Shown here one piece after another: positions 1 through 64,000 of a stretch of DNA of 64,000 nt. Every line of letters begins with the position of its first letter. Position 1 is the stretch's first letter. Source of the DNA: Parasphingopyxis sp. CP4 (lineage in GTDB: Bacteria > Pseudomonadota > Alphaproteobacteria > Sphingomonadales > Sphingomonadaceae); the NCBI RefSeq assembly GCF_013378055.1, contig NZ_CP051130.1, positions 248,001-312,000 of the forward strand, given 5' to 3'. The notes under the pieces are model-generated. The model saw only the letters and a program-made list of their open reading frames with translations, had not been told where the DNA came from and searched no databases. The translations under genes and the position numbers were made by a program.

Positions 1-531
1 CAGTTGGCGGATTTCCTGTCGGCCTTGCCTTTTGACGATTTGAAACGTCAATTTCGCAACTATAATATTCCGCAATCGACGCTGAAATCACAAAGATTAT
101 CGATGCCGTCTCATAAGGATCTCGAACGCATTTGCATTCGCATTGAACCGCGGGATGATCAGCCGTTTCGTTTCCGAATTGTCCAGCGGCATGAGATTGG
201 ACCGCATTCGCCAGTATTGGATGTACGTACATTAGACGATGACAATGCTGGTGACGGCTGGGAGCGGCATTCAGTGTCGGTATGGGACCAATATTGTCAC
301 TACAGTCGCAAGTCATATGTGACGCTCCTGCCCGATGATCGCGAGTACCGCGGAGCCGTGTCTGTTGAGATTTCAATCGCTTCGGATTCCCCTGACTATT
401 CGAGATGCAGGCGGAGCGTAGAATCCTGGCCTGCGCCAGAGGAGCTGTCCCTGCGTCCGATTGGGGCAATCTACATATTGGCAGATTCCGAGTTTTGCGC
501 GACCATAAGCGATAAAGTGCAATCAGAATAA
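1..531 (+). CDS. Unknown protein, 5' end cut by window edge
   Basis: The reading frame is open from the first base, so the gene probably begins outside the window; an in-frame TTG at position 4 is the only start-like codon near the edge. About 176 residues are visible and end at a TAA. I do not recognise the family. The visible part is rich in charged and aromatic residues in short alternating stretches, suggesting a beta-sandwich-like domain, with no membrane segment or known catalytic motif. It lies 262 bp upstream of gmd on the same strand, so a role in surface-glycan synthesis or export is possible but is inferred only from position. Confidence 0.6.
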   Translation, partial: QLADFLSALPFDDLKRQFRNYNIPQSTLKSQRLSMPSHKDLERICIRIEPRDDQPFRFRIVQRHEIGPHSPVLDVRTLDDDNAGDGWERHSVSVWDQYCHYSRKSYVTLLPDDREYRGAVSVEISIASDSPDYSRCRRSVESWPAPEELSLRPIGAIYILADSEFCATISDKVQSE

Positions 532-793
532 ATGAGTCGGAAATTCAGGACTTTCAGAGGAGTTCGATCTAAAATCATTGCGGCAATGGCGGTTTTTTTG
601 CGATGGACGCGAGCCGTGGCGAGGCTGGGATAGGTCGGGCTGCGCTCGGGACCTGTCCACCGCTACCGCTGCATCAATACGGTGTAGCTGTGTTTCCTTT
701 GTCAGTGATGGTAGCAGCAGAGCGTATTGCGGATTGCGGCATAGAAACAATGAAGAGGCGTGCAAGCAAGGCGCTGAATGGACGGGATAGGAA

Positions 794-1915
794 ATGTCGA
801 AAAAAGCCCTCATCACTGGAGTTACGGGTCAGGATGGCTCTTACCTAGCCGAGTTTTTGCTCGACAAAGGGTATGAGGTCCACGGGATCAAGCGCCGGGC
901 ATCGCTGTTCAATACGGATCGCATCGACCATATCTACGAAGACCCTCATGTGAGCGATGTGCATTTCAGGCTGCACTATGGCGACCTGACCGACACCTCT
1001 AACCTCACTCGTATTCTGTCGGAGGTCCAGCCTGACGAGGTGTATAATCTGGGCGCTCAATCTCATGTGGCCGTGAGCTTCGAAGCGCCGGAGTATACAG
1101 CGGATGTCGATGCCATTGGGACATTGCGACTGCTGGAAGCGATCCGGTTTCTGGGACTGTCCAAAAAAACGCGTTTCTATCAGGCATCAACATCTGAACT
1201 ATACGGCCTGGTCCAGGAAACGCCGCAAACGGAAACTACACCTTTTCATCCCCGCAGTCCGTACGCTGTGGCGAAGCTCTACGCCTATTGGACATGCGTA
1301 AATTATCGCGAGGCATATGGACTTTACGCCTGTAACGGCATTTTGTTCAATCACGAGAGCCCCCGCCGCGGCGAAACATTTGTGACCCGAAAAATCACTC
1401 GCGGATTGGCGAATATTGCAATGGGTATCGAGCCGTGCCTGTATATGGGCAATATTGATAGTCTGCGGGACTGGGGGCATGCCAAGGATTATGTCCGAAT
1501 GCAGTGGATGATGCTCCAGCAGGACGAACCGGCGGATTTTGTGATTGCCACCGGGGAACAATATTCGGTTCGTGAATTCATTCGCTGGTCCGCCGAAGAG
1601 CTGGGAATTGGGTTGGAATTTTCTGGCACTGGCATTGAAGAGATTGCCACAGTGACGGCGATCGACGGCGATATTGCGCCGGCATTGAAGCCTGGCGACG
1701 TCGTGATGCGGATCGACAAACGCTATTTCCGGCCCGCGGAGGTGGAAACATTATTGGGTGATCCTTCCAAGGCAAAACGGGAACTCGGCTGGGAACCGAA
1801 AATCACGGCCCAGGAAATGTGCGCCGAAATGGTCGCGGAAGACTTGAAGACAGCGAAGCGCCATGCCCTTCTAATGGAACACGGCCTAGACGTACCGGTA
1901 TCGTTCGAAGGGTGA
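794..1915 (+). CDS. gmd: GDP-mannose 4,6-dehydratase
   Basis: This 373-residue enzyme converts GDP-D-mannose to GDP-4-dehydro-6-deoxy-D-mannose, the precursor of GDP-fucose, GDP-rhamnose, GDP-perosamine and related sugars. The N-terminus carries the NADP-binding glycine motif [10 protein letters not shown] (about residues 8-17). STSELYG and the YxxxK motif in [12 protein letters not shown] give the short-chain dehydrogenase catalytic set. The length matches the family. The ATG is preceded by GGATAGGA. The downstream genes on this strand look like glycan-modifying proteins, so the product probably feeds a surface polysaccharide. No GDP-fucose synthase or GDP-6-deoxymannose reductase is visible, so the final sugar cannot be named. 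Confidence 0.95.
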
Positions 1916-2011
1916 GAGCGGGCGCTATCATCGATCAGATCAGCTATTATGCTAGAGCGGGCGGGCGGTTGCCGAAAAATGGCAATCCAGCTGGGGAATT
2001 GGAGTATCGCA

Positions 2012-2881
2012 ATGTCGCAAAAATTTGCTGACCCATTCTTCGAGCTTTATCACCTACCGGACGGTGGCAACGCGCCTCAGCCCATGCCGTCGGCGGAACG
2101 CCTGCAAGTCGCGCTCGGCAAGGAAGGATCACATGGTCTGATCCTGTTTGCACCACCGCAAAGGATTGCGGCGCATGCGCTCGCTGAATCGGGGATCGCC
2201 GAGCGGGAATTGGAGCGCTGGCGATCCGAAGCGAGCCCTGTGCTTGACGCGATCCGTTTGCTCCGGGGCCAGATATTGATTGCTGAAGCACCTGCTTCAG
2301 AACAGGCCTCAACCCGTCTGCACGGCGCGATCAGCGAGAAATTTCCCGGCAAGAATATCCCGAACATTGATGTGCGGTTGCCTGATGCTGCGCCAGTCTG
2401 GGCCGCTGCCGGTTGGGTGAGTGTTTTGCAGTCACCGATAGTCGTGCACATGCTGGGCGAGATTCAGGCGAGAAGCCCGATACGTTACGAAGAAATGCCA
2501 GACATCGGTCAGGCGCTGCAGGATTTGCTGTCCCGTCATCAGGATGAACTCGATCAACTGAAAGCCGAAACATTGGCTAACGACGAGGTGACCGAGCGTG
2601 AGCAAGCTGCCCTGGATCGCTCCAAGGACGCCGTCGCACGGGCGAACATCCTGGCTGACCAGATCGGCCAGCTGGAAGAGAGTTTGCGCGACAGCAGTGC
2701 CAAGGAGGCCGATCTCGAACGGGTTAATGCTGCACTTGCCAAGAAAAGTGAGAAATTGGAGAGCGCTAAAGCAAAACTTGAAGATCGGATCGCACTCTAT
2801 CGTGGATCTGTTTCCTGGCGCATGACCGCGCCGATCCGGGCAGGAAGCCGTCTCTTCAAGCGTTTGGGTGGTGGTCGATGA
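2012..2881 (+). CDS. Coiled-coil protein with SWRxTAP motif, glycan locus
   Basis: The start at 2012 is chosen because GGAG sits seven bases upstream; an earlier in-frame ATG at 1949 lacks such a site. The 289-residue product has an unrecognised N-terminal domain (residues ~1-165) and a long Glu/Lys/Leu-rich coiled coil (~168-265). It ends in the basic tail YRGSVSWRMTAPIRAG. That SWRxTAP(L/I)R tail is one I recall from bacterial glycosyltransferases and sulfotransferase-like proteins, where it follows a coiled coil. No glycosyltransferase motif is visible in the N-terminal part. The stop overlaps the start of the sulfotransferase fusion by 4 bp (ATGA), so the two are translationally coupled and may form a complex through their coiled coils. 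Confidence 0.7.
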   Translation: MSQKFADPFFELYHLPDGGNAPQPMPSAERLQVALGKEGSHGLILFAPPQRIAAHALAESGIAERELERWRSEASPVLDAIRLLRGQILIAEAPASEQASTRLHGAISEKFPGKNIPNIDVRLPDAAPVWAAAGWVSVLQSPIVVHMLGEIQARSPIRYEEMPDIGQALQDLLSRHQDELDQLKAETLANDEVTEREQAALDRSKDAVARANILADQIGQLEESLRDSSAKEADLERVNAALAKKSEKLESAKAKLEDRIALYRGSVSWRMTAPIRAGSRLFKRLGGGR

Positions 2882-4584
2882 AGCTCAGCTCTGTCCTGGA
2901 TTCGATCAGGCCGGAAGATAGTATAATCTCGTTGGGCAGCGCTATGCTGGGCGATCAATATTATCGCCTGAACAATGCCCGGCGCGTACAGATATTCGAA
3001 CCCGATCCGGAACGGGCGGCTCTAATTCAGCAAAAATTCTGGCGGCACGAAAATATGAATGTTGTTTCGGCGGGGGTTCTTCCAGGGTCGAAGACAGCAA
3101 TTTTGAAGCGATACAATCATCAAGCGCTCGATGGATTTGCACCTACAGAGACATTGAAGCGCCGTTTTCCAGGATTGCGCGAAACACAGAAAGTGTCAGT
3201 CACCACCGTGAAGGCAGAGGCTGTTCAATCACGATTGTCGGACGCGCATCGCCAGCGCGATATTCTTGTCATCGACATGCTTGGCAAGGATGTCAGCCTC
3301 CTTGATTATCTGGAACGCGAGGGCCTGTTGAGCCGTATTTCGGACATCTTTGTCCGGACATTGGCCGGCTCGGTCATCGGCGACGATTTTGGCGAAGGGC
3401 CAGCCAAAACTTGGCTGCGTCGAAACCAGTTTGACAGGATTTTCGATTTGGCCGGCGCCACAGATCCGGAGATCAAAATCTTTGCTGCCTTTCGGTTTCC
3501 GCAGCGACAACAGATGGAGCAGCTTTCTATCCAGGTCGGCCAGCACAATGCCGAAAAGGAGAGACTGGAGAATGCGGTCGCGGACCGAATTAATGCCTTT
3601 CGAACCGCTCGCCGTGATTTGACCATGGCGTTGCGATTACAGTTGGTCAGAGAAGCAGATCTCAAGGACTTGCAGAGCCGGTTTTCGCACCTGCGGCAGC
3701 AACTGCAATCCGTTTCGGGAGCCGATCAAGATTCTACTGCAGATAAGGATCAAAAAGGCGCCAAATCGGCCGCCTCTCCATTGGAGACTGGCGAGCCCGT
3801 TCGAACGGTTCATAATCTTGCCTGCGTCGGTGGGACATTATTCAACCGCTGCCTTGGGGCCATGCCCAACACCCAGTTACTGAGCGAAGTCGAGCCATTA
3901 AGTCAGCTTACTCAATCGAATAGGTTTGTTCCGGCCGATCTGATTTCTCTGCTTCGTTTTGGCAGCAGACCAGCCGATGATGCGCTGTCGGTTGAAATAT
4001 TCTTGGCTGGCATGGACGTTCTTTATCGCGACGCATCAAGTCGCGGCTTGCACCTGATATTGAGAGATCATGCCCACAGCATCTTCTGTGATGGACCGGG
4101 CCTGCAATCGCGCCTGCACCTGAGAGCCGTGCTCGAAAAGACTTACGCGCTGCGTTCAATCTTGTTTGTTCGCCATCCATTGGCGTCTTTTTCATCGCTC
4201 CAAGTCAACGAGTGGCTTCATTTCTCACCGCCTACGCTCGATACTTATGCTGAACGCTATCTCGCATTTCTTGATGCGCATAAGGGCGTTGATCAAATGC
4301 GATATGAGGACTTTCTGGAAAATCCGGAAAAAGAAATGCAACGCGCCTGCAAGATCCTGGGCTTGGATTATAATCCGGAGTTCATTGATACATTCTCCGC
4401 CTTCTCCTTGTCCGGAGACAGTGGACGAACAGGCGATGTGATCGCGCCGCGAAAACCAAGGGCGATCACAGAAGAATTGGCGCAAGCCGCCGAGGCAAGT
4501 GCCGCTTATGGGAAGCTTTGCAAAACGCTGCAATATCCGATCATCCAGCCCGATACTGAACTTCAGACGACGAGCCAGGATTAG
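2878..4584 (+). CDS. FkbM-like / coiled-coil / sulfotransferase fusion protein
   Basis: The 568-residue protein appears to have three parts. Residues ~15-205 resemble an FkbM-type methyltransferase fold (IFEPDPERAAL near 39-49 fits the SAM-binding region), although it looks divergent and may be inactive. Residues ~208-280 are a charged coiled coil. Residues ~308-550 are a PAPS-dependent sulfotransferase: NLACVGGTLFNRCL (313-326) fits the 5'-phosphosulfate loop, VRHPLASFSS (431-440) fits the 3'-phosphate site with Arg432, and the late MRYEDFLENPEKE block is typical of the family. Such enzymes transfer sulfate to sugars or lipids in the cytoplasm. It is coupled by a 4-bp overlap to the preceding coiled-coil gene and converges on the APS reductase gene 26 bp away. 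The acceptor is unknown. Confidence 0.75.
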   Translation: MKLSSVLDSIRPEDSIISLGSAMLGDQYYRLNNARRVQIFEPDPERAALIQQKFWRHENMNVVSAGVLPGSKTAILKRYNHQALDGFAPTETLKRRFPGLRETQKVSVTTVKAEAVQSRLSDAHRQRDILVIDMLGKDVSLLDYLEREGLLSRISDIFVRTLAGSVIGDDFGEGPAKTWLRRNQFDRIFDLAGATDPEIKIFAAFRFPQRQQMEQLSIQVGQHNAEKERLENAVADRINAFRTARRDLTMALRLQLVREADLKDLQSRFSHLRQQLQSVSGADQDSTADKDQKGAKSAASPLETGEPVRTVHNLACVGGTLFNRCLGAMPNTQLLSEVEPLSQLTQSNRFVPADLISLLRFGSRPADDALSVEIFLAGMDVLYRDASSRGLHLILRDHAHSIFCDGPGLQSRLHLRAVLEKTYALRSILFVRHPLASFSSLQVNEWLHFSPPTLDTYAERYLAFLDAHKGVDQMRYEDFLENPEKEMQRACKILGLDYNPEFIDTFSAFSLSGDSGRTGDVIAPRKPRAITEELAQAAEASAAYGKLCKTLQYPIIQPDTELQTTSQD

Positions 4585-4610
4585 CTACCTGGCCGGCAGC
4601 GGGCTGCGGC

Positions 4611-5351
4611 CTAACCGGAAGTCTTTGGGATCCGCGCCACCGCTCCATTCTCGGTAATATGGATCCCGCATTCAGTCTTGTCTTCATCGGCCCAGCGACC
4701 GGCACGATGATCATCGCTGGGTATTGTGCACGGCTCACATCCAATCGACGAATAGCCCATCGCGACGAGAGGATGTTCGAGTAAATTCTCGCTGGAGAGA
4801 AAATCTCGCGTTTGGTCGTGACTCCAGTCTGCCAGCGGATTGACGCGCAACCAGCTTTCCTGGACATCGACATAGTCCATTCCTGCTCGATCAGCGGTTT
4901 GATAGCGTTTGCGACCCGTCAGGACGCAATCATAGTTTCGAAGGACGCCAATCATCGGCAAAGTCTTGCGCAGATAGCAGCACCGGTCGCTATCCACACT
5001 ATGCAGCTTCCCGTCTGGGTCTTCTAAGGCTAGTCGGCGTGCGCTGGGCCGCACACGCACAAGCGTCGACAAGCCCAGCACATCCATCAGGTCATCAACA
5101 TAATCCAGTGTATCGGAAAAATGTTTTCTCGTATCGAGGAAAACGACCGGCGTGGCCGGGTCCTTGTCGGCAATTAGCTTCAGCAGCGCCGCCGCCTCGG
5201 CACCAAATGAGGAGATGACAGCGGGACGACCGGCTACTCCCCCGTTGAGTACCCGGTCCAAAATCTGCGACGCACTAAGCTCAGCAAAGGCAGAGTTGAG
5301 CTGATCCGCCGTCTGCCGAAGCTCCAGAGACTGATTGGTCGCAAAATCCAC
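4611..5351 (-). CDS. cysH: Adenylyl-sulfate (APS) reductase, [4Fe-4S] type
   Basis: This 246-residue member of the CysH family reduces activated sulfate to sulfite with thioredoxin. The catalytic cysteine is in ECGIH (Cys228). Two further cysteine pairs, Cys124-Cys125 (RCCYLRK) and Cys205/Cys208 (CEPC), are the ligands of the [4Fe-4S] cluster found in APS reductases and in dual APS/PAPS enzymes but absent from E. coli-type PAPS reductase. It therefore most likely acts on APS. It is the second gene of a minus-strand pair, 15 bp downstream of sqdB, which uses sulfite. A dedicated supply of sulfite for sulfosugar synthesis is inferred from this; general cysteine synthesis is the alternative. Confidence 0.92.
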   Translation of the reverse strand: MDFATNQSLELRQTADQLNSAFAELSASQILDRVLNGGVAGRPAVISSFGAEAAALLKLIADKDPATPVVFLDTRKHFSDTLDYVDDLMDVLGLSTLVRVRPSARRLALEDPDGKLHSVDSDRCCYLRKTLPMIGVLRNYDCVLTGRKRYQTADRAGMDYVDVQESWLRVNPLADWSHDQTRDFLSSENLLEHPLVAMGYSSIGCEPCTIPSDDHRAGRWADEDKTECGIHITENGAVARIPKTSG

Positions 5352-5366
5352 AAAATCCTCGTCAGA

Positions 5367-6524
5367 TTACCGCCACTTGGAGACGCACGGAATTTTCGAT
5401 TGATCGCAGCGATCTGCGTATTTTTCTGCGATTTCCTTCACTTCATCAAGAAGTCCATCGTCCAGGGTGATCGGATCCAGGCCCAGGCCCAGGAAACGAT
5501 CATTGGCGACATGCAGTTCGTTTTCCGCAGCTTCGTTACGCGGATTTTCGACATTCTCAATTTTCGCTCCGGTCATGTCGGCGATTTTCACAGCCAAATC
5601 CCGGACCCGGTGCGTCTCAGTCATCTGGTTCAGAATATGGACGCGCTCGCCATGTTGTGGCGGGTTGGTAATGGCGAGCTCAATGCACCGGCACGTATCC
5701 TGAATATGGATAAAGGCGCGCGTTTGGCCGCCGGTACCATGCACGGTCAGCGGATAATCAAGGGCCGCTTGCATCACAAATCGGTTAAGCACCGTTCCAT
5801 AATCGCCATCATAGTCAAACCGGTTGATCAGCCGATCGTCGAGCTTGGTCTCTTCGGTCTGCGTACCCCAGACGATACCCTGGTGAAGGTCGGTGACCCG
5901 GATGCCGTCATTCTTGTTGTAATAGGCGAAGAACAGCTGGTCCTGGGTCTTGGTCAGGTGGTAGATTGAACCCGGATTGACCGGATACAGGATTTCCTGC
6001 TCAACCATGCCGTTATCGGTGTCCACCTGAACGGTCAGATAACCCTCAGGAATCTTCATTCCGGCCGTACCGTATCCATAGACACCCATGGTACCCAGAT
6101 GAACGATATGCGCATTGCTCTTGGCTTCAACCACGGCCGCTAACAGGTTGTTTGTCGCGCTGAGGTTATTGTCGACCGTATAGCGTTTGTGAAAGCTCGA
6201 CTTCATCGAATATGGCGCCGCGCGCTGTTCGGCGAAGTGAATGATCACATCGGGTTCTTCCTGTTCGATCAGGCTTAACAACCGGTGATAGTTTTCCGAA
6301 ATGTCGAAATCGTGAAACGCGATCTTCTTGCCCGTCACTTCTTCCCAGGCTGCGAGGCGTTGATCGACGGGCGCGATTGGGGTGAGGGAATCGACGCCCA
6401 GTTCAACGTCAATCTTTCTGCGCGACAGATTATCGATGATGGTAACGTCATAATCACGCCGGGAGAGGTAGAGGCTGGTTGGCCATCCACAGAATCCATC
6501 GCCACCCAAAACAAAAATCTTCAT
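5367..6524 (-). CDS. sqdB: UDP-sulfoquinovose synthase
   Basis: The 385-residue protein makes UDP-6-sulfoquinovose from UDP-glucose and sulfite, the head-group donor of sulfoquinovosyl diacylglycerol and of some sulfonated glycans. It resembles plant SQD1 closely: [12 protein letters not shown] (7-18) matches the unusual NAD-binding loop of SQD1, GTMGVYG (144-150) supplies the catalytic Thr145, and YHLTK (188-192) supplies Tyr188 and Lys192 with the His189 also seen in SQD1. ATDLHQG-like and [16 protein letters not shown] blocks are further SQD1 signatures. It is transcribed with the APS reductase gene downstream. No SqdX/SqdD-type glycosyltransferase is visible here, so the final product, lipid or polysaccharide, remains open. 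Confidence 0.93.
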
Positions 6525-6794
6525 AGCTCGTTCTCAATCGCTTTCATGGGGTCGAAGCCCAGTTGTCATAGATAATAGGGAATTGGTGTAACGCCTCAGA
6601 TCACAGAATTGCTCTCACTATGGTGCCCTGCAATTGTGTGATCATCGGGACTTATTCATCAAAGTAGTTGGATTTCCAATACAAAAATCAGCCGCAAACT
6701 GCGACTGAATTCTCGACGGCGGCATCTATCAGAAGGGAATTGCAAATGGAACAGTGCGATTAACTGATTGCTCTGCGATCTTGCTATGAAAAAT

Positions 6795-6871
6795 TGGCGC
6801 GCCCGGCAGGAGTCGAACCTGCGACCTCAAGATTAGAAGTCTCGCGCTCTATCCAGCTGAGCTACGGGCGC
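6795..6871 (-). tRNA. tRNA-Arg (anticodon TCT)
   Basis: The reverse complement folds as a standard cloverleaf. The acceptor stem is GCGCCCG/CGGGCGC, the D arm GCTC/GAGC, the anticodon stem CGAGA/TCTTG with loop CTTCTAA (anticodon TCT, arginine AGA/AGG codons), and the T arm GCAGG/CCTGC with loop TTCGACT. The discriminator is G, and the 3' CCA is encoded at 6795-6797. It stands alone between sqdB and the MFS gene. No obvious duplicated 3' end indicating an integrated element was noticed. Confidence 0.97.
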
Positions 6872-7040
6872 GCGCTAGTGAGCGGCGGGTTACAGGGTTT
6901 GCCAGAAAATGGAAATGTCGGATTTGCTGTTGAGCGGTCACTTTTGCGCATTCGGTTGCATTTAAGAGTCGAAGTCGCCCACTATGGCGTTTCGAAAGAG
7001 CTGTCGGCACAGGCATGCTCATCGTCGTGGGAGAGCAATA

Positions 7041-8558
7041 TTGGCCAGCACAGCGGCGGACAGCGCCGAAACACCATCTGCGCCGCCGATCCCGCCGCTC
7101 AATCTTGGAACCCGCCTCGCATACGGCTCCGGCGCGATGGCCAATGGCATCAAAGGGGCTGCATTCAGCGCCTATCTGATGCTGTTCTTCAACCAGGTGA
7201 TCGGTGTACCCGCATCGATAGTTGGAACTGCGCTCGCCTGTACGCTGCTGGTCGATGCCATTGTCGATCCGTTTCTCGGGCGCTGGGCAGACGTTACCCG
7301 CTCACGCTGGGGTCGCCGCCATCCCTTCATGTATGCCGCCGCCTTTCCGACCGCGCTGTTCTTCTACGCGACCTGGTTCCCGCCTGACGGGATGAGCCAT
7401 ATGCAGCTTGGCTTCTGGGTCTTCGGCATGGCCGCGATGACGCGGGCTTGTATCAGCGCCTTTGAGATCAATGCATCGGCCATGGCTCCGGAGCTGACGT
7501 CCGTCTATGCCCAGCGAACCAAGCTGTTTTCGCTGCGCTATTGGTTCGGATATGCGGGGGTTTACGGGTTCACTGCGTTCAGCCTGATTTTCATCTTTGT
7601 CGAAAATGAAGAATATCCGCGTGGTCAGCTTAACCCCGAAAGCTATGTCAATTTTGCGGCGCTTGGTGCGGCCCTGATCTTCCTCGCGATCCTCATTTGC
7701 AGCTGGGGCACCCATAATCGCATCCCCTATCTGCGCCAGACCGATGCACCCGAAGGCCATATCCCTGTTAAACAGCATCTGGCCGAGATGTTTGCGGCCT
7801 TCAAAAACCGCGGCTTTCTTTCGATATTCGGATTTGGTGTCTGCAAATACACAGCTATCGGATTGTACAGCGCGACAAATCTCTATTTCGGCACCTATCT
7901 GTTCAAGCTGAACACCACAGAGCTGGCGATCCTGACAATCGACAGCTTTGTCGCGGCCACCTTGGCCGTGCCGCTCGCGCCGCTATTCTCGCGGTGGATC
8001 GGCAAACGGCTGAGCTCGATGCTGTTCGCCATCGTTGGCGTATCGATCGGCATAATGCCGCTGCTGCTCAGTTATTTTGACCTGTTCTTCGTGCCGGGCG
8101 ATGCGCTGTTGGTGCCAACGCTGTTCTTGATTGGCGCTGTCTATGGAGCGATGGTGGCCATCTCGCTGATCAACACATCATCGATGTTGGCCGATGTCGT
8201 CGATGACAGTGCGGTTGAGACCGGGCGTCACACATCCGGTACCTTCTTTTCTGCGTCGAGCTTTATGCAGCAATGTTCCAATGCGCTCGGTATCTTTGTC
8301 GCTGGGCAGGTTCTCTATCTGGCGCAATTTCCCGAACAGGCGGACCCGGAAACGATTCCGGAAACCGCTGTCGACGGCCTCATCATCTCATACATTCCCT
8401 TTTCGCTGGGCTTGTGGACGATCGGTGCGCTGTTCCTGATTTTCTATCCGATCACCCGGGAACGCCATGAACGCAATGTGGAGATGTTGCGTGCACGCGA
8501 AGCCGAGGCGCGCGACACTGAGCTGCGCGACGCATCGATCGGTGCGCCGGCGCGATAG
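7041..8558 (+). CDS. MFS transporter, GPH-type sugar:cation symporter family
   Basis: A polytopic inner-membrane protein of about 505 residues with the hallmarks of the glycoside-pentoside-hexuronide (MFS_2) branch. DPFLGRWADVTRSRWGRRHPF, read in two overlapping parts, is the conserved loop between helices 2 and 3. About twelve hydrophobic segments follow. I start it at the TTG at 7041 because GGGAGAG lies just upstream; an ATG at 6984 in the same frame would add a basic stretch that looks non-coding. Substrate is unknown; GPH members carry sugars or glycosides. It stands alone between the tRNA and the convergent PhyH-type gene. A sulfoquinovose or sulfoquinovosyl-glycerol importer is conceivable from position, but nothing in the sequence proves it. 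Confidence 0.85.
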   Translation: MASTAADSAETPSAPPIPPLNLGTRLAYGSGAMANGIKGAAFSAYLMLFFNQVIGVPASIVGTALACTLLVDAIVDPFLGRWADVTRSRWGRRHPFMYAAAFPTALFFYATWFPPDGMSHMQLGFWVFGMAAMTRACISAFEINASAMAPELTSVYAQRTKLFSLRYWFGYAGVYGFTAFSLIFIFVENEEYPRGQLNPESYVNFAALGAALIFLAILICSWGTHNRIPYLRQTDAPEGHIPVKQHLAEMFAAFKNRGFLSIFGFGVCKYTAIGLYSATNLYFGTYLFKLNTTELAILTIDSFVAATLAVPLAPLFSRWIGKRLSSMLFAIVGVSIGIMPLLLSYFDLFFVPGDALLVPTLFLIGAVYGAMVAISLINTSSMLADVVDDSAVETGRHTSGTFFSASSFMQQCSNALGIFVAGQVLYLAQFPEQADPETIPETAVDGLIISYIPFSLGLWTIGALFLIFYPITRERHERNVEMLRAREAEARDTELRDASIGAPAR

Positions 8559-8568
8559 GGAGCGGTAT

Positions 8569-9480
8569 CTAGCTGCCGAAGGGGATGAAGGGTTGGGGGC
8601 GATGGTTGCCGTAGAGGGCTAACCGCCGGGTTCCGGGCACTGCATCCCCGCGCCGATGGAAGCCAAACACATTGGCAACGACCAGCGTATTGCCGGGAAC
8701 TGGATAGGATTGCGCTGGCGGAAGGCCCATCGCTTCCATCTCGCTTTCTTCGATACGGAAAGAGCCGGTCATCTCGCGGCGGTTTTTGGCGATCCGCGCT
8801 TCAACGGCCGATTGCGCTTTCTTTTCTTCCCAGTCGAGACGCTCGAGGGTCAGCTTGTGGCTCCCGGGAACGTAGACAAATGGCCCGTCATCTTCGGTAA
8901 CCGGATCGATAAAATACCAATATTTCATGCAATTGAAAAAGGTATCGCGGTGAAATTCTCGCTGCTGATCGGGAATTTCGGCTTCATCACCATTCACGGT
9001 CTGGTACAGCCAGTTGCGGCGTGGCGACATGGTCTTGCCGGTCACCAACCGGGCCAGCCGTTTGAAGCGCGGATTGCGCGGAAAGGCCTTGGCCAGCGGG
9101 CCGGGCTTGATGAAGCGGTTGAGTGTGCTGCCGTCGAACCGGTCGAAACCCCAGTCATGGCGATCGCTATCGCCAAAACCCCAGACCTCCGGCTTTTCGG
9201 GAATAGCTGTCGCTTGAGCGGCCGCTTCAGCCGCGCCATGGCATTCAGCCTCCATCGCTGCGAATTCGTCCGTCGGCAGGAAATTCTCAATCGCGACAAA
9301 GCCATGATCCAGCAGATGCTGCTCATCTGCATCGCGCACCCGCACCGTCTGCGCGCGGCGAAACCGCGATATCGCCTGCGCGGTTTTGAGGCGTTTGCGG
9401 TGCAATCCCATCCGGTTGAGCCCGGGATGGCCAACCCATGGATCGCTAAACACCTTCATCGATGTGAAAATCGAATACAT
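8569..9480 (-). CDS. Phytanoyl-CoA dioxygenase (PhyH) family protein
   Basis: A 303-residue Fe(II)/2-oxoglutarate-dependent oxygenase candidate. The metal triad is visible: His177-Arg-Asp179 (REFHRDTF) and distal His275 (FGFHRRG), with Arg285/286 placed to bind 2-oxoglutarate. FVYVPGSH (201-208) is a typical core strand. The ATG at 9480 is preferred because the only in-frame upstream codon, at 9516, is a TTG. The substrate is unknown; bacterial members hydroxylate lipids, amino acids or secondary metabolites. Its stop lies 10 bp from that of the convergent MFS gene. The intergenic region upstream carries one of the palindromic repeats. Confidence 0.85.
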   Translation of the reverse strand: MYSIFTSMKVFSDPWVGHPGLNRMGLHRKRLKTAQAISRFRRAQTVRVRDADEQHLLDHGFVAIENFLPTDEFAAMEAECHGAAEAAAQATAIPEKPEVWGFGDSDRHDWGFDRFDGSTLNRFIKPGPLAKAFPRNPRFKRLARLVTGKTMSPRRNWLYQTVNGDEAEIPDQQREFHRDTFFNCMKYWYFIDPVTEDDGPFVYVPGSHKLTLERLDWEEKKAQSAVEARIAKNRREMTGSFRIEESEMEAMGLPPAQSYPVPGNTLVVANVFGFHRRGDAVPGTRRLALYGNHRPQPFIPFGS

Positions 9481-9555
9481 GGCCGCGCTTTCACGCCAAA
9501 TTCGGGGAAAATGCAAGATCGAGATGGGAAAGGGGGAGGTTGACGCCTTTTGGGC

Positions 9556-9585
9556 AATGTCAGCTTCTGGCCGAAAGCGGACGTT
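9556..9585 (-). repeat. Palindromic intergenic repeat, copy 1
   Basis: A 30-bp imperfect palindrome between sulP and the PhyH-type gene. On the minus strand it begins AACGTCCGCTTTCGGCCAGA and ends GCTGACATT. Its first 21 bases are identical to the copy at 22323. The core pairs GTCCGCTT with a mutated complement. Confidence 0.75.
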
Positions 9586-9615
9586 ATATCAGCAGATCGC
9601 CGACCAATATCACGT

Positions 9616-11406
9616 CTAGATTAGCCCCCGTGCATACCATGGGTCTTTGGACTGAATCGAGGCCGCATCGCCATGCTCGCTCTCGCTGATCAACCGTTCA
9701 AAGGCATCATTTTGTGACAGGAAGATACGACCGGTCAGCTCGCTCAGGAGATTGGAATGCTCGAGCCTGTCCGTCACCGGCCCCTTCACTTCCGACAGGT
9801 GCAGCGCAAGGCCGGCATCTGCCAGTCGATGATTGATAGCCTCCAACGCCTCCAGCCCGGAGGCATCAATGGCGTTTACCGCCGAACACATCAAAATCAC
9901 GTGACGCACTTCGCTGTTTGCGGCGACTTGCTCAAGCACGAACTCTTCGAGCCAGCGCGCATTCAAGAAGCTCAGAGATTCATCGATCCGAACGGTCAAT
10001 ATATAGGGCGAGGTGATCACATCGTGCCGGTCTATGTTCCGGAAATGCTCGGTCGATGGGACCCGCCCGACAATTGCAGCATGCGGCCGTGACGACCGCC
10101 ACAGGTGGAGGATCAGGCTCAGCGCAACGCCCACGATCACGCCCGTTTCGATCCCGGCGAACAGCGTTAGGGCGATCGTGCCGATAATCGCCGCGAAATC
10201 GCTCTTTGAGTAGCGCCATAGCTCTGCAGGCTTGCGCAAATCGACCAGCCCGAGAACCGCGACGATGATAGTGGCCGACAAGGTCGCGATTGGAAGGTGG
10301 AACAGCAGCGGCGTCAGGAAAACAGTGGCAAGCGCAATGCCGATTGCCGTGTACGCGCCGGCAGCAGGTGTTTCCGCACCCGCATCGAAATTGACAACTG
10401 ATCGTGCGAACCCGCCGGTGACCGGATAGCCGCCTGACACAGCTGATGCGATGTTCGCGCTGCCAAGGCCGATCAGCTCCTGGTCTGGGTCAATCCGCTG
10501 CCTGCGTTTCGCGGCAAGGGTCTGGGCCACCGATACAGATTCCACAAAGCCGATGATGGAAATCAACAGCGCTCCAACGAATAGTTGCGACCACAGGTCT
10601 GGGTTGAGGGTTGGTATTGCAACGGGCGGCAGCCCCGACGGGATGACGCCCACCGTCGCCACACCCCGATCGCCGAGACCGAAAACCGCCACAGCTACGG
10701 TTGTGGCCAGGACCGCGAAAACAGGCCCGGCCTTTGCGATCAGATCTGCGGGGCGGTCCGCCAAACCGAACCGCATTAACAGGGGTTTCAAGCCCAGTTT
10801 CGCCCAGAACAGAAATGCCGTCGCTGATGCACCGATGGCTAGTGTTGGCCAATGAAGCGCGCCCAAGTTGGCGGCGAGGCTCGTCACAATCTCGAGCAGG
10901 TTATCTCCTCCACCCTCAATGCCCATGATGTGCTTCAGCTGGCTTGCGGCAATGATTATGCCGCTTGCGGTGATGAAGCCCGAGATCACAGGATGCGAGA
11001 GCAGATTGGCAAGAAAACCGAGCCGGAACAGTCCCATAACCAGCAAAATGCCGCCGGATAACACCGCAAGGGCTATAGCTGCGCCGAGATATTCCGCGGA
11101 TCCGGCTGCTGCGATATTCCCGGCGGCCGCAGCCGTCATCAGCGACACCACAGCGACCGGCCCGACAGCCAAAGTCCGGCTCGTTCCGAATAATGCATAG
11201 GCAAGAAGCGGCAAGATTGAGGCGTATAGACCGACTATCGGCGGAAGCCCGGCGAGCATGGCATAGGCTAATGACTGCGGGATGAGCATGATGGTGACGA
11301 TAGCCGCGGCCATCAGGTCGTTTGTCAGCACGGTGCTGTTATAATCGCGCGCCCAGCTCAGGATCGGAAGAAAGCGGCTTGCTGCCTGGAATCGTTTTTC
11401 AGCCAT
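9616..11406 (-). CDS. SulP-family sulfate/anion permease with STAS domain
   Basis: A 596-residue inner-membrane anion transporter. The N-terminal part has the SulP signature (YASILPLLAYALFGTSRTLA) and multiple hydrophobic helices up to about residue 430. A cytoplasmic STAS domain fills the last ~140 residues. The ATG at 11406 is chosen because AGGGAG precedes it; a longer frame upstream reads as non-coding. It is the last gene of the bigR operon, 22 bp downstream of the second YeeE/YedE half. SulP members move sulfate, bicarbonate or other anions. In this setting uptake or export of sulfate or sulfite produced by persulfide oxidation is likely; the usual bigR operon carries a TauE/SafE-type sulfite exporter instead. 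Confidence 0.92.
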   Translation of the reverse strand: MAEKRFQAASRFLPILSWARDYNSTVLTNDLMAAAIVTIMLIPQSLAYAMLAGLPPIVGLYASILPLLAYALFGTSRTLAVGPVAVVSLMTAAAAGNIAAAGSAEYLGAAIALAVLSGGILLVMGLFRLGFLANLLSHPVISGFITASGIIIAASQLKHIMGIEGGGDNLLEIVTSLAANLGALHWPTLAIGASATAFLFWAKLGLKPLLMRFGLADRPADLIAKAGPVFAVLATTVAVAVFGLGDRGVATVGVIPSGLPPVAIPTLNPDLWSQLFVGALLISIIGFVESVSVAQTLAAKRRQRIDPDQELIGLGSANIASAVSGGYPVTGGFARSVVNFDAGAETPAAGAYTAIGIALATVFLTPLLFHLPIATLSATIIVAVLGLVDLRKPAELWRYSKSDFAAIIGTIALTLFAGIETGVIVGVALSLILHLWRSSRPHAAIVGRVPSTEHFRNIDRHDVITSPYILTVRIDESLSFLNARWLEEFVLEQVAANSEVRHVILMCSAVNAIDASGLEALEAINHRLADAGLALHLSEVKGPVTDRLEHSNLLSELTGRIFLSQNDAFERLISESEHGDAASIQSKDPWYARGLI

Positions 11407-11428
11407 CGGCGTCTTGCGCTCCCTTCGA

Positions 11429-11854
11429 CTAGGCAGCGGAAATTGGTCGATCGACCAACCGGTACAGCACCATCCCAAGGATCATGCTTGCTATAAAGAG
11501 CCCTGCCGATGCCGGCGCGACGACCAATGCGCCTATCGCCGGTCCAGGACACAGGCCGGCCAAGCCCCAACCCATGCCAAACAGCGCGGCCCCACCTATC
11601 AGCTTGCCGTCAATAAGACGGGTGCCGGGCAGATGAAATTCGCCAGACGCCAGCGGTGCTGCCATCCGGGAGCGGACTATCCATGCACCGGCCATCATAA
11701 TGACAGCGCCGCCCATCACAAAGGCCAGAGTTGGATCCCAGGTGCCGAATATGTCGAGAAACCCGCGCACTCGCGCCGGATCCATCATGCCCGACAAGGC
11801 CAGTCCGATGCCAAAGAGCAATCCCGAAAAGAGCGCCGTGAGACGAATAGCCAT
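11429..11854 (-). CDS. YeeE/YedE-type transporter, second half (DUF6691-like)
   Basis: A 141-residue membrane protein with four hydrophobic segments and the conserved GLAGLCPGPAIGAL block (about residues 101-114), whose cysteine is the one used by YeeE/TsuA-type thiosulfate transporters. Full-length TsuA is about twice this size and internally duplicated, so this gene and its upstream neighbour probably form the two halves of one channel. Its ATG overlaps the stop of that neighbour by 1 bp. Role inferred from the BigR regulons I know: moving thiosulfate or a related sulfur species across the inner membrane during sulfide stress. Confidence 0.88.
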   Translation of the reverse strand: MAIRLTALFSGLLFGIGLALSGMMDPARVRGFLDIFGTWDPTLAFVMGGAVIMMAGAWIVRSRMAAPLASGEFHLPGTRLIDGKLIGGAALFGMGWGLAGLCPGPAIGALVVAPASAGLFIASMILGMVLYRLVDRPISAA

Positions 11855-12300
11855 TACCAGCCCCAGCCCAGCTGATTAGCGAGCGCTACCGTCACCATGC
11901 CCGATGCAATGAAAGTTGCGGTCGCGATCAACGAGCGGCGGGACAAGCGCGACATGCCGCAGACGCCATGGCCGCTGGTACAACCGCTTCCCAGACGCGT
12001 GCCAAAACCGACCAACAGACCGCCCAGTATCAGCACCAGCGGTGACGAGGGGAAGCGCGCCTCGATTGAGCCCGTGATCGCCTGAAAGGTCAGCGCACCG
12101 AGAATGATGCCAACAACAAATAGCCATGCAATCGATATCGGAGCGCCGCCGCGCGCCAGCATCATTGCTCTTGCTGCCATCCCGCTGACACCGGCAATCC
12201 GGCCAGCTGCCAGCAGCATCACGGCTGCGCCAAGCCCGATCATCACGCCGCCTAACAACCCTTCCAGGGGCATTGCGTGAGGAAAGCCTGGCAGCGTCAC
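11854..12300 (-). CDS. YeeE/YedE-type sulfur transporter, first half
   Basis: A 148-residue membrane protein with a GTG start that overlaps the stop of blh (GTGA). The hallmark [19 protein letters not shown] (about residues 110-128) contains the paired cysteines conserved in the YeeE/YedE family and thought to relay thiosulfate or sulfane sulfur. Hydrophobic segments flank it. It pairs with the next gene, which supplies the complementary half of the transporter. The tight overlaps on both sides show co-translation within the bigR operon. Confidence 0.9.
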
Positions 12301-13163
12301 AGCGCGTTGACCGGTACTTTTATGTAGCGGACACCATTGTCTTCGGGAGGCGGGAATTCGCCGCCGCGCATATTGACCTGTACCGACGGAATAATGAGGC
12401 TGGGAACCGCCAAAGTGGCATCACGCGCATTTCGCATGGCCACGAAATCACTCTCGCTGACATCGGCATGCACATGGATGTTGGCACGCTTTTGCTCGCC
12501 AATCGTGGATTCCCAGCGATAGTCGCTCCGCCCATCCGGCAGATAGTCATGGTTCAGGAAAACCCGGGTCTCGTCCGGCAGTTCAAAAATCCTCTGGATC
12601 GATTGAAAGAGCAGGTGAGCATCGCCCCCCGGAAAGTCGCACCGTGCCGTACCATAATCAGGCATGAATAATGTATCTCCGACAAATGCGGCATCGCCGA
12701 TCAGGTGCGTCATGCACGCCGGAGTATGGCCGGGCGTATGCATCGCCCGCGCATCGATCGACCCGACAGAATAGGTTTCGCCATCGGAGAAAAGGTGATC
12801 GAACTGGCTGCCATCGGTGCGGAAATCAGCTTCGACATTGAAGAGCTTCCCGAAGATTTCCTGAACTTGGGTGATATGCTCACCGATAGCGGTTTTACCC
12901 CCCAGTTCGGATTTCAGGTAATGCGCGGCGGACAGATGGTCGGCATGGACATGGGTGTCGATGATCCACTCTACGTCGAGGCCGGTGGCGCGAACATGGG
13001 CCGCCAATTTGTTGGCCGAAACAGTTGCTGTGTGCCCAGACGCTGCATCATATTCGAGCAAGGAGTCGATGATCGCGCATTTGCCCGTTGCGGGATCGGC
13101 AACCACATAGCTGGCATTATTGGTAGCTTCGTCAAAAAAGGCGGTGATCTCAGCGTGTGTCAT
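12297..13163 (-). CDS. blh: Persulfide dioxygenase-like metallo-hydrolase (Blh)
   Basis: A 288-residue metallo-beta-lactamase-fold protein of the ETHE1/Blh group, which oxidises glutathione persulfide to sulfite. The metal-binding motif is HVHADH (DTHVHADHLSAA), with further histidines in MHTPGHTPACM and NHDYLPDG. Such proteins bind a single iron and need O2 and GSH. The start overlaps the stop of bigR (ATGA), which is the arrangement known from Xylella and Agrobacterium BigR operons. The sulfite it makes may be exported by the downstream transporters or drawn on by sulfite-using enzymes such as SqdB. It is cytoplasmic, with no signal peptide. Confidence 0.9.
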   Translation of the reverse strand: MTHAEITAFFDEATNNASYVVADPATGKCAIIDSLLEYDAASGHTATVSANKLAAHVRATGLDVEWIIDTHVHADHLSAAHYLKSELGGKTAIGEHITQVQEIFGKLFNVEADFRTDGSQFDHLFSDGETYSVGSIDARAMHTPGHTPACMTHLIGDAAFVGDTLFMPDYGTARCDFPGGDAHLLFQSIQRIFELPDETRVFLNHDYLPDGRSDYRWESTIGEQKRANIHVHADVSESDFVAMRNARDATLAVPSLIIPSVQVNMRGGEFPPPEDNGVRYIKVPVNAL

Positions 13164-13498
13164 AGTCCGGCTCCCGCCTCTGATGCCGCTGACTCACTTC
13201 CTTCGGGCTGGCAAAATGTTTCGTAGAGGAAGTGCATGATCTTCCTGACACCGTCATCCGCGATAGAATATTTTATGGCTTGTCCTTCGCGCCGGGTGGT
13301 TACCGCGCCTTCGCGCCGTAGAATTGAAAGTTGCTGTGACATAGCCGGCGCCTTCATGTCCAATGCCTCGCCGAGCTCGCCTGCCGACATTTCCCCCTCA
13401 ATCAGATGGCACAAAGCCATCAGTCTTTCGCGATGGGACAACATCTTCAGAACCCCGCTGACGCGCACGGCAGTCTGTTTCATATCCTGTATTTGCAT
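13160..13498 (-). CDS. bigR: ArsR-family sulfide/persulfide sensor, BigR type
   Basis: A 112-residue winged-helix repressor. The recognition helix region reads MKAPAMSQQLSILRREG. Cys30 and Cys96 are separated by 66 residues, exactly as Cys42 and Cys108 are in Xylella BigR, where persulfides form a disulfide or tetrasulfide link and release DNA. The start is uncertain: the first five codons (from 13498) lie inside the left arm of the operator, and a second ATG at 13483 would give 107 residues; neither has a clear ribosome-binding site, so a leaderless message is possible. It heads the five-gene operon and should repress it until sulfide appears. Confidence 0.93.
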   Translation of the reverse strand: MQIQDMKQTAVRVSGVLKMLSHRERLMALCHLIEGEMSAGELGEALDMKAPAMSQQLSILRREGAVTTRREGQAIKYSIADDGVRKIMHFLYETFCQPEGSESAASEAGAGL

Positions 13499-13525
13499 AT
13501 TTCATGAATAATGCAAATACAGGAT
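13484..13525. promoter_or_regulatory. Perfect 15-bp inverted repeat, probable BigR operator
   Basis: ATCCTGTATTTGCAT at 13484-13498 and its exact reverse complement at 13511-13525 flank a 12-bp A/T-rich spacer. It sits at the start of bigR, as expected for an autoregulated ArsR repressor. The length and A/T content fit the operators of BigR/SqrR regulators. Binding is inferred from position and symmetry. Confidence 0.8.
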
Positions 13526-13572
13526 AAGGTCAAGTGCCAAATGGTGTGCCCCAGCGGAAGATATGCCCATAG

Positions 13573-13602
13573 AAGGTCCGCAATTTGCGTAAAGCGGACG
13601 CG
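13573..13602 (+). repeat. Palindromic intergenic repeat, copy 2
   Basis: A 30-bp element starting AAGGTCCGC and containing GTCCGC and GCGGAC as exact inverted halves around AATTTGCGTAAA. It lies between bigR and the small secreted repeat protein and is the most diverged of the six copies, but keeps the spacing of the inverted halves. Confidence 0.6.
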
Positions 13603-13691
13603 CGCTGTGCTCGGCCAGCAAAGCTGTTCATGTCTGGTCGAGCCTTGGACGTGTAGACCGATGACCGGGTCGCGAGTTGGGGATGACGGAT

Positions 13692-14006
13692 ATGAGATAT
13701 CTGGTTTTGGCGGCAGCGCTTGTCACCGCGCCGGGCGCGGCGCTTGCGCAAATGTCTGAGCTTTCTGTTGAGATTGTCGAGCATTTTGAGGACCGGACAA
13801 TCAGGATCGTCGAGCATTTCGAAGATGAAAGCTGGCAGGTGGTGGGCGAATGTTCGTCCTCGCCGACCGAATCGATCAAGATCGTCGAGCATTTTGAGGA
13901 TCTGCAGGTCAGGATCGTTGACCATTTCCCCGACAGGACTGTGTGCATAGCCGATGCGGACGAGCTGGACGAAGATACGCGCCGCATGCTGCACCTGACA
14001 GACTGA
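13692..14006 (+). CDS. Small secreted protein with four IVEHFED-type repeats
   Basis: A 104-residue protein beginning MRYLVLAAAL with a signal peptide ending near ALAQ (residue 20), so the mature form is periplasmic or secreted. It contains four copies of a short motif: IVEHFED at 28-34, 39-45 and 64-70, and IVDHFPD at 75-81. They are arranged as two pairs with 11-residue spacing. Cys54 and Cys85 could form a disulfide. The ATG at 13692 is chosen so the signal peptide starts at the N-terminus. I do not recognise the family. The repeated hydrophobic-acidic-His pattern could make a beta-hairpin array or bind metal. It stands alone, divergent from bigR. Confidence 0.75.
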   Translation: MRYLVLAAALVTAPGAALAQMSELSVEIVEHFEDRTIRIVEHFEDESWQVVGECSSSPTESIKIVEHFEDLQVRIVDHFPDRTVCIADADELDEDTRRMLHLTD

Positions 14007-14017
14007 CAGGTCTGTTT
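13998..14017 (+). terminator. Weak hairpin after the repeat protein
   Basis: ACAGAC and GTCTGT form a 6-bp stem around a 6-base loop, followed by only a few T residues. The left arm overlaps the end of the secreted repeat protein gene. It may end that transcript, but the U-tract is poor. Confidence 0.3.
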
Positions 14018-14067
14018 CCCGTAAAAACCGGCTGGAATGCGGGATCGATATGGGGCAGGGGAAGGGA

Positions 14068-14817
14068 ATGAGCGACGCTGTGACTGCCCCATCGGGTATC
14101 GAGAGGATTGACGCATCGGACCTTGGTGGTCGGCGGATGCGCTATTTTGATTTTGTGATGGTGGCCTTTGTCGTCATCCTCCTGCTCTCCAATGTGATCG
14201 GTGCGGGGAAGGTCGCCAATGTCGATCTGCCGCTGATCGGTGCCTATGCGTTCGGCGCTGGTATCCTCTTCTTCCCGCTCTCCTATGTGATCGGCGATGT
14301 GCTGACCGAGGTTTATGGCTATGCCCGGGCGCGGCGCTGCATCTGGGCTGGCTTTGTCGCGATGCTGTTCATGGCGCTGATGGCAACGATCGTCGTTGCC
14401 ATGCCGCCCGATGAGAGCTGGACCGGCCAGGCGGCGTACGAGCAAGTATTCGGCCAGGTACCGCGCATCGTCTTTGCCTCGATCATCGCCTTCTGGGCGG
14501 GCGAGTTTGTGAACAGCTATGTGATGGCGCGGATGAAGGTCTGGACCCAGGGCAAGCATCTCTGGTCACGGACAATCGGTTCGACAGTGTTCGGCCAGGG
14601 TGTCGACAGCCTGATCTTCTACCCGCTCGCGTTCTGGGGCGTCTGGACCAACGAGCTGGTGATCACGGTAATGATCACCAACTGGCTCTTGAAGGTGGCC
14701 TGGGAAGCGCTGCTGACACCGGTTACCTATGTGGTGGTCGGCTGGCTCAAGCGACGCGAGGGTTTGGATGTGTATGACGCACACACCGGCTTCACCCCAT
14801 TCAAGACGAGTATCTGA
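14068..14817 (+). CDS. yhhQ: Queuosine precursor transporter (YhhQ family)
   Basis: A 249-residue inner-membrane protein of the YhhQ/QPTR (VUT) family, which imports the queuosine precursors preQ0 or preQ1 for tRNA modification. Family marks include ILLLSNVIGAGKV near the first helix, FPLSYVIGDVLTEVYGYARA in the second and third, and WSRTIGSTVFGQGVDSLIF later, with about six membrane helices. The ATG at 14068 is chosen because GGGGAAGGG lies just before it; an ATG at 14050 is also in frame. The stop overlaps the start of the next small membrane gene (TGATG). Confidence 0.93.
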   Translation: MSDAVTAPSGIERIDASDLGGRRMRYFDFVMVAFVVILLLSNVIGAGKVANVDLPLIGAYAFGAGILFFPLSYVIGDVLTEVYGYARARRCIWAGFVAMLFMALMATIVVAMPPDESWTGQAAYEQVFGQVPRIVFASIIAFWAGEFVNSYVMARMKVWTQGKHLWSRTIGSTVFGQGVDSLIFYPLAFWGVWTNELVITVMITNWLLKVAWEALLTPVTYVVVGWLKRREGLDVYDAHTGFTPFKTSI

Positions 14818-15131
14818 TGAGCATCTTCCAGGATTTCAAAATCCTGTTGCTTGATACATTCGGGCTCTCGAAAGATGCGCTCCATGTTTATGTCGGGCTG
14901 GTCATCTTTTTTGGGACGGCGCTGATATTCCGCCTGCCGCTGCGCGATTTTCGCCCCGTACTCGCCGTCTTGCTGGCGGCATGCGCGGGCGAGTTATGGG
15001 ATATCTATGACACCGAAGCGATCGGTGCGCAGCAAGTCTATGCGGGCAACTGGCACGATATCTGGAATACGATGTTCTGGCCGACGGCGATCATGCTGCT
15101 GGCCCGCTTTACGGGAATTGTGAAGCGCTAA
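14817..15131 (+). CDS. Small membrane protein after yhhQ
   Basis: A 104-residue protein with three hydrophobic segments (about residues 22-40, 44-60 and 84-98). Translation is coupled to yhhQ by a TGATG overlap. Between the second and third segments is an acidic/aromatic loop ([11 protein letters not shown], then [12 protein letters not shown]), which resembles the conserved loops of small VanZ-like or YjdF-like membrane proteins, but I cannot assign a family. Its stop overlaps the convergent purQ stop by 4 bp. Confidence 0.75.
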
Positions 15132-15793
15132 CCCAGCGCCTCGACGAGGCCGTCAAACATCCGCTTGCCGTCGCTGCCGCCATGGGCAGCTTCGATCATG
15201 CGTTCGGGGTGCGGCATCATGCCGAGGACATTGCCGGCTTCATTGACGATGCCGGCGATATCACGCGCTGATCCGTTGACGGTTTCGCCATAGCGAAAGG
15301 CGACCCGGCCATCGCCTTCGAGCCGATCGAGCGTTGCATCATCGGCGAAATAATTGCCATCATGATGGGCGACCGGAATGGTGATCGCTTCGTCCGCCTG
15401 ATAGTGGCTCGTAAACGCTGTCTGGCTTGAGGAAACGGTGAGCGCGACATCGCGGCAGACAAAATCGATACCTGCATTACGGAGCAGAGCGCCGGGCAAA
15501 AGGCCTGCCTCGGTGAGCAGCTGGAAACCGTTGCACACGCCGAGTACGGCGACGCCGCGATCGGCGGCTGCCTTGACTTCGCGCATGATCGGCGAGTTTG
15601 CGCCAATCGCGCCTGAGCGCAGATAGTCGCCATAGGAAAAACCACCGGGCAAGGCGATCAGGCCAAGCCCGTCAGGCAATTCGGTTTCGCGGTGCCAGAC
15701 CATATGGGGCTTGGCGCCGGTCGCATCTTCGAGCGCGACCGCCATATCGCGATCGCAATTGGATCCGGGGAAGACGATGACCGCGCTTTGCAT
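15128..15793 (-). CDS. purQ: Phosphoribosylformylglycinamidine synthase, glutaminase subunit
   Basis: A 221-residue class I glutamine amidotransferase that supplies ammonia to PurL in the fourth step of purine synthesis. The nucleophile is Cys87 in GVCNGFQLL, and the His-Glu pair is in MMPHPERM near the C-terminus. The N-terminal FPGSNCDRD motif is typical of PurQ. Its ATG overlaps the last base of purS, so the pair is co-translated, as in other alphaproteobacteria with the PurS/PurQ/small PurL arrangement. PurL is not in the window. Confidence 0.97.
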
Positions 15794-16029
15794 CAGGCCG
15801 CGTCCCGCTCAATCTCGAAATTCTCGATCACCATATTGGCGAGCAGCTTGCGACACATCGCCTCGATATCGGCATCGGATACAGTGTCATCGAGATCGAG
15901 CTCGATCAGCTTGCCTTGGCGGACATCATTGACGCCATCGAACCCGAGGGTTTCAAGCGCATGGTGAATGGCCTTGCCTTGAGGGTCGAGAACGCCGTTT
16001 TTCAGCGTCACATGGATACGGGTTTTCAC
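15793..16029 (-). CDS. purS: Phosphoribosylformylglycinamidine synthase subunit PurS
   Basis: A 78-residue subunit that bridges PurQ and PurL. The start is the GTG at 16029, with AGGAG seven to eight bases upstream; this gives the usual N-terminus (V/M)[18 protein letters not shown] longer in-frame extension upstream reads as intergenic sequence. It overlaps purQ by 1 bp. The purC gene lies upstream on the same strand, separated by a small gene on the opposite strand. Confidence 0.96.
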
Positions 16030-16150
16030 GGGCCGATCTCCTGACGGGCGAGAGTCGCGCGCTCTATGCTGCGATCTGCGGGTGGTTGCAAGAGGCACGG
16101 AGCCCGGAAATGTTAACGGCGCCGCTCTTGCCGTATCGCACAGGTGTCCG

Positions 16151-16193
16151 CCAATCCCTGCCAAATCCCTGCCAAATCCCTGCCAAATTCCTG
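16151..16193 (+). repeat. Four tandem 11-bp units (CCAAATCCCTG)
   Basis: The unit CCAAATCCCTG appears four times in a row: the first copy lacks one A, the second and third are identical, and the fourth has one substitution. It lies about 120 bp upstream of purS and about 100 bp upstream of the 49-residue membrane gene on the other strand, so it falls in both leader regions. Confidence 0.85.
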
Positions 16194-16294
16194 ACAGCGC
16201 GTTAACCCAATTTCAAAACCTTTGCGGCTACCCATCAACCCGTCGAGCTTTAGCTGCGGCGTGTGTGCGTTTTTTGCCCTGGAGAAGAACCATT

Positions 16295-16444
16295 ATGGTT
16301 TTAGTGTCTTTGGCTATGTTTATCGGGTTGTTTGCTTTTGGCAGCGAGATGCTCGGCTATCGCGATCCCAACGGGATGGTGCAGCTGGCGCTCACCGCTA
16401 CCTTCATATTCGGTATCATTTGCGGCAATAAAATCGGCCGCTAA
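16295..16444 (+). CDS. 49-residue membrane protein between purC and purS
   Basis: A short open frame with a strong ribosome-binding site (GGAGAAG, 7 bases before the ATG). The product has one N-terminal hydrophobic helix (VLVSLAMFIGLFAFG) and a second near the C-terminus (LALTATFIFGIICGN), ending in KIGR. It is transcribed against the flanking pur genes and ends 3 bp before the purC stop. Function unknown. The clear ribosome-binding site and the two-helix layout support a real gene. Confidence 0.65.
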   Translation: MVLVSLAMFIGLFAFGSEMLGYRDPNGMVQLALTATFIFGIICGNKIGR

Positions 16445-16447
16445 GCC

Positions 16448-17227
16448 CTATTTACCGCGCTTTTTCCGATGCTGCTCGAGATCGAGCACCTCATTTTCTG
16501 CGTCTTCCGGCAACAGGCCCAGACGGCGAGCGACTTCCTGATAGGCTTCGACTTCACCGCCCAGATCGCGGCGGAACCGATCCTTGTCCAGCTTCTCATC
16601 AGAATCGAAATCCCAGAGGCGGCACCCATCGGGACTGATTTCGTCGGCCAGCAATAGCCGCGAATAGTCGCCATCCCAGATCCGTCCGAATTCCAGTTTG
16701 AAATCGACCAATCGGATATTGATGCCGGCAAACATACCGCACATGAAATCATTTACGCGGATCGCCATCTCGGCAATCTCGTTCATCTCATCCGGGCTCG
16801 CCCAGCCGAAACAGGCGATATGCTCTTCGGCGATCAGCGGATCGCCCAGCGCATCATCCTTGTAGCAATATTCGATCAGCGTGCGGGGCAGGGGGGTGCC
16901 CTCTTCAACGCCCAGCCGCTTGGTCAGCGATCCGGCCGCCACATTGCGGACGATCACTTCGATCGGAACGATCTCCACCTGGCGAACCAGTTGCTCGCGC
17001 ATGTTGAGGCGACGGATGAAATGATGGGGAACCCCGATATGACCGAGGCGCGTAAAGATATGCTCGGAAATCCGATTGTTGAGCACGCCCTTGCCGTTGA
17101 TCGTGCCCTTTTTCTGATTGTTGAACGCGGTCGCGTCATCCTTGAAATATTGGATGATCGTCCCGGGCTCCGGGCCTTCATACAGGATCTTGGCCTTGCC
17201 TTCATAGATTTGGCGACGGCGGGTCAT
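16448..17227 (-). CDS. purC: SAICAR synthetase (phosphoribosylaminoimidazole-succinocarboxamide synthase)
   Basis: A 259-residue ATP-dependent ligase joining aspartate to CAIR in purine synthesis. The N-terminus [16 protein letters not shown] and the blocks [29 protein letters not shown] and LVDFKLEFG are diagnostic. The ATG at 17227 is chosen because GGGAG precedes it by about 8 bases; an upstream extension in the same frame is not PurC-like. A C-terminal extension rich in Glu/Lys/Arg ([12 protein letters not shown]) is common in alphaproteobacterial PurC. Confidence 0.97.
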
Positions 17228-17377
17228 TGGCGTGACTCCCAAAAAATAAACGCGCCCCGGAAGCGGCGAAAGAGCACGCGGTCCGAGGCGAGGCAAAGAC
17301 TATAGCGAATGTCGCAAGTCTGCGCAATCTGTGTGGGGATGGCACGGGGCGTAGGGGTGCGCCCCGTGCCGACAGGG

Positions 17378-17602
17378 TCAGGCAGCGCCCACAGGTGTCA
17401 CGGTAAGCAGGATCGATGTCCCGCTGACCATCAGTGCTGCGACCATGATGGCGCTGCGGAAACCCGCATCACGCACTTTGTGCAGCAAGGCCTGTCGGGC
17501 GGTTTCGATGCCCTTGGCGCAATCTTCCGTAATCCGCGTCAGCGTGTCGCCTGCGGAGTCATGATGGGCATTCCAAACCCGGCAATCCAGTTCGTCTCGC
17601 AT
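17378..17602 (-). CDS. Small protein with one C-terminal membrane helix
   Basis: A 74-residue protein with a strong ribosome-binding site (AAGGAG about 7 bases before the ATG). The first ~45 residues are charged and contain two cysteines (Cys7 and Cys28). A hydrophobic stretch at about 50-70 (SAIMVAALMVSGTSILLTV) could anchor it in the inner membrane with the N-terminus in the cytoplasm. Family not recognised. It is divergent from the LysR gene 110 bp away and may be its target through the shared promoter region. Confidence 0.65.
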   Translation of the reverse strand: MRDELDCRVWNAHHDSAGDTLTRITEDCAKGIETARQALLHKVRDAGFRSAIMVAALMVSGTSILLTVTPVGAA

Positions 17603-17688
17603 CTCAAATCTCCTTATGAGCGGTTATCGTTCAAGGAGGATTTAGGCCTGTTATTGAATAAACCCCAACTAATCTCTCGACATCAACT

Positions 17689-17714
17689 ATAAGCTGAGCT
17701 TATGGGTAGCTTAT
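17689..17714. promoter_or_regulatory. ATAAGCT/AGCTTAT palindrome, probable LysR site
   Basis: ATAAGCT-G-AGCTTAT at 17689-17703 is a 7-bp inverted repeat with a one-base centre. A third half site, AGCTTAT, follows at 17708-17714 and overlaps the LysR start codon. The position between divergent genes fits autoregulation by the LysR protein. Confidence 0.55.
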
Positions 17715-18651
17715 GCGCGATCTGCCGCCTCTTGCTGCCATCCGGGTGTTCGAAGCCGCTGCCCGGCATGAAAATTTCACAACCGCAGCCGAAGAGCTGG
17801 GGATGAGCCAGGCGGCGGTCAGTTATCAGATCAAATCGCTCGAAGCCTGGCTCGGCCTGCCACTGTTCCGGCGGGAGCGGGGCCGGGTGATGCTGAGCGA
17901 AGATGCGGTGCCTCTGGCGACACAAACGAGCGCGGCATTTGATCTCCTCAATGAAGCGGTGGCGCGGATCCGGGAAGAGGATGAGTCCATGCTGACGATC
18001 AGCAGCTATGGTACCTTTTCCAATCGCTGGCTGGCACCGCGGCTCGGTCAGTTTCAGCTGGACCAATCGGATCTTGCAGTGCGGCTGGACGTCAATGACG
18101 GGCTTGTCGATTTCGCACGCGACGATGCCGATGTGGCGATCCGGATCGGCCGCGGCGATTGGCCGGGCCTCTACAGTCGCTTCCTGATGCGCGTCCAATA
18201 TGCGCCGATGGCGAGCCCGGGTTTCGTCAAACAATTCGGCCCGTTCGATGGCCCGGAAAGCATCATGGCGTCCCGCATCCTCAGCCCGGACGATCGCTGG
18301 TGGATCAACTGGTCGCGCCATTTCGGCATTCCCGATACGCCGCCATCGCCAGCCATCCGGCTCGATTCCCAGATGATCGAGGGCAGCGCGGCGCTCGCCG
18401 GGCAGGGGATAGCGATGCTCGACCTCGCCCTGTGGAATAATGAGCTGACCGATGGGCGTCTCGTGCGACTGGGTCCGGCGATATATGGCAATTCCAGCGT
18501 CTGGGTCGTGTGCCCGGATCATCTACGCAACCAGTCCAAGATCAAACTGTTTCGTGATTGGCTGATTGCCGAAGCGAAAGCGCATCCCTTGCGATCGATC
18601 ATCCGGCTCGATCCCGGCGACCCAAGACGCGAAGTTGCACTGCCCGATTAG
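17713..18651 (+). CDS. LysR-family transcriptional regulator (GcvA-like)
   Basis: A 312-residue regulator. The N-terminal helix-turn-helix (residues ~4-63) reads LAAIRVFEAAARHENFTTAA with SQAAVSYQIKSLE as the recognition helix, the pattern of the GcvA/AmpR branch. The C-terminal ~220 residues form the effector-binding domain, with LTISSYGTFSNRWLAPRL at the usual hinge. The inducer is unknown. The site at its own start suggests autoregulation, and the small membrane protein upstream is a candidate target. Confidence 0.92.
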   Translation: MRDLPPLAAIRVFEAAARHENFTTAAEELGMSQAAVSYQIKSLEAWLGLPLFRRERGRVMLSEDAVPLATQTSAAFDLLNEAVARIREEDESMLTISSYGTFSNRWLAPRLGQFQLDQSDLAVRLDVNDGLVDFARDDADVAIRIGRGDWPGLYSRFLMRVQYAPMASPGFVKQFGPFDGPESIMASRILSPDDRWWINWSRHFGIPDTPPSPAIRLDSQMIEGSAALAGQGIAMLDLALWNNELTDGRLVRLGPAIYGNSSVWVVCPDHLRNQSKIKLFRDWLIAEAKAHPLRSIIRLDPGDPRREVALPD

Positions 18652-18681
18652 GCTGGCATGATCGCACCAAGGGAGAGGATG

Positions 18682-19125
18682 ATGGACTTCAGCGATATCG
18701 ATACCGTGATCAAGGCGCTCTACACGGCCATATCCGGTCCGCCCGGTGGGCAGGATTGGGAGCTGGAGAAGCAGCTTTATCATGCAGACGCCCGGCTGGT
18801 TCGCACGCGCGTCGCCGAGGATGGCAGCCCGCTCTTATTCTCCTTCGATGTCGATAGCTTTGTCGAGGCGACCGCGCCGATGCTGGCCGACCAGCATTTC
18901 TACGAGATCGAAACCCGCCGAAAACTCTACCGCTTCGGCAATATCGCCCAGGCATTCAGCGAATATGAAGCGCGCGATGCTGCAGAAGGCGGAACGCTGT
19001 TGTTCAAGGGCATGAACATGATCCATTTGTTCTGGGACGGCACGCGATGGTGGATCATGCACATCATCTGGGACAATGAACGCGAGGGTGTGAGCCTGCC
19101 GGATGCTGATTGGTATGCGGATTAG
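18682..19125 (+). CDS. NTF2-like / SnoaL-like fold protein
   Basis: A 147-residue cytoplasmic protein whose pattern fits the SnoaL/NTF2 fold: an N-terminal helix (IDTVIKALYTAISG), then strands such as ARLVRTRV, NIAQAFSEYEAR and the closing MIHLFWDGTRWWIMHIIWD, the usual last two strands. Of two adjacent ATG codons the second (18682) has the better spacing from GGGAGAGG. Members range from enzymes to polyketide cyclases and binding proteins, so no activity can be named. It follows the LysR gene by about 30 bp and may be co-transcribed. Confidence 0.8.
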   Translation: MDFSDIDTVIKALYTAISGPPGGQDWELEKQLYHADARLVRTRVAEDGSPLLFSFDVDSFVEATAPMLADQHFYEIETRRKLYRFGNIAQAFSEYEARDAAEGGTLLFKGMNMIHLFWDGTRWWIMHIIWDNEREGVSLPDADWYAD

Positions 19126-19165
19126 GGGAGTGTCCGCCTAGTGCGAGAAATTTGGCGGGCCTGTG

Positions 19166-19195
19166 ACTGTCCGCTTTGCGCCCAAAGCTGACGTT
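19166..19195 (+). repeat. Palindromic intergenic repeat, copy 3
   Basis: A 30-bp element starting ACTGTCCGCTTTGCGCC and ending AAAGCTGACGTT. GTCCGCTTT pairs imperfectly with AAAGCTGAC. It lies between the NTF2-like gene and the end of the convergent TIR gene. Confidence 0.75.
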
Positions 19196-19272
19196 CATCT
19201 AGTTCTGAAATCGAATGTTAAAATTGCACGATTTCAAGGAAGAGTTGCCAAAATTTATCACCATAATCATCG

Positions 19273-19950
19273 TCAAAAAATCTCGAGCAGCACGACTGCG
19301 GCAGCTATGATGGCCACGATTATTACGCTTTTGCTGAATAGCGGGTTCTGCGATTGCCCTGCATCTTGGCTCAAATCGGTTTGGGATCCTTCCCTTGACT
19401 GCTCATGCCGAGCTGACGGAGGTTGAACTGGCGACGGGGGTTCTGCGTGTGCTCGGTCCGAAATCTCACGCTTAGCTGGGGAGGAATGGGACGGTGCAGG
19501 TGCGGCTGCCTCGTCGCGTTCGGACACTTTGAACTGCCCCTTGATCTTATTGATCATCCGCTGGATGGTCTGGTCTTTGCCGTCAAACCAATCAACCCAT
19601 TGATAGTCGTTCAGCCAATAAGCGAGGCCATCAGCATCGGCCTCTTCGAGCCGGACCGGATAGATAAATTTGTCCTCATTTTCCGCCATCATTAGCTCAC
19701 GCTTCACATGGCGCGATTGATCGGACTGAGCACAAAATAAAAGGATGATCAGGTCGGATTTGCGGACCTGTTCGATGATGGCTTTGTCAAAGGGGCGGCC
19801 CGGGTCGATGTCGTCGGGAGCCATCCAGCCGCTGATACCGTTGGTGTCGAGCATCCGCTTTAGTTGGCGCGCCGTTTCAACCTGCGAGCTATGATGGCTG
19901 ATAAATGCCTTGGGGCGCACAATGGCGGTATCATCGTGTTTCCCGTTCAT
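19273..19950 (-). CDS. TIR-domain protein with C-terminal membrane anchor
   Basis: A 225-residue protein. Residues ~13-135 form a TIR domain of the bacterial TIR_2 type: KAFISHHSS (14-22) is box 1, GWMAPDDIDPG (41-51) the following loop, and SDLIILLFC (65-73) the central strand. Glu85 in SRHVKREL sits where TIR NADases have their catalytic glutamate. A Pro/Ser/Glu-rich linker (~145-205) leads to one hydrophobic helix at 208-224, so the TIR domain should face the cytoplasm from the inner membrane. It stands alone, flanked on both sides by palindromic repeats. NAD-cleaving effector in phage defence or a signalling adaptor are both possible; no partner sensor gene is adjacent. Confidence 0.85.
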   Translation of the reverse strand: MNGKHDDTAIVRPKAFISHHSSQVETARQLKRMLDTNGISGWMAPDDIDPGRPFDKAIIEQVRKSDLIILLFCAQSDQSRHVKRELMMAENEDKFIYPVRLEEADADGLAYWLNDYQWVDWFDGKDQTIQRMINKIKGQFKVSERDEAAAPAPSHSSPAKREISDRAHAEPPSPVQPPSARHEQSREGSQTDLSQDAGQSQNPLFSKSVIIVAIIAAAVVLLEIF

Positions 19951-20078
19951 TGCTGTTTATCCCACAGAAGTATGATCATGATTGTACGATCAGCAGGAAG
20001 ATATGCAACATTTACCTGTTTAGTATGTCTCACGCCCACTAATGTCTGCCAATACCTTTCGCTTTCAGCCAAGCGGGG

Positions 20079-20108
20079 AACGACCGCTCTGCGCCCACTG
20101 CAGACATT
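20079..20108 (+). repeat. Palindromic intergenic repeat, copy 4
   Basis: A diverged 30-bp copy: AACGACCGCTCTGCGCCCAC followed by TGCAGACATT. It keeps the central GCGCCC seen in copy 3. Another half-like stretch (AATGTCTGCC at 20041) precedes it. It lies between the TIR gene and the end of the lipoprotein gene. Confidence 0.55.
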
Positions 20109-20129
20109 ACCACACCATTGTGCGGCGCG

Positions 20130-20834
20130 TTACTCGCCGGCTGGCTGTCCGTCGGGCGTGAAGCCGGTCGCCTTGACGACTACTGAATGTCCGCCACCCA
20201 TTGCGTCCCTGATCGTAACCGCCAGGTTCGGGCGGTAACTCTCACCCTGTCCCGTAATCCTCATTTCGCTGATTCCCATATCCTGCCCGCGAAATGCGTC
20301 TTCGTAGAATGCCAACAGATCCATCGATGATATGGCATCATCCACCTGATAGCTGACATAGGGCGTGTTGCCCTCGTCATTTGCGTTGAGCGTATCGGTC
20401 CGCGCCTCGGGATGAATGGGAATCGTGGCAGTGATACCGCTGGTCAGATTGGCATTGAAGCTCTCATCATCCGCGCGATAGGCGTTCACGATATTGCCGT
20501 TGATCCCGATCCGTTGGCCGCTCGCGGTGCGGATGCCGGCTGAGATCACCCGCATGCTGCCGCTTTGGGTAATATAGTCGCCATAGAATTGCGCGATTTC
20601 CAGCTTGGATGCGTTCGACTGATATTCGTAGCTGTCGCGGAAGACCGCATGCTCTTCGGCTGTGCTTTCGTCCGCATCGGGAAACAGCGGCGCGCCATGC
20701 GGCAAGAAACTATATTCGGGCGCCTCCTCTTCTATCGCTTCGGGCGCGTCGGTCTGCGCCGCTTCGTCCTGTGCCTCGCTACCACACGCACAGAGCGCCA
20801 TCGCAGCGCCGAGCAATATCAATGTCTTTGTCAT
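20130..20834 (-). CDS. Predicted lipoprotein, unknown function
   Basis: A 234-residue protein with a lipoprotein signal: hydrophobic LILLGAAMAL followed by CAC, the second cysteine (about residue 17) being the probable lipid-attachment site. An acidic Glu/Ala-rich stretch (~20-40) follows, as is common for linkers to the membrane. The mature domain contains strand-like segments and no recognised catalytic motif. The ATG is preceded by AGGGGG. It is monocistronic, flanked by two palindromic repeats. Outer-membrane anchoring is likely because the residue after the cysteine is Gly rather than Asp. Family not recognised. Confidence 0.8.
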   Translation of the reverse strand: MTKTLILLGAAMALCACGSEAQDEAAQTDAPEAIEEEAPEYSFLPHGAPLFPDADESTAEEHAVFRDSYEYQSNASKLEIAQFYGDYITQSGSMRVISAGIRTASGQRIGINGNIVNAYRADDESFNANLTSGITATIPIHPEARTDTLNANDEGNTPYVSYQVDDAISSMDLLAFYEDAFRGQDMGISEMRITGQGESYRPNLAVTIRDAMGGGHSVVVKATGFTPDGQPAGE

Positions 20835-20951
20835 AAAACCCCCTGATTACCCTATTGGCTGAGGGAGTTGAGCGTAACTGCGCGGTGATAGCAAGGGCGA
20901 GCCTGCTGCACTGGCCGGTGAGTTCGGAGGCGGCCATCTTCTTTACCAACG

Positions 20952-20981
20952 AATGTCCGCATTCCACCCAAAGTGGACATG
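20952..20981 (+). repeat. Palindromic intergenic repeat, copy 5
   Basis: A 30-bp copy: AATGTCCGCATTCCACCCAA then AGTGGACATG. ATGTCC and GGACAT are exact inverted ends. It lies upstream of the lipoprotein gene in a gap of about 290 bp (20835-21127) in which nothing else was recognised. Confidence 0.7.
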
Positions 20982-21127
20982 ACACACCGGCCTTATGCTC
21001 AGCGCTATCGGCAATCTTGCCGGAAGCCAGTTGAGACGTGACTCATCATCGCGAGGATCATCAATGCCCGCGCGCGCGATCTGGTAGGTGAAAACGACCC
21101 GACTGCCTGCATTCATCAACAAGAATT

Positions 21128-22237
21128 TTAGCCAGGCCGACAAATAGCCGACGGGTCCTCGCCAAGATCTTCATTGCCAATAGCAATCAGCTGGCGTGTT
21201 TCGGCCACCGGCGCGTTGTACGAATAACCACTGTGCACGGTTGCGGTCATGCTGAAGACATTGATGGAGATGCTTGGTGAAGGAGAAGGGCCGCGCCTGC
21301 GGGCAAGCATGGTCAGATTGCCGAAATCGCGGTTCCACTCCTGATAGTAAGAGCAGCCATTTTCATCGGATACATCGACCCATGTCGCGCTGGTGAGCCT
21401 TCGAAACTGACCACCTTCATAGTCAATGGTCGTCATCTCGGTCGCGGTCATATCGCGTCTTTGCGATGCCGTTTCCCATGCGAATTCAGGCGTGGTTGTG
21501 ATGATTGGATAAAATTGGTCGACAACGCCGTTCAGGCTGAAGATCAAAAAGGATCGATTATCAAGCTCAACCAGAGCGTAGACTTGATTTGCTTCATTAA
21601 AGGCGAGCAGATGGTTTTCGCTGCTGCCGACGACGTCATAGGCAGGCACCGCATTGCTGGCGAATCCATCTCCGTGGCCGGGTAAGTAGCGCCATTGGGT
21701 AGCCGATATCCGAGAGAATATTCCGTTGCGAGTATGAATGGTCTCCAGGGGAAAATCACCAGATACACCTCCCGAAACCGGTACGGAAACCGGGTCGGGC
21801 GGATCGTTGCAATCGCGCATTGGATCCAAATCCCGCTCTGCCGATGCGTCTGTCAGGGTATGGAAACGGATCAGCGATCTCTCGCCGGCGTTCAGCAGCC
21901 CGGCGCGCATAGACAGAGCGTTGACATCGATTGTCAGGACACTGTCATCCTCTTCGTTCCATATCGATAAATGGGATCCATCCTCGCCCCAATATCGATA
22001 GGTCGAGCACTGCCCATCATCGTCTCGCCTAATCCATCGACCATAAAGGCTACGACGCAATTGTCCGCCTTCGAAATTCACTGTTTGGAGCGCGTCCATA
22101 TCAATGCGCGCCTGTGTGAGCATATCGACAGGAGACTGTGCGTTCGCGGGCATTGTCCAAGCGCCCAACATGGCCGCTAGCAGCACTCCCCATTGCGGCC
22201 TGCGATCGCGCCCGCGGTTTATCGTCAGAAATGTCAT
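21128..22237 (-). CDS. Secreted protein with two similar domains, unknown function
   Basis: The start at 22237 is chosen because the product then begins MTFLTINRGRDRR and runs into a signal peptide ending near ANAQS (about residue 35), with a G-rich ribosome site upstream. A longer in-frame extension reads through a palindromic repeat and is not coding. The 369-residue product has two related units: one near 50-130 (NFEGGQLRRSLYGRW, CSTYRYWGEDGSHLSIW) and one near 285-360 (DYEGGQFRRLTSATW, CSYYQEWNRDFGNLTML). Each carries an EGGQxRR box, a W and a conserved Cys-aromatic stretch. Family not recognised; a periplasmic binding role is possible. Confidence 0.75.
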   Translation of the reverse strand: MTFLTINRGRDRRPQWGVLLAAMLGAWTMPANAQSPVDMLTQARIDMDALQTVNFEGGQLRRSLYGRWIRRDDDGQCSTYRYWGEDGSHLSIWNEEDDSVLTIDVNALSMRAGLLNAGERSLIRFHTLTDASAERDLDPMRDCNDPPDPVSVPVSGGVSGDFPLETIHTRNGIFSRISATQWRYLPGHGDGFASNAVPAYDVVGSSENHLLAFNEANQVYALVELDNRSFLIFSLNGVVDQFYPIITTTPEFAWETASQRRDMTATEMTTIDYEGGQFRRLTSATWVDVSDENGCSYYQEWNRDFGNLTMLARRRGPSPSPSISINVFSMTATVHSGYSYNAPVAETRQLIAIGNEDLGEDPSAICRPG

Positions 22238-22322
22238 GCTGCCCCCATGTAAAGCGCATCTACAGCAGGGCTGGGCCAGGAACACCAGAAATGATTTCAG
22301 CTGGTTCGCCACGGTCACTGGA

Positions 22323-22352
22323 AACGTCCGCTTTCGGCCAGAAACGGACATG
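22323..22352 (+). repeat. Palindromic intergenic repeat, copy 6, in a 313-bp gap
   Basis: AACGTCCGCTTTCGGCCAGA then AACGGACATG; the first 21 bases equal copy 1 read on the other strand. It is the only element I can recognise in the gap 22238-22550, which must also hold the promoters of purU and of the divergent secreted-protein gene. Confidence 0.8.
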
Positions 22353-22550
22353 CGGGCAATTGGATGGCTATTGTTTGGGTCGGTAAAGCCCGTGCCGCTG
22401 GTCCCTGCGCTGGCGGCTAGCGATATCAGGCTGCGCCGGAATGACGACGGGTGGTGGTCGGGATATTCGCAAATTTGCACCGAATCTTTGTATTTTTCGG
22501 CTATTCAATCAGCTGGGCGTTACTTGGGGCGCGACAGGCGAGGGTGAGGA

Positions 22551-23408
22551 ATGGCGAGTTTCATTCTGACATTGACGGCAGAGGATCGTGTGGGGCTGGT
22601 GGCTGCGGTGACCGGATTCCTCGCCGATCATGACGGCTTCATTCTCGACAGCCAGCAATATGCCGATCTGGAAACCGGGCGGTTCTTCATGCGGGTCGAG
22701 TTCCAGGCGGCGGGAGTGAAATTTCCCGGATCGCTTGATGCTCTCAAAACGGCTTTTGCGAATGTTGCGAGCGTCCATCATCTCGACTGGCAGCTCAATG
22801 CCGGGAACGCACCGCCATCGATTGTCATTGCCGTGTCCAGGGCGAGCCATTGCCTCAACGATTTGCTGCATCGCTGGCATACCGGAACGCTGCCGGTGAA
22901 TATTGCGGCGGTCGTCTCCAACCATGAAACATGCCGATCGCTGACCGAATGGCATGATGTGCCGTTTCATTATCTGCCGGTGTCGGACGATAACCGGGCT
23001 GCGCAGGAGGCGCAGATACGATCGATCATGGATGCAGCGGGGGCCGAGACGCTGGTGCTCGCCCGCTATATGCAAATTCTCTCGGCCGACATGGTCGGTC
23101 AGCTGGCCGGCTGCTGCGTCAATATCCATCACAGCTTCCTGCCCGGCTTTAGAGGCGCGCGGCCCTATCACCGGGCATTTGAGCGCGGTGTGAAGCTGAT
23201 CGGGGCGACCGCGCATTTCGTGACCGCCGATCTCGACGAGGGGCCGATCATCGAACAGGCGGTCGAACGGGTCGATCATCGTGCCAGTGTTGAGGACATG
23301 ATCCGGATCGGCCGCGATATCGAGGCCCAGGTGTTGGCGCGGTCGGTGAAGTGGATCGGTGAGCGGCGGCTGTTGCTCAACGGCATGCGGACCGTGGTGT
23401 TCCGCTAA
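22551..23408 (+). CDS. purU: Formyltetrahydrofolate deformylase
   Basis: A 285-residue enzyme that hydrolyses 10-formyl-tetrahydrofolate to formate and tetrahydrofolate, balancing one-carbon pools and feeding formate to PurT. An N-terminal ACT domain (about residues 4-80, LTLTAEDRVGLVAAVTGFLA) precedes a formyltransferase-fold domain with NIHHSFLPGFRGARPYHRA, which holds the catalytic Asn-His region, and the aspartate in TADLDEGPIIEQ. GAGG precedes the ATG. It lies alone and is not next to the pur genes at 15-17 kb. Confidence 0.96.
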   Translation: MASFILTLTAEDRVGLVAAVTGFLADHDGFILDSQQYADLETGRFFMRVEFQAAGVKFPGSLDALKTAFANVASVHHLDWQLNAGNAPPSIVIAVSRASHCLNDLLHRWHTGTLPVNIAAVVSNHETCRSLTEWHDVPFHYLPVSDDNRAAQEAQIRSIMDAAGAETLVLARYMQILSADMVGQLAGCCVNIHHSFLPGFRGARPYHRAFERGVKLIGATAHFVTADLDEGPIIEQAVERVDHRASVEDMIRIGRDIEAQVLARSVKWIGERRLLLNGMRTVVFR

Positions 23409-23609
23409 TCCTGTCGCGAGGGAGGGCCAGGTTGACGCTAGTGCGTGCTGGGTTCGTGATGCAATGCGCGCAAAAACATGCTATGCGAGTCGCACCACTC
23501 GGGGATAAATGCCCGGGCGAATTGACGGGAGCCAAAGCTACCCGCCCAGCCTCCTCGCTCGCCACTCGGCGATGTGGAGAGGTTTCCGTTTAGGGGTTGG
23601 AATTGCTGG

Positions 23610-24239
23610 CTATTGCACGCGGTAGATGGTGCTGAATTCGCCCGCTGGCGTGCCCCAGAGCTGATTGCCTTCCAGATCGAAACCGCGTTCGGCTTCGTAG
23701 AGCGCATCGCCGGTGAGCCGGGTTTCCGAACCGATGCGGATCTCGGTCTGGCGGCGCTGCGAATAGATAGTGCAGCTGTTAGGATCGACGCGGCCGACCC
23801 AGCTGCCGCCGTCGCGCTCTGCATCGAACCGCCAATGCTGTTCGCAGCCTTGATTGAGGAGTGCGGTTACGTCCGCTGCGCTGAGCGCGTTGAGGGCGGT
23901 CGCGTCGTCGGGGGCGCTGGCGAAGCGTTCGGGTTCGGCGATTGTGTAGGTGATCTGCGCGACGGAACCGTCCGGCCGGTCAACAAGCTGCAGCACGCGC
24001 TGGCGATAGACCTGCATCTCTGCGCCCTGGTTGCGCTGGAAGTATATCCACTCGCCATCGCCGAGCGGCGGTATCGCGGTGCGAAAATCGGCAAAGGCTG
24101 TACCCGGCGCATCGGCGCGTGTGGCAAAGGTACCGGTCATCGCCGCGGCCAGCTCTACGGCGCGAGAATCCCCGTTTTCCGCGGCGCTCGGCGTCGATAG
24201 GAGAATTCCAACAGCAAACAGGGTGGTAGCGACTTTCAT
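23610..24239 (-). CDS. CpeT/CpcT-family secreted protein
   Basis: A 209-residue protein with a signal peptide ([14 protein letters not shown], cleavage near SAAEN). The mature part matches the CpeT/CpcT fold: MTGTFATR near the start, [20 protein letters not shown] (about 80-99) as the signature block, and a late CTIYSQRR with [11 protein letters not shown]. In cyanobacteria such proteins attach bilins to phycobiliproteins. Many proteobacteria without phycobilins carry secreted homologues of unknown role, and that applies here. The two cysteines, in NQGCEQHW and PNSCTIY, may form a disulfide. It is divergent from parC. Confidence 0.82.
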
Positions 24240-24347
24240 CCGGACCTTCTCCCGCGCGCCTTGGCTGCGGTCAAGTCAGGCTGCAGATGTGATTTACTGT
24301 GGAAATCGCCCTCGCCGCTGCTGCGTCCCACTGCTACTCCGCGACCC

Positions 24348-26612
24348 ATGACGACCGATACCGTTGACATGCCAGAGCCCGACGATCCGCTCGACCGGAT
24401 CAAGGATGCTCCGTTCGATGAGGCGATCTCCGAACGCTATCTCGTCTATGCATTGTCGACGATTACGGCGCGCTCGTTACCCGACCTGCGCGATGGCCTG
24501 AAGCCGGTGCATCGAAGGCTGTTATGGGCGATGCGTTTGCTGAAGCTTGAACCGTCATCGGGTTACAAGAAATGCGCCCGCGTCGTCGGCGATGTCATCG
24601 GCAAATATCACCCACATGGCGATCAGAGCGTTTACGATGCGATGGTCCGGCTCGCCCAGCCATTTTCGATGCGGTATCCGCTGGTCGACGGGCAGGGTAA
24701 TTTCGGCAATATCGATGGCGATAACGCTGCGGCCATGCGCTACACAGAAGCGCGGCTGACTCAGGCAGCAATCGACCTGATGGACGGCCTCAACGAAGGC
24801 ACGGTTGATTTCCGCCCCACCTATAATGGCGAAGAAGAAGAGCCGGAGGTTTTCCCCGGCCTGTTCCCGAACCTGCTCGCCAATGGCGCGACCGGCATTG
24901 CGGTTGGCATGGCGACTTCGATCCCGCCGCATAATGCCGCCGAGTTGATCGACGCCGCGACGCATTTGATCGATAATCCCAAGGCCGAAGAGGCCGAGCT
25001 CATGGATTTCGTCCAGGGTCCGGACCTGCCGACCGGCGGGCTGCTCGTCGATAGCAAGGAAATCATCTCCGAAGCCTATCGTACCGGACGCGGTGCCTTC
25101 CGGGTGCGCGCGCGCTGGCATCAGGAAGACTTAGGTCGTGGAACCTGGGAAGCGGTGATCACCGAAATTCCGTTCCAGGTGCAAAAGGGCAAGCTGATCG
25201 AGCAGATCGCTGCGCTGATCGCCGATAAGAAATTGCCGATCCTCGCCGATGTCCGGGATGAGAGCGATGAGCAGATCCGCATCGTGCTCGAGCCCAAGAG
25301 CCGCACGGTCGAGCCCGATGTGCTGATGGACTCGCTGTTCCGCCTGACCGAGCTTGAGACGCGCGTGAGCTTGAACCTCAACGTACTCGACGCCAATCGC
25401 ACGCCGCGGGTGATGAGCCTCAAGGAAGTGCTCAAGGAATGGCTGACGCATCAGTTCATCGTGCTGGTCCGGCGTTCGGAGTTCCGGCTCGGCAAGATCG
25501 ACGATCGGGTCGAGCTGCTCGACGGCTATATCATCGCCTTCCTCAACCTTGATCGGATCATCGAGATCATCCGCTATGAGGATGAACCGAAAAAGGTGAT
25601 GATGGCCGAGTTCAGATTGAACGACCGCCAGGCCGAAGCGATTCTCAACATGCGGCTGCGTAACTTGCGCAAGCTGGAGGAAATGGAGCTGCGGCAGGAA
25701 CGCGAAGATCTGCTCGAGGAACGCGAAGAGCTCGACAAGCTGATCAACTCCAAGGCGCGCCAGAAAACGCGGATGAAGAAGGATCTGGCCGGTCTTCTCA
25801 AAACCTATGGCGCGGATACCGAACTCGGCCGCCGACGCACCAGCCTGGAAGAAGCGGCACCGCCCAAGGAAATCCCGCTTGAAGCGATGATCGAGAAGGA
25901 ACCGATCACTGTGGTCATGTCCGAACGCGGCTGGATCCGCGCGATGAAGGGCCATGTCGATGCAGCGGGCCTCGCCAAGCTCAAATATAAGGAAGGCGAT
26001 GGGCCGGCTTATGATTTCCACGCCCAGACGACTGACAAGCTGCTGCTCGCCGCCGATAATGGCCGCATCTACACGCTGGGCGGAGACAAGCTGCCCGGTG
26101 CGCGGGGCTTTGGCGAGCCCGTGCGATCGATGGTTGATGTGGAAGATGGCGCCGAAATTGTCGGACTGGTGAAGGTTGAGGAGGGGGGCAAGCTGTTGCT
26201 CGCCAGCTCGGCCGGCAAGGGTTTTGTCGCCAGCGCCGAAGAGATTGTGAGCACGACCCGCAAGGGCAAGGTGGTGGCCAATGTCAAAGCTGGCGCGAAG
26301 CTGCGCGTTGTTCGCCCGATCCCCGAAGGCGCCGATCATGTCGCGGCGATTGGCGAGAACCGCAAGATGCTGATCTTTGAACTCGAGGCGCTGCCTGAAA
26401 TGGCGCGCGGCCAGGGCATCATGCTCCAAAAATATAAGGATGGCGGCCTGTCCGATGCGACGGCCTTTACATTGGACGAAGGGCTAAGCTGGGCAATGGG
26501 CGGTGACACGGGCCGCACGCGAACAGAGACCGAACTTGGCGACTGGATCGGCAATCGCGGGACAGCCGGAAGGATGCCGCCCCGCGGCTTTCCGCAGGAT
26601 AATCGGTTTTAG
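24348..26612 (+). CDS. parC: DNA topoisomerase IV subunit A
   Basis: A 754-residue type IIA topoisomerase subunit that decatenates sister chromosomes with ParE. The catalytic tyrosine is Tyr132 in [10 protein letters not shown], inside the breakage-reunion domain. A coiled-coil arm around 430-510 follows, and the C-terminal beta-pinwheel is short. The ATG at 24348 is chosen because it gives the usual acidic N-terminus before [18 protein letters not shown]; the upstream frame is not ParC-like. The quinolone region reads [14 protein letters not shown] (87-100), with Gln93 where sensitive enzymes have Ser. The family is clear; GyrA is excluded by the short C-terminal region. Confidence 0.95.
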
Positions 26613-26637
26613 GGGCAAGCGATAACCGGAGACGGAA

Positions 26638-27009
26638 CTAACCCCGCTCTTCAATCCGCGCGACGCGCAGTTCGATCCGCTTTAGCTCGCGCAGGATCGT
26701 CATCAGGTTCATCCGTTCGAAGAACCATTGTTTCACAAAGCCCTGGGCCATTAGCAGGGCGAGCGTTGCGGTTACCCAGATGAAGAGCTCGCGATCGGTA
26801 TCGGCGGTAAAGAGCTGCCACACTGCATAGAGCAGCCCGATGCCGAGCACCAAGGCGACGAAGAAGATCAGCTTCGCCCAGCCGCCCAGTGGCCCGGCAA
26901 ATGTATCGCCGATCTGCGCGAACATGCCGCGCCCCTCGTCGAGCTCCTGCAGGAACGCTTCGTCATCGGCGTCCAATGCAGCGCGGAGCTTGTCATCAAA
27001 TTCGGTCAT
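26638..27009 (-). CDS. Membrane protein paired with ECF sigma factor (DUF6768-like)
   Basis: A 123-residue protein with a charged N-terminus (MTEFDDKLRAALDADDEAFL), two adjacent membrane helices (about 46-68 and 77-93) and a C-terminal amphipathic helix (LRELKRIELRVARIEERG). The start overlaps the stop of the ECF sigma gene by 1 bp. I recall this family (DUF6768) as a usual companion of such sigma factors. An anti-sigma role is plausible: the N-terminal cytoplasmic helix would hold the sigma factor and the membrane part would sense a signal. That role is inferred from pairing and topology only. Confidence 0.8.
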   Translation of the reverse strand: MTEFDDKLRAALDADDEAFLQELDEGRGMFAQIGDTFAGPLGGWAKLIFFVALVLGIGLLYAVWQLFTADTDRELFIWVTATLALLMAQGFVKQWFFERMNLMTILRELKRIELRVARIEERG

Positions 27010-27545
27010 TACTCTTCTCCTTCCAATAGGGATTTTAGCGTCTTGCGAGCGGTAAAGATGCGCGACTTCACGGTGCCAAGCGGCACACCCGTCGCGGCTG
27101 AAATCTCGTCCAGTTTGAGCCGCTCAACGAAATAGAGCGTCGCGGCGATCCGCTGGTCTTCGGGCAGGCTGGCAAATGCCTGGCGCAGCGCGGCCTGATC
27201 TTCGCCACGTGGCGAGATGACCGGCGCATTGGCCTCTGTCAGCTCATCGGACCGTGGGCGATGGGCGGCATGCGCCTTGATCCGGTCCGCGCAGCGGCGA
27301 CGCAGGATCGTAAAGGCCCAAGCCGGAAACCGCGCCGGGTCGTTGAGCTTTTTCAGCCCGCTGGTGATGCCGAGCCAGCATTCCTGAACCGCTTCGCGCG
27401 CCAGCTCGTCATCACCGGTAAAGCGCCGCGCCGAGCGCAGCAGCCGCGGATGCCAGCGCGACGCAAGTCGCTCCAGAGCCCGCCGGTCACCATTTTGGAC
27501 ATGGAGCACGAGCAGCTCATCAAAAACCCGCCCGCTCTGATCCAT
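27009..27545 (-). CDS. RNA polymerase ECF-type sigma factor
   Basis: A 178-residue sigma-70 family protein with only regions 2 and 4. Region 2 spans about 20-90 (AREAVQECWLGI, then FPAWAFTILRRRCADR) and region 4 about 115-172 (LPEDQRIAATLYFVERLKLDEI, read in two overlapping parts, then GVPLGTVKSRIFTARKTL as the helix that reads the -35 element). GGGAGG lies 8 bases before the ATG. It heads a two-gene operon with a membrane partner that is probably its regulator. The stimulus and target genes are unknown. Confidence 0.93.
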   Translation of the reverse strand: MDQSGRVFDELLVLHVQNGDRRALERLASRWHPRLLRSARRFTGDDELAREAVQECWLGITSGLKKLNDPARFPAWAFTILRRRCADRIKAHAAHRPRSDELTEANAPVISPRGEDQAALRQAFASLPEDQRIAATLYFVERLKLDEISAATGVPLGTVKSRIFTARKTLKSLLEGEE

Positions 27546-27612
27546 CCAAAATACCTCCCGTTACGGGTATATAGTCGGTGGGGCGGCCGAAAAGGTTCGA
27601 TCGGTGGACCGA

Positions 27613-28812
27613 TTATTCGGACGACAGCATTTCCTGCGCGATTTCCCACACGCGCGCTTCGCCGGGGAAATCTTCCGCGATCCAGATATTTTCGATTTCA
27701 CGCAGTTTTACGGCGACGTCTGGCCCGGCCTCCATACCCATTGCGATAAGCTCTCCGCCCTTGAGGGGGAAGCGCTCGGGAGGCGGGTTTTCGATCAATA
27801 GTGCGATGGCATCGCCCGTAACGGCGTCATTGGTCGGGCAGAGCAGCAGGCGATCAATCGCGCCGTCTATGCCATGGCGATAGGCAAGGGCACGGGGCTC
27901 GGCCGTGTCGCCCGGAATACGGGCGGTAGCCGTCGCCAGCCTTTTGCGCTGCGCCCGAGACATTTTGAGGCGCGTTGCAACCGAGACCGCGGTATCGGGT
28001 TCGGGTGGCAGCAGGGCGGCCAGCCGTCGGATCGGATCGCCGGCTTGATCAAATACTGTCTCGCGGCCAGTCAGCCGGATCAGTTCTTCCGCGCTGACGA
28101 TCTCGGGCAGAACAGGTGTGAAGATGCGATGCTCGATCATCAGCGCGATGGTCTCCGATGGATCGGGCAGTGCCAATGTCTTGAGTAGCTCGTCAGCGAT
28201 CCGCTCGCGAGATAATGCCATCAGGCTGTTGGCGAACTTCGCGGCCGCCGCCAGCCCCTCGGCATCGGGAGCGCCGCTCCCGAACCGCGCATGAAAGCGA
28301 AAAAAGCGCAAAATCCGGAGATGATCTTCGGCGATGCGCTCGGCTGGATCGCCAATGAAGCGTACGAGGCGGGCGTCCAAGTCGGCCCGGCCATTAAAAT
28401 AATCGAAAATCTCGCCAGTGATGGGGTCGGCGGAGAGGGCGTTGATCGTGAAATCCCGGCGCGCCGCATCCTCCTGCCAATTCTCGCTATAGGCGACCTC
28501 GGCATGGCGACCATCTGTTGAAACATCGCGGCGCAGGGTTGTGACTTCGATCGGGCGTCTTTCGATGATGGCGGTGACGGTGCCATGTTTGAGGCCGGTC
28601 GGAACGGTCTTTATCCCGGCAGCTTCGAGCCGCTCCATCGCATCTTCGGGCCGAAACACAGTCGCGCAGTCGATATCCTGAACTTCGAGACCAAGCAGCG
28701 TATCGCGAACAGCGCCGCCAACGAACCGGACATTGCCGCCTTCAGCATCGAGTGCCTTCAGCAGTTGATCCATACCGGGCCAGCTGCGCCAGGGAGCATC
28801 AGGCAGCGTCAT
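27613..28812 (-). CDS. cca: CCA tRNA nucleotidyltransferase / poly(A) polymerase family
   Basis: A 399-residue class II nucleotidyltransferase that repairs or adds the tRNA 3' CCA end. The head domain has FVGGAVRDTLLG and the metal-binding DIDCA. RRDFTINAL (the B motif) and EDHLRILRFFRFHARFG (the neck) follow. The ATG at 28812 is chosen because it overlaps the stop of the NUDIX gene (ATGA) and gives the usual short N-terminus; the in-frame upstream extension runs inside that gene. It is the last gene of a DUF1285-NUDIX-cca operon that is common in alphaproteobacteria. The tRNA gene in this window already encodes its CCA, so a repair role is at least needed. Confidence 0.94.
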   Translation of the reverse strand: MTLPDAPWRSWPGMDQLLKALDAEGGNVRFVGGAVRDTLLGLEVQDIDCATVFRPEDAMERLEAAGIKTVPTGLKHGTVTAIIERRPIEVTTLRRDVSTDGRHAEVAYSENWQEDAARRDFTINALSADPITGEIFDYFNGRADLDARLVRFIGDPAERIAEDHLRILRFFRFHARFGSGAPDAEGLAAAAKFANSLMALSRERIADELLKTLALPDPSETIALMIEHRIFTPVLPEIVSAEELIRLTGRETVFDQAGDPIRRLAALLPPEPDTAVSVATRLKMSRAQRKRLATATARIPGDTAEPRALAYRHGIDGAIDRLLLCPTNDAVTGDAIALLIENPPPERFPLKGGELIAMGMEAGPDVAVKLREIENIWIAEDFPGEARVWEIAQEMLSSE

Positions 28813-29414
28813 GCCTTCACCGCGCTCAGCCGGCGTGACAGATTCATTATTATCGATGCTGTGACACCCCAGATGCGATGATCGTCCCAATACATTTCGT
28901 GATAGCGCCGCATCCGCCCCTGCCACTCAATCTCCCGCTCAGCATAGTTTGCGGGATCGAACAGCGTGTCGAATGGGACTTCGAATATGGCAGCCACTTC
29001 ACCCGCTTCCGGGACAAGCTCGATGCCCGGAGGGACAACACCGATCACGGGCGTGATGTGAAAACCTGTGCCGGTCAAATAGAGGTCGGTTGTCCCGACC
29101 AGGTCGACCTGATGCCTCGGAAGAGAGATCTCCTCTTCGGCTTCGCGCAGAGCGGCGCTCACCGGGCCATCGTCAATCGGATCCACCTTGCCACCGGGAA
29201 AGGCGACCTGTCCGGGATGGCTGGGCAAAGCATCTGTCCGCCGGGTGAGGATGACCGTTGGCGTATCGCGCTCGACGACCGGGATCAGGACAGCCGCGTC
29301 GACGGTATCGCCATTTGCAGCCAGCCGCTCACCGCGGATGTCGGACTCGAAAACGGGGATCTCCAGTGCATGGGATTTTTCGAGCGTGTCGCGCAGGGAA
29401 ACGGCAAGGCTCAT
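28809..29414 (-). CDS. NUDIX hydrolase, CoA pyrophosphatase-like
   Basis: A 201-residue NUDIX protein. The NUDIX box is FPGGKVDPIDDGPVSAALREAEEEI read in two parts (GGKVDP, then REAEEE), which fits GX5EX7REUXEEXGU with the first glutamate replaced by an aspartate-containing stretch. ILTRRTDALPSHPGQVAFPG just upstream is the UPF0035-type signature of peroxisomal and bacterial CoA diphosphatases (NudL/YeaB). It probably hydrolyses CoA or its derivatives to 4'-phosphopantetheine and 3',5'-ADP. Both ends overlap their operon neighbours by 4 bp. Confidence 0.9.
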   Translation of the reverse strand: MSLAVSLRDTLEKSHALEIPVFESDIRGERLAANGDTVDAAVLIPVVERDTPTVILTRRTDALPSHPGQVAFPGGKVDPIDDGPVSAALREAEEEISLPRHQVDLVGTTDLYLTGTGFHITPVIGVVPPGIELVPEAGEVAAIFEVPFDTLFDPANYAEREIEWQGRMRRYHEMYWDDHRIWGVTASIIMNLSRRLSAVKA

Positions 29415-29992
29415 CGCGCTACACCTTCTGGCGCCAACGGAAAGAAGGCGCCATCGCTGGAAACGCCGATTGGGTCACTGCCATTTTCGAGTGCGTGCTC
29501 CATCAGGGCATAATAGACCGGTCTGCTGAGCAAGGCCCATAGGTCTCCGCGTACATGCAGATAGGGGAGGGCGTCCTCAACGTCTCCGCGCAATTTAAGC
29601 GCATGGTCTGGTCCCACGACGACAAGGTCGCCCGTATTCAGTCGGAACATGATCCGCTGCGTGCCGGATTCATCGGTTCCCAGTTTCATTTCGACCGCCA
29701 GGAACGCCGCATCCTCCACCTGGATCATCAGCTTTTCAGCTGGCGTGACGAGCACATGGCTGCCATCGGCTTCGCGGCGTAATATCGTGGAAAATAGTCG
29801 CACCAGCGCCGATCGATTGATCGGATCGCCTTCATGATACCAGGTTCCGTCCTTCGCGATACGAATATCGATCACGCCTTCGCGTTCCGGATTCCAGCGA
29901 TCAACCGGCGGTAGGCTTCGATCCTCGGCTAGCGCGGCAATAGCATCGAGCGAAAGTGAGGCCAGGTTTTCGGGCGGAACGGGTGCAGGCAT
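29411..29992 (-). CDS. DUF1285 domain protein
   Basis: A 193-residue cytoplasmic protein of the DUF1285 family. The diagnostic start LPPVDRWNPEREGVIDIRIAK (in two parts) and GTWYHEGDPINRSALVRLFS are present. The family folds as a two-part beta protein of unknown function. It overlaps the NUDIX gene by 4 bp and follows the GNAT gene by 17 bp on the same strand. The conserved linkage with a CoA pyrophosphatase and the CCA enzyme suggests a link to CoA or tRNA upkeep; this is inferred. Confidence 0.9.
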   Translation of the reverse strand: MPAPVPPENLASLSLDAIAALAEDRSLPPVDRWNPEREGVIDIRIAKDGTWYHEGDPINRSALVRLFSTILRREADGSHVLVTPAEKLMIQVEDAAFLAVEMKLGTDESGTQRIMFRLNTGDLVVVGPDHALKLRGDVEDALPYLHVRGDLWALLSRPVYYALMEHALENGSDPIGVSSDGAFFPLAPEGVAR

Positions 29993-30009
29993 GAGGCCTA
30001 GTTAGGCAA

Positions 30010-30522
30010 TCAATCCTCAGAGCGCAAAAGGTCTGCTCCCAATTCACCCTCGGTGGGCCATTGGCTCCCTGAAGCAGCGCGAAGCAGGATACGTTCCGGC
30101 TCAACCGGGCCGGGTAGGGACCAGTCACTGGCCGGGCCCGATCGAAATCCGAAGGCTTCATAATATTCTGGATCGCCGATCATCATGGCCGAAACACCAG
30201 CAAGATCGAGGCGCTGCGCAACAACACGCGTCATTTGGTTACCAATCCCCTGGCTTTGATGCTCCGGTGTAACCGCCACCGGGCCGACCATGATCAGTGG
30301 CATGCGGCGGTGATCAGGCGTTGTCAGCACCACCGGCCAGCTTTGGAGGGATCCCACGAGCTTCTGATTGTCGAGGCACACATAGGAGAGGTCCGCAACA
30401 GCTTCAGTCCCAGCGCGCACTGCATAGGCCGTTCGCCCATGGCGATCTGCGCCGAACGCGGCATCGAGTAGTGCTTCGATCGCCGCCGGCGTCACTTGAG
30501 AGAGGGGGTGGAGTGTTGTCAC
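30010..30522 (-). CDS. GNAT-family N-acetyltransferase
   Basis: A 170-residue acetyltransferase. The acetyl-CoA binding motif A is VGPVAVTPEHQSQGIGNQM, with the QxxGxG/A loop in QSQGIG. GDPEYYEAFGFRSG near the C-terminus is the usual substrate-side motif of the YhbS-like group. The GTG at 30522 is chosen as the start because any longer frame would run into the divergent folB leader; no strong ribosome-binding site is visible. The substrate is unknown. The 17-bp gap to the DUF1285 gene suggests one transcript through to cca. Confidence 0.88.
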   Translation of the reverse strand: MTTLHPLSQVTPAAIEALLDAAFGADRHGRTAYAVRAGTEAVADLSYVCLDNQKLVGSLQSWPVVLTTPDHRRMPLIMVGPVAVTPEHQSQGIGNQMTRVVAQRLDLAGVSAMMIGDPEYYEAFGFRSGPASDWSLPGPVEPERILLRAASGSQWPTEGELGADLLRSED

Positions 30523-30598
30523 GGTCTGTTGCTGGCCATTTACCTTAAGGGCCGTGGCGATTAGCGGTTCGCGGGCAAAAAGAAAGCACGAATCACTT

Positions 30599-30994
30599 AT
30601 GCCCATTCCTTTGACCGAGCCCGGAACCGACCTGCTGAGGCTTGAAGTGCGCGATGTTGAGGTCATGATCCTCACCGGGATTTACTCCGAGGAAACAAAG
30701 CTGCCTCAACCGCTGCGTATCTCGGTGGCCGCAGATATGACTGCCCCCGACAAGTTTGAGCCCGATACGCCATTGTCGCGTTCGAAAAACTATATGGACC
30801 TCAAACATGCGATGACGGATGCTTTGCCCAAGGATCGGCATTTCACCCTGATTGAGGCCGTTGCAGACCATATCGCCGATACGGTATTCTTCCAGGATGA
30901 GCGGATATTGCGCGTGACGATTGATATCGTGAAACTGGCAATATCCGAAAATGGCGAGGAGATCGGCATAACAATGGTGCGGAATAAACGGTGA
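30599..30994 (+). CDS. folB: Dihydroneopterin aldolase-family enzyme
   Basis: A 131-residue FolB-type protein. LEVRDVEVMILTGIYSEE is the N-terminal family block, and LIEAVADHIADTVF with the catalytic-region Glu follows, ending in LAISENGEEIGITMVRNK. Such enzymes cleave or epimerise 7,8-dihydroneopterin or dihydromonapterin in folate and pterin synthesis. The ATG at 30599 gives the usual length. The stop overlaps the GTG start of the next gene (GTGA), which encodes a FolM-like reductase. Confidence 0.88.
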   Translation: MPIPLTEPGTDLLRLEVRDVEVMILTGIYSEETKLPQPLRISVAADMTAPDKFEPDTPLSRSKNYMDLKHAMTDALPKDRHFTLIEAVADHIADTVFFQDERILRVTIDIVKLAISENGEEIGITMVRNKR

Positions 30995-31749
30995 AGCTCG
31001 CAATCGTAACGGGGGGGTGTAGGCGCCTGGGCGCGGCAATAGCGGCTCGCCTGGCTACCGAGGGCTATTCGCTGGCCTTGCACGCCTCTGCCTATCCCGA
31101 GCCCGATGACGAGTTGCTGGAGGCGATCGAAGCGGCTGGCGTGCAATGGCAGGGAATTGCGGCCGATCTTGCAGATCCGGTACAGGTAGAAAATCTGATC
31201 CCGGCCGTCGCCGATTTGTTCGATGGCCCGCCCAGCCTGCTCGTCAACAACGCCGCGCAATTCAACGATGATCGGCCAGAGAGTGTCACGATGGACGCGC
31301 TCCTTTCCCACTATTCGGTCAATTGCGCAGCGCCAGCCATTCTCTCCAAATCCTTTGCCGCCCAAAAACGCAAAGCCAGTGGCTCGATCGTGAATATCCT
31401 CGATCAGCGGATTGCGCATCCGCATGGCGATCAGTTCAGCTACACCTTGTCCAAGCAAGCACTGTCCGGGATGACCGACATACTTGCGCGCGAACTCGCA
31501 CCAGATATTCGCGTGAATGCGGTAGCCCCCGGCCTGACAATCCCGACGGTGGATTACACTACCGAAGTGCTCGAGCGCGCCGAGGCAGCTATGCCGCTAG
31601 AGGCGTTTCCTGCGCCAGCGCAGATTGCCGACGCGGTTTCCTGGCTGGCTCAGGCGGAGGCAGTCACGGGCCAGACAATATTCGTCGATGGCGGTGCCCA
31701 TCTCAAATCCTTTTCCGCGGATTTTCTGAACCTGCCGGTCGGCAGCTAG
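30991..31749 (+). CDS. folM: Short-chain dehydrogenase, FolM/pteridine reductase-like
   Basis: A 252-residue SDR enzyme. The cofactor motif TGGCRRLG (8-15) fits TGX3RXG, the variant that marks pteridine reductases and dihydromonapterin reductase (FolM), where Arg binds NADPH phosphate. LVNNAAQF, the catalytic Tyr in QFSYTLSKQAL (YxxxK) and Asp in ILDQR, where PTR1-like enzymes have Asp before the Tyr, follow. The start is GTG and overlaps folB by 4 bp, so both work in the same pterin pathway. A general SDR role is the alternative. Its stop overlaps the convergent hypothetical gene by 4 bp. Confidence 0.85.
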   Translation: MKLAIVTGGCRRLGAAIAARLATEGYSLALHASAYPEPDDELLEAIEAAGVQWQGIAADLADPVQVENLIPAVADLFDGPPSLLVNNAAQFNDDRPESVTMDALLSHYSVNCAAPAILSKSFAAQKRKASGSIVNILDQRIAHPHGDQFSYTLSKQALSGMTDILARELAPDIRVNAVAPGLTIPTVDYTTEVLERAEAAMPLEAFPAPAQIADAVSWLAQAEAVTGQTIFVDGGAHLKSFSADFLNLPVGS

Positions 31750-32579
31750 TTTCTCCGACGTGCACAGGGCCCAAGGTCTTGCATTACCAATCGATAGTCC
31801 GCGCGCGCATTCAGAAAGCTGTCGCGATCGAGGTTTTCCGCGCTGGTTTCCGGCAGACTGTCCGGAAGGAAACAGGCCAGACGATACCACAGCAAAGTGT
31901 TTGGCGCCGGCGGCGGTGACGTGCGTTCAATGATTTCTCCAAGTGCCACTGACCATCGCGGTGACTGATTTGGGCGGCGCAAGATGCTCAGAGAAACCGG
32001 GCGTCCGTCGCTTGTCGCGAGGAAGATTTGCGTCTCGCTTTCGCCTGGTAAAGTTCCGGCAACACTGAACGCATTTGCTACACCTGTAACCGAACCCGGT
32101 GCGTCATCCGATGCCGCTTCGGACAAGATTGCGCGAATCATCTGTTCGTTTGTTTCTGTCCAGTTGAGCTGCGCATCGGGCGCGATCAGCTGCAATTCCT
32201 CGCGCCGTCCTGCCACCGGGGCTGCGAACAAAATGACCCGGTTGCCATTGATCCGCGGCCGGTCACCATCGGCGTCGCGGGGTAGGTCGACAAGATATCT
32301 CACACGGCCCGGGATGGGATTCGCACTGCGAATCAGGGTCTCAAGTTCCGCTTCGACATAGTAGCGAACATGATTGGGTGCGAGGCCGACGGCACGTTCT
32401 TCGTCAACCTGCCGCACCCGATCGACCTCTGCCAAGGCGACAATCGACGCTCCAAGAGACAGGTCAGCCAGGTCGGCAAAGGTTAGGGCATTACCCTCGG
32501 CAAAGGCTTGAGATTCCGAGCGATCAACCGGTGCAAACGCTAGTAATGCACCGAGCAAAAGGGTGACAAATTTTTGCAT
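31746..32579 (-). CDS. Secreted protein, unknown function
   Basis: A 277-residue protein with a signal peptide (MQKFVTLLLGALLAFAPV, cleavage near residue 24). The mature part is rich in Ala, Leu and Arg with strand-like blocks (ASIVALAEVDRVRQV, RYYVEAELETLI, RVRYLVDLPRD) that suggest an OB-like or beta-rich periplasmic domain. The last ~40 residues include two cysteines. The ATG at 32579 is chosen as it begins the signal peptide. Family not recognised. It is divergent from the tonB gene. Confidence 0.75.
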   Translation of the reverse strand: MQKFVTLLLGALLAFAPVDRSESQAFAEGNALTFADLADLSLGASIVALAEVDRVRQVDEERAVGLAPNHVRYYVEAELETLIRSANPIPGRVRYLVDLPRDADGDRPRINGNRVILFAAPVAGRREELQLIAPDAQLNWTETNEQMIRAILSEAASDDAPGSVTGVANAFSVAGTLPGESETQIFLATSDGRPVSLSILRRPNQSPRWSVALGEIIERTSPPPAPNTLLWYRLACFLPDSLPETSAENLDRDSFLNARADYRLVMQDLGPCARRRN

Positions 32580-32786
32580 CAAACAATCCTTGGCACATAT
32601 TGGACCGGACAAACGCCTTGTATCGTATCTGGCCAATCGGGTAACTGTTGCGTAACGTGATTCTCGAAGGTAGGGAATCGCTTTCCATCGGGCAGCTATC
32701 GCTTCACGTTGGGTTGCTGTTCTTTGAGTAGCCAGATTAACTGGCGCTTTATGGACACCGGGCTTTGGAGGGAGTTTCTAAAATTA

Positions 32787-33425
32787 ATGGCCTATGCTGA
32801 TCAGAAGATGAGCTCGCGCAGGCTGTCGGCGATTATCGCCGTTGCAGTCCTGCACATCGCTCTCGCCTACGCGCTGATTTCGGGTCTGGCCGTCAAGGTC
32901 GCCAGGCAGGTGCAGGAAGATCTCACCGTCTTTGACGTTGAAGATGAACCGCCGCCACCGGAAGAAGAATTGCCGCCGCCGCCACCGGAAGTACCGGTGC
33001 CACCGCCGCCTGTTGTCGTAACGCCGCCGCCGCCAGTCGTTTTTGACCGGCCGACCGTGGCGCCGCGTCCACCGGCACCACCGCCCCCAGCTCCGCCGCC
33101 CCCGGCGCCGCCGCCACCGCCACCGAGCTTGGCGCAGGCTGCACAGCCGCGCGGTAACCCGGGCCGCTGGGTCACGCCGAATGATTATCCTTCGGCATCC
33201 TTGCGGAACGAGGAAACTGGTACGGCCAGCTTCCGCCTGACGATCGGTACCAATGGTCGTGTGACGGACTGCACGATTACAGCGTCTACGGGCTTTTCCC
33301 GATTGGATAATGAAACCTGCCGTCAGCTAAGGCGTCGAGCGCGATTTAGAGCGGCACTGGATGATGCGGGCAATCCAACGACTGGCAGTTATTCGAGCCA
33401 GATCCGCTGGGAAATCCCGAACTAA
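32787..33425 (+). CDS. tonB: TonB-type energy transducer
   Basis: A 212-residue protein: a short cytoplasmic N-terminus, one membrane helix (about residues 14-34, AIIAVAVLHIALAYALISG), a long proline-rich periplasmic spacer (about 50-115) and a C-terminal TonB domain (about 125-212) with ASFRLTIGTNGRVTDC and CRQLRRRARFRAALD. It couples the proton gradient to outer-membrane receptors. The ATG at 32787 is preceded by GGAGGGAG. The next three genes encode ExbB and two ExbD proteins, forming the complete motor; the arrangement is usual in sphingomonads and xanthomonads. Confidence 0.94.
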   Translation: MAYADQKMSSRRLSAIIAVAVLHIALAYALISGLAVKVARQVQEDLTVFDVEDEPPPPEEELPPPPPEVPVPPPPVVVTPPPPVVFDRPTVAPRPPAPPPPAPPPPAPPPPPPSLAQAAQPRGNPGRWVTPNDYPSASLRNEETGTASFRLTIGTNGRVTDCTITASTGFSRLDNETCRQLRRRARFRAALDDAGNPTTGSYSSQIRWEIPN

Positions 33426-33496
33426 CAACTGATTTTTTATCGCGAACCTCGGGTTTGCTATGATTGCACCAAGTTTATTTGAGAGGAATGTAAATC

Positions 33497-34243
33497 ATGT
33501 CTACTGAAGCAGCTGAAGCCCCCGCAGAAAACCCATATGGTCTTCGTGCGGCGCTGGAAGAAGGCGGCATTGTGGCCCAGTCTACCTTTGGTATTCTGGT
33601 GCTGATGTCGGCGGCTTCCTGGTACATCCTGTTCACCAAATGGTTCGAACAGCAGAAGATCCTGAAGCAGGGCAGGCGCGCCCGCGAAAATTTCTGGCGG
33701 GCAAACAGCCTTCGTGAAGGCGCTGCCAAGCTTGAAAAGAATAGCGCATATCGTCAGATCGTCGAAGACGGCATCGAAGCACGCGAACATCATGACCAGC
33801 TGACCGATCCGGTCGAAGCGCATGAATGGACCGTCAACGCTCTTCAGCGTTCGGTTGGTACGATCAACTCCAAGCTGACTGAAGGCCTGGCAATTCTCGC
33901 TACTGTCGGTTCGACGGCTCCGTTTATCGGCCTGTTCGGTACGGTGGTTGGTATTTACCGTGCTCTCGTGAAGATCGGCGCAGCCGGTCAGGCATCGATC
34001 GATACGGTTGCTGGCCCGGTTGGTGAGGCCCTGATTATGACCGCACTTGGTCTGATCGTGGCTGTGCCGGCTGTTATGGCCTATAACTGGATGGTTCGCC
34101 GCAATAAGACGGTGTCTGAAGAGCTGCAGCACTTCTCCAACCAGATTCACGGTTACATCGTGTCGGACGGCAAGGTTAAGCCGGCAGCCCCGGCTGCTGC
34201 TGCAGGCAAAGCGCCTGCTGCCAAGCCTGCGACCAAGTCGTAA
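33497..34243 (+). CDS. exbB: ExbB-type proton channel subunit
   Basis: A 248-residue MotA/TolQ/ExbB protein. Three membrane helices are visible (about 28-48, 133-155 and 175-197), with LAILATVGSTAPFIGLFGTV (in two parts) as the family signature carrying the conserved Thr. The C-terminus is Ala/Pro/Lys-rich. GAGAGGAA precedes the ATG. It forms a pentamer around an ExbD dimer. A strong hairpin lies between it and exbD. Confidence 0.94.
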   Translation: MSTEAAEAPAENPYGLRAALEEGGIVAQSTFGILVLMSAASWYILFTKWFEQQKILKQGRRARENFWRANSLREGAAKLEKNSAYRQIVEDGIEAREHHDQLTDPVEAHEWTVNALQRSVGTINSKLTEGLAILATVGSTAPFIGLFGTVVGIYRALVKIGAAGQASIDTVAGPVGEALIMTALGLIVAVPAVMAYNWMVRRNKTVSEELQHFSNQIHGYIVSDGKVKPAAPAAAAGKAPAAKPATKS

Positions 34244-34250
34244 TGCGATA

Positions 34251-34284
34251 CGGGAGCGGGGTGCGAATAGCACCTCCGCTCCCG
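34251..34284 (+). promoter_or_regulatory. Intercistronic hairpin between exbB and exbD
   Basis: CGGGAGCGGGGTGC pairs with GCACC-T-CCGCTCCCG around the loop GAATA: 14 base pairs with a single bulged T. No U-tract follows, so it is not a standard terminator. It could stabilise the upstream exbB message or slow passage to exbD, giving more ExbB than ExbD. Confidence 0.75.
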
Positions 34285-34348
34285 GTCGACGCTAGCCGTG
34301 ATGCCAACAGGCTGCGGTTGGACTAGAGTTTAGGATAGGATTGATTCC

Positions 34349-34840
34349 ATGGGAATGAGTGTTGGACCCGGCGAAGGTGAAGACGAATCTGCGATCTCAG
34401 AGATCAATGTCGTCCCGCTGACGGACGTCATGTTGGTGTTGCTCATCATCTTCTTGATCGCGGTTCCGGTCGTGATCCAGACAGTTGAAGTCAACCTGCC
34501 TTCGGTACGATTGCTTCCGACGACTACGAAGCCGGAAAATGTCTCGCTCTCGATCCGTGCGGCGGACAACGGCACATGCGAAGTGTTCTGGGGAATGACC
34601 CGGGTCAATTCGAATGAAATGCTGACCCGTGCCATTCAGCATATCGAAGACGAAATCGAGCGCTTCGGTGGTGCAGAAAACATGACCGAGGACGATCTTC
34701 CCGAAGTGCATATTCGTGGCGATGTAAACACGCCATGGCGCTGCATTGGTGGGCCGATCTTCAACATGCAGCAAGCCGGGTTTACGCGGGTTGGCTTTAT
34801 TTCAGAGCCTGCACCGGGTGTCGGCATTCAACGGCTCTAA
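34349..34840 (+). CDS. exbD: ExbD-type motor subunit, first copy
   Basis: A 163-residue protein with one N-terminal membrane helix (about 28-48: VMLVLLIIFLIAVPVVI) preceded by ISEINVVPLTDVML. The Asp in PLTDVML is the proton-carrying residue of the ExbD/TolR family. A periplasmic domain follows. AGGAT precedes the ATG. The second copy follows 27 bp later. Confidence 0.93.
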   Translation: MGMSVGPGEGEDESAISEINVVPLTDVMLVLLIIFLIAVPVVIQTVEVNLPSVRLLPTTTKPENVSLSIRAADNGTCEVFWGMTRVNSNEMLTRAIQHIEDEIERFGGAENMTEDDLPEVHIRGDVNTPWRCIGGPIFNMQQAGFTRVGFISEPAPGVGIQRL

Positions 34841-34867
34841 GTCGGATGGTTTTAGGAGTAGAATAAG

Positions 34868-35302
34868 ATGGGTGGAAAAGTAGGCCCCGCCGCCGCTGAT
34901 GACGATCCGATGATCGACATCAACACGACGCCGTTGATCGACGTCCTGTTGGTGCTCCTCATCATGTTCATCATTACGATCCCGATCCAGACGCATGCCG
35001 TTAAGATCGACTTGCCGGTTGCCAATGATGATCCGCCGCCTGATGAAATTGTCGATCCGATCAAGAACGAGGTGTATATCTCGCCGACCGATCAGATCCT
35101 TTGGAACGGTGAGCCGGTGACGCGCCAGACGCTTCGTCAGTATCTGGATATCACGGTAACGATGAACCCAGTGCCCGAGCTGCACATGTTCCCGGACGCG
35201 CAGGCGCGCTACAACACGGTGGACGAAGTGCTGGCGATTACACGCCGTGCTCAGGTTACGAACATGGGCTTTATCGGCAACGACCAATATCGCCAGTTCT
35301 AA
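34868..35302 (+). CDS. exbD2: ExbD-type motor subunit, second copy
   Basis: A 144-residue ExbD protein with the same layout: DINTTPLIDVLLVLLIMFII (about 20-39) contains the essential Asp in PLIDVLL. The periplasmic domain is only distantly similar to that of the first copy, so the two probably form a heterodimer or serve different states. AGGAG precedes the ATG. A terminator follows 27 bp after the stop. The tonB-exbB-exbD-exbD set is the one described in Xanthomonas, where the second ExbD has a separate role in iron- or host-related functions. Confidence 0.93.
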   Translation: MGGKVGPAAADDDPMIDINTTPLIDVLLVLLIMFIITIPIQTHAVKIDLPVANDDPPPDEIVDPIKNEVYISPTDQILWNGEPVTRQTLRQYLDITVTMNPVPELHMFPDAQARYNTVDEVLAITRRAQVTNMGFIGNDQYRQF

Positions 35303-35328
35303 GCTGACATCTCTCAAATAAGGAATGA

Positions 35329-35359
35329 GGCGGGCCTTTCGGGCTCGCCTTTTTCTTTT
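35329..35359 (+). terminator. Rho-independent terminator of the tonB-exb operon
   Basis: GGCGGGCC and GGCTCGCC form an 8-bp stem with one G-T pair around the loop TTTCG, followed by TTTTTCTTTT. It ends the tonB-exbB-exbD-exbD transcript. Confidence 0.9.
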
Positions 35360-35477
35360 GGTGGAGCCGGGACTGTAGCTCATCTGAGCACGGCTATAGG
35401 TTGCGCGCGCCGCAGTCCGCGCATGGGACGCTACCGCGATCCAAACTGCGTGCTACATGGTATCCGGTGGGCGGGCA

Positions 35478-35501
35478 GGAGCGTCGCTGCTGGGACGCTC
35501 C
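35478..35501. other. Perfect 8-bp hairpin downstream of the ABC exporter gene
   Basis: GGAGCGTC and GACGCTCC are exact inverted repeats with an 8-base spacer. They lie about 10 bp beyond the stop of the minus-strand exporter gene. No T-run follows on either strand, so its role as a transcript end is uncertain. Confidence 0.5.
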
Positions 35502-35511
35502 AGGCAGATCG

Positions 35512-37290
35512 TTATGCACCACTGCTTTCGAACTGTAGCTGCGCCAGGCGGGCATAGAGGCCGCCTTGGCCGGTCAGTGCTGCATGATCGCCCTGTTCGA
35601 CGATCCGGCCTTTGTCCATCACGATGATACGATCGGCCGATCGAACCGTGGCCAACCGATGGGCGATAACGATGGTCGTGCGGTTTTCCATCAGCCGCTC
35701 CAGTGCTTGCTGCACCAGCCGTTCCGATTCCGCATCCAGTGCTGAGGTCGCTTCGTCAAGCAATAGCAGGGGCGCATCGCGGAGCAGTGCGCGCGCAATG
35801 GCAAGTCGCTGACGCTGTCCGCCGGACAGGCGCGCGCCACTCTCGCCCAAATACGTATCAAGCCCTTCGGGAAGGTCGCGGATGAATTCGGCGGCATTGG
35901 CGGCCTCAGCGGCTTGCCACAAGGCGTCGTCGCTGGCGCCCCAATGGCCATAGCGGAGATTGTCCCGCGCTGACGCAGCAAAGATCACGGTATCTTGAGG
36001 CACCATCGCGATCCGCCTGCGGACATCGCCTGGGTCGGCGTCCCTGAGGTCCACACCGTCCAAAGTAACCTTGCCCTGTTGAGGGTCGTAGAAACGCTGG
36101 GCCAGCTGGAAGAGTGTTGATTTACCGGCTCCTGATGGCCCTACCACAGCAACAAGATCGCCAGGATTGATCGCCAGGCTGAAATCCTCAAGCGCGGGCG
36201 TTTCCAAACGCGTAGGATATCGGAATGTCACATCATCAAATTTGAGCTCGCCGCGCGCGGGCTCGGGCAGGGGTTGCGGACGGGTGGGTGCCCGAATCTC
36301 CGGAACTTCTTGCAACAGCTCGCTCAGGCGGCCAGCCGCTCCGGCGCCGCGCATCAACTCGCCATAGACTTCGGTAAGCGCGCCAAATGCACCTGCAACG
36401 ATCATGCCGGTCAGTACAAACGCTGCGACGGCTCCGCCTGTGATCTGGCCCGAGATGACGTCCGAGGCTGCCTGCCACAAGACCATGGTAATCGCGCCGA
36501 ATATGAGCGTGATGACAATCGCTGTCATGACGGAGCGGATCGCAATGCGGCGGCGCGCGGTCGCGAAGGCACTTTGCACGGCCTTGTCGAAGCGATCACC
36601 TTCTCGGCGTTCCTGTCCGAAGGCCTGGACTATCTTCATGGCGCCCAGAGTTTCGGCAACCATTGCGCCCACATCGGCGATCCGATCCTGGCTGTGGCGC
36701 GATACGTTGCGGAGCATACGACCCAGGATCACGATCGGCCCAATCGCCAATGGAATACCAAGCAGCATCATCAGCGCGAGCTTCGGTGAGAGGGTCAGCA
36801 GATAGATGATCCCGCCAATGCCCATAACGATATTTCGCAAAGCAACGGAAATGGTTGTCCCGACAATCATCTCGATCACCGAAGTGTCAGATGTCATGCG
36901 CGAGGCAATTTCCGAGGGCCGATTCTCTTCGAAATATTTGGGGTCGAGAGCCAGCAGATTGCGCTGCACCGCGACGCGGAGGTCCGCAACCACCCGCTCA
37001 CCGAGCCAGGACACAAAATAGAAGCGCATGGCCGTTGCCAGTGCGAGCACGACAACAATCAGCAGCAGATAGAAGAAATATTGCGAGATATCGCCACCGC
37101 CTGCGCCACTGAAACCATCGTCAATAACGCGCCGGAATCCATCCGGAATTGCCAAGGTTGCGGCTGCTGCGAGCAGCAGCGCGATGCCAGCCCCCACGAT
37201 CCGCATCGGATAGCGGATGGCGAAACTCCAGATTAGGCGGAGATTGCCGAGTTTGCGGGATTTGGGGGTATCTGCGTCGCTGTCTGCCAT
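35512..37290 (-). CDS. ABC exporter, MsbA-like half-transporter
   Basis: A 592-residue fused permease-ATPase. Six membrane helices fill residues ~20-320. The ATPase has Walker A GPSGAGKST, Q-loop MVPQDTVIFA, signature LSGGQRQRLAIARALL, Walker B LLLLDEATSALD and switch His in VIAHRLATV. Such half-transporters act as homodimers and export lipids, lipid A or drugs. Whether this is the essential MsbA cannot be told from sequence alone; MsbA-like is used as a group name. The gene is divergent from the PHA depolymerase. Confidence 0.92.
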   Translation of the reverse strand: MADSDADTPKSRKLGNLRLIWSFAIRYPMRIVGAGIALLLAAAATLAIPDGFRRVIDDGFSGAGGGDISQYFFYLLLIVVVLALATAMRFYFVSWLGERVVADLRVAVQRNLLALDPKYFEENRPSEIASRMTSDTSVIEMIVGTTISVALRNIVMGIGGIIYLLTLSPKLALMMLLGIPLAIGPIVILGRMLRNVSRHSQDRIADVGAMVAETLGAMKIVQAFGQERREGDRFDKAVQSAFATARRRIAIRSVMTAIVITLIFGAITMVLWQAASDVISGQITGGAVAAFVLTGMIVAGAFGALTEVYGELMRGAGAAGRLSELLQEVPEIRAPTRPQPLPEPARGELKFDDVTFRYPTRLETPALEDFSLAINPGDLVAVVGPSGAGKSTLFQLAQRFYDPQQGKVTLDGVDLRDADPGDVRRRIAMVPQDTVIFAASARDNLRYGHWGASDDALWQAAEAANAAEFIRDLPEGLDTYLGESGARLSGGQRQRLAIARALLRDAPLLLLDEATSALDAESERLVQQALERLMENRTTIVIAHRLATVRSADRIIVMDKGRIVEQGDHAALTGQGGLYARLAQLQFESSGA

Positions 37291-37422
37291 AGAGAGCGCC
37301 TAGCAGTGCGGCTCCATCGGCTCAACATGACAGACTGTATATTGCTGCATTGCAACGTAGGCCAAAACAGGCCTAGAAGGGCGCTCAAGAGCGGTTCGAC
37401 GACCGCGCAGGCGGGAATTTTG

Positions 37423-38640
37423 ATGCTTTACAACATGTATGAAATGCAGCGTTCGATGCTGGCTGGTGCAAGTGCCATGGCTGGCTGGAGCGCAGAGATG
37501 CTGCAAAACCCGGCAAATCCCTTTGCCTATTCGGCTATGGGGCCGATCGTCGCATCAGCGCTGGATGTATTCTCGCACGCTTCGGCACCGCGCGGAAAAC
37601 CGGTCTTCGGCATCGAATATGTTGAGGTGGATGGCGAGTCGGTGCCGGTGTCGGTTGATATCGAGGCGCGTCACCCGTTCGGACAGCTCAAGCATTTTCA
37701 GAAAGAAGGCATTGAGGGCCAACCCAAGCTATTGATCGTCGCACCGATGTCCGGCCATTTTGCCACTCTATTGCGTGGCACCGTTGAACGGATGCTGCCG
37801 AGCCATGACGTTTGGGTCACCGACTGGCGCGATGCGAAGACGGTCCCGCTTTCCAACGGCAGTTTCGATCTTGACGATTATATCGATTACCTCGTCAGCT
37901 TTCTCGAGCATATCGGACCGGGCGCACATATGCTCGCGGTCTGTCAGCCATCGGTGCCCTGTTATGCCACCGCCGCTTTGATGTCAGCGGACGATCATCC
38001 GGCCCGGCCGCGGACGCTGACGATGATGGGCGGACCAGTCGACACGCGCGAAGCACCGACTTCAGTCAACACGCTGGCAACACAGCGCCCCCACAGCTGG
38101 TTCGAACAGAATGTGATCGCAACCGTTCCGATGTATTATCCAGGGGCTGGTCGACAGGTATATCCCGGCTTCCTGCAGTTGGCCGGCTTCATGTCGATGA
38201 ATCTCGGCAATCACATGATCACCCATTGGGAGATGTTCAAACATCTTGTCGAAGGGGATGGTGACAGCGCCGATGCAACCAAGGATTTCTACGATGAGTA
38301 CCGTTCAACCTGCGACATGACGGCGGAATTCTATCTCCAGACCATCGACGTTGTGTTCCAGACCCATGCATTGCCACGCGGCGAGTTCCGGCATCGGGGC
38401 AAGTTGATCGATCCAGGGGCAATCAAGGATATCGCGATGCTCGCCATCGAAGGCGAACGCGATGATATTTCCGGCCTCGGTCAGACCAAGGCAGCACTCA
38501 AACTTTCCAAGGGTTTACCCAAGAAATTGAAGAAATATCATATGGCCGAGGAAGTGGGCCACTATGGTATTTTCCATGGCCGCAAATGGCGCGAACGTAT
38601 CGCTCCGGTAGTCGAGGATTGGATCGCCAAGCACGATTAA
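37423..38640 (+). CDS. phaZ: Intracellular poly(3-hydroxyalkanoate) depolymerase
   Basis: A 405-residue enzyme of the intracellular PhaZ1 type, which degrades native PHB granules. The nucleophile is Cys174 in AVCQPSVP, a cysteine version of the lipase box that marks this family (Cys183 in Cupriavidus PhaZa1). The final His lies in VGHYGIFHGRKWRE near residue 390. The ATG at 37423 gives the typical start MLYNMYEM; the longer frame upstream is not related. It indicates that the organism stores PHA; no synthase gene is in the window. Confidence 0.94.
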   Translation: MLYNMYEMQRSMLAGASAMAGWSAEMLQNPANPFAYSAMGPIVASALDVFSHASAPRGKPVFGIEYVEVDGESVPVSVDIEARHPFGQLKHFQKEGIEGQPKLLIVAPMSGHFATLLRGTVERMLPSHDVWVTDWRDAKTVPLSNGSFDLDDYIDYLVSFLEHIGPGAHMLAVCQPSVPCYATAALMSADDHPARPRTLTMMGGPVDTREAPTSVNTLATQRPHSWFEQNVIATVPMYYPGAGRQVYPGFLQLAGFMSMNLGNHMITHWEMFKHLVEGDGDSADATKDFYDEYRSTCDMTAEFYLQTIDVVFQTHALPRGEFRHRGKLIDPGAIKDIAMLAIEGERDDISGLGQTKAALKLSKGLPKKLKKYHMAEEVGHYGIFHGRKWRERIAPVVEDWIAKHD

Positions 38641-38656
38641 TCCCTAAGGTATCAGG

Positions 38657-39259
38657 CTATTTGGCGAACTCCCTGTGTTTTGGATCGAGACCAAAACGAT
38701 TTGCTCCATAGTCGCCATCCTGAACGACGAAGTAGACCAGCATTAGAGTCCACAGCAAAAGCATAAGATTTAGCAAGAGCGCTATCCGAAAAAACTCGAT
38801 GAATTCTGACGCGTTCTGAATTGGATTTCCAATTACGCTGAGTTGAACATATCCAACGGCTGTGCCCATCAAAATTTGCGGAAACAGCCACCAGCCTCGG
38901 AGCCCGATATCGTGCAGTCGGCGGACCACTGCTGACGAATAGGGTATGATCAGAATTAATATGGTCGCGATAGTGAACCAGGCGAGAGGAAAAGGATCAT
39001 GCGCAGGAGACTCCCGCATCGCATCTAGCGCCCGTTCGTTGATGACTCCTGCCATTAGGTCCTGAGGAAAATCTGGATAGGCCGCTGCTACCTGTCGCGC
39101 ACGGACCTGATCGGTAGCGAATGTGATAATGCCAGGAATCAGGGTGGCCACAAACACAAATGGCCAGAAATGTGCACGCGTATCGCGGCCAGAAAATCGA
39201 AAATATAGTCGGAACCCGCGGACCACCGCTTCAAAAAACGATGGCGCGCGGTATTCCAT
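38657..39259 (-). CDS. DUF805 family membrane protein
   Basis: A 200-residue inner-membrane protein. The N-terminal FRLYFRFSGRDTRAHFWPF is the DUF805 signature, and RRLHDIGLRGWW (about 129-140) the second block. About four hydrophobic segments are visible. The function of the family is unknown. It follows the thiolase gene by 18 bp on the same strand and may be read from the same transcript. Confidence 0.88.
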   Translation of the reverse strand: MEYRAPSFFEAVVRGFRLYFRFSGRDTRAHFWPFVFVATLIPGIITFATDQVRARQVAAAYPDFPQDLMAGVINERALDAMRESPAHDPFPLAWFTIATILILIIPYSSAVVRRLHDIGLRGWWLFPQILMGTAVGYVQLSVIGNPIQNASEFIEFFRIALLLNLMLLLWTLMLVYFVVQDGDYGANRFGLDPKHREFAK

Positions 39260-39277
39260 TTTCTGTCTTTCGTGAAG

Positions 39278-40456
39278 CTAGAGAACTTCAAACAGTCCAG
39301 CAGCACCCATGCCGCCGCCGACACACATGGTGACGACAACATATTTTGCGCCGCGGCGCTTGCCTTCGATCAAGGCGTGGCCGGTGCAGCGCGCTCCCGT
39401 CATGCCATAGGGGTGGCCAATCGAGATTGAGCCGCCATTTACGTTGAGCAGCTCGTTCGGAATGCCCAGGCGATCGCGGCAGTAGAGAACCTGCACAGCA
39501 AAAGCTTCGTTCAACTCCCACAGGCCGATATCATCGATCGACAGGTCGAAACGTTCCAGCAGCTTCGGAATGGCAAAGACCGGGCCGATACCCATCTCAT
39601 CGGGTTCGGTGCCGGCAACAGCCATGCCGACATAGCGACCAAGCGGGGTCAGGCCTTTCTTCTCGGCAACCGAGGCTTCCATGACGACGCTGGCCGACGA
39701 TCCGTCGGAGAGCTGCGATGCGTTACCCGCGGTGATCGTCATGTCCGGCCCCATTACCGGCTGCAGGCTCTGCAAGCCTTCCAGCGTGGTCGACGGGCGA
39801 TTGCCTTCGTCCTTGGAAAGGGTGACTTCTTCCTGGCTGGTTTCGCCGGTTTCCTTGTTCACGACAATCTTGGTCGTGGTGGTCGCGACAATCTCGTCGT
39901 CGAAATGGCCGGCTTCCTGGCCAGCTGCTGTCCGCCTCTGCGATTCCAGCGAATATTCGTCCATCGCTTCGCGGCTGACATCATAGCGTTTTGCGACGGT
40001 TTCAGCCGTTTGTAGCATCGGCATATAGACATCGTTATGCATCGCTAGGAGCTCCGGATCGGGCTGCACGCGCATCTCTTTGGTCTGCACCAGCGAAATG
40101 GACTCAAGCCCGCCAGCGACGACGCAATCCATGCGATCGACGATTACCTGCTTGGCGGCCGTCGCAATCGACATCAGGCCGGACGAGCATTGGCGATCCA
40201 TCGACATGCCAGAAACGGTGATCGGCAGGCCGGAGCGCAGCGCAATCTGGCGGGCGACGTTGCCGCCAGTTGAGCCCTGTTGGAGCGCGGCGCCCATGAT
40301 GAGGTCATCGACTTCACCGCCTTCGATGCCGGCGCGCTCAACAGCGGCTTTTACGGCAAAGCTGCCCAGCGTCGGACCCTGTGTGTTATTGAAAGCACCG
40401 CGATAGGCTTTGCCGATCGGTGTGCGGGCGGTGGAAACGATAACTGCATCACGCAT
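39278..40456 (-). CDS. Thiolase (acetyl-CoA C-acyltransferase)
   Basis: A 392-residue thiolase. Cys90 in MDRQCSSG is the acyl-carrying cysteine; [17 protein letters not shown] and CVGGGMG near the end supply the other active-site residues. The length and the [10 protein letters not shown] start fit degradative beta-ketothiolases. AAGGAG precedes the ATG. It is the third gene after maoC and the CMD protein, so the operon looks like a beta-oxidation-related set: MaoC hydratase, an AhpD-like protein and thiolase. Confidence 0.95.
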
Positions 40457-40488
40457 GGTGAAACTCCTTGGTGGCTATTGAGGGGAAA

Positions 40489-41031
40489 TCAGGCCGGTAT
40501 CGACGGTGTGCCGGGTTCCGGTCGAATATCAAATGTTCCGATAATCATGGCGAGGCCATGATAGAAACCGACCAGCTGGACGATCTCGAAAATCTGATCA
40601 GACGTGAAATGGTCAGCAATCCGGGCAAACTCCTCATCACTGAGGTGGCGGCGATCGAGCAAGATATCAACCGTTGCCAACAGAGCGGTATCTGCAACAG
40701 ACCAGCCGCCATCTTCTGCATCCTTGGTTGCCAGCGCATCGAGCTGCGCTTCGTCGATCTCACATCGCTCGGCAAAAAGCGTGGCATGCATGCCCCACTC
40801 ATAATCTGCGCCGATCCGCGCCGCTGTCCGGAAAATGACCAGCTCGCGCTCGCGAATCGGCAGCGGACCCTTGTCGAGCAGGGACCCGCCAATGAACTTC
40901 TGCCACGCCCGTTCCGACGTGCCAATGATACGGAACAGCATCGGCGCATCGCCGCCATCTGGCGTCAGCGCGTTGAGCGCTGCCGCCAGGGCGTCCGGAT
41001 AAGGCTGAGACAGAGGCGTTATTCGCGTCAT
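40489..41031 (-). CDS. Carboxymuconolactone decarboxylase-family protein
   Basis: A 180-residue all-helical protein of the CMD/AhpD fold. ELVIFRTAARIGADYEWGMH (about 63-82) is the core block, where AhpD-type proteins have CxxC. Here the cysteines are absent (EWGMHA), so peroxidase-type redox chemistry is unlikely; Glu77 and His82 remain. QIFEIVQLVGFYHGLAMII is the second helix pair. It overlaps maoC by 4 bp (ATGA) and precedes the thiolase gene by 32 bp. Substrate unknown. Confidence 0.85.
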   Translation of the reverse strand: MTRITPLSQPYPDALAAALNALTPDGGDAPMLFRIIGTSERAWQKFIGGSLLDKGPLPIRERELVIFRTAARIGADYEWGMHATLFAERCEIDEAQLDALATKDAEDGGWSVADTALLATVDILLDRRHLSDEEFARIADHFTSDQIFEIVQLVGFYHGLAMIIGTFDIRPEPGTPSIPA

Positions 41032-41486
41032 GTGAAGAACTGGCTAATCCATTCTGCAATCAGCGCCGGCTTTTCTTCGCCTTCGATTTCGACGGAGAAT
41101 TCAAGCGTCTGCTGATATTGATTGGGGCGCTTTTCGATCAGATCGAGCAGCTTGAAATGACCACGTACCTTGGATCCGGATTTAACCGGGGTCAGGAAAC
41201 GGGTTTTGTTGCCACCATAATTGACGCCCATCTTCACGCCTTCGGGGCGCGGGCAATCGGATTTGGCCATCATCACAGGGAATAGCGACAGTGTCAGGAA
41301 ACCATGGGCGATCGTCGTGCCAAACGGCGTCATCTTGGCCGCTTCTTCGTTCACATGGATGAACTGGTGATCGCCGGTCGCATCGGCAAATTTGTTGATC
41401 ATGTCCTGGTCGACCGTAATCCACTCGGACGTGCCGAGATTCTGGCCGGCCATATTCATCATTTCGTCAATGGTGACGGTGCTCAT
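41028..41486 (-). CDS. MaoC-family (R)-specific enoyl-CoA hydratase-like protein
   Basis: A 152-residue single hot-dog domain. FADATGDHQFIHVNEE (about 34-49) holds the Asp-His pair of the hydratase motif and FGTTIAHGFLTLSL the helix that follows. Such proteins hydrate trans-2-enoyl-CoA to (R)-3-hydroxyacyl-CoA, which can feed PHA synthesis. The ATG at 41486 is chosen because the upstream frame is not MaoC-like. It is the first gene of the minus-strand operon with the CMD protein and thiolase and is divergent from putA. Confidence 0.9.
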   Translation of the reverse strand: MSTVTIDEMMNMAGQNLGTSEWITVDQDMINKFADATGDHQFIHVNEEAAKMTPFGTTIAHGFLTLSLFPVMMAKSDCPRPEGVKMGVNYGGNKTRFLTPVKSGSKVRGHFKLLDLIEKRPNQYQQTLEFSVEIEGEEKPALIAEWISQFFT

Positions 41487-41574
41487 ATCCGTTTCCTCTT
41501 TCGTTTTTTCTGCTAAATGGCGATGGCTTCCCCGCCATAGTGGAAGCCAATTCCTCGAACCGCAAGGTCTGTCC

Positions 41575-44500
41575 ATGCCCAGTCAGATGCACGATCCCGA
41601 TTCCGCTACGTCAGCCGCGTGGCAGCATATGGAAGAGGTGCACCGCGCACCCGAGCCCGAAGTGCTTGCTCCACTGCTGGAGCGTGCGCGACTCGATGCC
41701 AATGAGCGCGCCGGGGTTGAAGCGACGGCGCTCGAGCTGTTGGCCGATCTGCGCGAAGGACAGCGAACGGGTTGGGTCAATCAGTTCCTCCAGGAGTATC
41801 GTCTGAACAGTTCCGAGGGCATTGCCTTGCTGAGCCTGGCAGAGGCGTTCTTGCGGGTTCCGGATCCCGACACGGCTGACCGTCTAATCTCCGACAAACT
41901 CGGTGATGGCGACTGGCGATCCCATGCAGGTCGCTCGCATTCGCAGCTCGTAAATTCGGCAACCTGGGGCCTGGTGATTGGCCGGGCATTGGTCGGCCAG
42001 CATGAGCAAGCCAATGCGCTGAAGCGATTAATCTCGCGATCCGGTGAACCCTTTGTTCGTCAGGCAGTCGGTGCCGCGATGCGCATGATGGGCGAGATCT
42101 TCGTCATGGGCCGCACGATCGATGAAGCGATCAAGCGGATGAAGAAGCCTGAAAACAAGGGCTTCACGGCAAGCTTTGACATGCTGGGCGAGGCAGCGCG
42201 AACTTTCCCCGATGCGGATCGTTATTTCGATGCCTATTTGCGCGCGATCGAAGCCGTCGGAAATGCCCGCGGCGATGGATCGACCGAGGTCAATCATTCC
42301 ATCTCGGTGAAACTCTCTGCGCTGCATCCACGCTATGAGGTCGCGCAATGGGCGCGTTGCGTGCCGAGCCTTACGGAGCGGCTCGAAAGCTTGGCCGAAG
42401 CTGCCGCCAAGGCCCAGATCGGGCTCACCGTCGATGCCGAGGAATCTGAGCGTCTCGAAATGAGCTTTGATATCATCGAAGCCGTCGCTGGACTTCCACA
42501 GCTGAAAGGTTGGAACGGGTTCGGCATGGCGATCCAGGCCTATGGCAAGCGCGCCCAGCGGACCATCGGCTGGGCCGAAGCGCTGGCCAGCCGCACTGGA
42601 CGAAGCATGCCGGTTCGTCTCGTGAAAGGTGCCTATTGGGACAGCGAGATCAAACATAGCCAGGAGATGGGACTCACTGACTATCCATTGTTCACACGCA
42701 AGGCGGCGACCGACGTCTGCTACCTGGCGTGCGCGAAAGACATGTTGGAAGCCGAATCGATTCGGCCGGCCTTTGCCACTCATAATGCGCTGACCGCCGC
42801 GACCATCATGGAATGGGCGCCAGACAAGAGCAGTTTCGAATTTCAGCGGCTTCACGGAATGGGCGAGGGTCTGTTCGAGCGGCTTGTGCGGGATCAGGGG
42901 TATCGATGCAGGATATACGCACCGGTAGGTGGGCATCGCGACCTGCTGGCCTATCTCGTGCGGCGACTGTTGGAGAATGGCGCCAATTCCAGCTTTGTGC
43001 ATCAACTTGCCGATGAGCAGCTGACCGATGAACAAATCCTTGCCGATCCGGTCGACAAGATCATTGCGGTGGGTGGAACTCGCCATCCGAGCATCCCATT
43101 GCCTGAAGATCTGTTCATGCCGCAGCGACCCAACAGCCAAGGCCTCGATCTTGAAGATTGGCGCGTCCTGAAGCGCGTGAAAGACGGGATTGCCAAACGA
43201 TCCGATATTGGCGGGGAACCGAAACCGGTAGCGGATGTGGGAGCATTGGTGGAACGGGCGAGCAGCGCCTTTCCAAATTGGTCTAGCTTGCCGGTCGAAG
43301 AACGTGCGGGCTGCCTGATCCGCTTGGCCGATTTGTTCGAAGAGCGCCGCGGCGAACTGATGGCGCTTGCCGTGCATGAAGCGAACAAGACCATTCCCGA
43401 TGCGCTGGCTGAAGTGCGCGAGGCGATCGATTTCTGCCGCTATTACGCCGCCGAAGCAGTTGAGAAACACCAGCCGATCGAGCTTCCTGGGCCGACCGGC
43501 GAAAGCAATGTGTTGCGGATGGAAGGGCGCGGCGTGTGGACGTGTATCGCGCCGTGGAACTTCCCGCTGGCAATCTTCACCGGGCAAGTAGCTGCGGCCT
43601 TGGTCACCGGCAACACGGTAATCGCTAAGCCAGCGCCGCAAACACCACGCATTGCTGCGGAAGCAGTGCGATTGGCGCATCAGGCGGGCGTGCCGGAAGA
43701 TGCGCTGCGCTTGGCATCAGGCGGACCTGAAGTCGGCGCTGCGCTGACCGCGGATAGCCGGATAGCGGGTGTGGCATTCACGGGCTCGACGGTGACAGCG
43801 AAGAAAATCGCGCACGCGCTGCTCGAAGGCGAAGACCGCCCAATTGTGCCGCTTATTGCGGAGACCGGCGGCGTCAATGCCATGATTGTCGATTCTACAG
43901 CCTTGCCCGAACAGGTGGTAGCCGATGTGCTCTTGTCCGCATACGGTTCGGCCGGACAACGCTGTTCGGCGCTGCGCTTGCTGCTGGTTCAAGAAGAAGT
44001 TGCAGACACGATGATCGAGATGCTGACTGGCGCGATGGATGCGCTGATTGTTGGTGATCCGGCCAATCCGGAGACAGATGTCGGTCCGGTGATCGATGAT
44101 CTGGCCTATGAAAAACTGATGGCACATCGCGCTAAAATGCGGGATCGCTGGCTAAAGACGGTCGATGTTCCCGAAGAAGGACGTTTCGTGCCGCCCACAC
44201 TGATCCGACTGGACAGTGTGGATGATCTCAACACCGAATGGTTTGGACCGCTGCTCCATGTGGCGACCTGGAAATCCGGTGGGCTTGAAGAGATGGTCCG
44301 GCGGGTCAATGCAAAAGGGTTCGGACTGACGATGGGTTTGCACAGCCGCATCGCCCGGGCCGGTGATCTTGTTGAGGCGCGAGCGAAGGTCGGCAATCTC
44401 TATGTGAACCGGTCGATGATTGGTGCGATTGTCGGATCCCAGCCTTTTGGTGGGGAAGGGCTGTCCGGTACCGGGCCGAAAGCCGGCGGCCCGCACTATC

Positions 44501-44607
44501 TCGCCCGCTTCTGCGCGGAGCGAGTCACGAGTATCGATACCACCAGCGCAGGCGGCAATGCGGCACTGCTATCACTCGATGATGTTGGGCAGACTTACGA
44601 TCGCTAG
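41575..44607 (+). CDS. putA: Bifunctional proline dehydrogenase / P5C dehydrogenase
   Basis: A 1010-residue enzyme that oxidises proline to glutamate in two steps. The proline dehydrogenase barrel lies at about 130-480 (VRLVKGAYWDSEIK, FATHNALTA and the Arg pair in CRIYAPVG are flavin-site marks). The aldehyde dehydrogenase part follows, with the catalytic Cys797 in GSAGQRCSAL and Glu in AETGGVNAM. The length is that of the short PutA class that lacks the N-terminal ribbon-helix-helix DNA-binding domain, so it should not repress its own gene. The ATG at 41575 is preferred; an upstream in-frame extension overlaps maoC. It ends 4 bp into the convergent mscS gene. Confidence 0.96.
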   Translation: MPSQMHDPDSATSAAWQHMEEVHRAPEPEVLAPLLERARLDANERAGVEATALELLADLREGQRTGWVNQFLQEYRLNSSEGIALLSLAEAFLRVPDPDTADRLISDKLGDGDWRSHAGRSHSQLVNSATWGLVIGRALVGQHEQANALKRLISRSGEPFVRQAVGAAMRMMGEIFVMGRTIDEAIKRMKKPENKGFTASFDMLGEAARTFPDADRYFDAYLRAIEAVGNARGDGSTEVNHSISVKLSALHPRYEVAQWARCVPSLTERLESLAEAAAKAQIGLTVDAEESERLEMSFDIIEAVAGLPQLKGWNGFGMAIQAYGKRAQRTIGWAEALASRTGRSMPVRLVKGAYWDSEIKHSQEMGLTDYPLFTRKAATDVCYLACAKDMLEAESIRPAFATHNALTAATIMEWAPDKSSFEFQRLHGMGEGLFERLVRDQGYRCRIYAPVGGHRDLLAYLVRRLLENGANSSFVHQLADEQLTDEQILADPVDKIIAVGGTRHPSIPLPEDLFMPQRPNSQGLDLEDWRVLKRVKDGIAKRSDIGGEPKPVADVGALVERASSAFPNWSSLPVEERAGCLIRLADLFEERRGELMALAVHEANKTIPDALAEVREAIDFCRYYAAEAVEKHQPIELPGPTGESNVLRMEGRGVWTCIAPWNFPLAIFTGQVAAALVTGNTVIAKPAPQTPRIAAEAVRLAHQAGVPEDALRLASGGPEVGAALTADSRIAGVAFTGSTVTAKKIAHALLEGEDRPIVPLIAETGGVNAMIVDSTALPEQVVADVLLSAYGSAGQRCSALRLLLVQEEVADTMIEMLTGAMDALIVGDPANPETDVGPVIDDLAYEKLMAHRAKMRDRWLKTVDVPEEGRFVPPTLIRLDSVDDLNTEWFGPLLHVATWKSGGLEEMVRRVNAKGFGLTMGLHSRIARAGDLVEARAKVGNLYVNRSMIGAIVGSQPFGGEGLSGTGPKAGGPHYLARFCAERVTSIDTTSAGGNAALLSLDDVGQTYDR

Positions 44608-45773
44608 TCCTGGCCTGAGCCCCAACCGTCTTTCGGATAAGGAAGGACCATCTCGCCGTTCGGCGCGGCCGTAAAGCTGGTCTGGGTCGGATAGGCGAAT
44701 TCGAGGCCTTCTTCCGAGAAGCGTTTGAAGATCGCAATTCCCACCGCGTGGCGCGAGTTAAATACGACTTCATAGTCAGAGCTCTGCACGTCGAACTGGA
44801 GCTGATAGTCGAGGCTGGAATCGCCGAAGCCGACAAAGCCGGAACGGACGAACCGATGGCCTTCTGCATTGATTATATCGCGCAATATGTTGGGGATGCG
44901 ATGGGCTTTGGCTGGGTCCGTTTGATAGATCACGCCAATGCCGAAGGTTACCCGGCGGCGGTTAAGGCGCGTCAGGTTCATGATCTCCTTGTCGAGGAGA
45001 TTGGTGTTTGAGATGATCACTTCCTCGCCGGTAACCGCCCGGAGACGCGTCGATTTGAGGCCGATCTGTTCGACCGTCGCATAGGTCCCGTCATAATGAA
45101 CAGAATCGCCGACCTTGAATGGCTTGTCGAAGATGATCGAAAGGGCTGCGAATAGGTCCGAGAAGATACCCTGGGCGGCGAGGCCGATTGCGATGCCACC
45201 AATGCCGAGACCGGCAACTAGGCCGGTTACATCGACATTGAGGTTATCGAGCACGACAATCCCGGCGATTGCGACAACACCAAAGGTTACCAGCACCCGG
45301 ATCAGCTTCATCGCACTGCCCAGTGCCTCGCTGGAACTTTCATCGGTGCGGGTTCGGTGCTCGACAAATCCAAGGATTATCGACCGCGCCCAGATAGCCG
45401 ACTGGATTACCATTGCCAGCGAGAACAAGAAGCTGATCGAGCGGTGGATCAGGCCTGGCGCGCTCGACAGTATGGAAACAATCTCGAGCGCCAGCGCTAT
45501 CATGAACCAGGTGCGCGTCTTTGCCATCGTCCGACCGACTACGGACTGCCAGGTCTCCAGGCTGGTATTCTGCTCGAACAGACGCCGGCCATATCGACGC
45601 ATACCGGCGAGGATGAGCACGATTACAAAAGCGACGCCAAGGCTGATGAGGATTTCGGCCGTATGGGTTTCAACCCAGCTGACTGCATCAGTGGCAAGCG
45701 TGTGCATACGCTCCATCACGGTCGCACCGACTATTTCGGTGACGATATCGGGTTGTTCGCTAGGCTGTGTCAT
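44604..45773 (-). CDS. MscS-type mechanosensitive channel
   Basis: A 389-residue inner-membrane protein. Four or five helices precede the pore helix, which reads GLVAGLGIGGIAIGLAAQGI with the Gly/Ala packing typical of MscS TM3. The beta domain follows (FKVGDSVHYDGTYATVEQIGL). The C-terminal part fits the MscS cytoplasmic vestibule. It releases solutes during hypo-osmotic shock. Its 3' end overlaps that of putA by 4 bp. Confidence 0.93.
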   Translation of the reverse strand: MTQPSEQPDIVTEIVGATVMERMHTLATDAVSWVETHTAEILISLGVAFVIVLILAGMRRYGRRLFEQNTSLETWQSVVGRTMAKTRTWFMIALALEIVSILSSAPGLIHRSISFLFSLAMVIQSAIWARSIILGFVEHRTRTDESSSEALGSAMKLIRVLVTFGVVAIAGIVVLDNLNVDVTGLVAGLGIGGIAIGLAAQGIFSDLFAALSIIFDKPFKVGDSVHYDGTYATVEQIGLKSTRLRAVTGEEVIISNTNLLDKEIMNLTRLNRRRVTFGIGVIYQTDPAKAHRIPNILRDIINAEGHRFVRSGFVGFGDSSLDYQLQFDVQSSDYEVVFNSRHAVGIAIFKRFSEEGLEFAYPTQTSFTAAPNGEMVLPYPKDGWGSGQD

Positions 45774-45823
45774 AATGCGATCGGCTCTTAAGGCGTGATG
45801 CCCCGTGTTGTCGAGCGCGGTGG

Positions 45824-46915
45824 CTATGCGGGCTGCGTTTTTCTTTTCAGCAACTGATCAAATCTCTCGTTCAGAGCGCTTTGGGCCGGACGTTCGACGA
45901 GGTGGTACAAGAGCATTGAGGCAATCAGCGTTAGAGCCAGGAAACCGCCTAGGGCGATCATTGTAATCTGACCGCTATCATCGACAAAGGGGATCTTGAA
46001 GGCGTCAAACAGCAGGAAGTGACACAGATAGGTCGCATAGCTGATCTCACCCAAATAGATGAGCGGCCTGCTTGAGAGTGGATTGTAGCGCCGTTCGGCG
46101 GTCAGCGCTGCCGCCAGTAACAGGCTGGCGAGGGCGAGCGGTACGACCAAGGTTTCTGGGACCGATCCCGATAGCACAAGGCCAACTGCGATCGCTGCCC
46201 CGGTTATCGCAACAATCGCCATGCGACCCGCATTGTCCCGCCAGCGTAACCAGAGCGCGCACAGCAACGTGCCCATCGTAAACTGCACCAAACACCGCAT
46301 CAGGCCGGTTTGCGGAATATTTGTGCCGAGAAGCGGCGCGTCCATTGTGACGAAAAAGATGTGCAGGGCCAATGCGAGCGATGCGATCAGAGCGAGTAAG
46401 ATTGGGGTCGACACGGCGCGCCAGTCTGTACCGAGTGCAATAATCGGGAACAGCAGATAGGCAGCCATCTCCGTGCTGATCGACCAGGCAGGGTCATTCC
46501 AGCTCAGTGCGTCCGTGAAACCCCAGTTCTGGACCAGAAGAAAATGCAGCGGAAGCTCATGCAGGGGAAAGGCTTCCGGGCTCGAGCGATCCACCGCTAT
46601 ATGGAGGAGCGCGAAGACAACCGCGCCGCACAGAATCACGAAATGGAGCGGGTAAATTCGCGCGAACCGCCGCGCCAGAAAATGGGGTATTGCAGCCACA
46701 CCATTTTCCGAAAGCCGGTCGCGATAGCTCAGCCAGATCACAAATCCGGACAGCAAGAAGAAGAAATCGACCGCAAGATAGCCCTTGCTGAATATCGCAA
46801 CGATGGACTCAGGAAACAGGTCGGACGATGACAGGCGCACATGGTATAGGACGACATACCATGCCGCGATGCCGCGCAAAGCTGTGAGCGCGCCGAGATT
46901 GACCCGATCTTTCAT
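45824..46915 (-). CDS. Acyltransferase family 3 membrane protein
   Basis: A 363-residue polytopic protein of the acyltransferase-3 (OafA/WecH) family, which moves acetyl or other acyl groups onto surface sugars. The N-terminal ALRGIAAWYVVLYHVR carries the conserved Arg and the catalytic-region His. DFFFLLSGFVIWLSY is the second signature. About ten hydrophobic helices are visible. The ATG at 46915 overlaps the stop of the O-ligase gene (ATGA). It is the last gene of a minus-strand operon, so its substrate is probably the polymer handled by that ligase. Confidence 0.9.
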   Translation of the reverse strand: MKDRVNLGALTALRGIAAWYVVLYHVRLSSSDLFPESIVAIFSKGYLAVDFFFLLSGFVIWLSYRDRLSENGVAAIPHFLARRFARIYPLHFVILCGAVVFALLHIAVDRSSPEAFPLHELPLHFLLVQNWGFTDALSWNDPAWSISTEMAAYLLFPIIALGTDWRAVSTPILLALIASLALALHIFFVTMDAPLLGTNIPQTGLMRCLVQFTMGTLLCALWLRWRDNAGRMAIVAITGAAIAVGLVLSGSVPETLVVPLALASLLLAAALTAERRYNPLSSRPLIYLGEISYATYLCHFLLFDAFKIPFVDDSGQITMIALGGFLALTLIASMLLYHLVERPAQSALNERFDQLLKRKTQPA

Positions 46916-48303
46916 GATCCGCTGCGCAGGACAGGGGACAGTTTCGCGATACCCGGTTCCCTGAGCGTTTCGCGCAATGGTTTTGCGAGACTCTGCTTCC
47001 TTACCCGCGACATATGCAGGTCGAGGCTGATCTGCACGGCAAGCAGCATCAGGATGAAGGATTGGAACGCGATCGCAATGAACAATGCGCCGACAAGATA
47101 AATAAGCTGTGCATGCTGGAGTGCCGTTGCCAGTGGGGAGACCCACTCATAGCCCGGTGGTGCGCGCGAACCGCGGTAGCGCCGCCGCAGCATTTCCATT
47201 CGCAAAACGCCGAGGCCATGGATTGTCAGCCAAAGACCGAGACCCAGCCACCCTTGTTCGGCCAGGACCTCGAAATAGGCCGAGTGATAGGCACGCCCGC
47301 GATCTACAACGACGCGTCGCTGGATCGACGTCGATCCAGCGGATTCGATCCGCTCGCTGGTTTCATAAGAGATGTTGTTGCCATGGTAGATGCCGAAGCC
47401 ACCACCCGCCGGATTTTCCGATACATATTCGAGCGTCCAGCGCCATACCGCGATCCGGGTCATGGCCGAAAAATCTGCCTGGTAGGTCGAGATTGTACCC
47501 ATCCGGTCTGAAAAGCTTTGTGGCAGAAAGGGTAGGGAGATGATCGCGCCGAACCCTGCCAATCCAATGAACATGAAGCGTCGCTGATTGTCCCGCAGAA
47601 TCAAGATACCGAGCACCGCAATACAAACCAGGCCTGTCCGCGCCTCCGTGCCGATTGGGATGAGGAGGCATGCAAAGATAAGGCACGTGGCAAATGTTGT
47701 GACCCGCCAGTCTTTGGGAAAGATTGTCCCGTGACGGGCAAGCCAGAGGATCAATGGAATGATTGTGATCGCTATCGTCGAAGCCGTGCTGCTCTCGTAG
47801 ATTCCGCTATTGGAATCGACCATCATGTTCAGCGTGCCATAGCCGCCGCCTGACAAAAGCGTCTTGATGGCGCCAGCGATCATGATCGTTGCTGCGCCCA
47901 GCACCATGAAGAGGATATAGGATTCAATCCGTACCCGGTTCCGCAGCGCAAATGGCACGAACAAGGCCCAGAGCATTCCCTTCCAGACCCAGTCCCATTT
48001 GAATTCCGCCTCGACCGGGAACTCAGCGTATAGCGTCGTAAATCCGCACCACAGTCCGAACATTGCAATTAGCCATTGGCTGGGGCTGGTCTGAAAGGAT
48101 TTGTTCTTGTCGAAAACGAACCATCCGCCGATCGCCAACGGCGCAACAATCATCGAAAGCGGAATATCGCTCAGCAATCGATAGGAAAGCTCGTGCGGAG
48201 AGACCACATCGACATAGGCATAGGCGAGAACCCATAAGAATGGCTGACGTAGCCCCAGGATGAGCAGAGCAGCGACAAATCCGGCAAAGGCGAGATCGGT
48301 CAT
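46912..48303 (-). CDS. O-antigen ligase-like protein, exosortase A-associated type
   Basis: A 463-residue protein with about eleven membrane helices. The start AYVDVVSPHELSYRL (about 29-43) is the block I recall from the probable O-glycosylation ligases linked to exosortase A (TIGR03097, DUF5935). The large periplasmic loop, AGGGFGIYHGN to RAYHSAYFEVLAEQGWLGL, carries the Wzy_C/WaaL motif with its conserved His. It probably joins or polymerises glycan units in the periplasm. It follows a 46-residue membrane protein by 2 bp and is coupled to the acyltransferase. Confidence 0.85.
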   Translation of the reverse strand: MTDLAFAGFVAALLILGLRQPFLWVLAYAYVDVVSPHELSYRLLSDIPLSMIVAPLAIGGWFVFDKNKSFQTSPSQWLIAMFGLWCGFTTLYAEFPVEAEFKWDWVWKGMLWALFVPFALRNRVRIESYILFMVLGAATIMIAGAIKTLLSGGGYGTLNMMVDSNSGIYESSTASTIAITIIPLILWLARHGTIFPKDWRVTTFATCLIFACLLIPIGTEARTGLVCIAVLGILILRDNQRRFMFIGLAGFGAIISLPFLPQSFSDRMGTISTYQADFSAMTRIAVWRWTLEYVSENPAGGGFGIYHGNNISYETSERIESAGSTSIQRRVVVDRGRAYHSAYFEVLAEQGWLGLGLWLTIHGLGVLRMEMLRRRYRGSRAPPGYEWVSPLATALQHAQLIYLVGALFIAIAFQSFILMLLAVQISLDLHMSRVRKQSLAKPLRETLREPGIAKLSPVLRSGS

Positions 48304-48305
48304 CG

Positions 48306-48446
48306 TTAGGGCGCCTTGGGCTCAAGATCGGCTGAATTGCTCGGCTCATCGGCTTCGGTCTGGTGCAGATCCGGGCGTGACAAAAGGCGCCATGCTGTGA
48401 GCAGCATGAGCCCGTGCGTTACCAACAGGGCGAACTTGTCGATCAT
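48306..48446 (-). CDS. 46-residue membrane protein in the O-ligase operon
   Basis: A short frame (MIDKFALLVTHGLMLLTAWR, then RPDLHQTEADEP) with one hydrophobic helix at about residues 5-22 and an acidic C-terminal tail. It ends 2 bp before the O-ligase start, so the two are one operon. GGAGG lies about 13 bases upstream of the ATG, a little far. I recall similar tiny proteins beside this ligase in related bacteria. It may be a partner that holds or regulates the ligase; no function is known. Confidence 0.65.
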   Translation of the reverse strand: MIDKFALLVTHGLMLLTAWRLLSRPDLHQTEADEPSNSADLEPKAP

Positions 48447-48555
48447 TCCAGGCGTAAGCCCTCCAAATTAGCGGGTTACGGCTTAGCGACACGGAGTTGA
48501 GGATCTATTAAGCCTAATGCGTGATTTGTTAAATTTCCGAGGCTAAGAGCACCTA

Positions 48556-50307
48556 ATGACTGCGCTTTTTCTATCTCGAGACGATCCTGGGCGATTTGCC
48601 GCTCATACGATGGATGCCGTCCGTGCAGAATTTGCAGGTCATGGGTTCAGCGAGATGGAAGAGTGCCTCTTTCCGGGCTGGCGGCTATTGCACGCGCCCT
48701 ATGTCGAAGGCGGGCCGAGCAATTTTGTAAAAAAAGGCAATAGTTTTATTGGCTTTGCGGGGAGTTTTGCTTTTGACGGGAAGGTTGGACGAGCGGCGCT
48801 GAATGCTGCGCTGACAGAGCTTGACCCGTTGTCACCGGATTGGAGTCGAACTAGCGGCCAGTTTGTGATGGTGATCCGCAAGCAGGGGCGGTCATTTCTG
48901 TTCACCGACTGGTTTGCTGCATTCGAGATCTATCATGATCGTGAACAGAGTTTTTTCTCGACGTCGCTATTGGCCGCGACTTCCTGTCTTCCAGAACTGC
49001 ATTTCCATTCGCAGGCGGTGTACGAACACGCATTCAATATCGTGTCGATCGGCGATGACACGGTTTTCAGCGAGCTGAAAAAACTCGGCCCGTTCGCCGT
49101 TATCGAGCTGTGTGAAGACGGATCGAAACGCCATCATCAGGACAAACCCATGCCGGAGGGCCGGATCGAACGCGATCTGGCATCCCAGTTGGCAGCGCAG
49201 CATGAACTGTTGGGTAAGACGGTTCAGCCCTGGGTAGATCAGTTCGGAAACCAGATATTCTGCCCGCTATCCGGCGGATTGGATTCCCGGCTGGTTTTTG
49301 CACTGTTGCGCAATCAAGCCAGTCAGCCGTCGATGTACAGCTATGGCGAAGAGGATGAGTGCGATATCATCGTCGCGCGGCAGATTTGCGAGGCACTCGG
49401 TATCCCCATCGATGTGATGGACAAGGAAGTCTATCGCGAGATCGCGATCGATGATTATCCCGATCAGGTGGAACGCAATTTCCATGATCATGACGGACTG
49501 CCCAATTTCGGGATGATCTTCGATAATGGAGCTGGGGCATATGCCCGATCAAAACGGCATGCGGATGGTGCCCTCTCGGTGTCCGGCGGTTGTGGCGAGA
49601 TATTCCGAAATTTCTTCTTCCTAAGCGACCGTCCCTATAGCGCAGCGGATGTAACACGCGCCTTTTTCGCTCGTTTCGCCCTTGGCGATGTGACGGATGC
49701 ATTTGACGAACAGGAATTTTTGCGCGGCATTGAAGACAAGATCTTGTCTTCCATCGGACGGGCCGGTGAACGCGGGCCGCTGCCACGCAACGCATTGGAG
49801 TGGGTTTATCCGGCCGCACGCTGCCGCGCGATGTTCGGGCATGAGATTAGCCTCGAGGCACGATACGGTGCCTATCTGATGCCGTTTCTCGATCATGCGG
49901 TCGTTGCCCAGGCGCAATCGCTTCCGATTAAACAGAAAAATGCCGGCCGCTTTGAGGCTCGATTGCTAGCAACGATCGATCCCGAGCTGGCCGGGATGCC
50001 ATCCTGTTACGGACATGATTTTCTCGGAGAGCCCGGGCTTCGCCACCGGATTAGTGAATGGTCCACCCGAATTCGGCCCATTGCGCTGCGCCACAAAAGC
50101 TATGCGATCCAACGTCGTCTCGCGGACCGCGCGGACGAGCATGGTGGGCTGGCGACTGAAGACTATCTCAGCCGGGTAATTGATCTTGAATATCCGATCA
50201 TGCGGCGCTTTTTCCGCGTTGAGAATATCGGCGACAGCGCCATTATGCGGCGGGTCGCTAATCTAGAATATTTCGCTGAAAAACTTGGCTCTAAGCTAAA
50301 AGCCTAA
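48556..50307 (+). CDS. Asparagine synthase-like protein lacking the N-terminal Cys
   Basis: A 583-residue protein of the asparagine synthetase B fold. The ATP-pyrophosphatase loop is SGGLDSR (239-245), followed by a synthetase domain to the C-terminus. A glutaminase-like N-terminal domain is present in outline (residues ~1-200), but the protein starts MTALF, so the Cys2 nucleophile needed to use glutamine is missing; no upstream start restores it. It may use free ammonia or another amine. Related proteins occur in exosortase-A polysaccharide loci. It is divergent from the 46-residue gene and overlaps the convergent beta-helix gene by 4 bp. Confidence 0.85.
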   Translation: MTALFLSRDDPGRFAAHTMDAVRAEFAGHGFSEMEECLFPGWRLLHAPYVEGGPSNFVKKGNSFIGFAGSFAFDGKVGRAALNAALTELDPLSPDWSRTSGQFVMVIRKQGRSFLFTDWFAAFEIYHDREQSFFSTSLLAATSCLPELHFHSQAVYEHAFNIVSIGDDTVFSELKKLGPFAVIELCEDGSKRHHQDKPMPEGRIERDLASQLAAQHELLGKTVQPWVDQFGNQIFCPLSGGLDSRLVFALLRNQASQPSMYSYGEEDECDIIVARQICEALGIPIDVMDKEVYREIAIDDYPDQVERNFHDHDGLPNFGMIFDNGAGAYARSKRHADGALSVSGGCGEIFRNFFFLSDRPYSAADVTRAFFARFALGDVTDAFDEQEFLRGIEDKILSSIGRAGERGPLPRNALEWVYPAARCRAMFGHEISLEARYGAYLMPFLDHAVVAQAQSLPIKQKNAGRFEARLLATIDPELAGMPSCYGHDFLGEPGLRHRISEWSTRIRPIALRHKSYAIQRRLADRADEHGGLATEDYLSRVIDLEYPIMRRFFRVENIGDSAIMRRVANLEYFAEKLGSKLKA

Positions 50308-51233
50308 CGCCGGTCATAACTGCTGATCTGGTCGCCCAATTCATTGTTGCGCACGACCGGGTTTTCTCCACTCCAATCGCCGACGAAAACGGTGCTCCAA
50401 CGAAATCCGGGCGATACCCAGGCGCGGTTATTCTCAACCACCAATCCGTTGCTGCTATGCTCACGCCCTTCGGGTGCAACCGCGATCATGGTTGCATAAT
50501 TCTCTTTATCCGTACCTTGGACAAATGTGTTTCCGGCGATCCGGCCGCTTGCTCCGACCGAGAGATCGATATGATAGTTGGTCTGTTCTCCGCGACTATC
50601 GTCAAAGCTGTTGTTGAGGATCTGAACTATCGGGGCTCGACTCTTCAGATAATGGGCGCCGGTCCCTTGCTCAAACCGTGAATTGGTGACCGTCAGGCTG
50701 CCATAATAACCGATATAGACCGGGTGGGCGCCGTTGCCGTCCGGTCGTTTGCCAAGGCGACGGAAAGTCGAACGATCAATGCGGATCGCCGATGACGGAT
50801 CGGCAGCGGAGAGGATGCCACTCTGTGAATCCGTAAACAGGCTATCGACAACGTCGAGATCGCCTTCTTCAATACGGATACCAGCGCCATTGCCGTCAGA
50901 GACACTGATATTGGTAAAGGTGAGGCCCTCAACAGACGCGGCGCGACCGCGCAGCACCAAGGTCGCTTTACCCTCGCATGTGCCACCGTCAAAAATAGCC
51001 GTTCCAGGCTGATCGGCGACAAAAGCGATAATGCCGGCTTCCTGAACCGCGCAGTCGCCATACCGGCCTGGTGCTATCCGAATTGTACCTTGGCGGTTCC
51101 CAATCGCGCGGACCGCATCGTCAAGATCGCCGAACGCTTCGCCGGTCTCGGCAATCACAAAAGGGGCGGGGCGCTGAGCACCCGCAGTTGCTGCCAGTGC
51201 GACACAGGCCGTTAACAGGGCAATTCGCTTCAT
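50304..51233 (-). CDS. Secreted right-handed beta-helix protein
   Basis: A 309-residue protein with a signal peptide (MKRIALLTACVALAATAGAQ). The mature part has repeated rungs of the parallel beta-helix type (GLTFTNISVSDGNGAGI, VVDSLFTDSQSGI, LTVTNSRFEQ, VQILNNSFDDSRG, NNRAW), each with an N-x-F/S-like turn, and would form about ten coils. Such folds occur in polysaccharide lyases, epimerases and periplasmic processing enzymes. The ATG at 51233 is used because GGAG lies seven bases before it. It is flanked by glycan genes, so action on the exopolysaccharide is likely. Confidence 0.85.
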   Translation of the reverse strand: MKRIALLTACVALAATAGAQRPAPFVIAETGEAFGDLDDAVRAIGNRQGTIRIAPGRYGDCAVQEAGIIAFVADQPGTAIFDGGTCEGKATLVLRGRAASVEGLTFTNISVSDGNGAGIRIEEGDLDVVDSLFTDSQSGILSAADPSSAIRIDRSTFRRLGKRPDGNGAHPVYIGYYGSLTVTNSRFEQGTGAHYLKSRAPIVQILNNSFDDSRGEQTNYHIDLSVGASGRIAGNTFVQGTDKENYATMIAVAPEGREHSSNGLVVENNRAWVSPGFRWSTVFVGDWSGENPVVRNNELGDQISSYDRR

Positions 51234-51319
51234 TTTTCGCACTCCACCAGAAAATGGTTTTTTGCATTAGAACAGGAGCAGTTGACGCCGCGTTAAGCAG
51301 TTTGTGGCAATCGCAGAGC

Positions 51320-52522
51320 ATGCGGATACTGCACATCCTTGACCATTCCATGCCGATGCACAGCGGTTATAGCTTCCGCACGCGTGCCATATTGAAGGCT
51401 CAAATCGCTCGCGGATGGGACGTTGCCGGGGTTACCGGTGCACGCCACACTGCGGAAGGGCCGGATGTAGAAACGGTCGATGGGCTCACATTCTACCGCA
51501 CCCGGGCCCCGGAAACGATGACGACACCGATCCGGGAATGGCGCGAAATTGCATTGCTGGCGGATCGGATCGACGATGTGGTCGCCGAGTGGAAGCCTGA
51601 TCAGTTGCATGTCCATTCCCCAGTGCTCAATGCGCTGGCTGCCTTGCGCGTTGCCCGCCGCCGCGAATTGCCGTTGATTTATGAAATCCGGGCTTTTTGG
51701 GAAGATGCGGCTGTTGGAAATGGCACCGGTACGAGAAACTCGGCACGCTACTGGCTCACGCGCATGTTTGAGACACACGCGGCGCATCAAGCTGATGCGG
51801 TAGCCGTAATTTGCGAGGGATTAAGACAGGACCTTATCCGCCGCGGCGTGGATGGCGACAAGATCATGGTGTCGCCTAATGGCGTGGACATGGGGCTTTT
51901 CGGCAATCCACCGCCGGTTGATCCTGGTCTTGCGCAGTCGCTGGGTCTCAAAGGCAAAGAGGTAACTGGCTTTGTCGGCAGCTTCTATGATTATGAGGGC
52001 TTGGACGATCTGATCGCGGCGATGCCGCGGCTCATCATGGCGCGTCCGGATTCACATCTGCTGCTTGTCGGCGGCGGTCCAATGGACGCTGAGTTGCGCG
52101 CCCAGGCCGAAGCATCGGATGTTGCCGACCATATCCATTTCACTGGCCGTGTCCCGCATGATGAGGTGGAACGCTATTACGGCCTGATCGATATTCTGGC
52201 CTATCCGCGCAAGAAAATGCGTCTCACGGATCTGGTAACACCACTCAAGCCATTGGAAGCGATGGCGCAGAAGCGATTGGTTGCCGCGTCCGATGTGGGT
52301 GGTCACCGCGAGTTGATCGAAGACGGGGTGACCGGCACTTTATTCCCGCCAGATGATCCAGACGCCTTGGCCGCTGCACTCGCAGATATGTTTGCAAATC
52401 GCGGTGTTTGGGAAGAACGGCGCCGCGCGGCCCGTACATTTGTCGAACGCGATCGTAACTGGTCGTCAAACATTTCGCGTTATGCCCCTGTTTACCAAAA
52501 ACTTACCGGCAAGGCGGTCTAG
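51320..52522 (+). CDS. Glycosyltransferase family 4, exosortase A-associated type
   Basis: A 400-residue GT-B glycosyltransferase. The start MRILHILDHSMPMHSGYSFR is what I recall for the exosortase-A-associated family TIGR04063, in which the H-SGY segment is near-invariant. The acceptor domain is followed by GT4 motifs: MVSPNGVDMGLF, LLLVGGGPMDAEL, and KPLEAMAQKRLVAASDVGG with the E(x7)E-like donor site. It adds a sugar to the lipid-linked repeat unit in the cytoplasm. A longer in-frame stretch upstream is rejected because it overlaps the beta-helix gene. Confidence 0.87.
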   Translation: MRILHILDHSMPMHSGYSFRTRAILKAQIARGWDVAGVTGARHTAEGPDVETVDGLTFYRTRAPETMTTPIREWREIALLADRIDDVVAEWKPDQLHVHSPVLNALAALRVARRRELPLIYEIRAFWEDAAVGNGTGTRNSARYWLTRMFETHAAHQADAVAVICEGLRQDLIRRGVDGDKIMVSPNGVDMGLFGNPPPVDPGLAQSLGLKGKEVTGFVGSFYDYEGLDDLIAAMPRLIMARPDSHLLLVGGGPMDAELRAQAEASDVADHIHFTGRVPHDEVERYYGLIDILAYPRKKMRLTDLVTPLKPLEAMAQKRLVAASDVGGHRELIEDGVTGTLFPPDDPDALAAALADMFANRGVWEERRRAARTFVERDRNWSSNISRYAPVYQKLTGKAV

Positions 52523-52525
52523 GCT

Positions 52526-53428
52526 ATGAAATTCTCACTGGAAGCCATCAGAGACGGTGCGACCGTGCCCGATCTTCTTGGAAATCTACCGAAAATTCCG
52601 GTCGCATCGGCCGTTTCGGGCCTGATTGTGGCTGCGCTCATCCTAATGACACCGAATAGCTGGTTCGAGGCATTTGTCACGGAATCTGGCCTGCCAGGAC
52701 TGATCAGTGCCGCTGAACCTCCATTGGGCGCGCGGGCCCGCATTGTTTTCGCGCTCGCTGCTGCACTGATGGTGACGCTCATTGCATGGGGCGCGCTCTC
52801 GGCGACTGTTGGACGCAAGATGCGCCAGAGAGCCGAAGCACGACGCGAAGCCGAAAATACAGAATTTGATCCGGATGTCCGCGCCCGCGCATTGCGCCGC
52901 GGCGACGCGCATCCCGATGCGCCTTATCGCCGTCCGATTATGGCCACGGATGATCTTGGTACGGCACTCGATGATGTGGATGTCGAGGCTGCTATGGACG
53001 AGGAAGCCGATGGCGATGCACTGGACCTTGGTGCGGTGGCTGAGATCTTAGGCGACGCGCCGGAGGCCGAAGCCGAAGGTGCGACGGAAGAAGCTGGATT
53101 CGTCGCAGAGACAGTCGATATGGACAGCGCGCCAATTGCTGATGACGCATCGAGCGAGACGATATTCGAGGTTCCGCTCCCGCGCCGTGATGAAGCGGTC
53201 GTCCAGCCGTCGCCGACCGCGGCAGAACCGGAAATCCGTGGCGATCTTGCAGAACTGGTTGGACGGTTGGAAGCTGGGCTCAAGCGCAAGCGCGCAAAAC
53301 GGACGCTAGTTCAGGATATTCCGGAGAATGTAGCGACACATCCGCAAGCGCGCCCAGCAGAAGCGCAGGATGAAGCGCTGAAAGAAGCACTAGATGCGCT
53401 TCAGCAAGTGAGCGGCAAGGCCAGCTAG
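52526..53428 (+). CDS. Membrane protein with long acidic tail, unknown function
   Basis: A 300-residue protein that follows the glycosyltransferase by 3 bp. Two hydrophobic helices (about 27-45 and 75-95) precede a basic stretch (RKMRQRAEARREAE, 100-113) and then a long Ala/Glu/Asp-rich disordered tail to the end. The tail includes a basic motif near 250 (LKRKRAKRTLVQ) and a final amphipathic helix. Family not recognised. The coupling suggests it works with the glycan genes, but its position at the end of the locus means this is weak. Confidence 0.7.
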   Translation: MKFSLEAIRDGATVPDLLGNLPKIPVASAVSGLIVAALILMTPNSWFEAFVTESGLPGLISAAEPPLGARARIVFALAAALMVTLIAWGALSATVGRKMRQRAEARREAENTEFDPDVRARALRRGDAHPDAPYRRPIMATDDLGTALDDVDVEAAMDEEADGDALDLGAVAEILGDAPEAEAEGATEEAGFVAETVDMDSAPIADDASSETIFEVPLPRRDEAVVQPSPTAAEPEIRGDLAELVGRLEAGLKRKRAKRTLVQDIPENVATHPQARPAEAQDEALKEALDALQQVSGKAS

Positions 53429-53433
53429 AATCG

Positions 53434-53757
53434 TCATTCATTGGCGAGCAGGAGGGCTTCGATTTCGATCCTTGCCCCGGCCCGATTGATGGATTGGTTC
53501 ATCACGAGAATATCCGCAAGGATGCGATCTCCCAGATCGAATTCCGTATAGTCCAGATCGTCGGTCAGGGCAGTTGCTCGATCGCGGCCCTGCGCCCCAT
53601 CAAGCCAAAGTGCAAAGCAAATGCGGTGACCGCTAAAAGACATGCTAGACCAAGGCGTCATGCGGATACGTTCAACCGTCGGCTGACTGCCGATGCGACA
53701 CGCTAGTGCGCCCACCAATCTCTCAAATGCGACCCAGGGGAAGGCAGTATTAGCCAT
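53434..53757 (-). CDS. Small protein downstream of HTH gene, unknown
   Basis: A 107-residue protein whose ATG at 53757 overlaps the end of the small HTH gene by 8 bp, so both are read together. The sequence is mixed alpha/beta with blocks PWSSMSFSGHRICFALWLDG and DLDYTEFDLGDRILADILV. No membrane segment or recognised motif. It is probably controlled by the operator cluster upstream. Confidence 0.65.
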   Translation of the reverse strand: MANTAFPWVAFERLVGALACRIGSQPTVERIRMTPWSSMSFSGHRICFALWLDGAQGRDRATALTDDLDYTEFDLGDRILADILVMNQSINRAGARIEIEALLLANE

Positions 53758-53944
53758 TGCGCGTAGGTCGACTATCAGCCCTTGCCATATAGGCCTCCAC
53801 CCGTGCGCGCAGCTTCGGCCCGCACTCCCGGCCACGCCTCAAATCAAAAACGAAACGGGGATCGTTGGCGGCATCTCGGCCAAAACGGGTCGGCGCCGTG
53901 TCTGTATGTCGCAAATAACGGTCAATCTCGATCAGCAGGCTCAT
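53750..53944 (-). CDS. Small HTH-like protein, divergent from S24 repressor
   Basis: A 64-residue protein: an N-terminal helix (MSLLIEIDRYL), TDTAPTRFGRDAANDPRF and VFDLRRGRECGPKLRARVEAYM. The layout resembles the small Cro/CI-like helix-turn-helix proteins common in sphingomonads. AAGGAG precedes the ATG. It is the first gene of a minus-strand pair and faces the S24 repressor gene across a 115-bp region full of TAGG/CCTA sites, like the cro side of a phage switch; this comparison is an inference. Confidence 0.75.
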   Translation of the reverse strand: MSLLIEIDRYLRHTDTAPTRFGRDAANDPRFVFDLRRGRECGPKLRARVEAYMARADSRPTRNG

Positions 53945-53989
53945 TCCATTCTCCTTCAAGCTACTGCCTGACAAGCGAATCATCGTCGC

Positions 53990-54043
53990 TAGGCGTTTTC
54001 CTATCTCAAAGGTAATTTCCTACTTGTCTAGGAATATTCCTAG
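53990..54043. promoter_or_regulatory. Cluster of TAGG/CCTA sites with perfect 16-bp palindrome
   Basis: CTAGGAATATTCCTAG at 54028-54043 is a perfect palindrome. TAGG (53990), CCTA (54000) and CCTA (54019) add half sites, the first two as an inverted pair. The cluster fills the gap between the S24 repressor gene and the divergent small HTH gene, as expected for an operator region of one or both proteins. Confidence 0.7.
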
Positions 54044-54059
54044 CGCTAGATTCCTGGCT

Positions 54060-54737
54060 ATGGATGACGGTGATCCCCGCATGGTTTTGCAGCGCCTAGC
54101 GCGGGAGCGAGGCGACGATTTTTCGGCGCTTTCGCGACTGATTGGAAGAAATGCAGCCTATATTCAACAGTTTATAAGGCGCGGTACTCCAAAACGTCTT
54201 TCCGAAGAGGATCGTCACACACTAGCGGAATATTTCGGCATCGACGAATCACTTCTCGGCGCGCCGGCACCTCGGGTGACTAGGAAAAATCCTCATCAGC
54301 TACAATCAATTGGCAAGGATATGATCGCGATCAGCCAATATTCGGTTCAGGCGTCAGCCGGGCCGGGGGCGTTGACAGCCGACGAGGGAGAATTGTCACA
54401 TATCGCGTTTCCAGAACGCTGGTTGAGGCGCTTGTCCGGAGGTGATCCGGCTCGGTTGTCGATAATCACGGTATCTGGCGATTCCATGGAGCCGACCCTC
54501 TCGGACGGCGATGAGATCCTTGTCAGCGCAGATGACGGTGCTGATCAATTGCGCGACGGGATATATGTCTTGCGGGTCGATAATGCGCTGATCGTGAAAC
54601 GGGTCGCGATGAATCCGGCAAACCGGCGCTTTACAATCAAGAGCGACAATGAGGGGTATCCCGACTGGCTCGACTGTGACCTGGCTTCATTGGAGATCGT
54701 GGGCCGGGTAGTTTGGGCCGGCCGTCGACTAGCCTAG
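54060..54737 (+). CDS. S24-type self-cleaving repressor with N-terminal HTH
   Basis: A 225-residue LexA/CI-like protein. The N-terminal ~65 residues form a helix-turn-helix (SALSRLIGRNAAYIQQFIRRG). The S24 peptidase part has Ser142 in VSGDSMEPTL and Lys180 in ALIVKRVAM as the catalytic pair, and the cleavage site is probably Ala100-Gly101 in ASAGPG. The ATG at 54060 lies downstream of the operator cluster. It may respond to DNA damage through RecA. It is not LexA itself, since the usual LexA winged helix is absent. It is not within a recognisable prophage. Confidence 0.87.
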   Translation: MDDGDPRMVLQRLARERGDDFSALSRLIGRNAAYIQQFIRRGTPKRLSEEDRHTLAEYFGIDESLLGAPAPRVTRKNPHQLQSIGKDMIAISQYSVQASAGPGALTADEGELSHIAFPERWLRRLSGGDPARLSIITVSGDSMEPTLSDGDEILVSADDGADQLRDGIYVLRVDNALIVKRVAMNPANRRFTIKSDNEGYPDWLDCDLASLEIVGRVVWAGRRLA

Positions 54738-54919
54738 TCGTTATGCCTTGATCGCGTTGCCAGCCAGATGGCAATTGCCAGAAAAATGCCAACAGCAAGG
54801 CCGACCAGCAGGCCAATAGTGGGCTGACCAAGGATCCACCCCAAAGCCAGTCCGATGAACGGACCAAAGGCGATGAAGACGCCGCCACCTATTCCATTGT
54901 CTCGTGAAGTCTCAGCCAT
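54734..54919 (-). CDS. Small membrane protein, DNGIGGG type
   Basis: A 61-residue protein with two hydrophobic helices (about 13-30 and 34-53) after the short motif SRDNGIGGGVF. I recall similar small proteins in sphingomonads. The start is uncertain: the ATG at 54919 is used, but upstream GTG or TTG codons (to 54964) are possible and no strong ribosome-binding site is visible. It converges on the S24 gene, overlapping by 4 bp. Confidence 0.6.
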   Translation of the reverse strand: MAETSRDNGIGGGVFIAFGPFIGLALGWILGQPTIGLLVGLAVGIFLAIAIWLATRSRHND

Positions 54920-55077
54920 GAAGGCCGCTATGGCAGCGGTGATCGCTTCTGTCACCCGGCTCAATGGCTAACATTTTTTTCACCAAGTTCGCCGGGAGAA
55001 CTGAAACGCTTTGTCTGTATTACCCACTGAACTTGATCGTCGATGATCAGCAGAACTCTGGCAGGTGATACTCCTTT

Positions 55078-55290
55078 ATGCGCACCCCTTTCTATCTTGA
55101 TGACCCAGACGCGGTAAACGACGCGGCCGAACTGATGGCCGAATATGGCGTGATGGCAGCCGCGGAAGCCTCCGCGCGTGCCAATCGCAGTCGCGACAAG
55201 GGGAACATCATCCATTTCTGTCGTTGGCGGCAGATTGTGCGGCTGGTCGAATGGATGGAAGACGCTGAGGCCGAACGGACTGTTCACTGA
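55078..55290 (+). CDS. Conserved small protein of unknown function
   Basis: A 70-residue cytoplasmic protein (MRTPFYLDDPDAVNDAAELM, then RSRDKGNIIHFCRWRQIVRL). I recall near-identical small proteins in other sphingomonads. A single cysteine follows IIHF. AGGTGAT lies 11 bases before the ATG, so initiation looks weak. No motif suggests a role. It lies between the small membrane gene and tamA. Confidence 0.7.
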   Translation: MRTPFYLDDPDAVNDAAELMAEYGVMAAAEASARANRSRDKGNIIHFCRWRQIVRLVEWMEDAEAERTVH

Positions 55291-55373
55291 GGGCTGTCCG
55301 GCTTAGGGACAGCAGGTCTCAAATCACGGTAAATTGATTGGCGGTGGCGGCGGTTTCACGCTACCAGCCGCAC

Positions 55374-57401
55374 ATGACCGCCGCGATACTACCGGGCCGG
55401 GCATTTGTCGGTTCCCTGTTTATTTTGAGCATAGCGACTGTGCCATTTGTGGCGCACGCGCAGCTGGTTCCCGAACGGGCAACCGATGAGAGCGCAACCG
55501 GCGTGGATTTGCTCGAGATTCGGGATCGCAGTGCGGTGAGCACGGCAAATGGTTTTGATGAATCGGCGCCGATGACCGAGATCTCGGACTTTAGCGTTGC
55601 TTGGCCTGACATGGTCGATGGATCCGATGCGGTAACAGGTGGCGTCGATTCTGGTTCGATCAGTACGCAACAACGCTATTCGGTCTCTTTGCGCGGCCTC
55701 GATGGTCTAGAAGAGCAGGCCGAGATTCGATCACAGTTTAATGCTTTGTCTGTCCTGCGCGAAAATGAAGATGATCGCGCTGTGGTGGCGCAGATCAATC
55801 GGCGTGCTGATCTCGATCGCGATCTGCTGGATGAGCTTTTGCGGTCGCAAGGCTATTATGACGCTGAGGTCGCGTCGGTTTTGTCCGGTGAAACGGGAAG
55901 CGACGAGATCGAAGTCGTATTCGAGATCGATGCTGGGCCTCTCTATCGTTTCGATAGTGTGCGCTTGCCCGGGCTCGCGGGCGCCGGTGAACGGACCGAC
56001 GAACTGCGTGCGGAGTATCCGGTGGAAGCCGATGATCCTGTCGATGCGGCGGACGTAAACACGGCGGAAGCCAACTTAACGGCCGAACTCGGCAATCGCG
56101 GCTATCCATTTGCCGTCGTCGGCGAAGAAGAAGTGGTCATCGATCATTCCGACCGAACGGCGACACTCACAGTACCGGTGGACACAGGCGGTGAGCGTGA
56201 TTTCGGTTCGATTCGCGTTTTACAGGGTGAAAACGAGATATTTGGCGCCGATCATGTTGCCGAAATTGCCCGTTTTGAACCCGGCGATCTGTATTCGACA
56301 GCTATGGTCGATGATCTGCGCCGTGCGCTGGTTCAGACAGGTCTTGTGTCGCGCGTGCAGCTGACCCCAGTTGAATCGAACGATCCGGGGCTGGTCGACC
56401 TCGCAGTGGAAATGGAACCCGCACCGCCGCGAACTATCTCCGGGGAGATTGGCTACAGCACGGGTGAGGGCGCGCGTGTCGAAGTGGGTTGGGAACATCG
56501 CAACTTTTTCCGGCCCGAAGGCGCGCTGGCGCTGCGCGGCATTATCGGAACGGATGATCAATTTGCCAGCGTCAGCATCAGGCGCAGCAACTTCCTGAAC
56601 CGCGACCAATTGCTCACTGCCCAGCTTTTTGCCGGGAATACGAACCGGGACGCATTTGACGCACGCACTGCAGGCGTCACCGCGAGCTTCGAGCGAATTT
56701 CAAACCAATTGTGGCAGAAACAATGGATCTGGTCTGTCGGAGTGGAGCTGCTGGCGTCAGATGAGCGTGACGTAGTCGGAGCGACCGGATTGCGAGCTCG
56801 CGAAACCTTCTTGATTGGAGCATTGCCGCTCAGCATTGCCTATGACGGTACGGGCGATCTCCTGAACCCGAATGAGGGCGCGCGCCTTTCGGCGTTTATC
56901 TCACCTGAACTCTCCTTCCAGGATGGTACATTCGGCTATGCACGAGTTCAGATTGATGGCAGCGCTTATTACGCATTGTTGGACGCTCTGACCCTGGCTG
57001 GGCGCGTTCGGCTTGGTGCGATCCCCGGCGCGTCGACCAATAATATTGCGCCGTCCCGGCGTTTCTATGCAGGCGGCGGTGGCTCTGTGCGCGGTTACAG
57101 CTATCAGTCGATCGGTCCGCGCGATGCAAATAATGATCCGGTAGGCGGTCGCAGTCTTGTCGAATTTGCCCTCGAAGCCCGATATCGTTTTGGCGATTTT
57201 GGCGTGGTGCCCTTTATCGATGCAGGTGCGATCTACACCGATCTCTATCCCGATTTCACCAATTTGCGCTTCGGAGCGGGGTTGGGCGTCCGCTACTATA
57301 GCAGCTTCGGGCCGATCCGGCTCGATGTCGGGACGCCAATCAATCCGCAACCCGGTGACCCTGTCATCGCGATCTATGTTTCGCTCGGACAGGCCTTCTG
57401 A
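55374..57401 (+). CDS. tamA: Outer-membrane translocation protein TamA (BamA/Omp85 family)
   Basis: A 675-residue protein with a signal peptide (cleavage near AHAQL), an unusual extra N-terminal stretch (~25-110), three POTRA-like domains (~110-350) and a C-terminal 16-strand barrel that starts near ISGEIGYSTGEGARVEVGWE. The late block GGGGSVRGYSYQSIGPRD is the conserved VRGY/F-type lid loop of Omp85 proteins, and the final residue is Phe. It works with TamB to insert outer-membrane proteins or move lipids. Its stop overlaps the tamB start by 1 bp (TGATG). Confidence 0.94.
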   Translation: MTAAILPGRAFVGSLFILSIATVPFVAHAQLVPERATDESATGVDLLEIRDRSAVSTANGFDESAPMTEISDFSVAWPDMVDGSDAVTGGVDSGSISTQQRYSVSLRGLDGLEEQAEIRSQFNALSVLRENEDDRAVVAQINRRADLDRDLLDELLRSQGYYDAEVASVLSGETGSDEIEVVFEIDAGPLYRFDSVRLPGLAGAGERTDELRAEYPVEADDPVDAADVNTAEANLTAELGNRGYPFAVVGEEEVVIDHSDRTATLTVPVDTGGERDFGSIRVLQGENEIFGADHVAEIARFEPGDLYSTAMVDDLRRALVQTGLVSRVQLTPVESNDPGLVDLAVEMEPAPPRTISGEIGYSTGEGARVEVGWEHRNFFRPEGALALRGIIGTDDQFASVSIRRSNFLNRDQLLTAQLFAGNTNRDAFDARTAGVTASFERISNQLWQKQWIWSVGVELLASDERDVVGATGLRARETFLIGALPLSIAYDGTGDLLNPNEGARLSAFISPELSFQDGTFGYARVQIDGSAYYALLDALTLAGRVRLGAIPGASTNNIAPSRRFYAGGGGSVRGYSYQSIGPRDANNDPVGGRSLVEFALEARYRFGDFGVVPFIDAGAIYTDLYPDFTNLRFGAGLGVRYYSSFGPIRLDVGTPINPQPGDPVIAIYVSLGQAF

Positions 57402-60400
57402 TGGCCGCAACAGCAACCAATCCGGAGGCGGTAGATGTCGATTTTGTCTCCGCTACGTCGCGGCGACGGCGTCTAACCCGCTACACCCTGTTTGGCTTTG
57501 TCGGATTGCTCGCACTGCTCTTCGTCACACTATTTGCGTTGGATACGCCGCCCGGTCGCCGCTTCCTGATCGATCGGATTGAGGGTTTGGAGCCTGCCAA
57601 CGGACTGCGCATTCGTATCGGTCGTATTGATGGTTCGATTTATGGCGCAATGACGATCTCAGATCTGAGGCTCTATGATCCAGACGGTCTGTTCTTCGAA
57701 GCCCCTGAGCTGAACCTTGACTGGCAGCCGCTCATGTACGTGTTCGACAATCAGCTGGAGATTGGCAGTCTAACCTCCGATCTCGTGATCCTGCATCGCG
57801 TGCCGTCACTCCTTCCATCCGAAGAGGAAGATCAGCCGATCCTTCCGAGTTTTGATATCTCGATTGACCGGATCGACTTTGAACGGTTCCGATTTGAAGA
57901 GGCGATTGCAGGGGAACGCCAACATGCGGCGATTGGCGGGACTGTGGAGATCCATACCGGACGCGCGCAGATCGAGCTTAATGCCCAAGGGCTGGACAGC
58001 GGCGAGCGACTGGCGCTGTTGCTTGATGCCGAACCGGATGGCGATGTCTTCGATCTCGATGTCGAACTTATTGCTCCGAATGATGGAATCCTGGCGGGGT
58101 TTACGGGGATTGAGCGCTCGCTGGTCATCGATATTGCAGGCAGTGGTACCTGGCAGTCCTGGGACGGACGGGCGCAGGTGGATAGCGGCGATGCGCGGGT
58201 GATTGATCTCAATCTGGAAGCTGCCGACGGGAATTTCGTTCTCGGCGGTGTGGTCCGGTCCACGGACTTGCTTGACCCAGGTGTAGCGCGACGCCTGACT
58301 GCTCCGGAAATGACGCTGAGTGCGCGCGCGGTTTTCGAGGATCGGCGCCTTGCCGGCGATTTCGATATCCGATCTCCGGCTGCGATCATTGAAGGGCGCG
58401 GTGTTTTCGATCTTGCCGCAAGCGGCTTCGAAGATTTCACCAGCGATATCCGTTTGCTCGACCCCTCGGCCTTGCTGAGCGATATGCGCGGGCAGAATGT
58501 TCGCATGCGGATTGCATTGGACGGTCCATTTTCGAATGCCGATTTCCGGTATGAGCTGACCGCGCCAAGTGCGGTGATCAGCGGCGCGAGCTTCGATGCT
58601 CTGCGCATCGCGGGCCGCGGGCAATGGGGCGACACGCCGTTCGCCCTGCCGGTCTCGGCAACCGCAAATCGAATAACCGGGATCAACGGCACGATCGATC
58701 AAATATTGAGCAATGTGGCGCTCGACGGCGATTTGCTGATTACCAGCGATCAATTGGTTGGCGATAATCTGGCATTGCGCTCCGATCGCCTGACTGGCGA
58801 TCTCGCCGTGCTCTATGATTTTGCTACCGGCAATTATGCAGTCGGCCTCGATGGCGATGTTGATCGCTTCGAACTGCCGGGCCTTGGCGTGTTCGCTATC
58901 AACTCGCAGATTGAGATCGTGCCTGCGCCTAACGGCGGTTTTCAGATTGCTGGCCGCGCGCGTGCGGTCACACCGCAACTCGATAATGAGTTTTTCCAGT
59001 CGCTCGCCGCTGGGCAGACCACAGCCAATGCCGGCATCTCTTATGGCCCCGATGGGCGTTTCATCTTTTCCGATTTTGAGGTGAGTGCTCCGGCGCTCAA
59101 TTTTGCTGGCGACGGCTATCTCGATAGCGAGGGCAACCTGTTTGTGGCTGGTTCGGGCGAGCAAGCGCAATATGGTCCGGTCACGCTCACGGCACAGGGC
59201 GAGCCATCGCGTCCGCGGGTAGAATTGGCGCTCGCCAGTCCGGTCCCAAATGCGGGTGTCGTTAATGTAGAGGCTCTGCTGGATCCCAATGAAGCCGGCT
59301 TTAGCTATTTGGCCAGCGGCCAGTCGATGGCCGGACCTTTCACATCTGTAGGACAGCTGCAATTGCCAGATGATGCGCCGGCCGCCGTTAGTGTGGGAGA
59401 GTTTCGCGTCGCTGATACCGTGACAGAGGGTCGGTTCGCATTTCGGGATGGCGGAATGGTCGGCGCTCTGGACCTCGAAGGCGATGGGGTGTCCGGCGAT
59501 ATCGAGCTGAGCATGGATGGCGGCGAGCAGCTGGTGGTGGTGGATATTGATGCCGAGAACGGGCAATTGGGCGGAGAGATTGATGCGACGATGCGCCAAG
59601 CCCTGTTCGATCTGCGTTGGCGCCCGCTTGCCGAAGCACCAACCTTGCAGGCCAGTCTTGAATTGAATGGATTTGAACGTCGCGGCCTGTCGCTACCCCG
59701 TTTTGGTGGCGATCTGGCGCTGGTCGACGGAGTTGGCGCAGCCGACACAACGGTTGACGGCGGCCGCAGTCGCAATTTCGATTTCGAAGCTCGCGCCGAG
59801 ATCAGTCCAGTCTCCATTTCGGTCGAAGGCGAGGGACAATTCCGGGGAGAGCCCATTGAAGTGACGCCGCTCCTGCTTCGCAAGGAGGAAGAGGGTTGGG
59901 TCCTGGAAGAAAGCACGATCAGCTATCGGGGAGGGCAAGCGAATATCGCCGGTCGCTTCATGAACACGAGCACGTCGGTTGATGCCTCCCTGTCCAGTGT
60001 GCCTCTGGCGGTGGTCGACATATTCTATCCCGATACGGGTCTTGCTGGCACGGCCACCGGTTCACTGGGCTATCTGCAATTTGCCGGAGAAACGATTCCA
60101 ACTATCGACGCGGAATTGCGCCTGCGCGACCTGACCCGTGAGGGCTTTGCGCTGCGTCCGCGTCCTGTAAATCTTGGTATTAACTCGCGTCTCGCCAATG
60201 GTCGCTTCGATACGCGTGCCGTCATGGAGAGCGACGGCGAGCAAATCATGCGGTTCCAGTCGCGCTTCGACGATATGGCGGGTAGCGGGAATTTCGGAGA
60301 TATTCTTGCCCGCGCGCCATTGTTCGCTGAGCTGCAATATCGCGGCCCTGCAGAAACTCTCTGGCAGCTGACGGGCAATGAAGTTTTGAGCCTATCAGGC

Positions 60401-61672
60401 CCGCTCTATGCTGATCTCGATATTGGCGGAACACTCGACCACGCGGATGTAGACGGCGTCCTGCAGGTTCGCGATGGCCGTCTCGAAAGCGCGTTGACCG
60501 GTACGGTGATCGAAGGCGTTTCGACGGACGGGATCTTCCTGATCAATGAGCGCACGACCACGAGCGGCATTGTGCGCCAATCCCGTCTGGAATTCTCGGA
60601 GCTAGCTGGCACGACACCTGGTGGCGGCTCAGTATCGGGCCGCGCTGAATTTGATCTCGATTTGGCGACCGGGCTCGGTATGGAGATCGAGTTGCTGGCC
60701 GAGCGGGCCTGGCTGATCCGTCGCGACGATATCTCTGCTCAGGTCAGCGGACCCCTCTCAATCAGGTTGCGGACTCCCGAAGGCAGCGTGGCCGGCTCCG
60801 CTGACGCTCGGCCTGTCGGGACCATTGCTGGCGATTTCACTATGGCACGGGGTGAATTCATGCTGGGCCAGGCGGCTCCAGAGCTTGTCGTTCCCCAGCT
60901 CAACGTGACGGAGATCAACAGGCGAATTGACGATCGTGGTCCGCCTGTTGCGCCCGTTAACTGGACGCTTGATGTCGATGTAACCGCGCGCAACCGCTTC
61001 ATGGTTCGCGGTCTTGGCCTGAACAGCGAATGGGGTGCTGATCTCCAGGTGCGCGGTCCGCTGGACGCATTTCAGATACTGGGCGAGATGAACCTGGTTC
61101 GCGGCGATTATCAATTTGCCGGACGGCAGTTCGAGCTCGATCGCGGTCGGATTGAGTTTTACGGCAATCAGCCTGTTGATCCGGGCCTTGATATTGTTGC
61201 GGAAGCCGACGTCGAAGGGCTGGATGCGACAATCAATATCGGTGGTAGCGGCAACAGCCCAGAGATCAGTTTTACGAGCGTTCCGGCACTTGAACAGAGC
61301 GAGCTGTTGAGCCGGCTTTTGTTCGGTACATCAATCACCGATCTTTCTGCACCTGAAGCGATCCAGCTCGGTGCGGCGCTCGCATCGTTGCAAGCTGGCG
61401 GCAATGGTCTCAACCCAATCAATGCAGTCCGTGATGCCATTGGCCTTGATCGGCTCCGTATCCTGCCAGCGGATCCAGCCGTTGGTCGCGGTACGGCGGT
61501 CGCGGCTGGCTTTTATGTATCGCGGAACCTGTTCGTTGAGGTGATTACGGACGGGCAAGGCTATTCGGCTACTGAGACAGAATTCCGCGTCACGCGCTGG
61601 CTTTCCTTGCTCTCGAGCATATCGACGCTCGGCCGTGTCGACGCGAACCTACAGATCAGCCGGGATTATTAG
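57401..61672 (+). CDS. tamB: Translocation and assembly module protein TamB
   Basis: A 1423-residue protein anchored in the inner membrane by one helix (about 30-48, LFGFVGLLALLFVTLFALD) and spanning the periplasm as a long beta-taco/AsmA-like groove; TPPGRRFLIDRI and GRIDGSIYGAMTISDLRLYD begin the repeat-rich part. The C-terminal DUF490/TamB domain (from ~1050) contains LVRGDYQFAGRQFELDRGRI and SRLLFGTSITDLS, both diagnostic. It transports phospholipid or aids barrel assembly together with TamA. Confidence 0.95.
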   Translation: MAATATNPEAVDVDFVSATSRRRRLTRYTLFGFVGLLALLFVTLFALDTPPGRRFLIDRIEGLEPANGLRIRIGRIDGSIYGAMTISDLRLYDPDGLFFEAPELNLDWQPLMYVFDNQLEIGSLTSDLVILHRVPSLLPSEEEDQPILPSFDISIDRIDFERFRFEEAIAGERQHAAIGGTVEIHTGRAQIELNAQGLDSGERLALLLDAEPDGDVFDLDVELIAPNDGILAGFTGIERSLVIDIAGSGTWQSWDGRAQVDSGDARVIDLNLEAADGNFVLGGVVRSTDLLDPGVARRLTAPEMTLSARAVFEDRRLAGDFDIRSPAAIIEGRGVFDLAASGFEDFTSDIRLLDPSALLSDMRGQNVRMRIALDGPFSNADFRYELTAPSAVISGASFDALRIAGRGQWGDTPFALPVSATANRITGINGTIDQILSNVALDGDLLITSDQLVGDNLALRSDRLTGDLAVLYDFATGNYAVGLDGDVDRFELPGLGVFAINSQIEIVPAPNGGFQIAGRARAVTPQLDNEFFQSLAAGQTTANAGISYGPDGRFIFSDFEVSAPALNFAGDGYLDSEGNLFVAGSGEQAQYGPVTLTAQGEPSRPRVELALASPVPNAGVVNVEALLDPNEAGFSYLASGQSMAGPFTSVGQLQLPDDAPAAVSVGEFRVADTVTEGRFAFRDGGMVGALDLEGDGVSGDIELSMDGGEQLVVVDIDAENGQLGGEIDATMRQALFDLRWRPLAEAPTLQASLELNGFERRGLSLPRFGGDLALVDGVGAADTTVDGGRSRNFDFEARAEISPVSISVEGEGQFRGEPIEVTPLLLRKEEEGWVLEESTISYRGGQANIAGRFMNTSTSVDASLSSVPLAVVDIFYPDTGLAGTATGSLGYLQFAGETIPTIDAELRLRDLTREGFALRPRPVNLGINSRLANGRFDTRAVMESDGEQIMRFQSRFDDMAGSGNFGDILARAPLFAELQYRGPAETLWQLTGNEVLSLSGPLYADLDIGGTLDHADVDGVLQVRDGRLESALTGTVIEGVSTDGIFLINERTTTSGIVRQSRLEFSELAGTTPGGGSVSGRAEFDLDLATGLGMEIELLAERAWLIRRDDISAQVSGPLSIRLRTPEGSVAGSADARPVGTIAGDFTMARGEFMLGQAAPELVVPQLNVTEINRRIDDRGPPVAPVNWTLDVDVTARNRFMVRGLGLNSEWGADLQVRGPLDAFQILGEMNLVRGDYQFAGRQFELDRGRIEFYGNQPVDPGLDIVAEADVEGLDATINIGGSGNSPEISFTSVPALEQSELLSRLLFGTSITDLSAPEAIQLGAALASLQAGGNGLNPINAVRDAIGLDRLRILPADPAVGRGTAVAAGFYVSRNLFVEVITDGQGYSATETEFRVTRWLSLLSSISTLGRVDANLQISRDY

Positions 61673-61793
61673 CCGCGTTGCTGCTACTGGTGTCGCGCCT
61701 GCATAACTGGCGATTCGAGATGGTGGACCATCGGGGAGTGCGGGCGTCATCTGCCGTGCGCCTGGGCATCCCGCAACCAACAGGAGACGCCTT

Positions 61794-62486
61794 ATGCAGA
61801 TTGTAATCCTCCTCTACCCGAATATGACCCAGCTCGATTTCACCGGGCCGTTCGAAGTCTTTGCCGCGATTCCCGACGCCAAAATTGATCTTGTGTGGAA
61901 GAGCACCGAGCCGGTTTCGGACATCAACGGCCTGACAATCGTACCCAGTGCCAGCCTGGCCGATGCGCCACAGGCCGATCTTCTGTTTGTGCCAGGCGGC
62001 TTTGGTCAGGCCGCACTGATAGAAGATGATGAGGTGCTGGACTGGCTGCAAAGCCAGGCAGACGGCGCGAAATACGTCACGTCGGTCTGTACGGGATCGC
62101 TGATCCTTGCTGCGGCTGGCTTGCTCGAAGGGTATCAGGCCACAAGCCATTGGTATTGGATTGATCAGCTTAAGCTGTTTGGCGCAGAGCCAGTGAGTGA
62201 GCGCGTCGTCATTGATCGCAATCGTATCACAGGGGCAGGGGTTTCGGCCGGGATCGATATGGCGCTGTCACTGGTGGCCGAGCTCTACGGCGAGGCCATG
62301 GCCCGGACGATACAACTGGGCATCGAATATGACCCGAGCCCGCCCTTTGATGGCGGACATCCAAGCCGCGAATCCGAAGAGATTGTCGCCATGCTTTCTG
62401 CGCGACTGTCGACGATCGAGGAAGCGCGCTGGGAGGTCGCCGAAAAGGCGGCGGCTCGGTTAAAAGAAAGGCGGCCAGCAAGCTGA
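61794..62486 (+). CDS. DJ-1/PfpI family protein, isonitrile hydratase-like
   Basis: A 230-residue class I glutamine amidotransferase-like protein. The nucleophile elbow is SVCTGSLILAAAGLLEG with the cysteine near residue 102, followed by ATSHWYWIDQL. QLDFTGPFEVF near the start and FVPGGFGQ are further marks of the isonitrile hydratase (InhA) and AraC-N-terminal-like branch. AGGAG precedes the ATG. It could hydrate isonitriles to N-substituted formamides; other DJ-1 roles are possible. Its 3' end forms part of the hairpin that probably ends the convergent aldehyde dehydrogenase transcript. Confidence 0.88.
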   Translation: MQIVILLYPNMTQLDFTGPFEVFAAIPDAKIDLVWKSTEPVSDINGLTIVPSASLADAPQADLLFVPGGFGQAALIEDDEVLDWLQSQADGAKYVTSVCTGSLILAAAGLLEGYQATSHWYWIDQLKLFGAEPVSERVVIDRNRITGAGVSAGIDMALSLVAELYGEAMARTIQLGIEYDPSPPFDGGHPSRESEEIVAMLSARLSTIEEARWEVAEKAAARLKERRPAS

Positions 62487-62495
62487 CCGCCTTTC
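62461..62495 (-). terminator. Terminator between DJ-1/PfpI and aldehyde dehydrogenase genes
   Basis: A 14-bp near-perfect stem (GAAAGGCGGCCAGC with GCTGACCGCCTTTC) lies at 62466-62495, overlapping the end of the DJ-1/PfpI gene. On the minus strand TTTCTTTTA follows, so it should end the aldehyde dehydrogenase message. On the plus strand the T-run is short, so it may work in both directions only partly. Confidence 0.8.
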
Positions 62496-62520
62496 CTAGC
62501 GTTGCATTGGAAGGGAGAAA

Positions 62521-63945
62521 CTAGGCAGGTTCGCCGAGGATCGTCTTCACTTCCATAAACTCGCGCAGGCCATATTTGCCCATTTCGCGGCCATTTCCGG
62601 ACTGTTTATAGCCACCGAACGGCGCGTCGGGGATCGGGCCCCAATTGTTCACGCCGACCAAGCCAGCACGCAGCTTGCCGGTAAATTTCGCAGCTTCTTC
62701 AGCTGGGCCGTAGACGCAGGCGGAAAGGCCGTAATCCGTGTCATTGGCGATCTCGAGCGCTTCATCATCATTTTCATATTTGATGAGCGTAACGACCGGA
62801 CCGAAAATCTCTTCGCGCGCAATCGTCATGTCGCTGGTGATGTCGGAAAAAACCGTCGGCTTCACGTAGAAACCCTGGTTCACCCCATCTGGACGACCCG
62901 TGCCGCCGGTTTCCACCTTGCCGCCTTCGTCGATGCCCGTCTGGATCAGTCCCTGGATCTTCTCATATTGCGCCGAGTTCACGACCGGACCGATATGCTG
63001 ACCCATTTCGGTTGGATCGCCGACGGGCACGCTCTCCATCACGCCTTTGGCGATCTGGACGGCTTCGTCATATTGCGATTCATGGACGAGCATGCGGGTC
63101 GGTGCGATGCAGCTCTGGCCTGAATTGATGATCACGCCCTGCAGGCCGTTTGGCACAGCTTCGCTGAGATCAGCGCCTTCAAGAACGATGTTCGGCGTCT
63201 TGCCGCCCAGTTCCTGATGCACGCGCTTGACGGTGTCCGCAGCATTCTTGGCGATGATGATGCCAGCGCGGGTCGAACCGGTGAAACTCACCATGTCGAC
63301 ATCGTCATGCTTGGTCAGCATCGTGCCAACGCCCGGGCCATCGCCCTGGACGAGATTGAACACACCAGCCGGAACACCAGCAGCATCCATGATTTCAGCG
63401 AAGATCGCGGCTGAACCCGGCGTTTCTTCCGACGGTTTGAGAACCATAGTGTTCCCGGCAGCCAGCGCAGGCGCGACTTTTGCAGTGATCTGATTAAGCG
63501 GCCAGTTCCATGGGGTAATCATGGCGACCACACCGATCGGCTCATGCACGACGCGTGCCGGGCCAAGCTGCTCTTCAAATTCAAATTCCTTAAGCACTTC
63601 AGAGGCTTTGAGGATGTGGCCGAGGCCGGCTGGGCCTTGGGCGGCATTACCAATTGCAACCGGGCAGCCCATTTCATCGGCCATCACATTGGCGATATCG
63701 GGCATGCGCTTCTTATATTCTTCAGCGATCCGATCGAGCATCTCGATCCGCTCTTCGACGCTGGTCTGCGAGAAGCTCTTGAACGCTTCTTTGGCAGCCG
63801 CAACGGCATTGTCGGTGTCAGCCTGGCTACCAAGCATGATTTCCGTGCACGGCTCTTCGGTCGCCGGGTTGATGACCTCATGGCGTGAGCCGCCATCGCT
63901 ATCGACCCATTGGCCGTTGATATAGTGCTTCAAATAGCTGTGCAT
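62521..63945 (-). CDS. NAD(P)-dependent aldehyde dehydrogenase
   Basis: A 474-residue aldehyde dehydrogenase. The catalytic Cys279 is in NSGQSCIAPT, the general base Glu245 in QELGGKTPNI, and the cofactor loop is FTGSTRAGI. The N-terminal YINGQWVDSD start is usual. AGGAG precedes the ATG. The substrate cannot be told; the closest groups act on aliphatic or aromatic aldehydes. It has no operon partner in the window, and its promoter lies at the window's right edge. Confidence 0.95.
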   Translation of the reverse strand: MHSYLKHYINGQWVDSDGGSRHEVINPATEEPCTEIMLGSQADTDNAVAAAKEAFKSFSQTSVEERIEMLDRIAEEYKKRMPDIANVMADEMGCPVAIGNAAQGPAGLGHILKASEVLKEFEFEEQLGPARVVHEPIGVVAMITPWNWPLNQITAKVAPALAAGNTMVLKPSEETPGSAAIFAEIMDAAGVPAGVFNLVQGDGPGVGTMLTKHDDVDMVSFTGSTRAGIIIAKNAADTVKRVHQELGGKTPNIVLEGADLSEAVPNGLQGVIINSGQSCIAPTRMLVHESQYDEAVQIAKGVMESVPVGDPTEMGQHIGPVVNSAQYEKIQGLIQTGIDEGGKVETGGTGRPDGVNQGFYVKPTVFSDITSDMTIAREEIFGPVVTLIKYENDDEALEIANDTDYGLSACVYGPAEEAAKFTGKLRAGLVGVNNWGPIPDAPFGGYKQSGNGREMGKYGLREFMEVKTILGEPA

Positions 63946-64000
63946 GACATTCCGCTCCTGTGATTCGGGGATTTAGGTTCTGATTTGAAACCAAGATAGG

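What the first reader, a model, noticed from the sequence alone, without database searches (positions are those of the whole stretch)
4611..6524. Two-gene sulfite-to-sulfosugar module: sqdB with an APS reductase
The sequence shows sqdB (SQD1-like, with Thr145, Tyr188, Lys192) followed 15 bp later by a CysH-family reductase with the four iron-sulfur cysteines of APS reductases. It is known that SqdB uses sulfite and APS reductase makes it. I infer a dedicated supply of sulfite, perhaps channelled, for UDP-sulfoquinovose. No sulfolipid-forming glycosyltransferase is adjacent, so the product could be a sulfonated polysaccharide rather than the usual sulfolipid.
Basis: partly seen in the sequence, partly recalled or inferred. 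Interest (0 to 1): 0.7.

Follow-up and report, generated by a model that had tools for sequence, protein, structure and literature searches.

The report
Sulfite-making enzyme paired with sulfosugar enzyme
A bacterium carries two copies of a gene pair in which an enzyme that should make sulfite sits beside the enzyme that uses sulfite to build the sulfonated sugar sulfoquinovose, and in two other bacteria the same two enzymes read as one fused protein, which suggests a dedicated sulfite supply for this sugar.

Summary
In detail: sqdB (window 5367-6524, minus) is followed after 15 bp by a CysH-family reductase (4611-5351, minus), both with intact motifs. The genome holds a second sqdB-cysH pair (SqdB 89%, CysH 63% identical) and another cysH beside a sulfite-reductase-type gene. 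The pairing is uncommon but recurs: 8 of 80 named relatives (within 250 bp), one further genome of the order, two Rhodobacterales plasmids, and at 2.5 kb one genome with a different SqdB branch. In two of the 80 loci, both metagenome bins, CysH and SqdB are one uninterrupted frame of 707 and 680 codons. Seven of the eight genomes behind those named loci have another cysH. Best explanation: a dedicated APS/PAPS reductase supplies sulfite to UDP-sulfoquinovose synthase. Channelling is plausible, not shown. Surroundings favour a surface glycan, and SqdD of the sulfolipid operon was not found, but sulfolipid is not excluded: two GT4 genes resemble a SqdX-like protein at 33-34%. Most SqdB loci of this clade that I examined have no cysH beside them, and in five genomes no CysH was found, so the link is optional. 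No paper in my searches describes the pair or the fusion.

The parts
5367..6524 (-). sqdB, UDP-sulfoquinovose synthase (385 aa), clade that includes the SqdB of sqdBDC operons
4611..5351 (-). cysH-family APS/PAPS reductase (246 aa) with four Fe-S-type cysteines and ECGIH; sqdB-linked paralogue
5352..5366 (-). 15-bp gap between the two reading frames
2878..4584 (+). 568-aa protein, weak FkbM-methyltransferase-like N-terminus and weak Sulfotransfer_3 match at the C-terminus, both below their cut-offs; convergent with cysH
794..1915 (+). GDP-mannose 4,6-dehydratase (gmd) of the neighbouring polysaccharide region
9616..11478 (-). SulP-family permease with STAS domain (context, not shown to belong)
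12297..13163 (-). Blh-like persulfide-dioxygenase-type protein, matching only the dioxygenase part of the model (another possible sulfite source; context only)
   Evidence: 413.5 bits, below the cut-off of 625

Best explanation
The pair is a dedicated sulfite-to-sulfosugar module. ATP sulfurylase (CysD and CysN-C elsewhere in the genome) makes APS/PAPS; the sqdB-linked CysH, a paralogue distinct from the cysteine-pathway CysH, reduces it to sulfite; SqdB adds the sulfite to the unsaturated keto-sugar nucleotide formed from UDP-glucose, giving UDP-sulfoquinovose. A private CysH would keep sulfite local, so that SqdB does not leak the 5,6-ene product and need not compete with sulfite reductase. 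The sugar most likely goes into a surface glycan. Shown: the gene pair, its duplication, a separate cysteine-pathway cysH, recurrence in other lineages, two single-frame fusions, intact motifs. Inferred: enzyme activities, co-expression, locality of sulfite, glycan destination.
For: Two pairs in one genome plus an independent cysH next to a sulfite-reductase-type gene. Order survey: 13 SqdB loci in 11 of 246 genomes; CysH within 250 bp in 3 of the 13 (both own copies and G013), and 2.5 kb away in G087, whose SqdB is of the other, SQD1-like branch. Named relatives: 8 of 80 within 250 bp, in tandem, divergent and convergent arrangements, two of them as one reading frame. Plasmids: Pelagovum pacificum sqdB-cysH 20 bp apart; Rhodobacteraceae M382 sqdB-sulfotransferase-cysH. 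7 of the 8 genomes behind those named loci have another cysH; in the eighth (G630) the second match is a contig-edge piece of the linked gene. G013 and G087 also have a second cysH beside a cysI-type gene. The CysHs of the window, L003, L064, L078, L145 and L146 group together (99/90), and the two fused CysHs pair apart from them (100/100). In the same-genus genome G122 sqdB lies beside a TetR-like gene (named by eye) that in L064 comes after cysH and the GT/methyltransferase/GSCFA block; that block and cysH are missing from the fetched 1.5 kb there, while the cysteine-pathway cysH is the only CysH found in G122. Sulfate activation genes present. Agl3 leaks the 5,6-ene at low sulfite, and SQD1 is reported in complex with Fd-glutamate synthase (PMC4388408 passages).
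Against: Most SqdB loci of this clade that I examined have no cysH beside them: 72 of the 80 named loci (one of these has one at 3.5 kb), all 17 further class-survey loci, and 26 of 27 phylum-survey loci, five of which were already in the earlier surveys. In 5 of the 17 class-survey genomes, counted, no CysH-type match was found (two had only a match of CysD length), so sulfite from elsewhere can suffice. The phylum survey of 398 genomes showed no further fusion in its listed rows. Linked CysHs do not form one clade in the larger tree, though one clade is not rejected (p-AU 0.135). Both fusions are in metagenome bins. G013, which has a linked pair, also holds a SqdD-like gene about 30 kb away, and the own genome has two SqdX-like GT4s, so the glycan destination is open.
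Confidence: 0.7

Rival explanations
1. The linked cysH is a spare or condition-specific copy for general sulfur assimilation that happens to lie beside sqdB.
For: Motifs are the same as in cysteine-pathway CysHs; most SqdB loci of this clade examined lack an adjacent cysH.
Against: Recurrence in different lineages and arrangements, two fusions, and no cysD, cysN or cysI hit in the same 80 loci; duplication as a pair; absence of cysH together with the glycan block beside sqdB in G122. One class-survey genome (G463) does have cysD and cysN about 7 kb from sqdB.
Confidence: 0.12
2. The module supplies sulfoquinovosyl diacylglycerol (sulfolipid), not a glycan, with an unlinked SqdX-like GT4 as transferase.
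For: The window SqdB belongs to the clade that holds the SqdB of sqdBDC operons (63% to the Sinorhizobium meliloti one); R. sphaeroides sqdB deletion abolishes SQDG (PMC11346425 passages; that sequence was not compared here); two own GT4s align at 33-34% with a SqdX-like protein; G013 has both a linked pair and a SqdD-like gene.
Against: No SqdD found in the own genome at E 1e-6, with two sqdBDC genomes as positive controls; none of the 80 named loci gave a sqdD or sqdC hit at E 1e-15; glycan-type neighbours at both pairs and in L064, L093, L145, L146.
Confidence: 0.3
3. The fusions are assembly artefacts of metagenome bins or are not translated as one chain, and only ordinary gene neighbours exist.
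For: Both come from metagenome-assembled genomes; both keep a purine-rich stretch before an internal ATG where separate SqdB translation could begin; none was seen in the 398-genome phylum survey.
Against: Two different bins, titled as two phyla, with different linkers and no stop in either frame; their CysHs are 61% and their SqdBs 82% identical, and the whole-genome search also reports these frames as open without stops.
Confidence: 0.2

Closest known systems
sqdBDC sulfolipid operon (Rhodobacter sphaeroides; here Sinorhizobium meliloti, Loktanella, Marinovum)
   Same: SqdB clade and reaction; the S. meliloti SqdB is 63% identical and also falls short of the NF041015 cut-off (332 against 575 bits)
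   Different: sqdD and sqdC follow sqdB there; here a cysH follows and no SqdD was found in the genome
Plant SQD1 with plastid APS reductase, and the SQD1-Fd-glutamate synthase complex
   Same: [quoted passage not shown] sulfite made by APS reductase (PMC8264797 passages)
   Different: In plants the enzymes are separate and the same sulfite also feeds sulfite reductase; here a second CysH is linked or fused to SqdB
Agl3 of Sulfolobus acidocaldarius
   Same: UDP-sulfoquinovose synthase for glycoconjugates
   Different: No reductase partner is mentioned in the passages read; Agl3 sequence not compared here
Assimilatory CysH beside the sulfite-reductase-type gene
   Same: Same family, same three cysteine motifs
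   Different: 38% identical to the linked copy and in a different genetic setting

Membership tests
UDP-sulfoquinovose synthase (SqdB/SQD1) | Full-length homology to SQD1 with the Thr, Tyr-x3-Lys triad | tested here: met
UDP-sulfoquinovose synthase (SqdB/SQD1) | NCBIfam NF041015 equivalog cut-off (575 bits) | tested here: not met
   333 bits. The sqdBDC-operon SqdBs of S. meliloti and Loktanella score 332 and 328, and one SqdB of the SQD1-like branch 447, so the cut-off is missed by all SqdBs tested and does not speak against this one in particular
UDP-sulfoquinovose synthase (SqdB/SQD1) | Sulfite-dependent formation of UDP-sulfoquinovose | not testable with these tools
   needs enzyme assay
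CysH APS/PAPS reductase | NF002537 above cut-off and ECG[IL]H motif | tested here: met
   213.8 against 154 bits; ECGIH
Thioredoxin-dependent APS reductase (TIGR02055) | Score above 235.3 bits | tested here: not met
   window copy 131 bits; fused L088 240 (met), fused L093 231 (just under)
APS reductase, Fe-S type | CC and CxxC cysteines | tested here: met
   C124, C125, C205, C208; also in the cysteine-pathway CysH
sqdBDC sulfolipid operon | sqdD and sqdC after sqdB | tested here: not met
SqdX-type sulfolipid pathway | SqdX glycosyltransferase in the genome | tested here: inconclusive
   best GT4 33% identity, 141 bits; the query's own label as SqdX-like is by eye

The most novel reading that the evidence does not exclude
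A bifunctional APS reductase-UDP-sulfoquinovose synthase exists in nature. Sulfite, or even the S-sulfocysteine formed on the CysH domain, passes straight to the unsaturated sugar nucleotide in SqdB without entering the free pool. The adjacent gene pairs, including the window's, make the two-chain version of the same complex and feed a sulfonated surface polysaccharide.
Probability: 0.2. Interest if true: 0.8.

Novelty: new variant of a known kind. Interest (0 to 1): 0.62.

Why it matters
How sulfite, reactive and contested by sulfite reductase, reaches UDP-sulfoquinovose synthase has been an open point: SQD1 has low activity in vitro and is reported in complex with Fd-glutamate synthase, and Agl3 leaks an unsaturated sugar nucleotide at low sulfite (PMC4388408 passages). 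A natural CysH-SqdB fusion and repeated gene pairs give a simple system in which local supply or channelling can be tested directly. They also point to sulfoquinovose in bacterial surface glycans, a possible overlooked source of this sugar.

Tried and rejected
A genome-contig scan with the window CysH alone found no relative; the allowed second scan, with the SqdB alignment A1, gave the 80 named loci, the best kept of 556 and so biased towards the window's kin. I first took this SqdB for a separate enzyme because it misses NF041015; the sqdBDC SqdBs miss it equally, so that was dropped. A first CysH tree of 37 rows put all alphaproteobacterial linked CysHs together; after dropping two duplicate rows and adding 21, they split, and one clade is neither shown nor rejected (first test; the second test, with the fusions added, did not finish). 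The fusion structure model was poor (mean pLDDT 52, pTM 0.50) and was not used; no fold search was made. The longest-ORF lists pick antisense frames in G+C-rich DNA, so I relied on a scored caller and on profile searches. L143 (Sulfobacillus harzensis) has a CysH 3.5 kb from sqdB and was not counted as linked. The label SqdX rests on one GT4 query named by eye and is weak. A second CysH that I had counted in G630 proved to overlap the linked gene's contig-edge piece at 97% over 159 bases, and was taken out of the count.

Full report
What is there. On the minus strand, sqdB (5367-6524) is followed after 15 bp by a cysH-family gene (4611-5351). SqdB aligns with Arabidopsis SQD1 end to end and keeps T145, Y188, K192 and also H96, R101 and M146, by motif the counterparts of Agl3 residues whose alanine mutants were inactive (PMC4388408 passages; the Agl3 T144 mutant stayed active there). 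CysH has C124/C125, C205/C208 and C228. The model scores name it a phosphoadenylyl-sulfate reductase; which substrate it prefers is not settled by sequence.

The rest of the genome. The window is part of one 2.96-Mb contig. PF01507 gives four matches: the window copy; a second copy (L003) directly behind a second sqdB, also with a 15-bp gap, 2.3 Mb further along the contig; a copy (L002/L009) in line with a nitrite/sulfite-reductase-type gene and with genes that by eye are DUF934 and uroporphyrinogen methyltransferase, a layout annotated in L200; and a CysD-type gene beside a CysN-APS kinase fusion. SqdB copies are 89% identical, the two linked CysHs 63%, and the window CysH is 38% identical to the cysteine-pathway one.

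How widespread. In the order, 11 of 246 genomes (E 1e-20) hold 13 SqdB loci, 9 of the window's clade and 4 of a second, SQD1-like branch about 40% identical. CysH lies within 250 bp in 3 of 13 (two own, one in G013), and in G087 a second cysH lies 2.5 kb from the SQD1-like sqdB. In the class survey 31 of 385 genomes have SqdB at E 1e-30. Of 29 further loci 28 were fetched, 17 of them of the window's clade: none has a CysH within the fetched flanks, 4 of the 28 having less than 1 kb on one side. In the phylum survey of 398 genomes no fusion appeared in the rows listed, and of 30 loci fetched only the own second copy had a CysH. Among the 80 named loci (74 with at least 1 kb on both sides) 8 have CysH within 250 bp and one more at 3.5 kb: Parasphingopyxis MAG (L064), Parvularculaceae (L070, L074), Afifellaceae (L078), two unplaced alphaproteobacteria (L081, L086), and the two fusions. 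Of 18 plasmid records with SqdB I looked at nine; two have a CysH: Pelagovum pacificum (20 bp) and Rhodobacteraceae M382 (a sulfotransferase between). The link is therefore recurrent but optional.

Fusions. L088 (Nocardioidaceae bin) and L093 (Proteobacteria bin) each hold one uninterrupted frame with CysH at the front and SqdB behind, 707 and 680 codons, with different linkers. NCBIfam recognises both domains in each; the L088 CysH passes the APS-reductase cut-off, the L093 one is just below it. Both keep a purine-rich stretch before the SqdB ATG, so separate SqdB may also be made. The close relative Nocardioides immobilis (L126) has weak matches to CysH fragments just upstream of sqdB (E 0.016 and 0.4), perhaps a decayed remnant. 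Both fusion genomes have another CysH; the one in G633 (L164) lacks the Fe-S cysteines.

Is the linked CysH a spare? 7 of the 8 genomes behind the named linked loci have another CysH; in the eighth (G630) the second match proved to be a contig-edge piece of the linked gene. G013 and G087 also have a second one beside a cysI-type gene. cysD, cysN and cysI queries found nothing in the 80 loci; in one class-survey genome (G463) cysD and cysN lie about 7 kb from sqdB. In the CysH tree the window, L003, L064, L078 and both plasmid copies form one group (99/90), L070, L074, L081 and L086 another (98/87), G013 and G087 stand apart, and the fusions pair far away (100/100). That means at least two origins of the association (fusions against the rest); more are likely, but one clade of the unfused linked CysHs is not rejected (p-AU 0.135). 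In 5 of the 17 class-survey genomes with this SqdB no CysH-type match was found (G304, G307, G503, G520, G552), which shows that the enzyme can live without a CysH of its own.

What the sugar is for. The second pair and L064 share the order sqdB-cysH, then a convergent GT4 (68% identical), a methyltransferase-domain gene (the two not alike by blastp) and a GSCFA gene (60% identical). In the same-genus genome G122 sqdB stands directly beside a TetR-like gene (79% identical) that in L064 follows the GSCFA gene; nothing of cysH, GT, methyltransferase or GSCFA was found in that 4.2-kb stretch, and the only CysH found in G122 is the cysteine-pathway one. So cysH seems to go with the glycan block. 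Within about 25 kb of the window pair lie gmd, GDP-fucose synthase, WecB, a nucleotide-sugar dehydrogenase, a GT2/GT4 gene, another GSCFA gene and a weak sulfotransferase-like gene. The L093 fusion sits among a tyrosine phosphatase, a Wzc-type kinase, an initiating sugar transferase, a flippase, a sulfotransferase, an FkbM methyltransferase and a gene with weak GT matches. SqdD was not found in the own genome, with positive controls, nor sqdD or sqdC in the 80 named loci. Against this, two own GT4s resemble a SqdX-like protein at 33-34%, and G013 has a SqdD-like gene about 30 kb from its pair, so a sulfolipid remains possible.

Mechanism. Known: UDP-sulfoquinovose synthases add sulfite to a 5,6-ene made from UDP-glucose, and Agl3 accumulates the 5,6-ene when sulfite is low (passages). 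Inference: a private CysH raises local sulfite where SqdB works. Whether sulfite is handed over directly is untested; the one structural model was too poor to use.

Prior work. Full-text searches of the held library: 'sqdB' with 'cysH' 0 papers; UDP-sulfoquinovose synthase with phosphoadenosine phosphosulfate reductase 0; UDP-sulfoquinovose with APS reductase and sulfite 5, all on plants by title (passages of one read); further listings, seen as titles and abstract starts only. None that I saw describes the pair or the fusion; most subscription papers and all bioRxiv preprints are missing from the library.

Noticed in passing
window 9616-13498, minus strand: ArsR-type regulator, Blh-like persulfide-dioxygenase-type protein, two small membrane proteins (one matched to Sulf_transp by Pfam) and a SulP permease: looks like a persulfide-oxidation operon, which would also yield sulfite, about 3-7 kb from the pair.
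   Followed up: partly
L126 7755-7910: Weak fragments of a CysH domain directly upstream of sqdB in Nocardioides immobilis, possibly a decayed relative of the fusion.
   Followed up: partly
L124, L125, L136, L139, L141: Cyanobacterial records carry an SqdB of the window's clade at 70-73% identity; whether they also hold an SqdB of the SQD1-like branch was not checked.
   Followed up: no
L065, L071, L109, L115, L143: The same SqdB clade at 70-78% identity in records titled Verrucomicrobiia, Prauserella, Solirubrobacterales, Trueperaceae and Sulfobacillus: wide spread of a highly conserved enzyme, some of it resting on metagenome bins.
   Followed up: partly
G304, G307, G503, G520, G552: Genomes with this SqdB but no CysH-type PF01507 match found: where their sulfite comes from is unexplained.
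   Followed up: no
L005 8293-10035 and L007 5318-6967: GSCFA-family genes with TPR-like ends about 15 kb from the window pair and about 4 kb from the second pair; role in the glycan unknown.
   Followed up: no
L149: Rhodococcus qingshengii plasmid: sqdB with a hypothetical gene, a glycosyltransferase, an alkyl-sulfatase-like gene and a SulP transporter.
   Followed up: no
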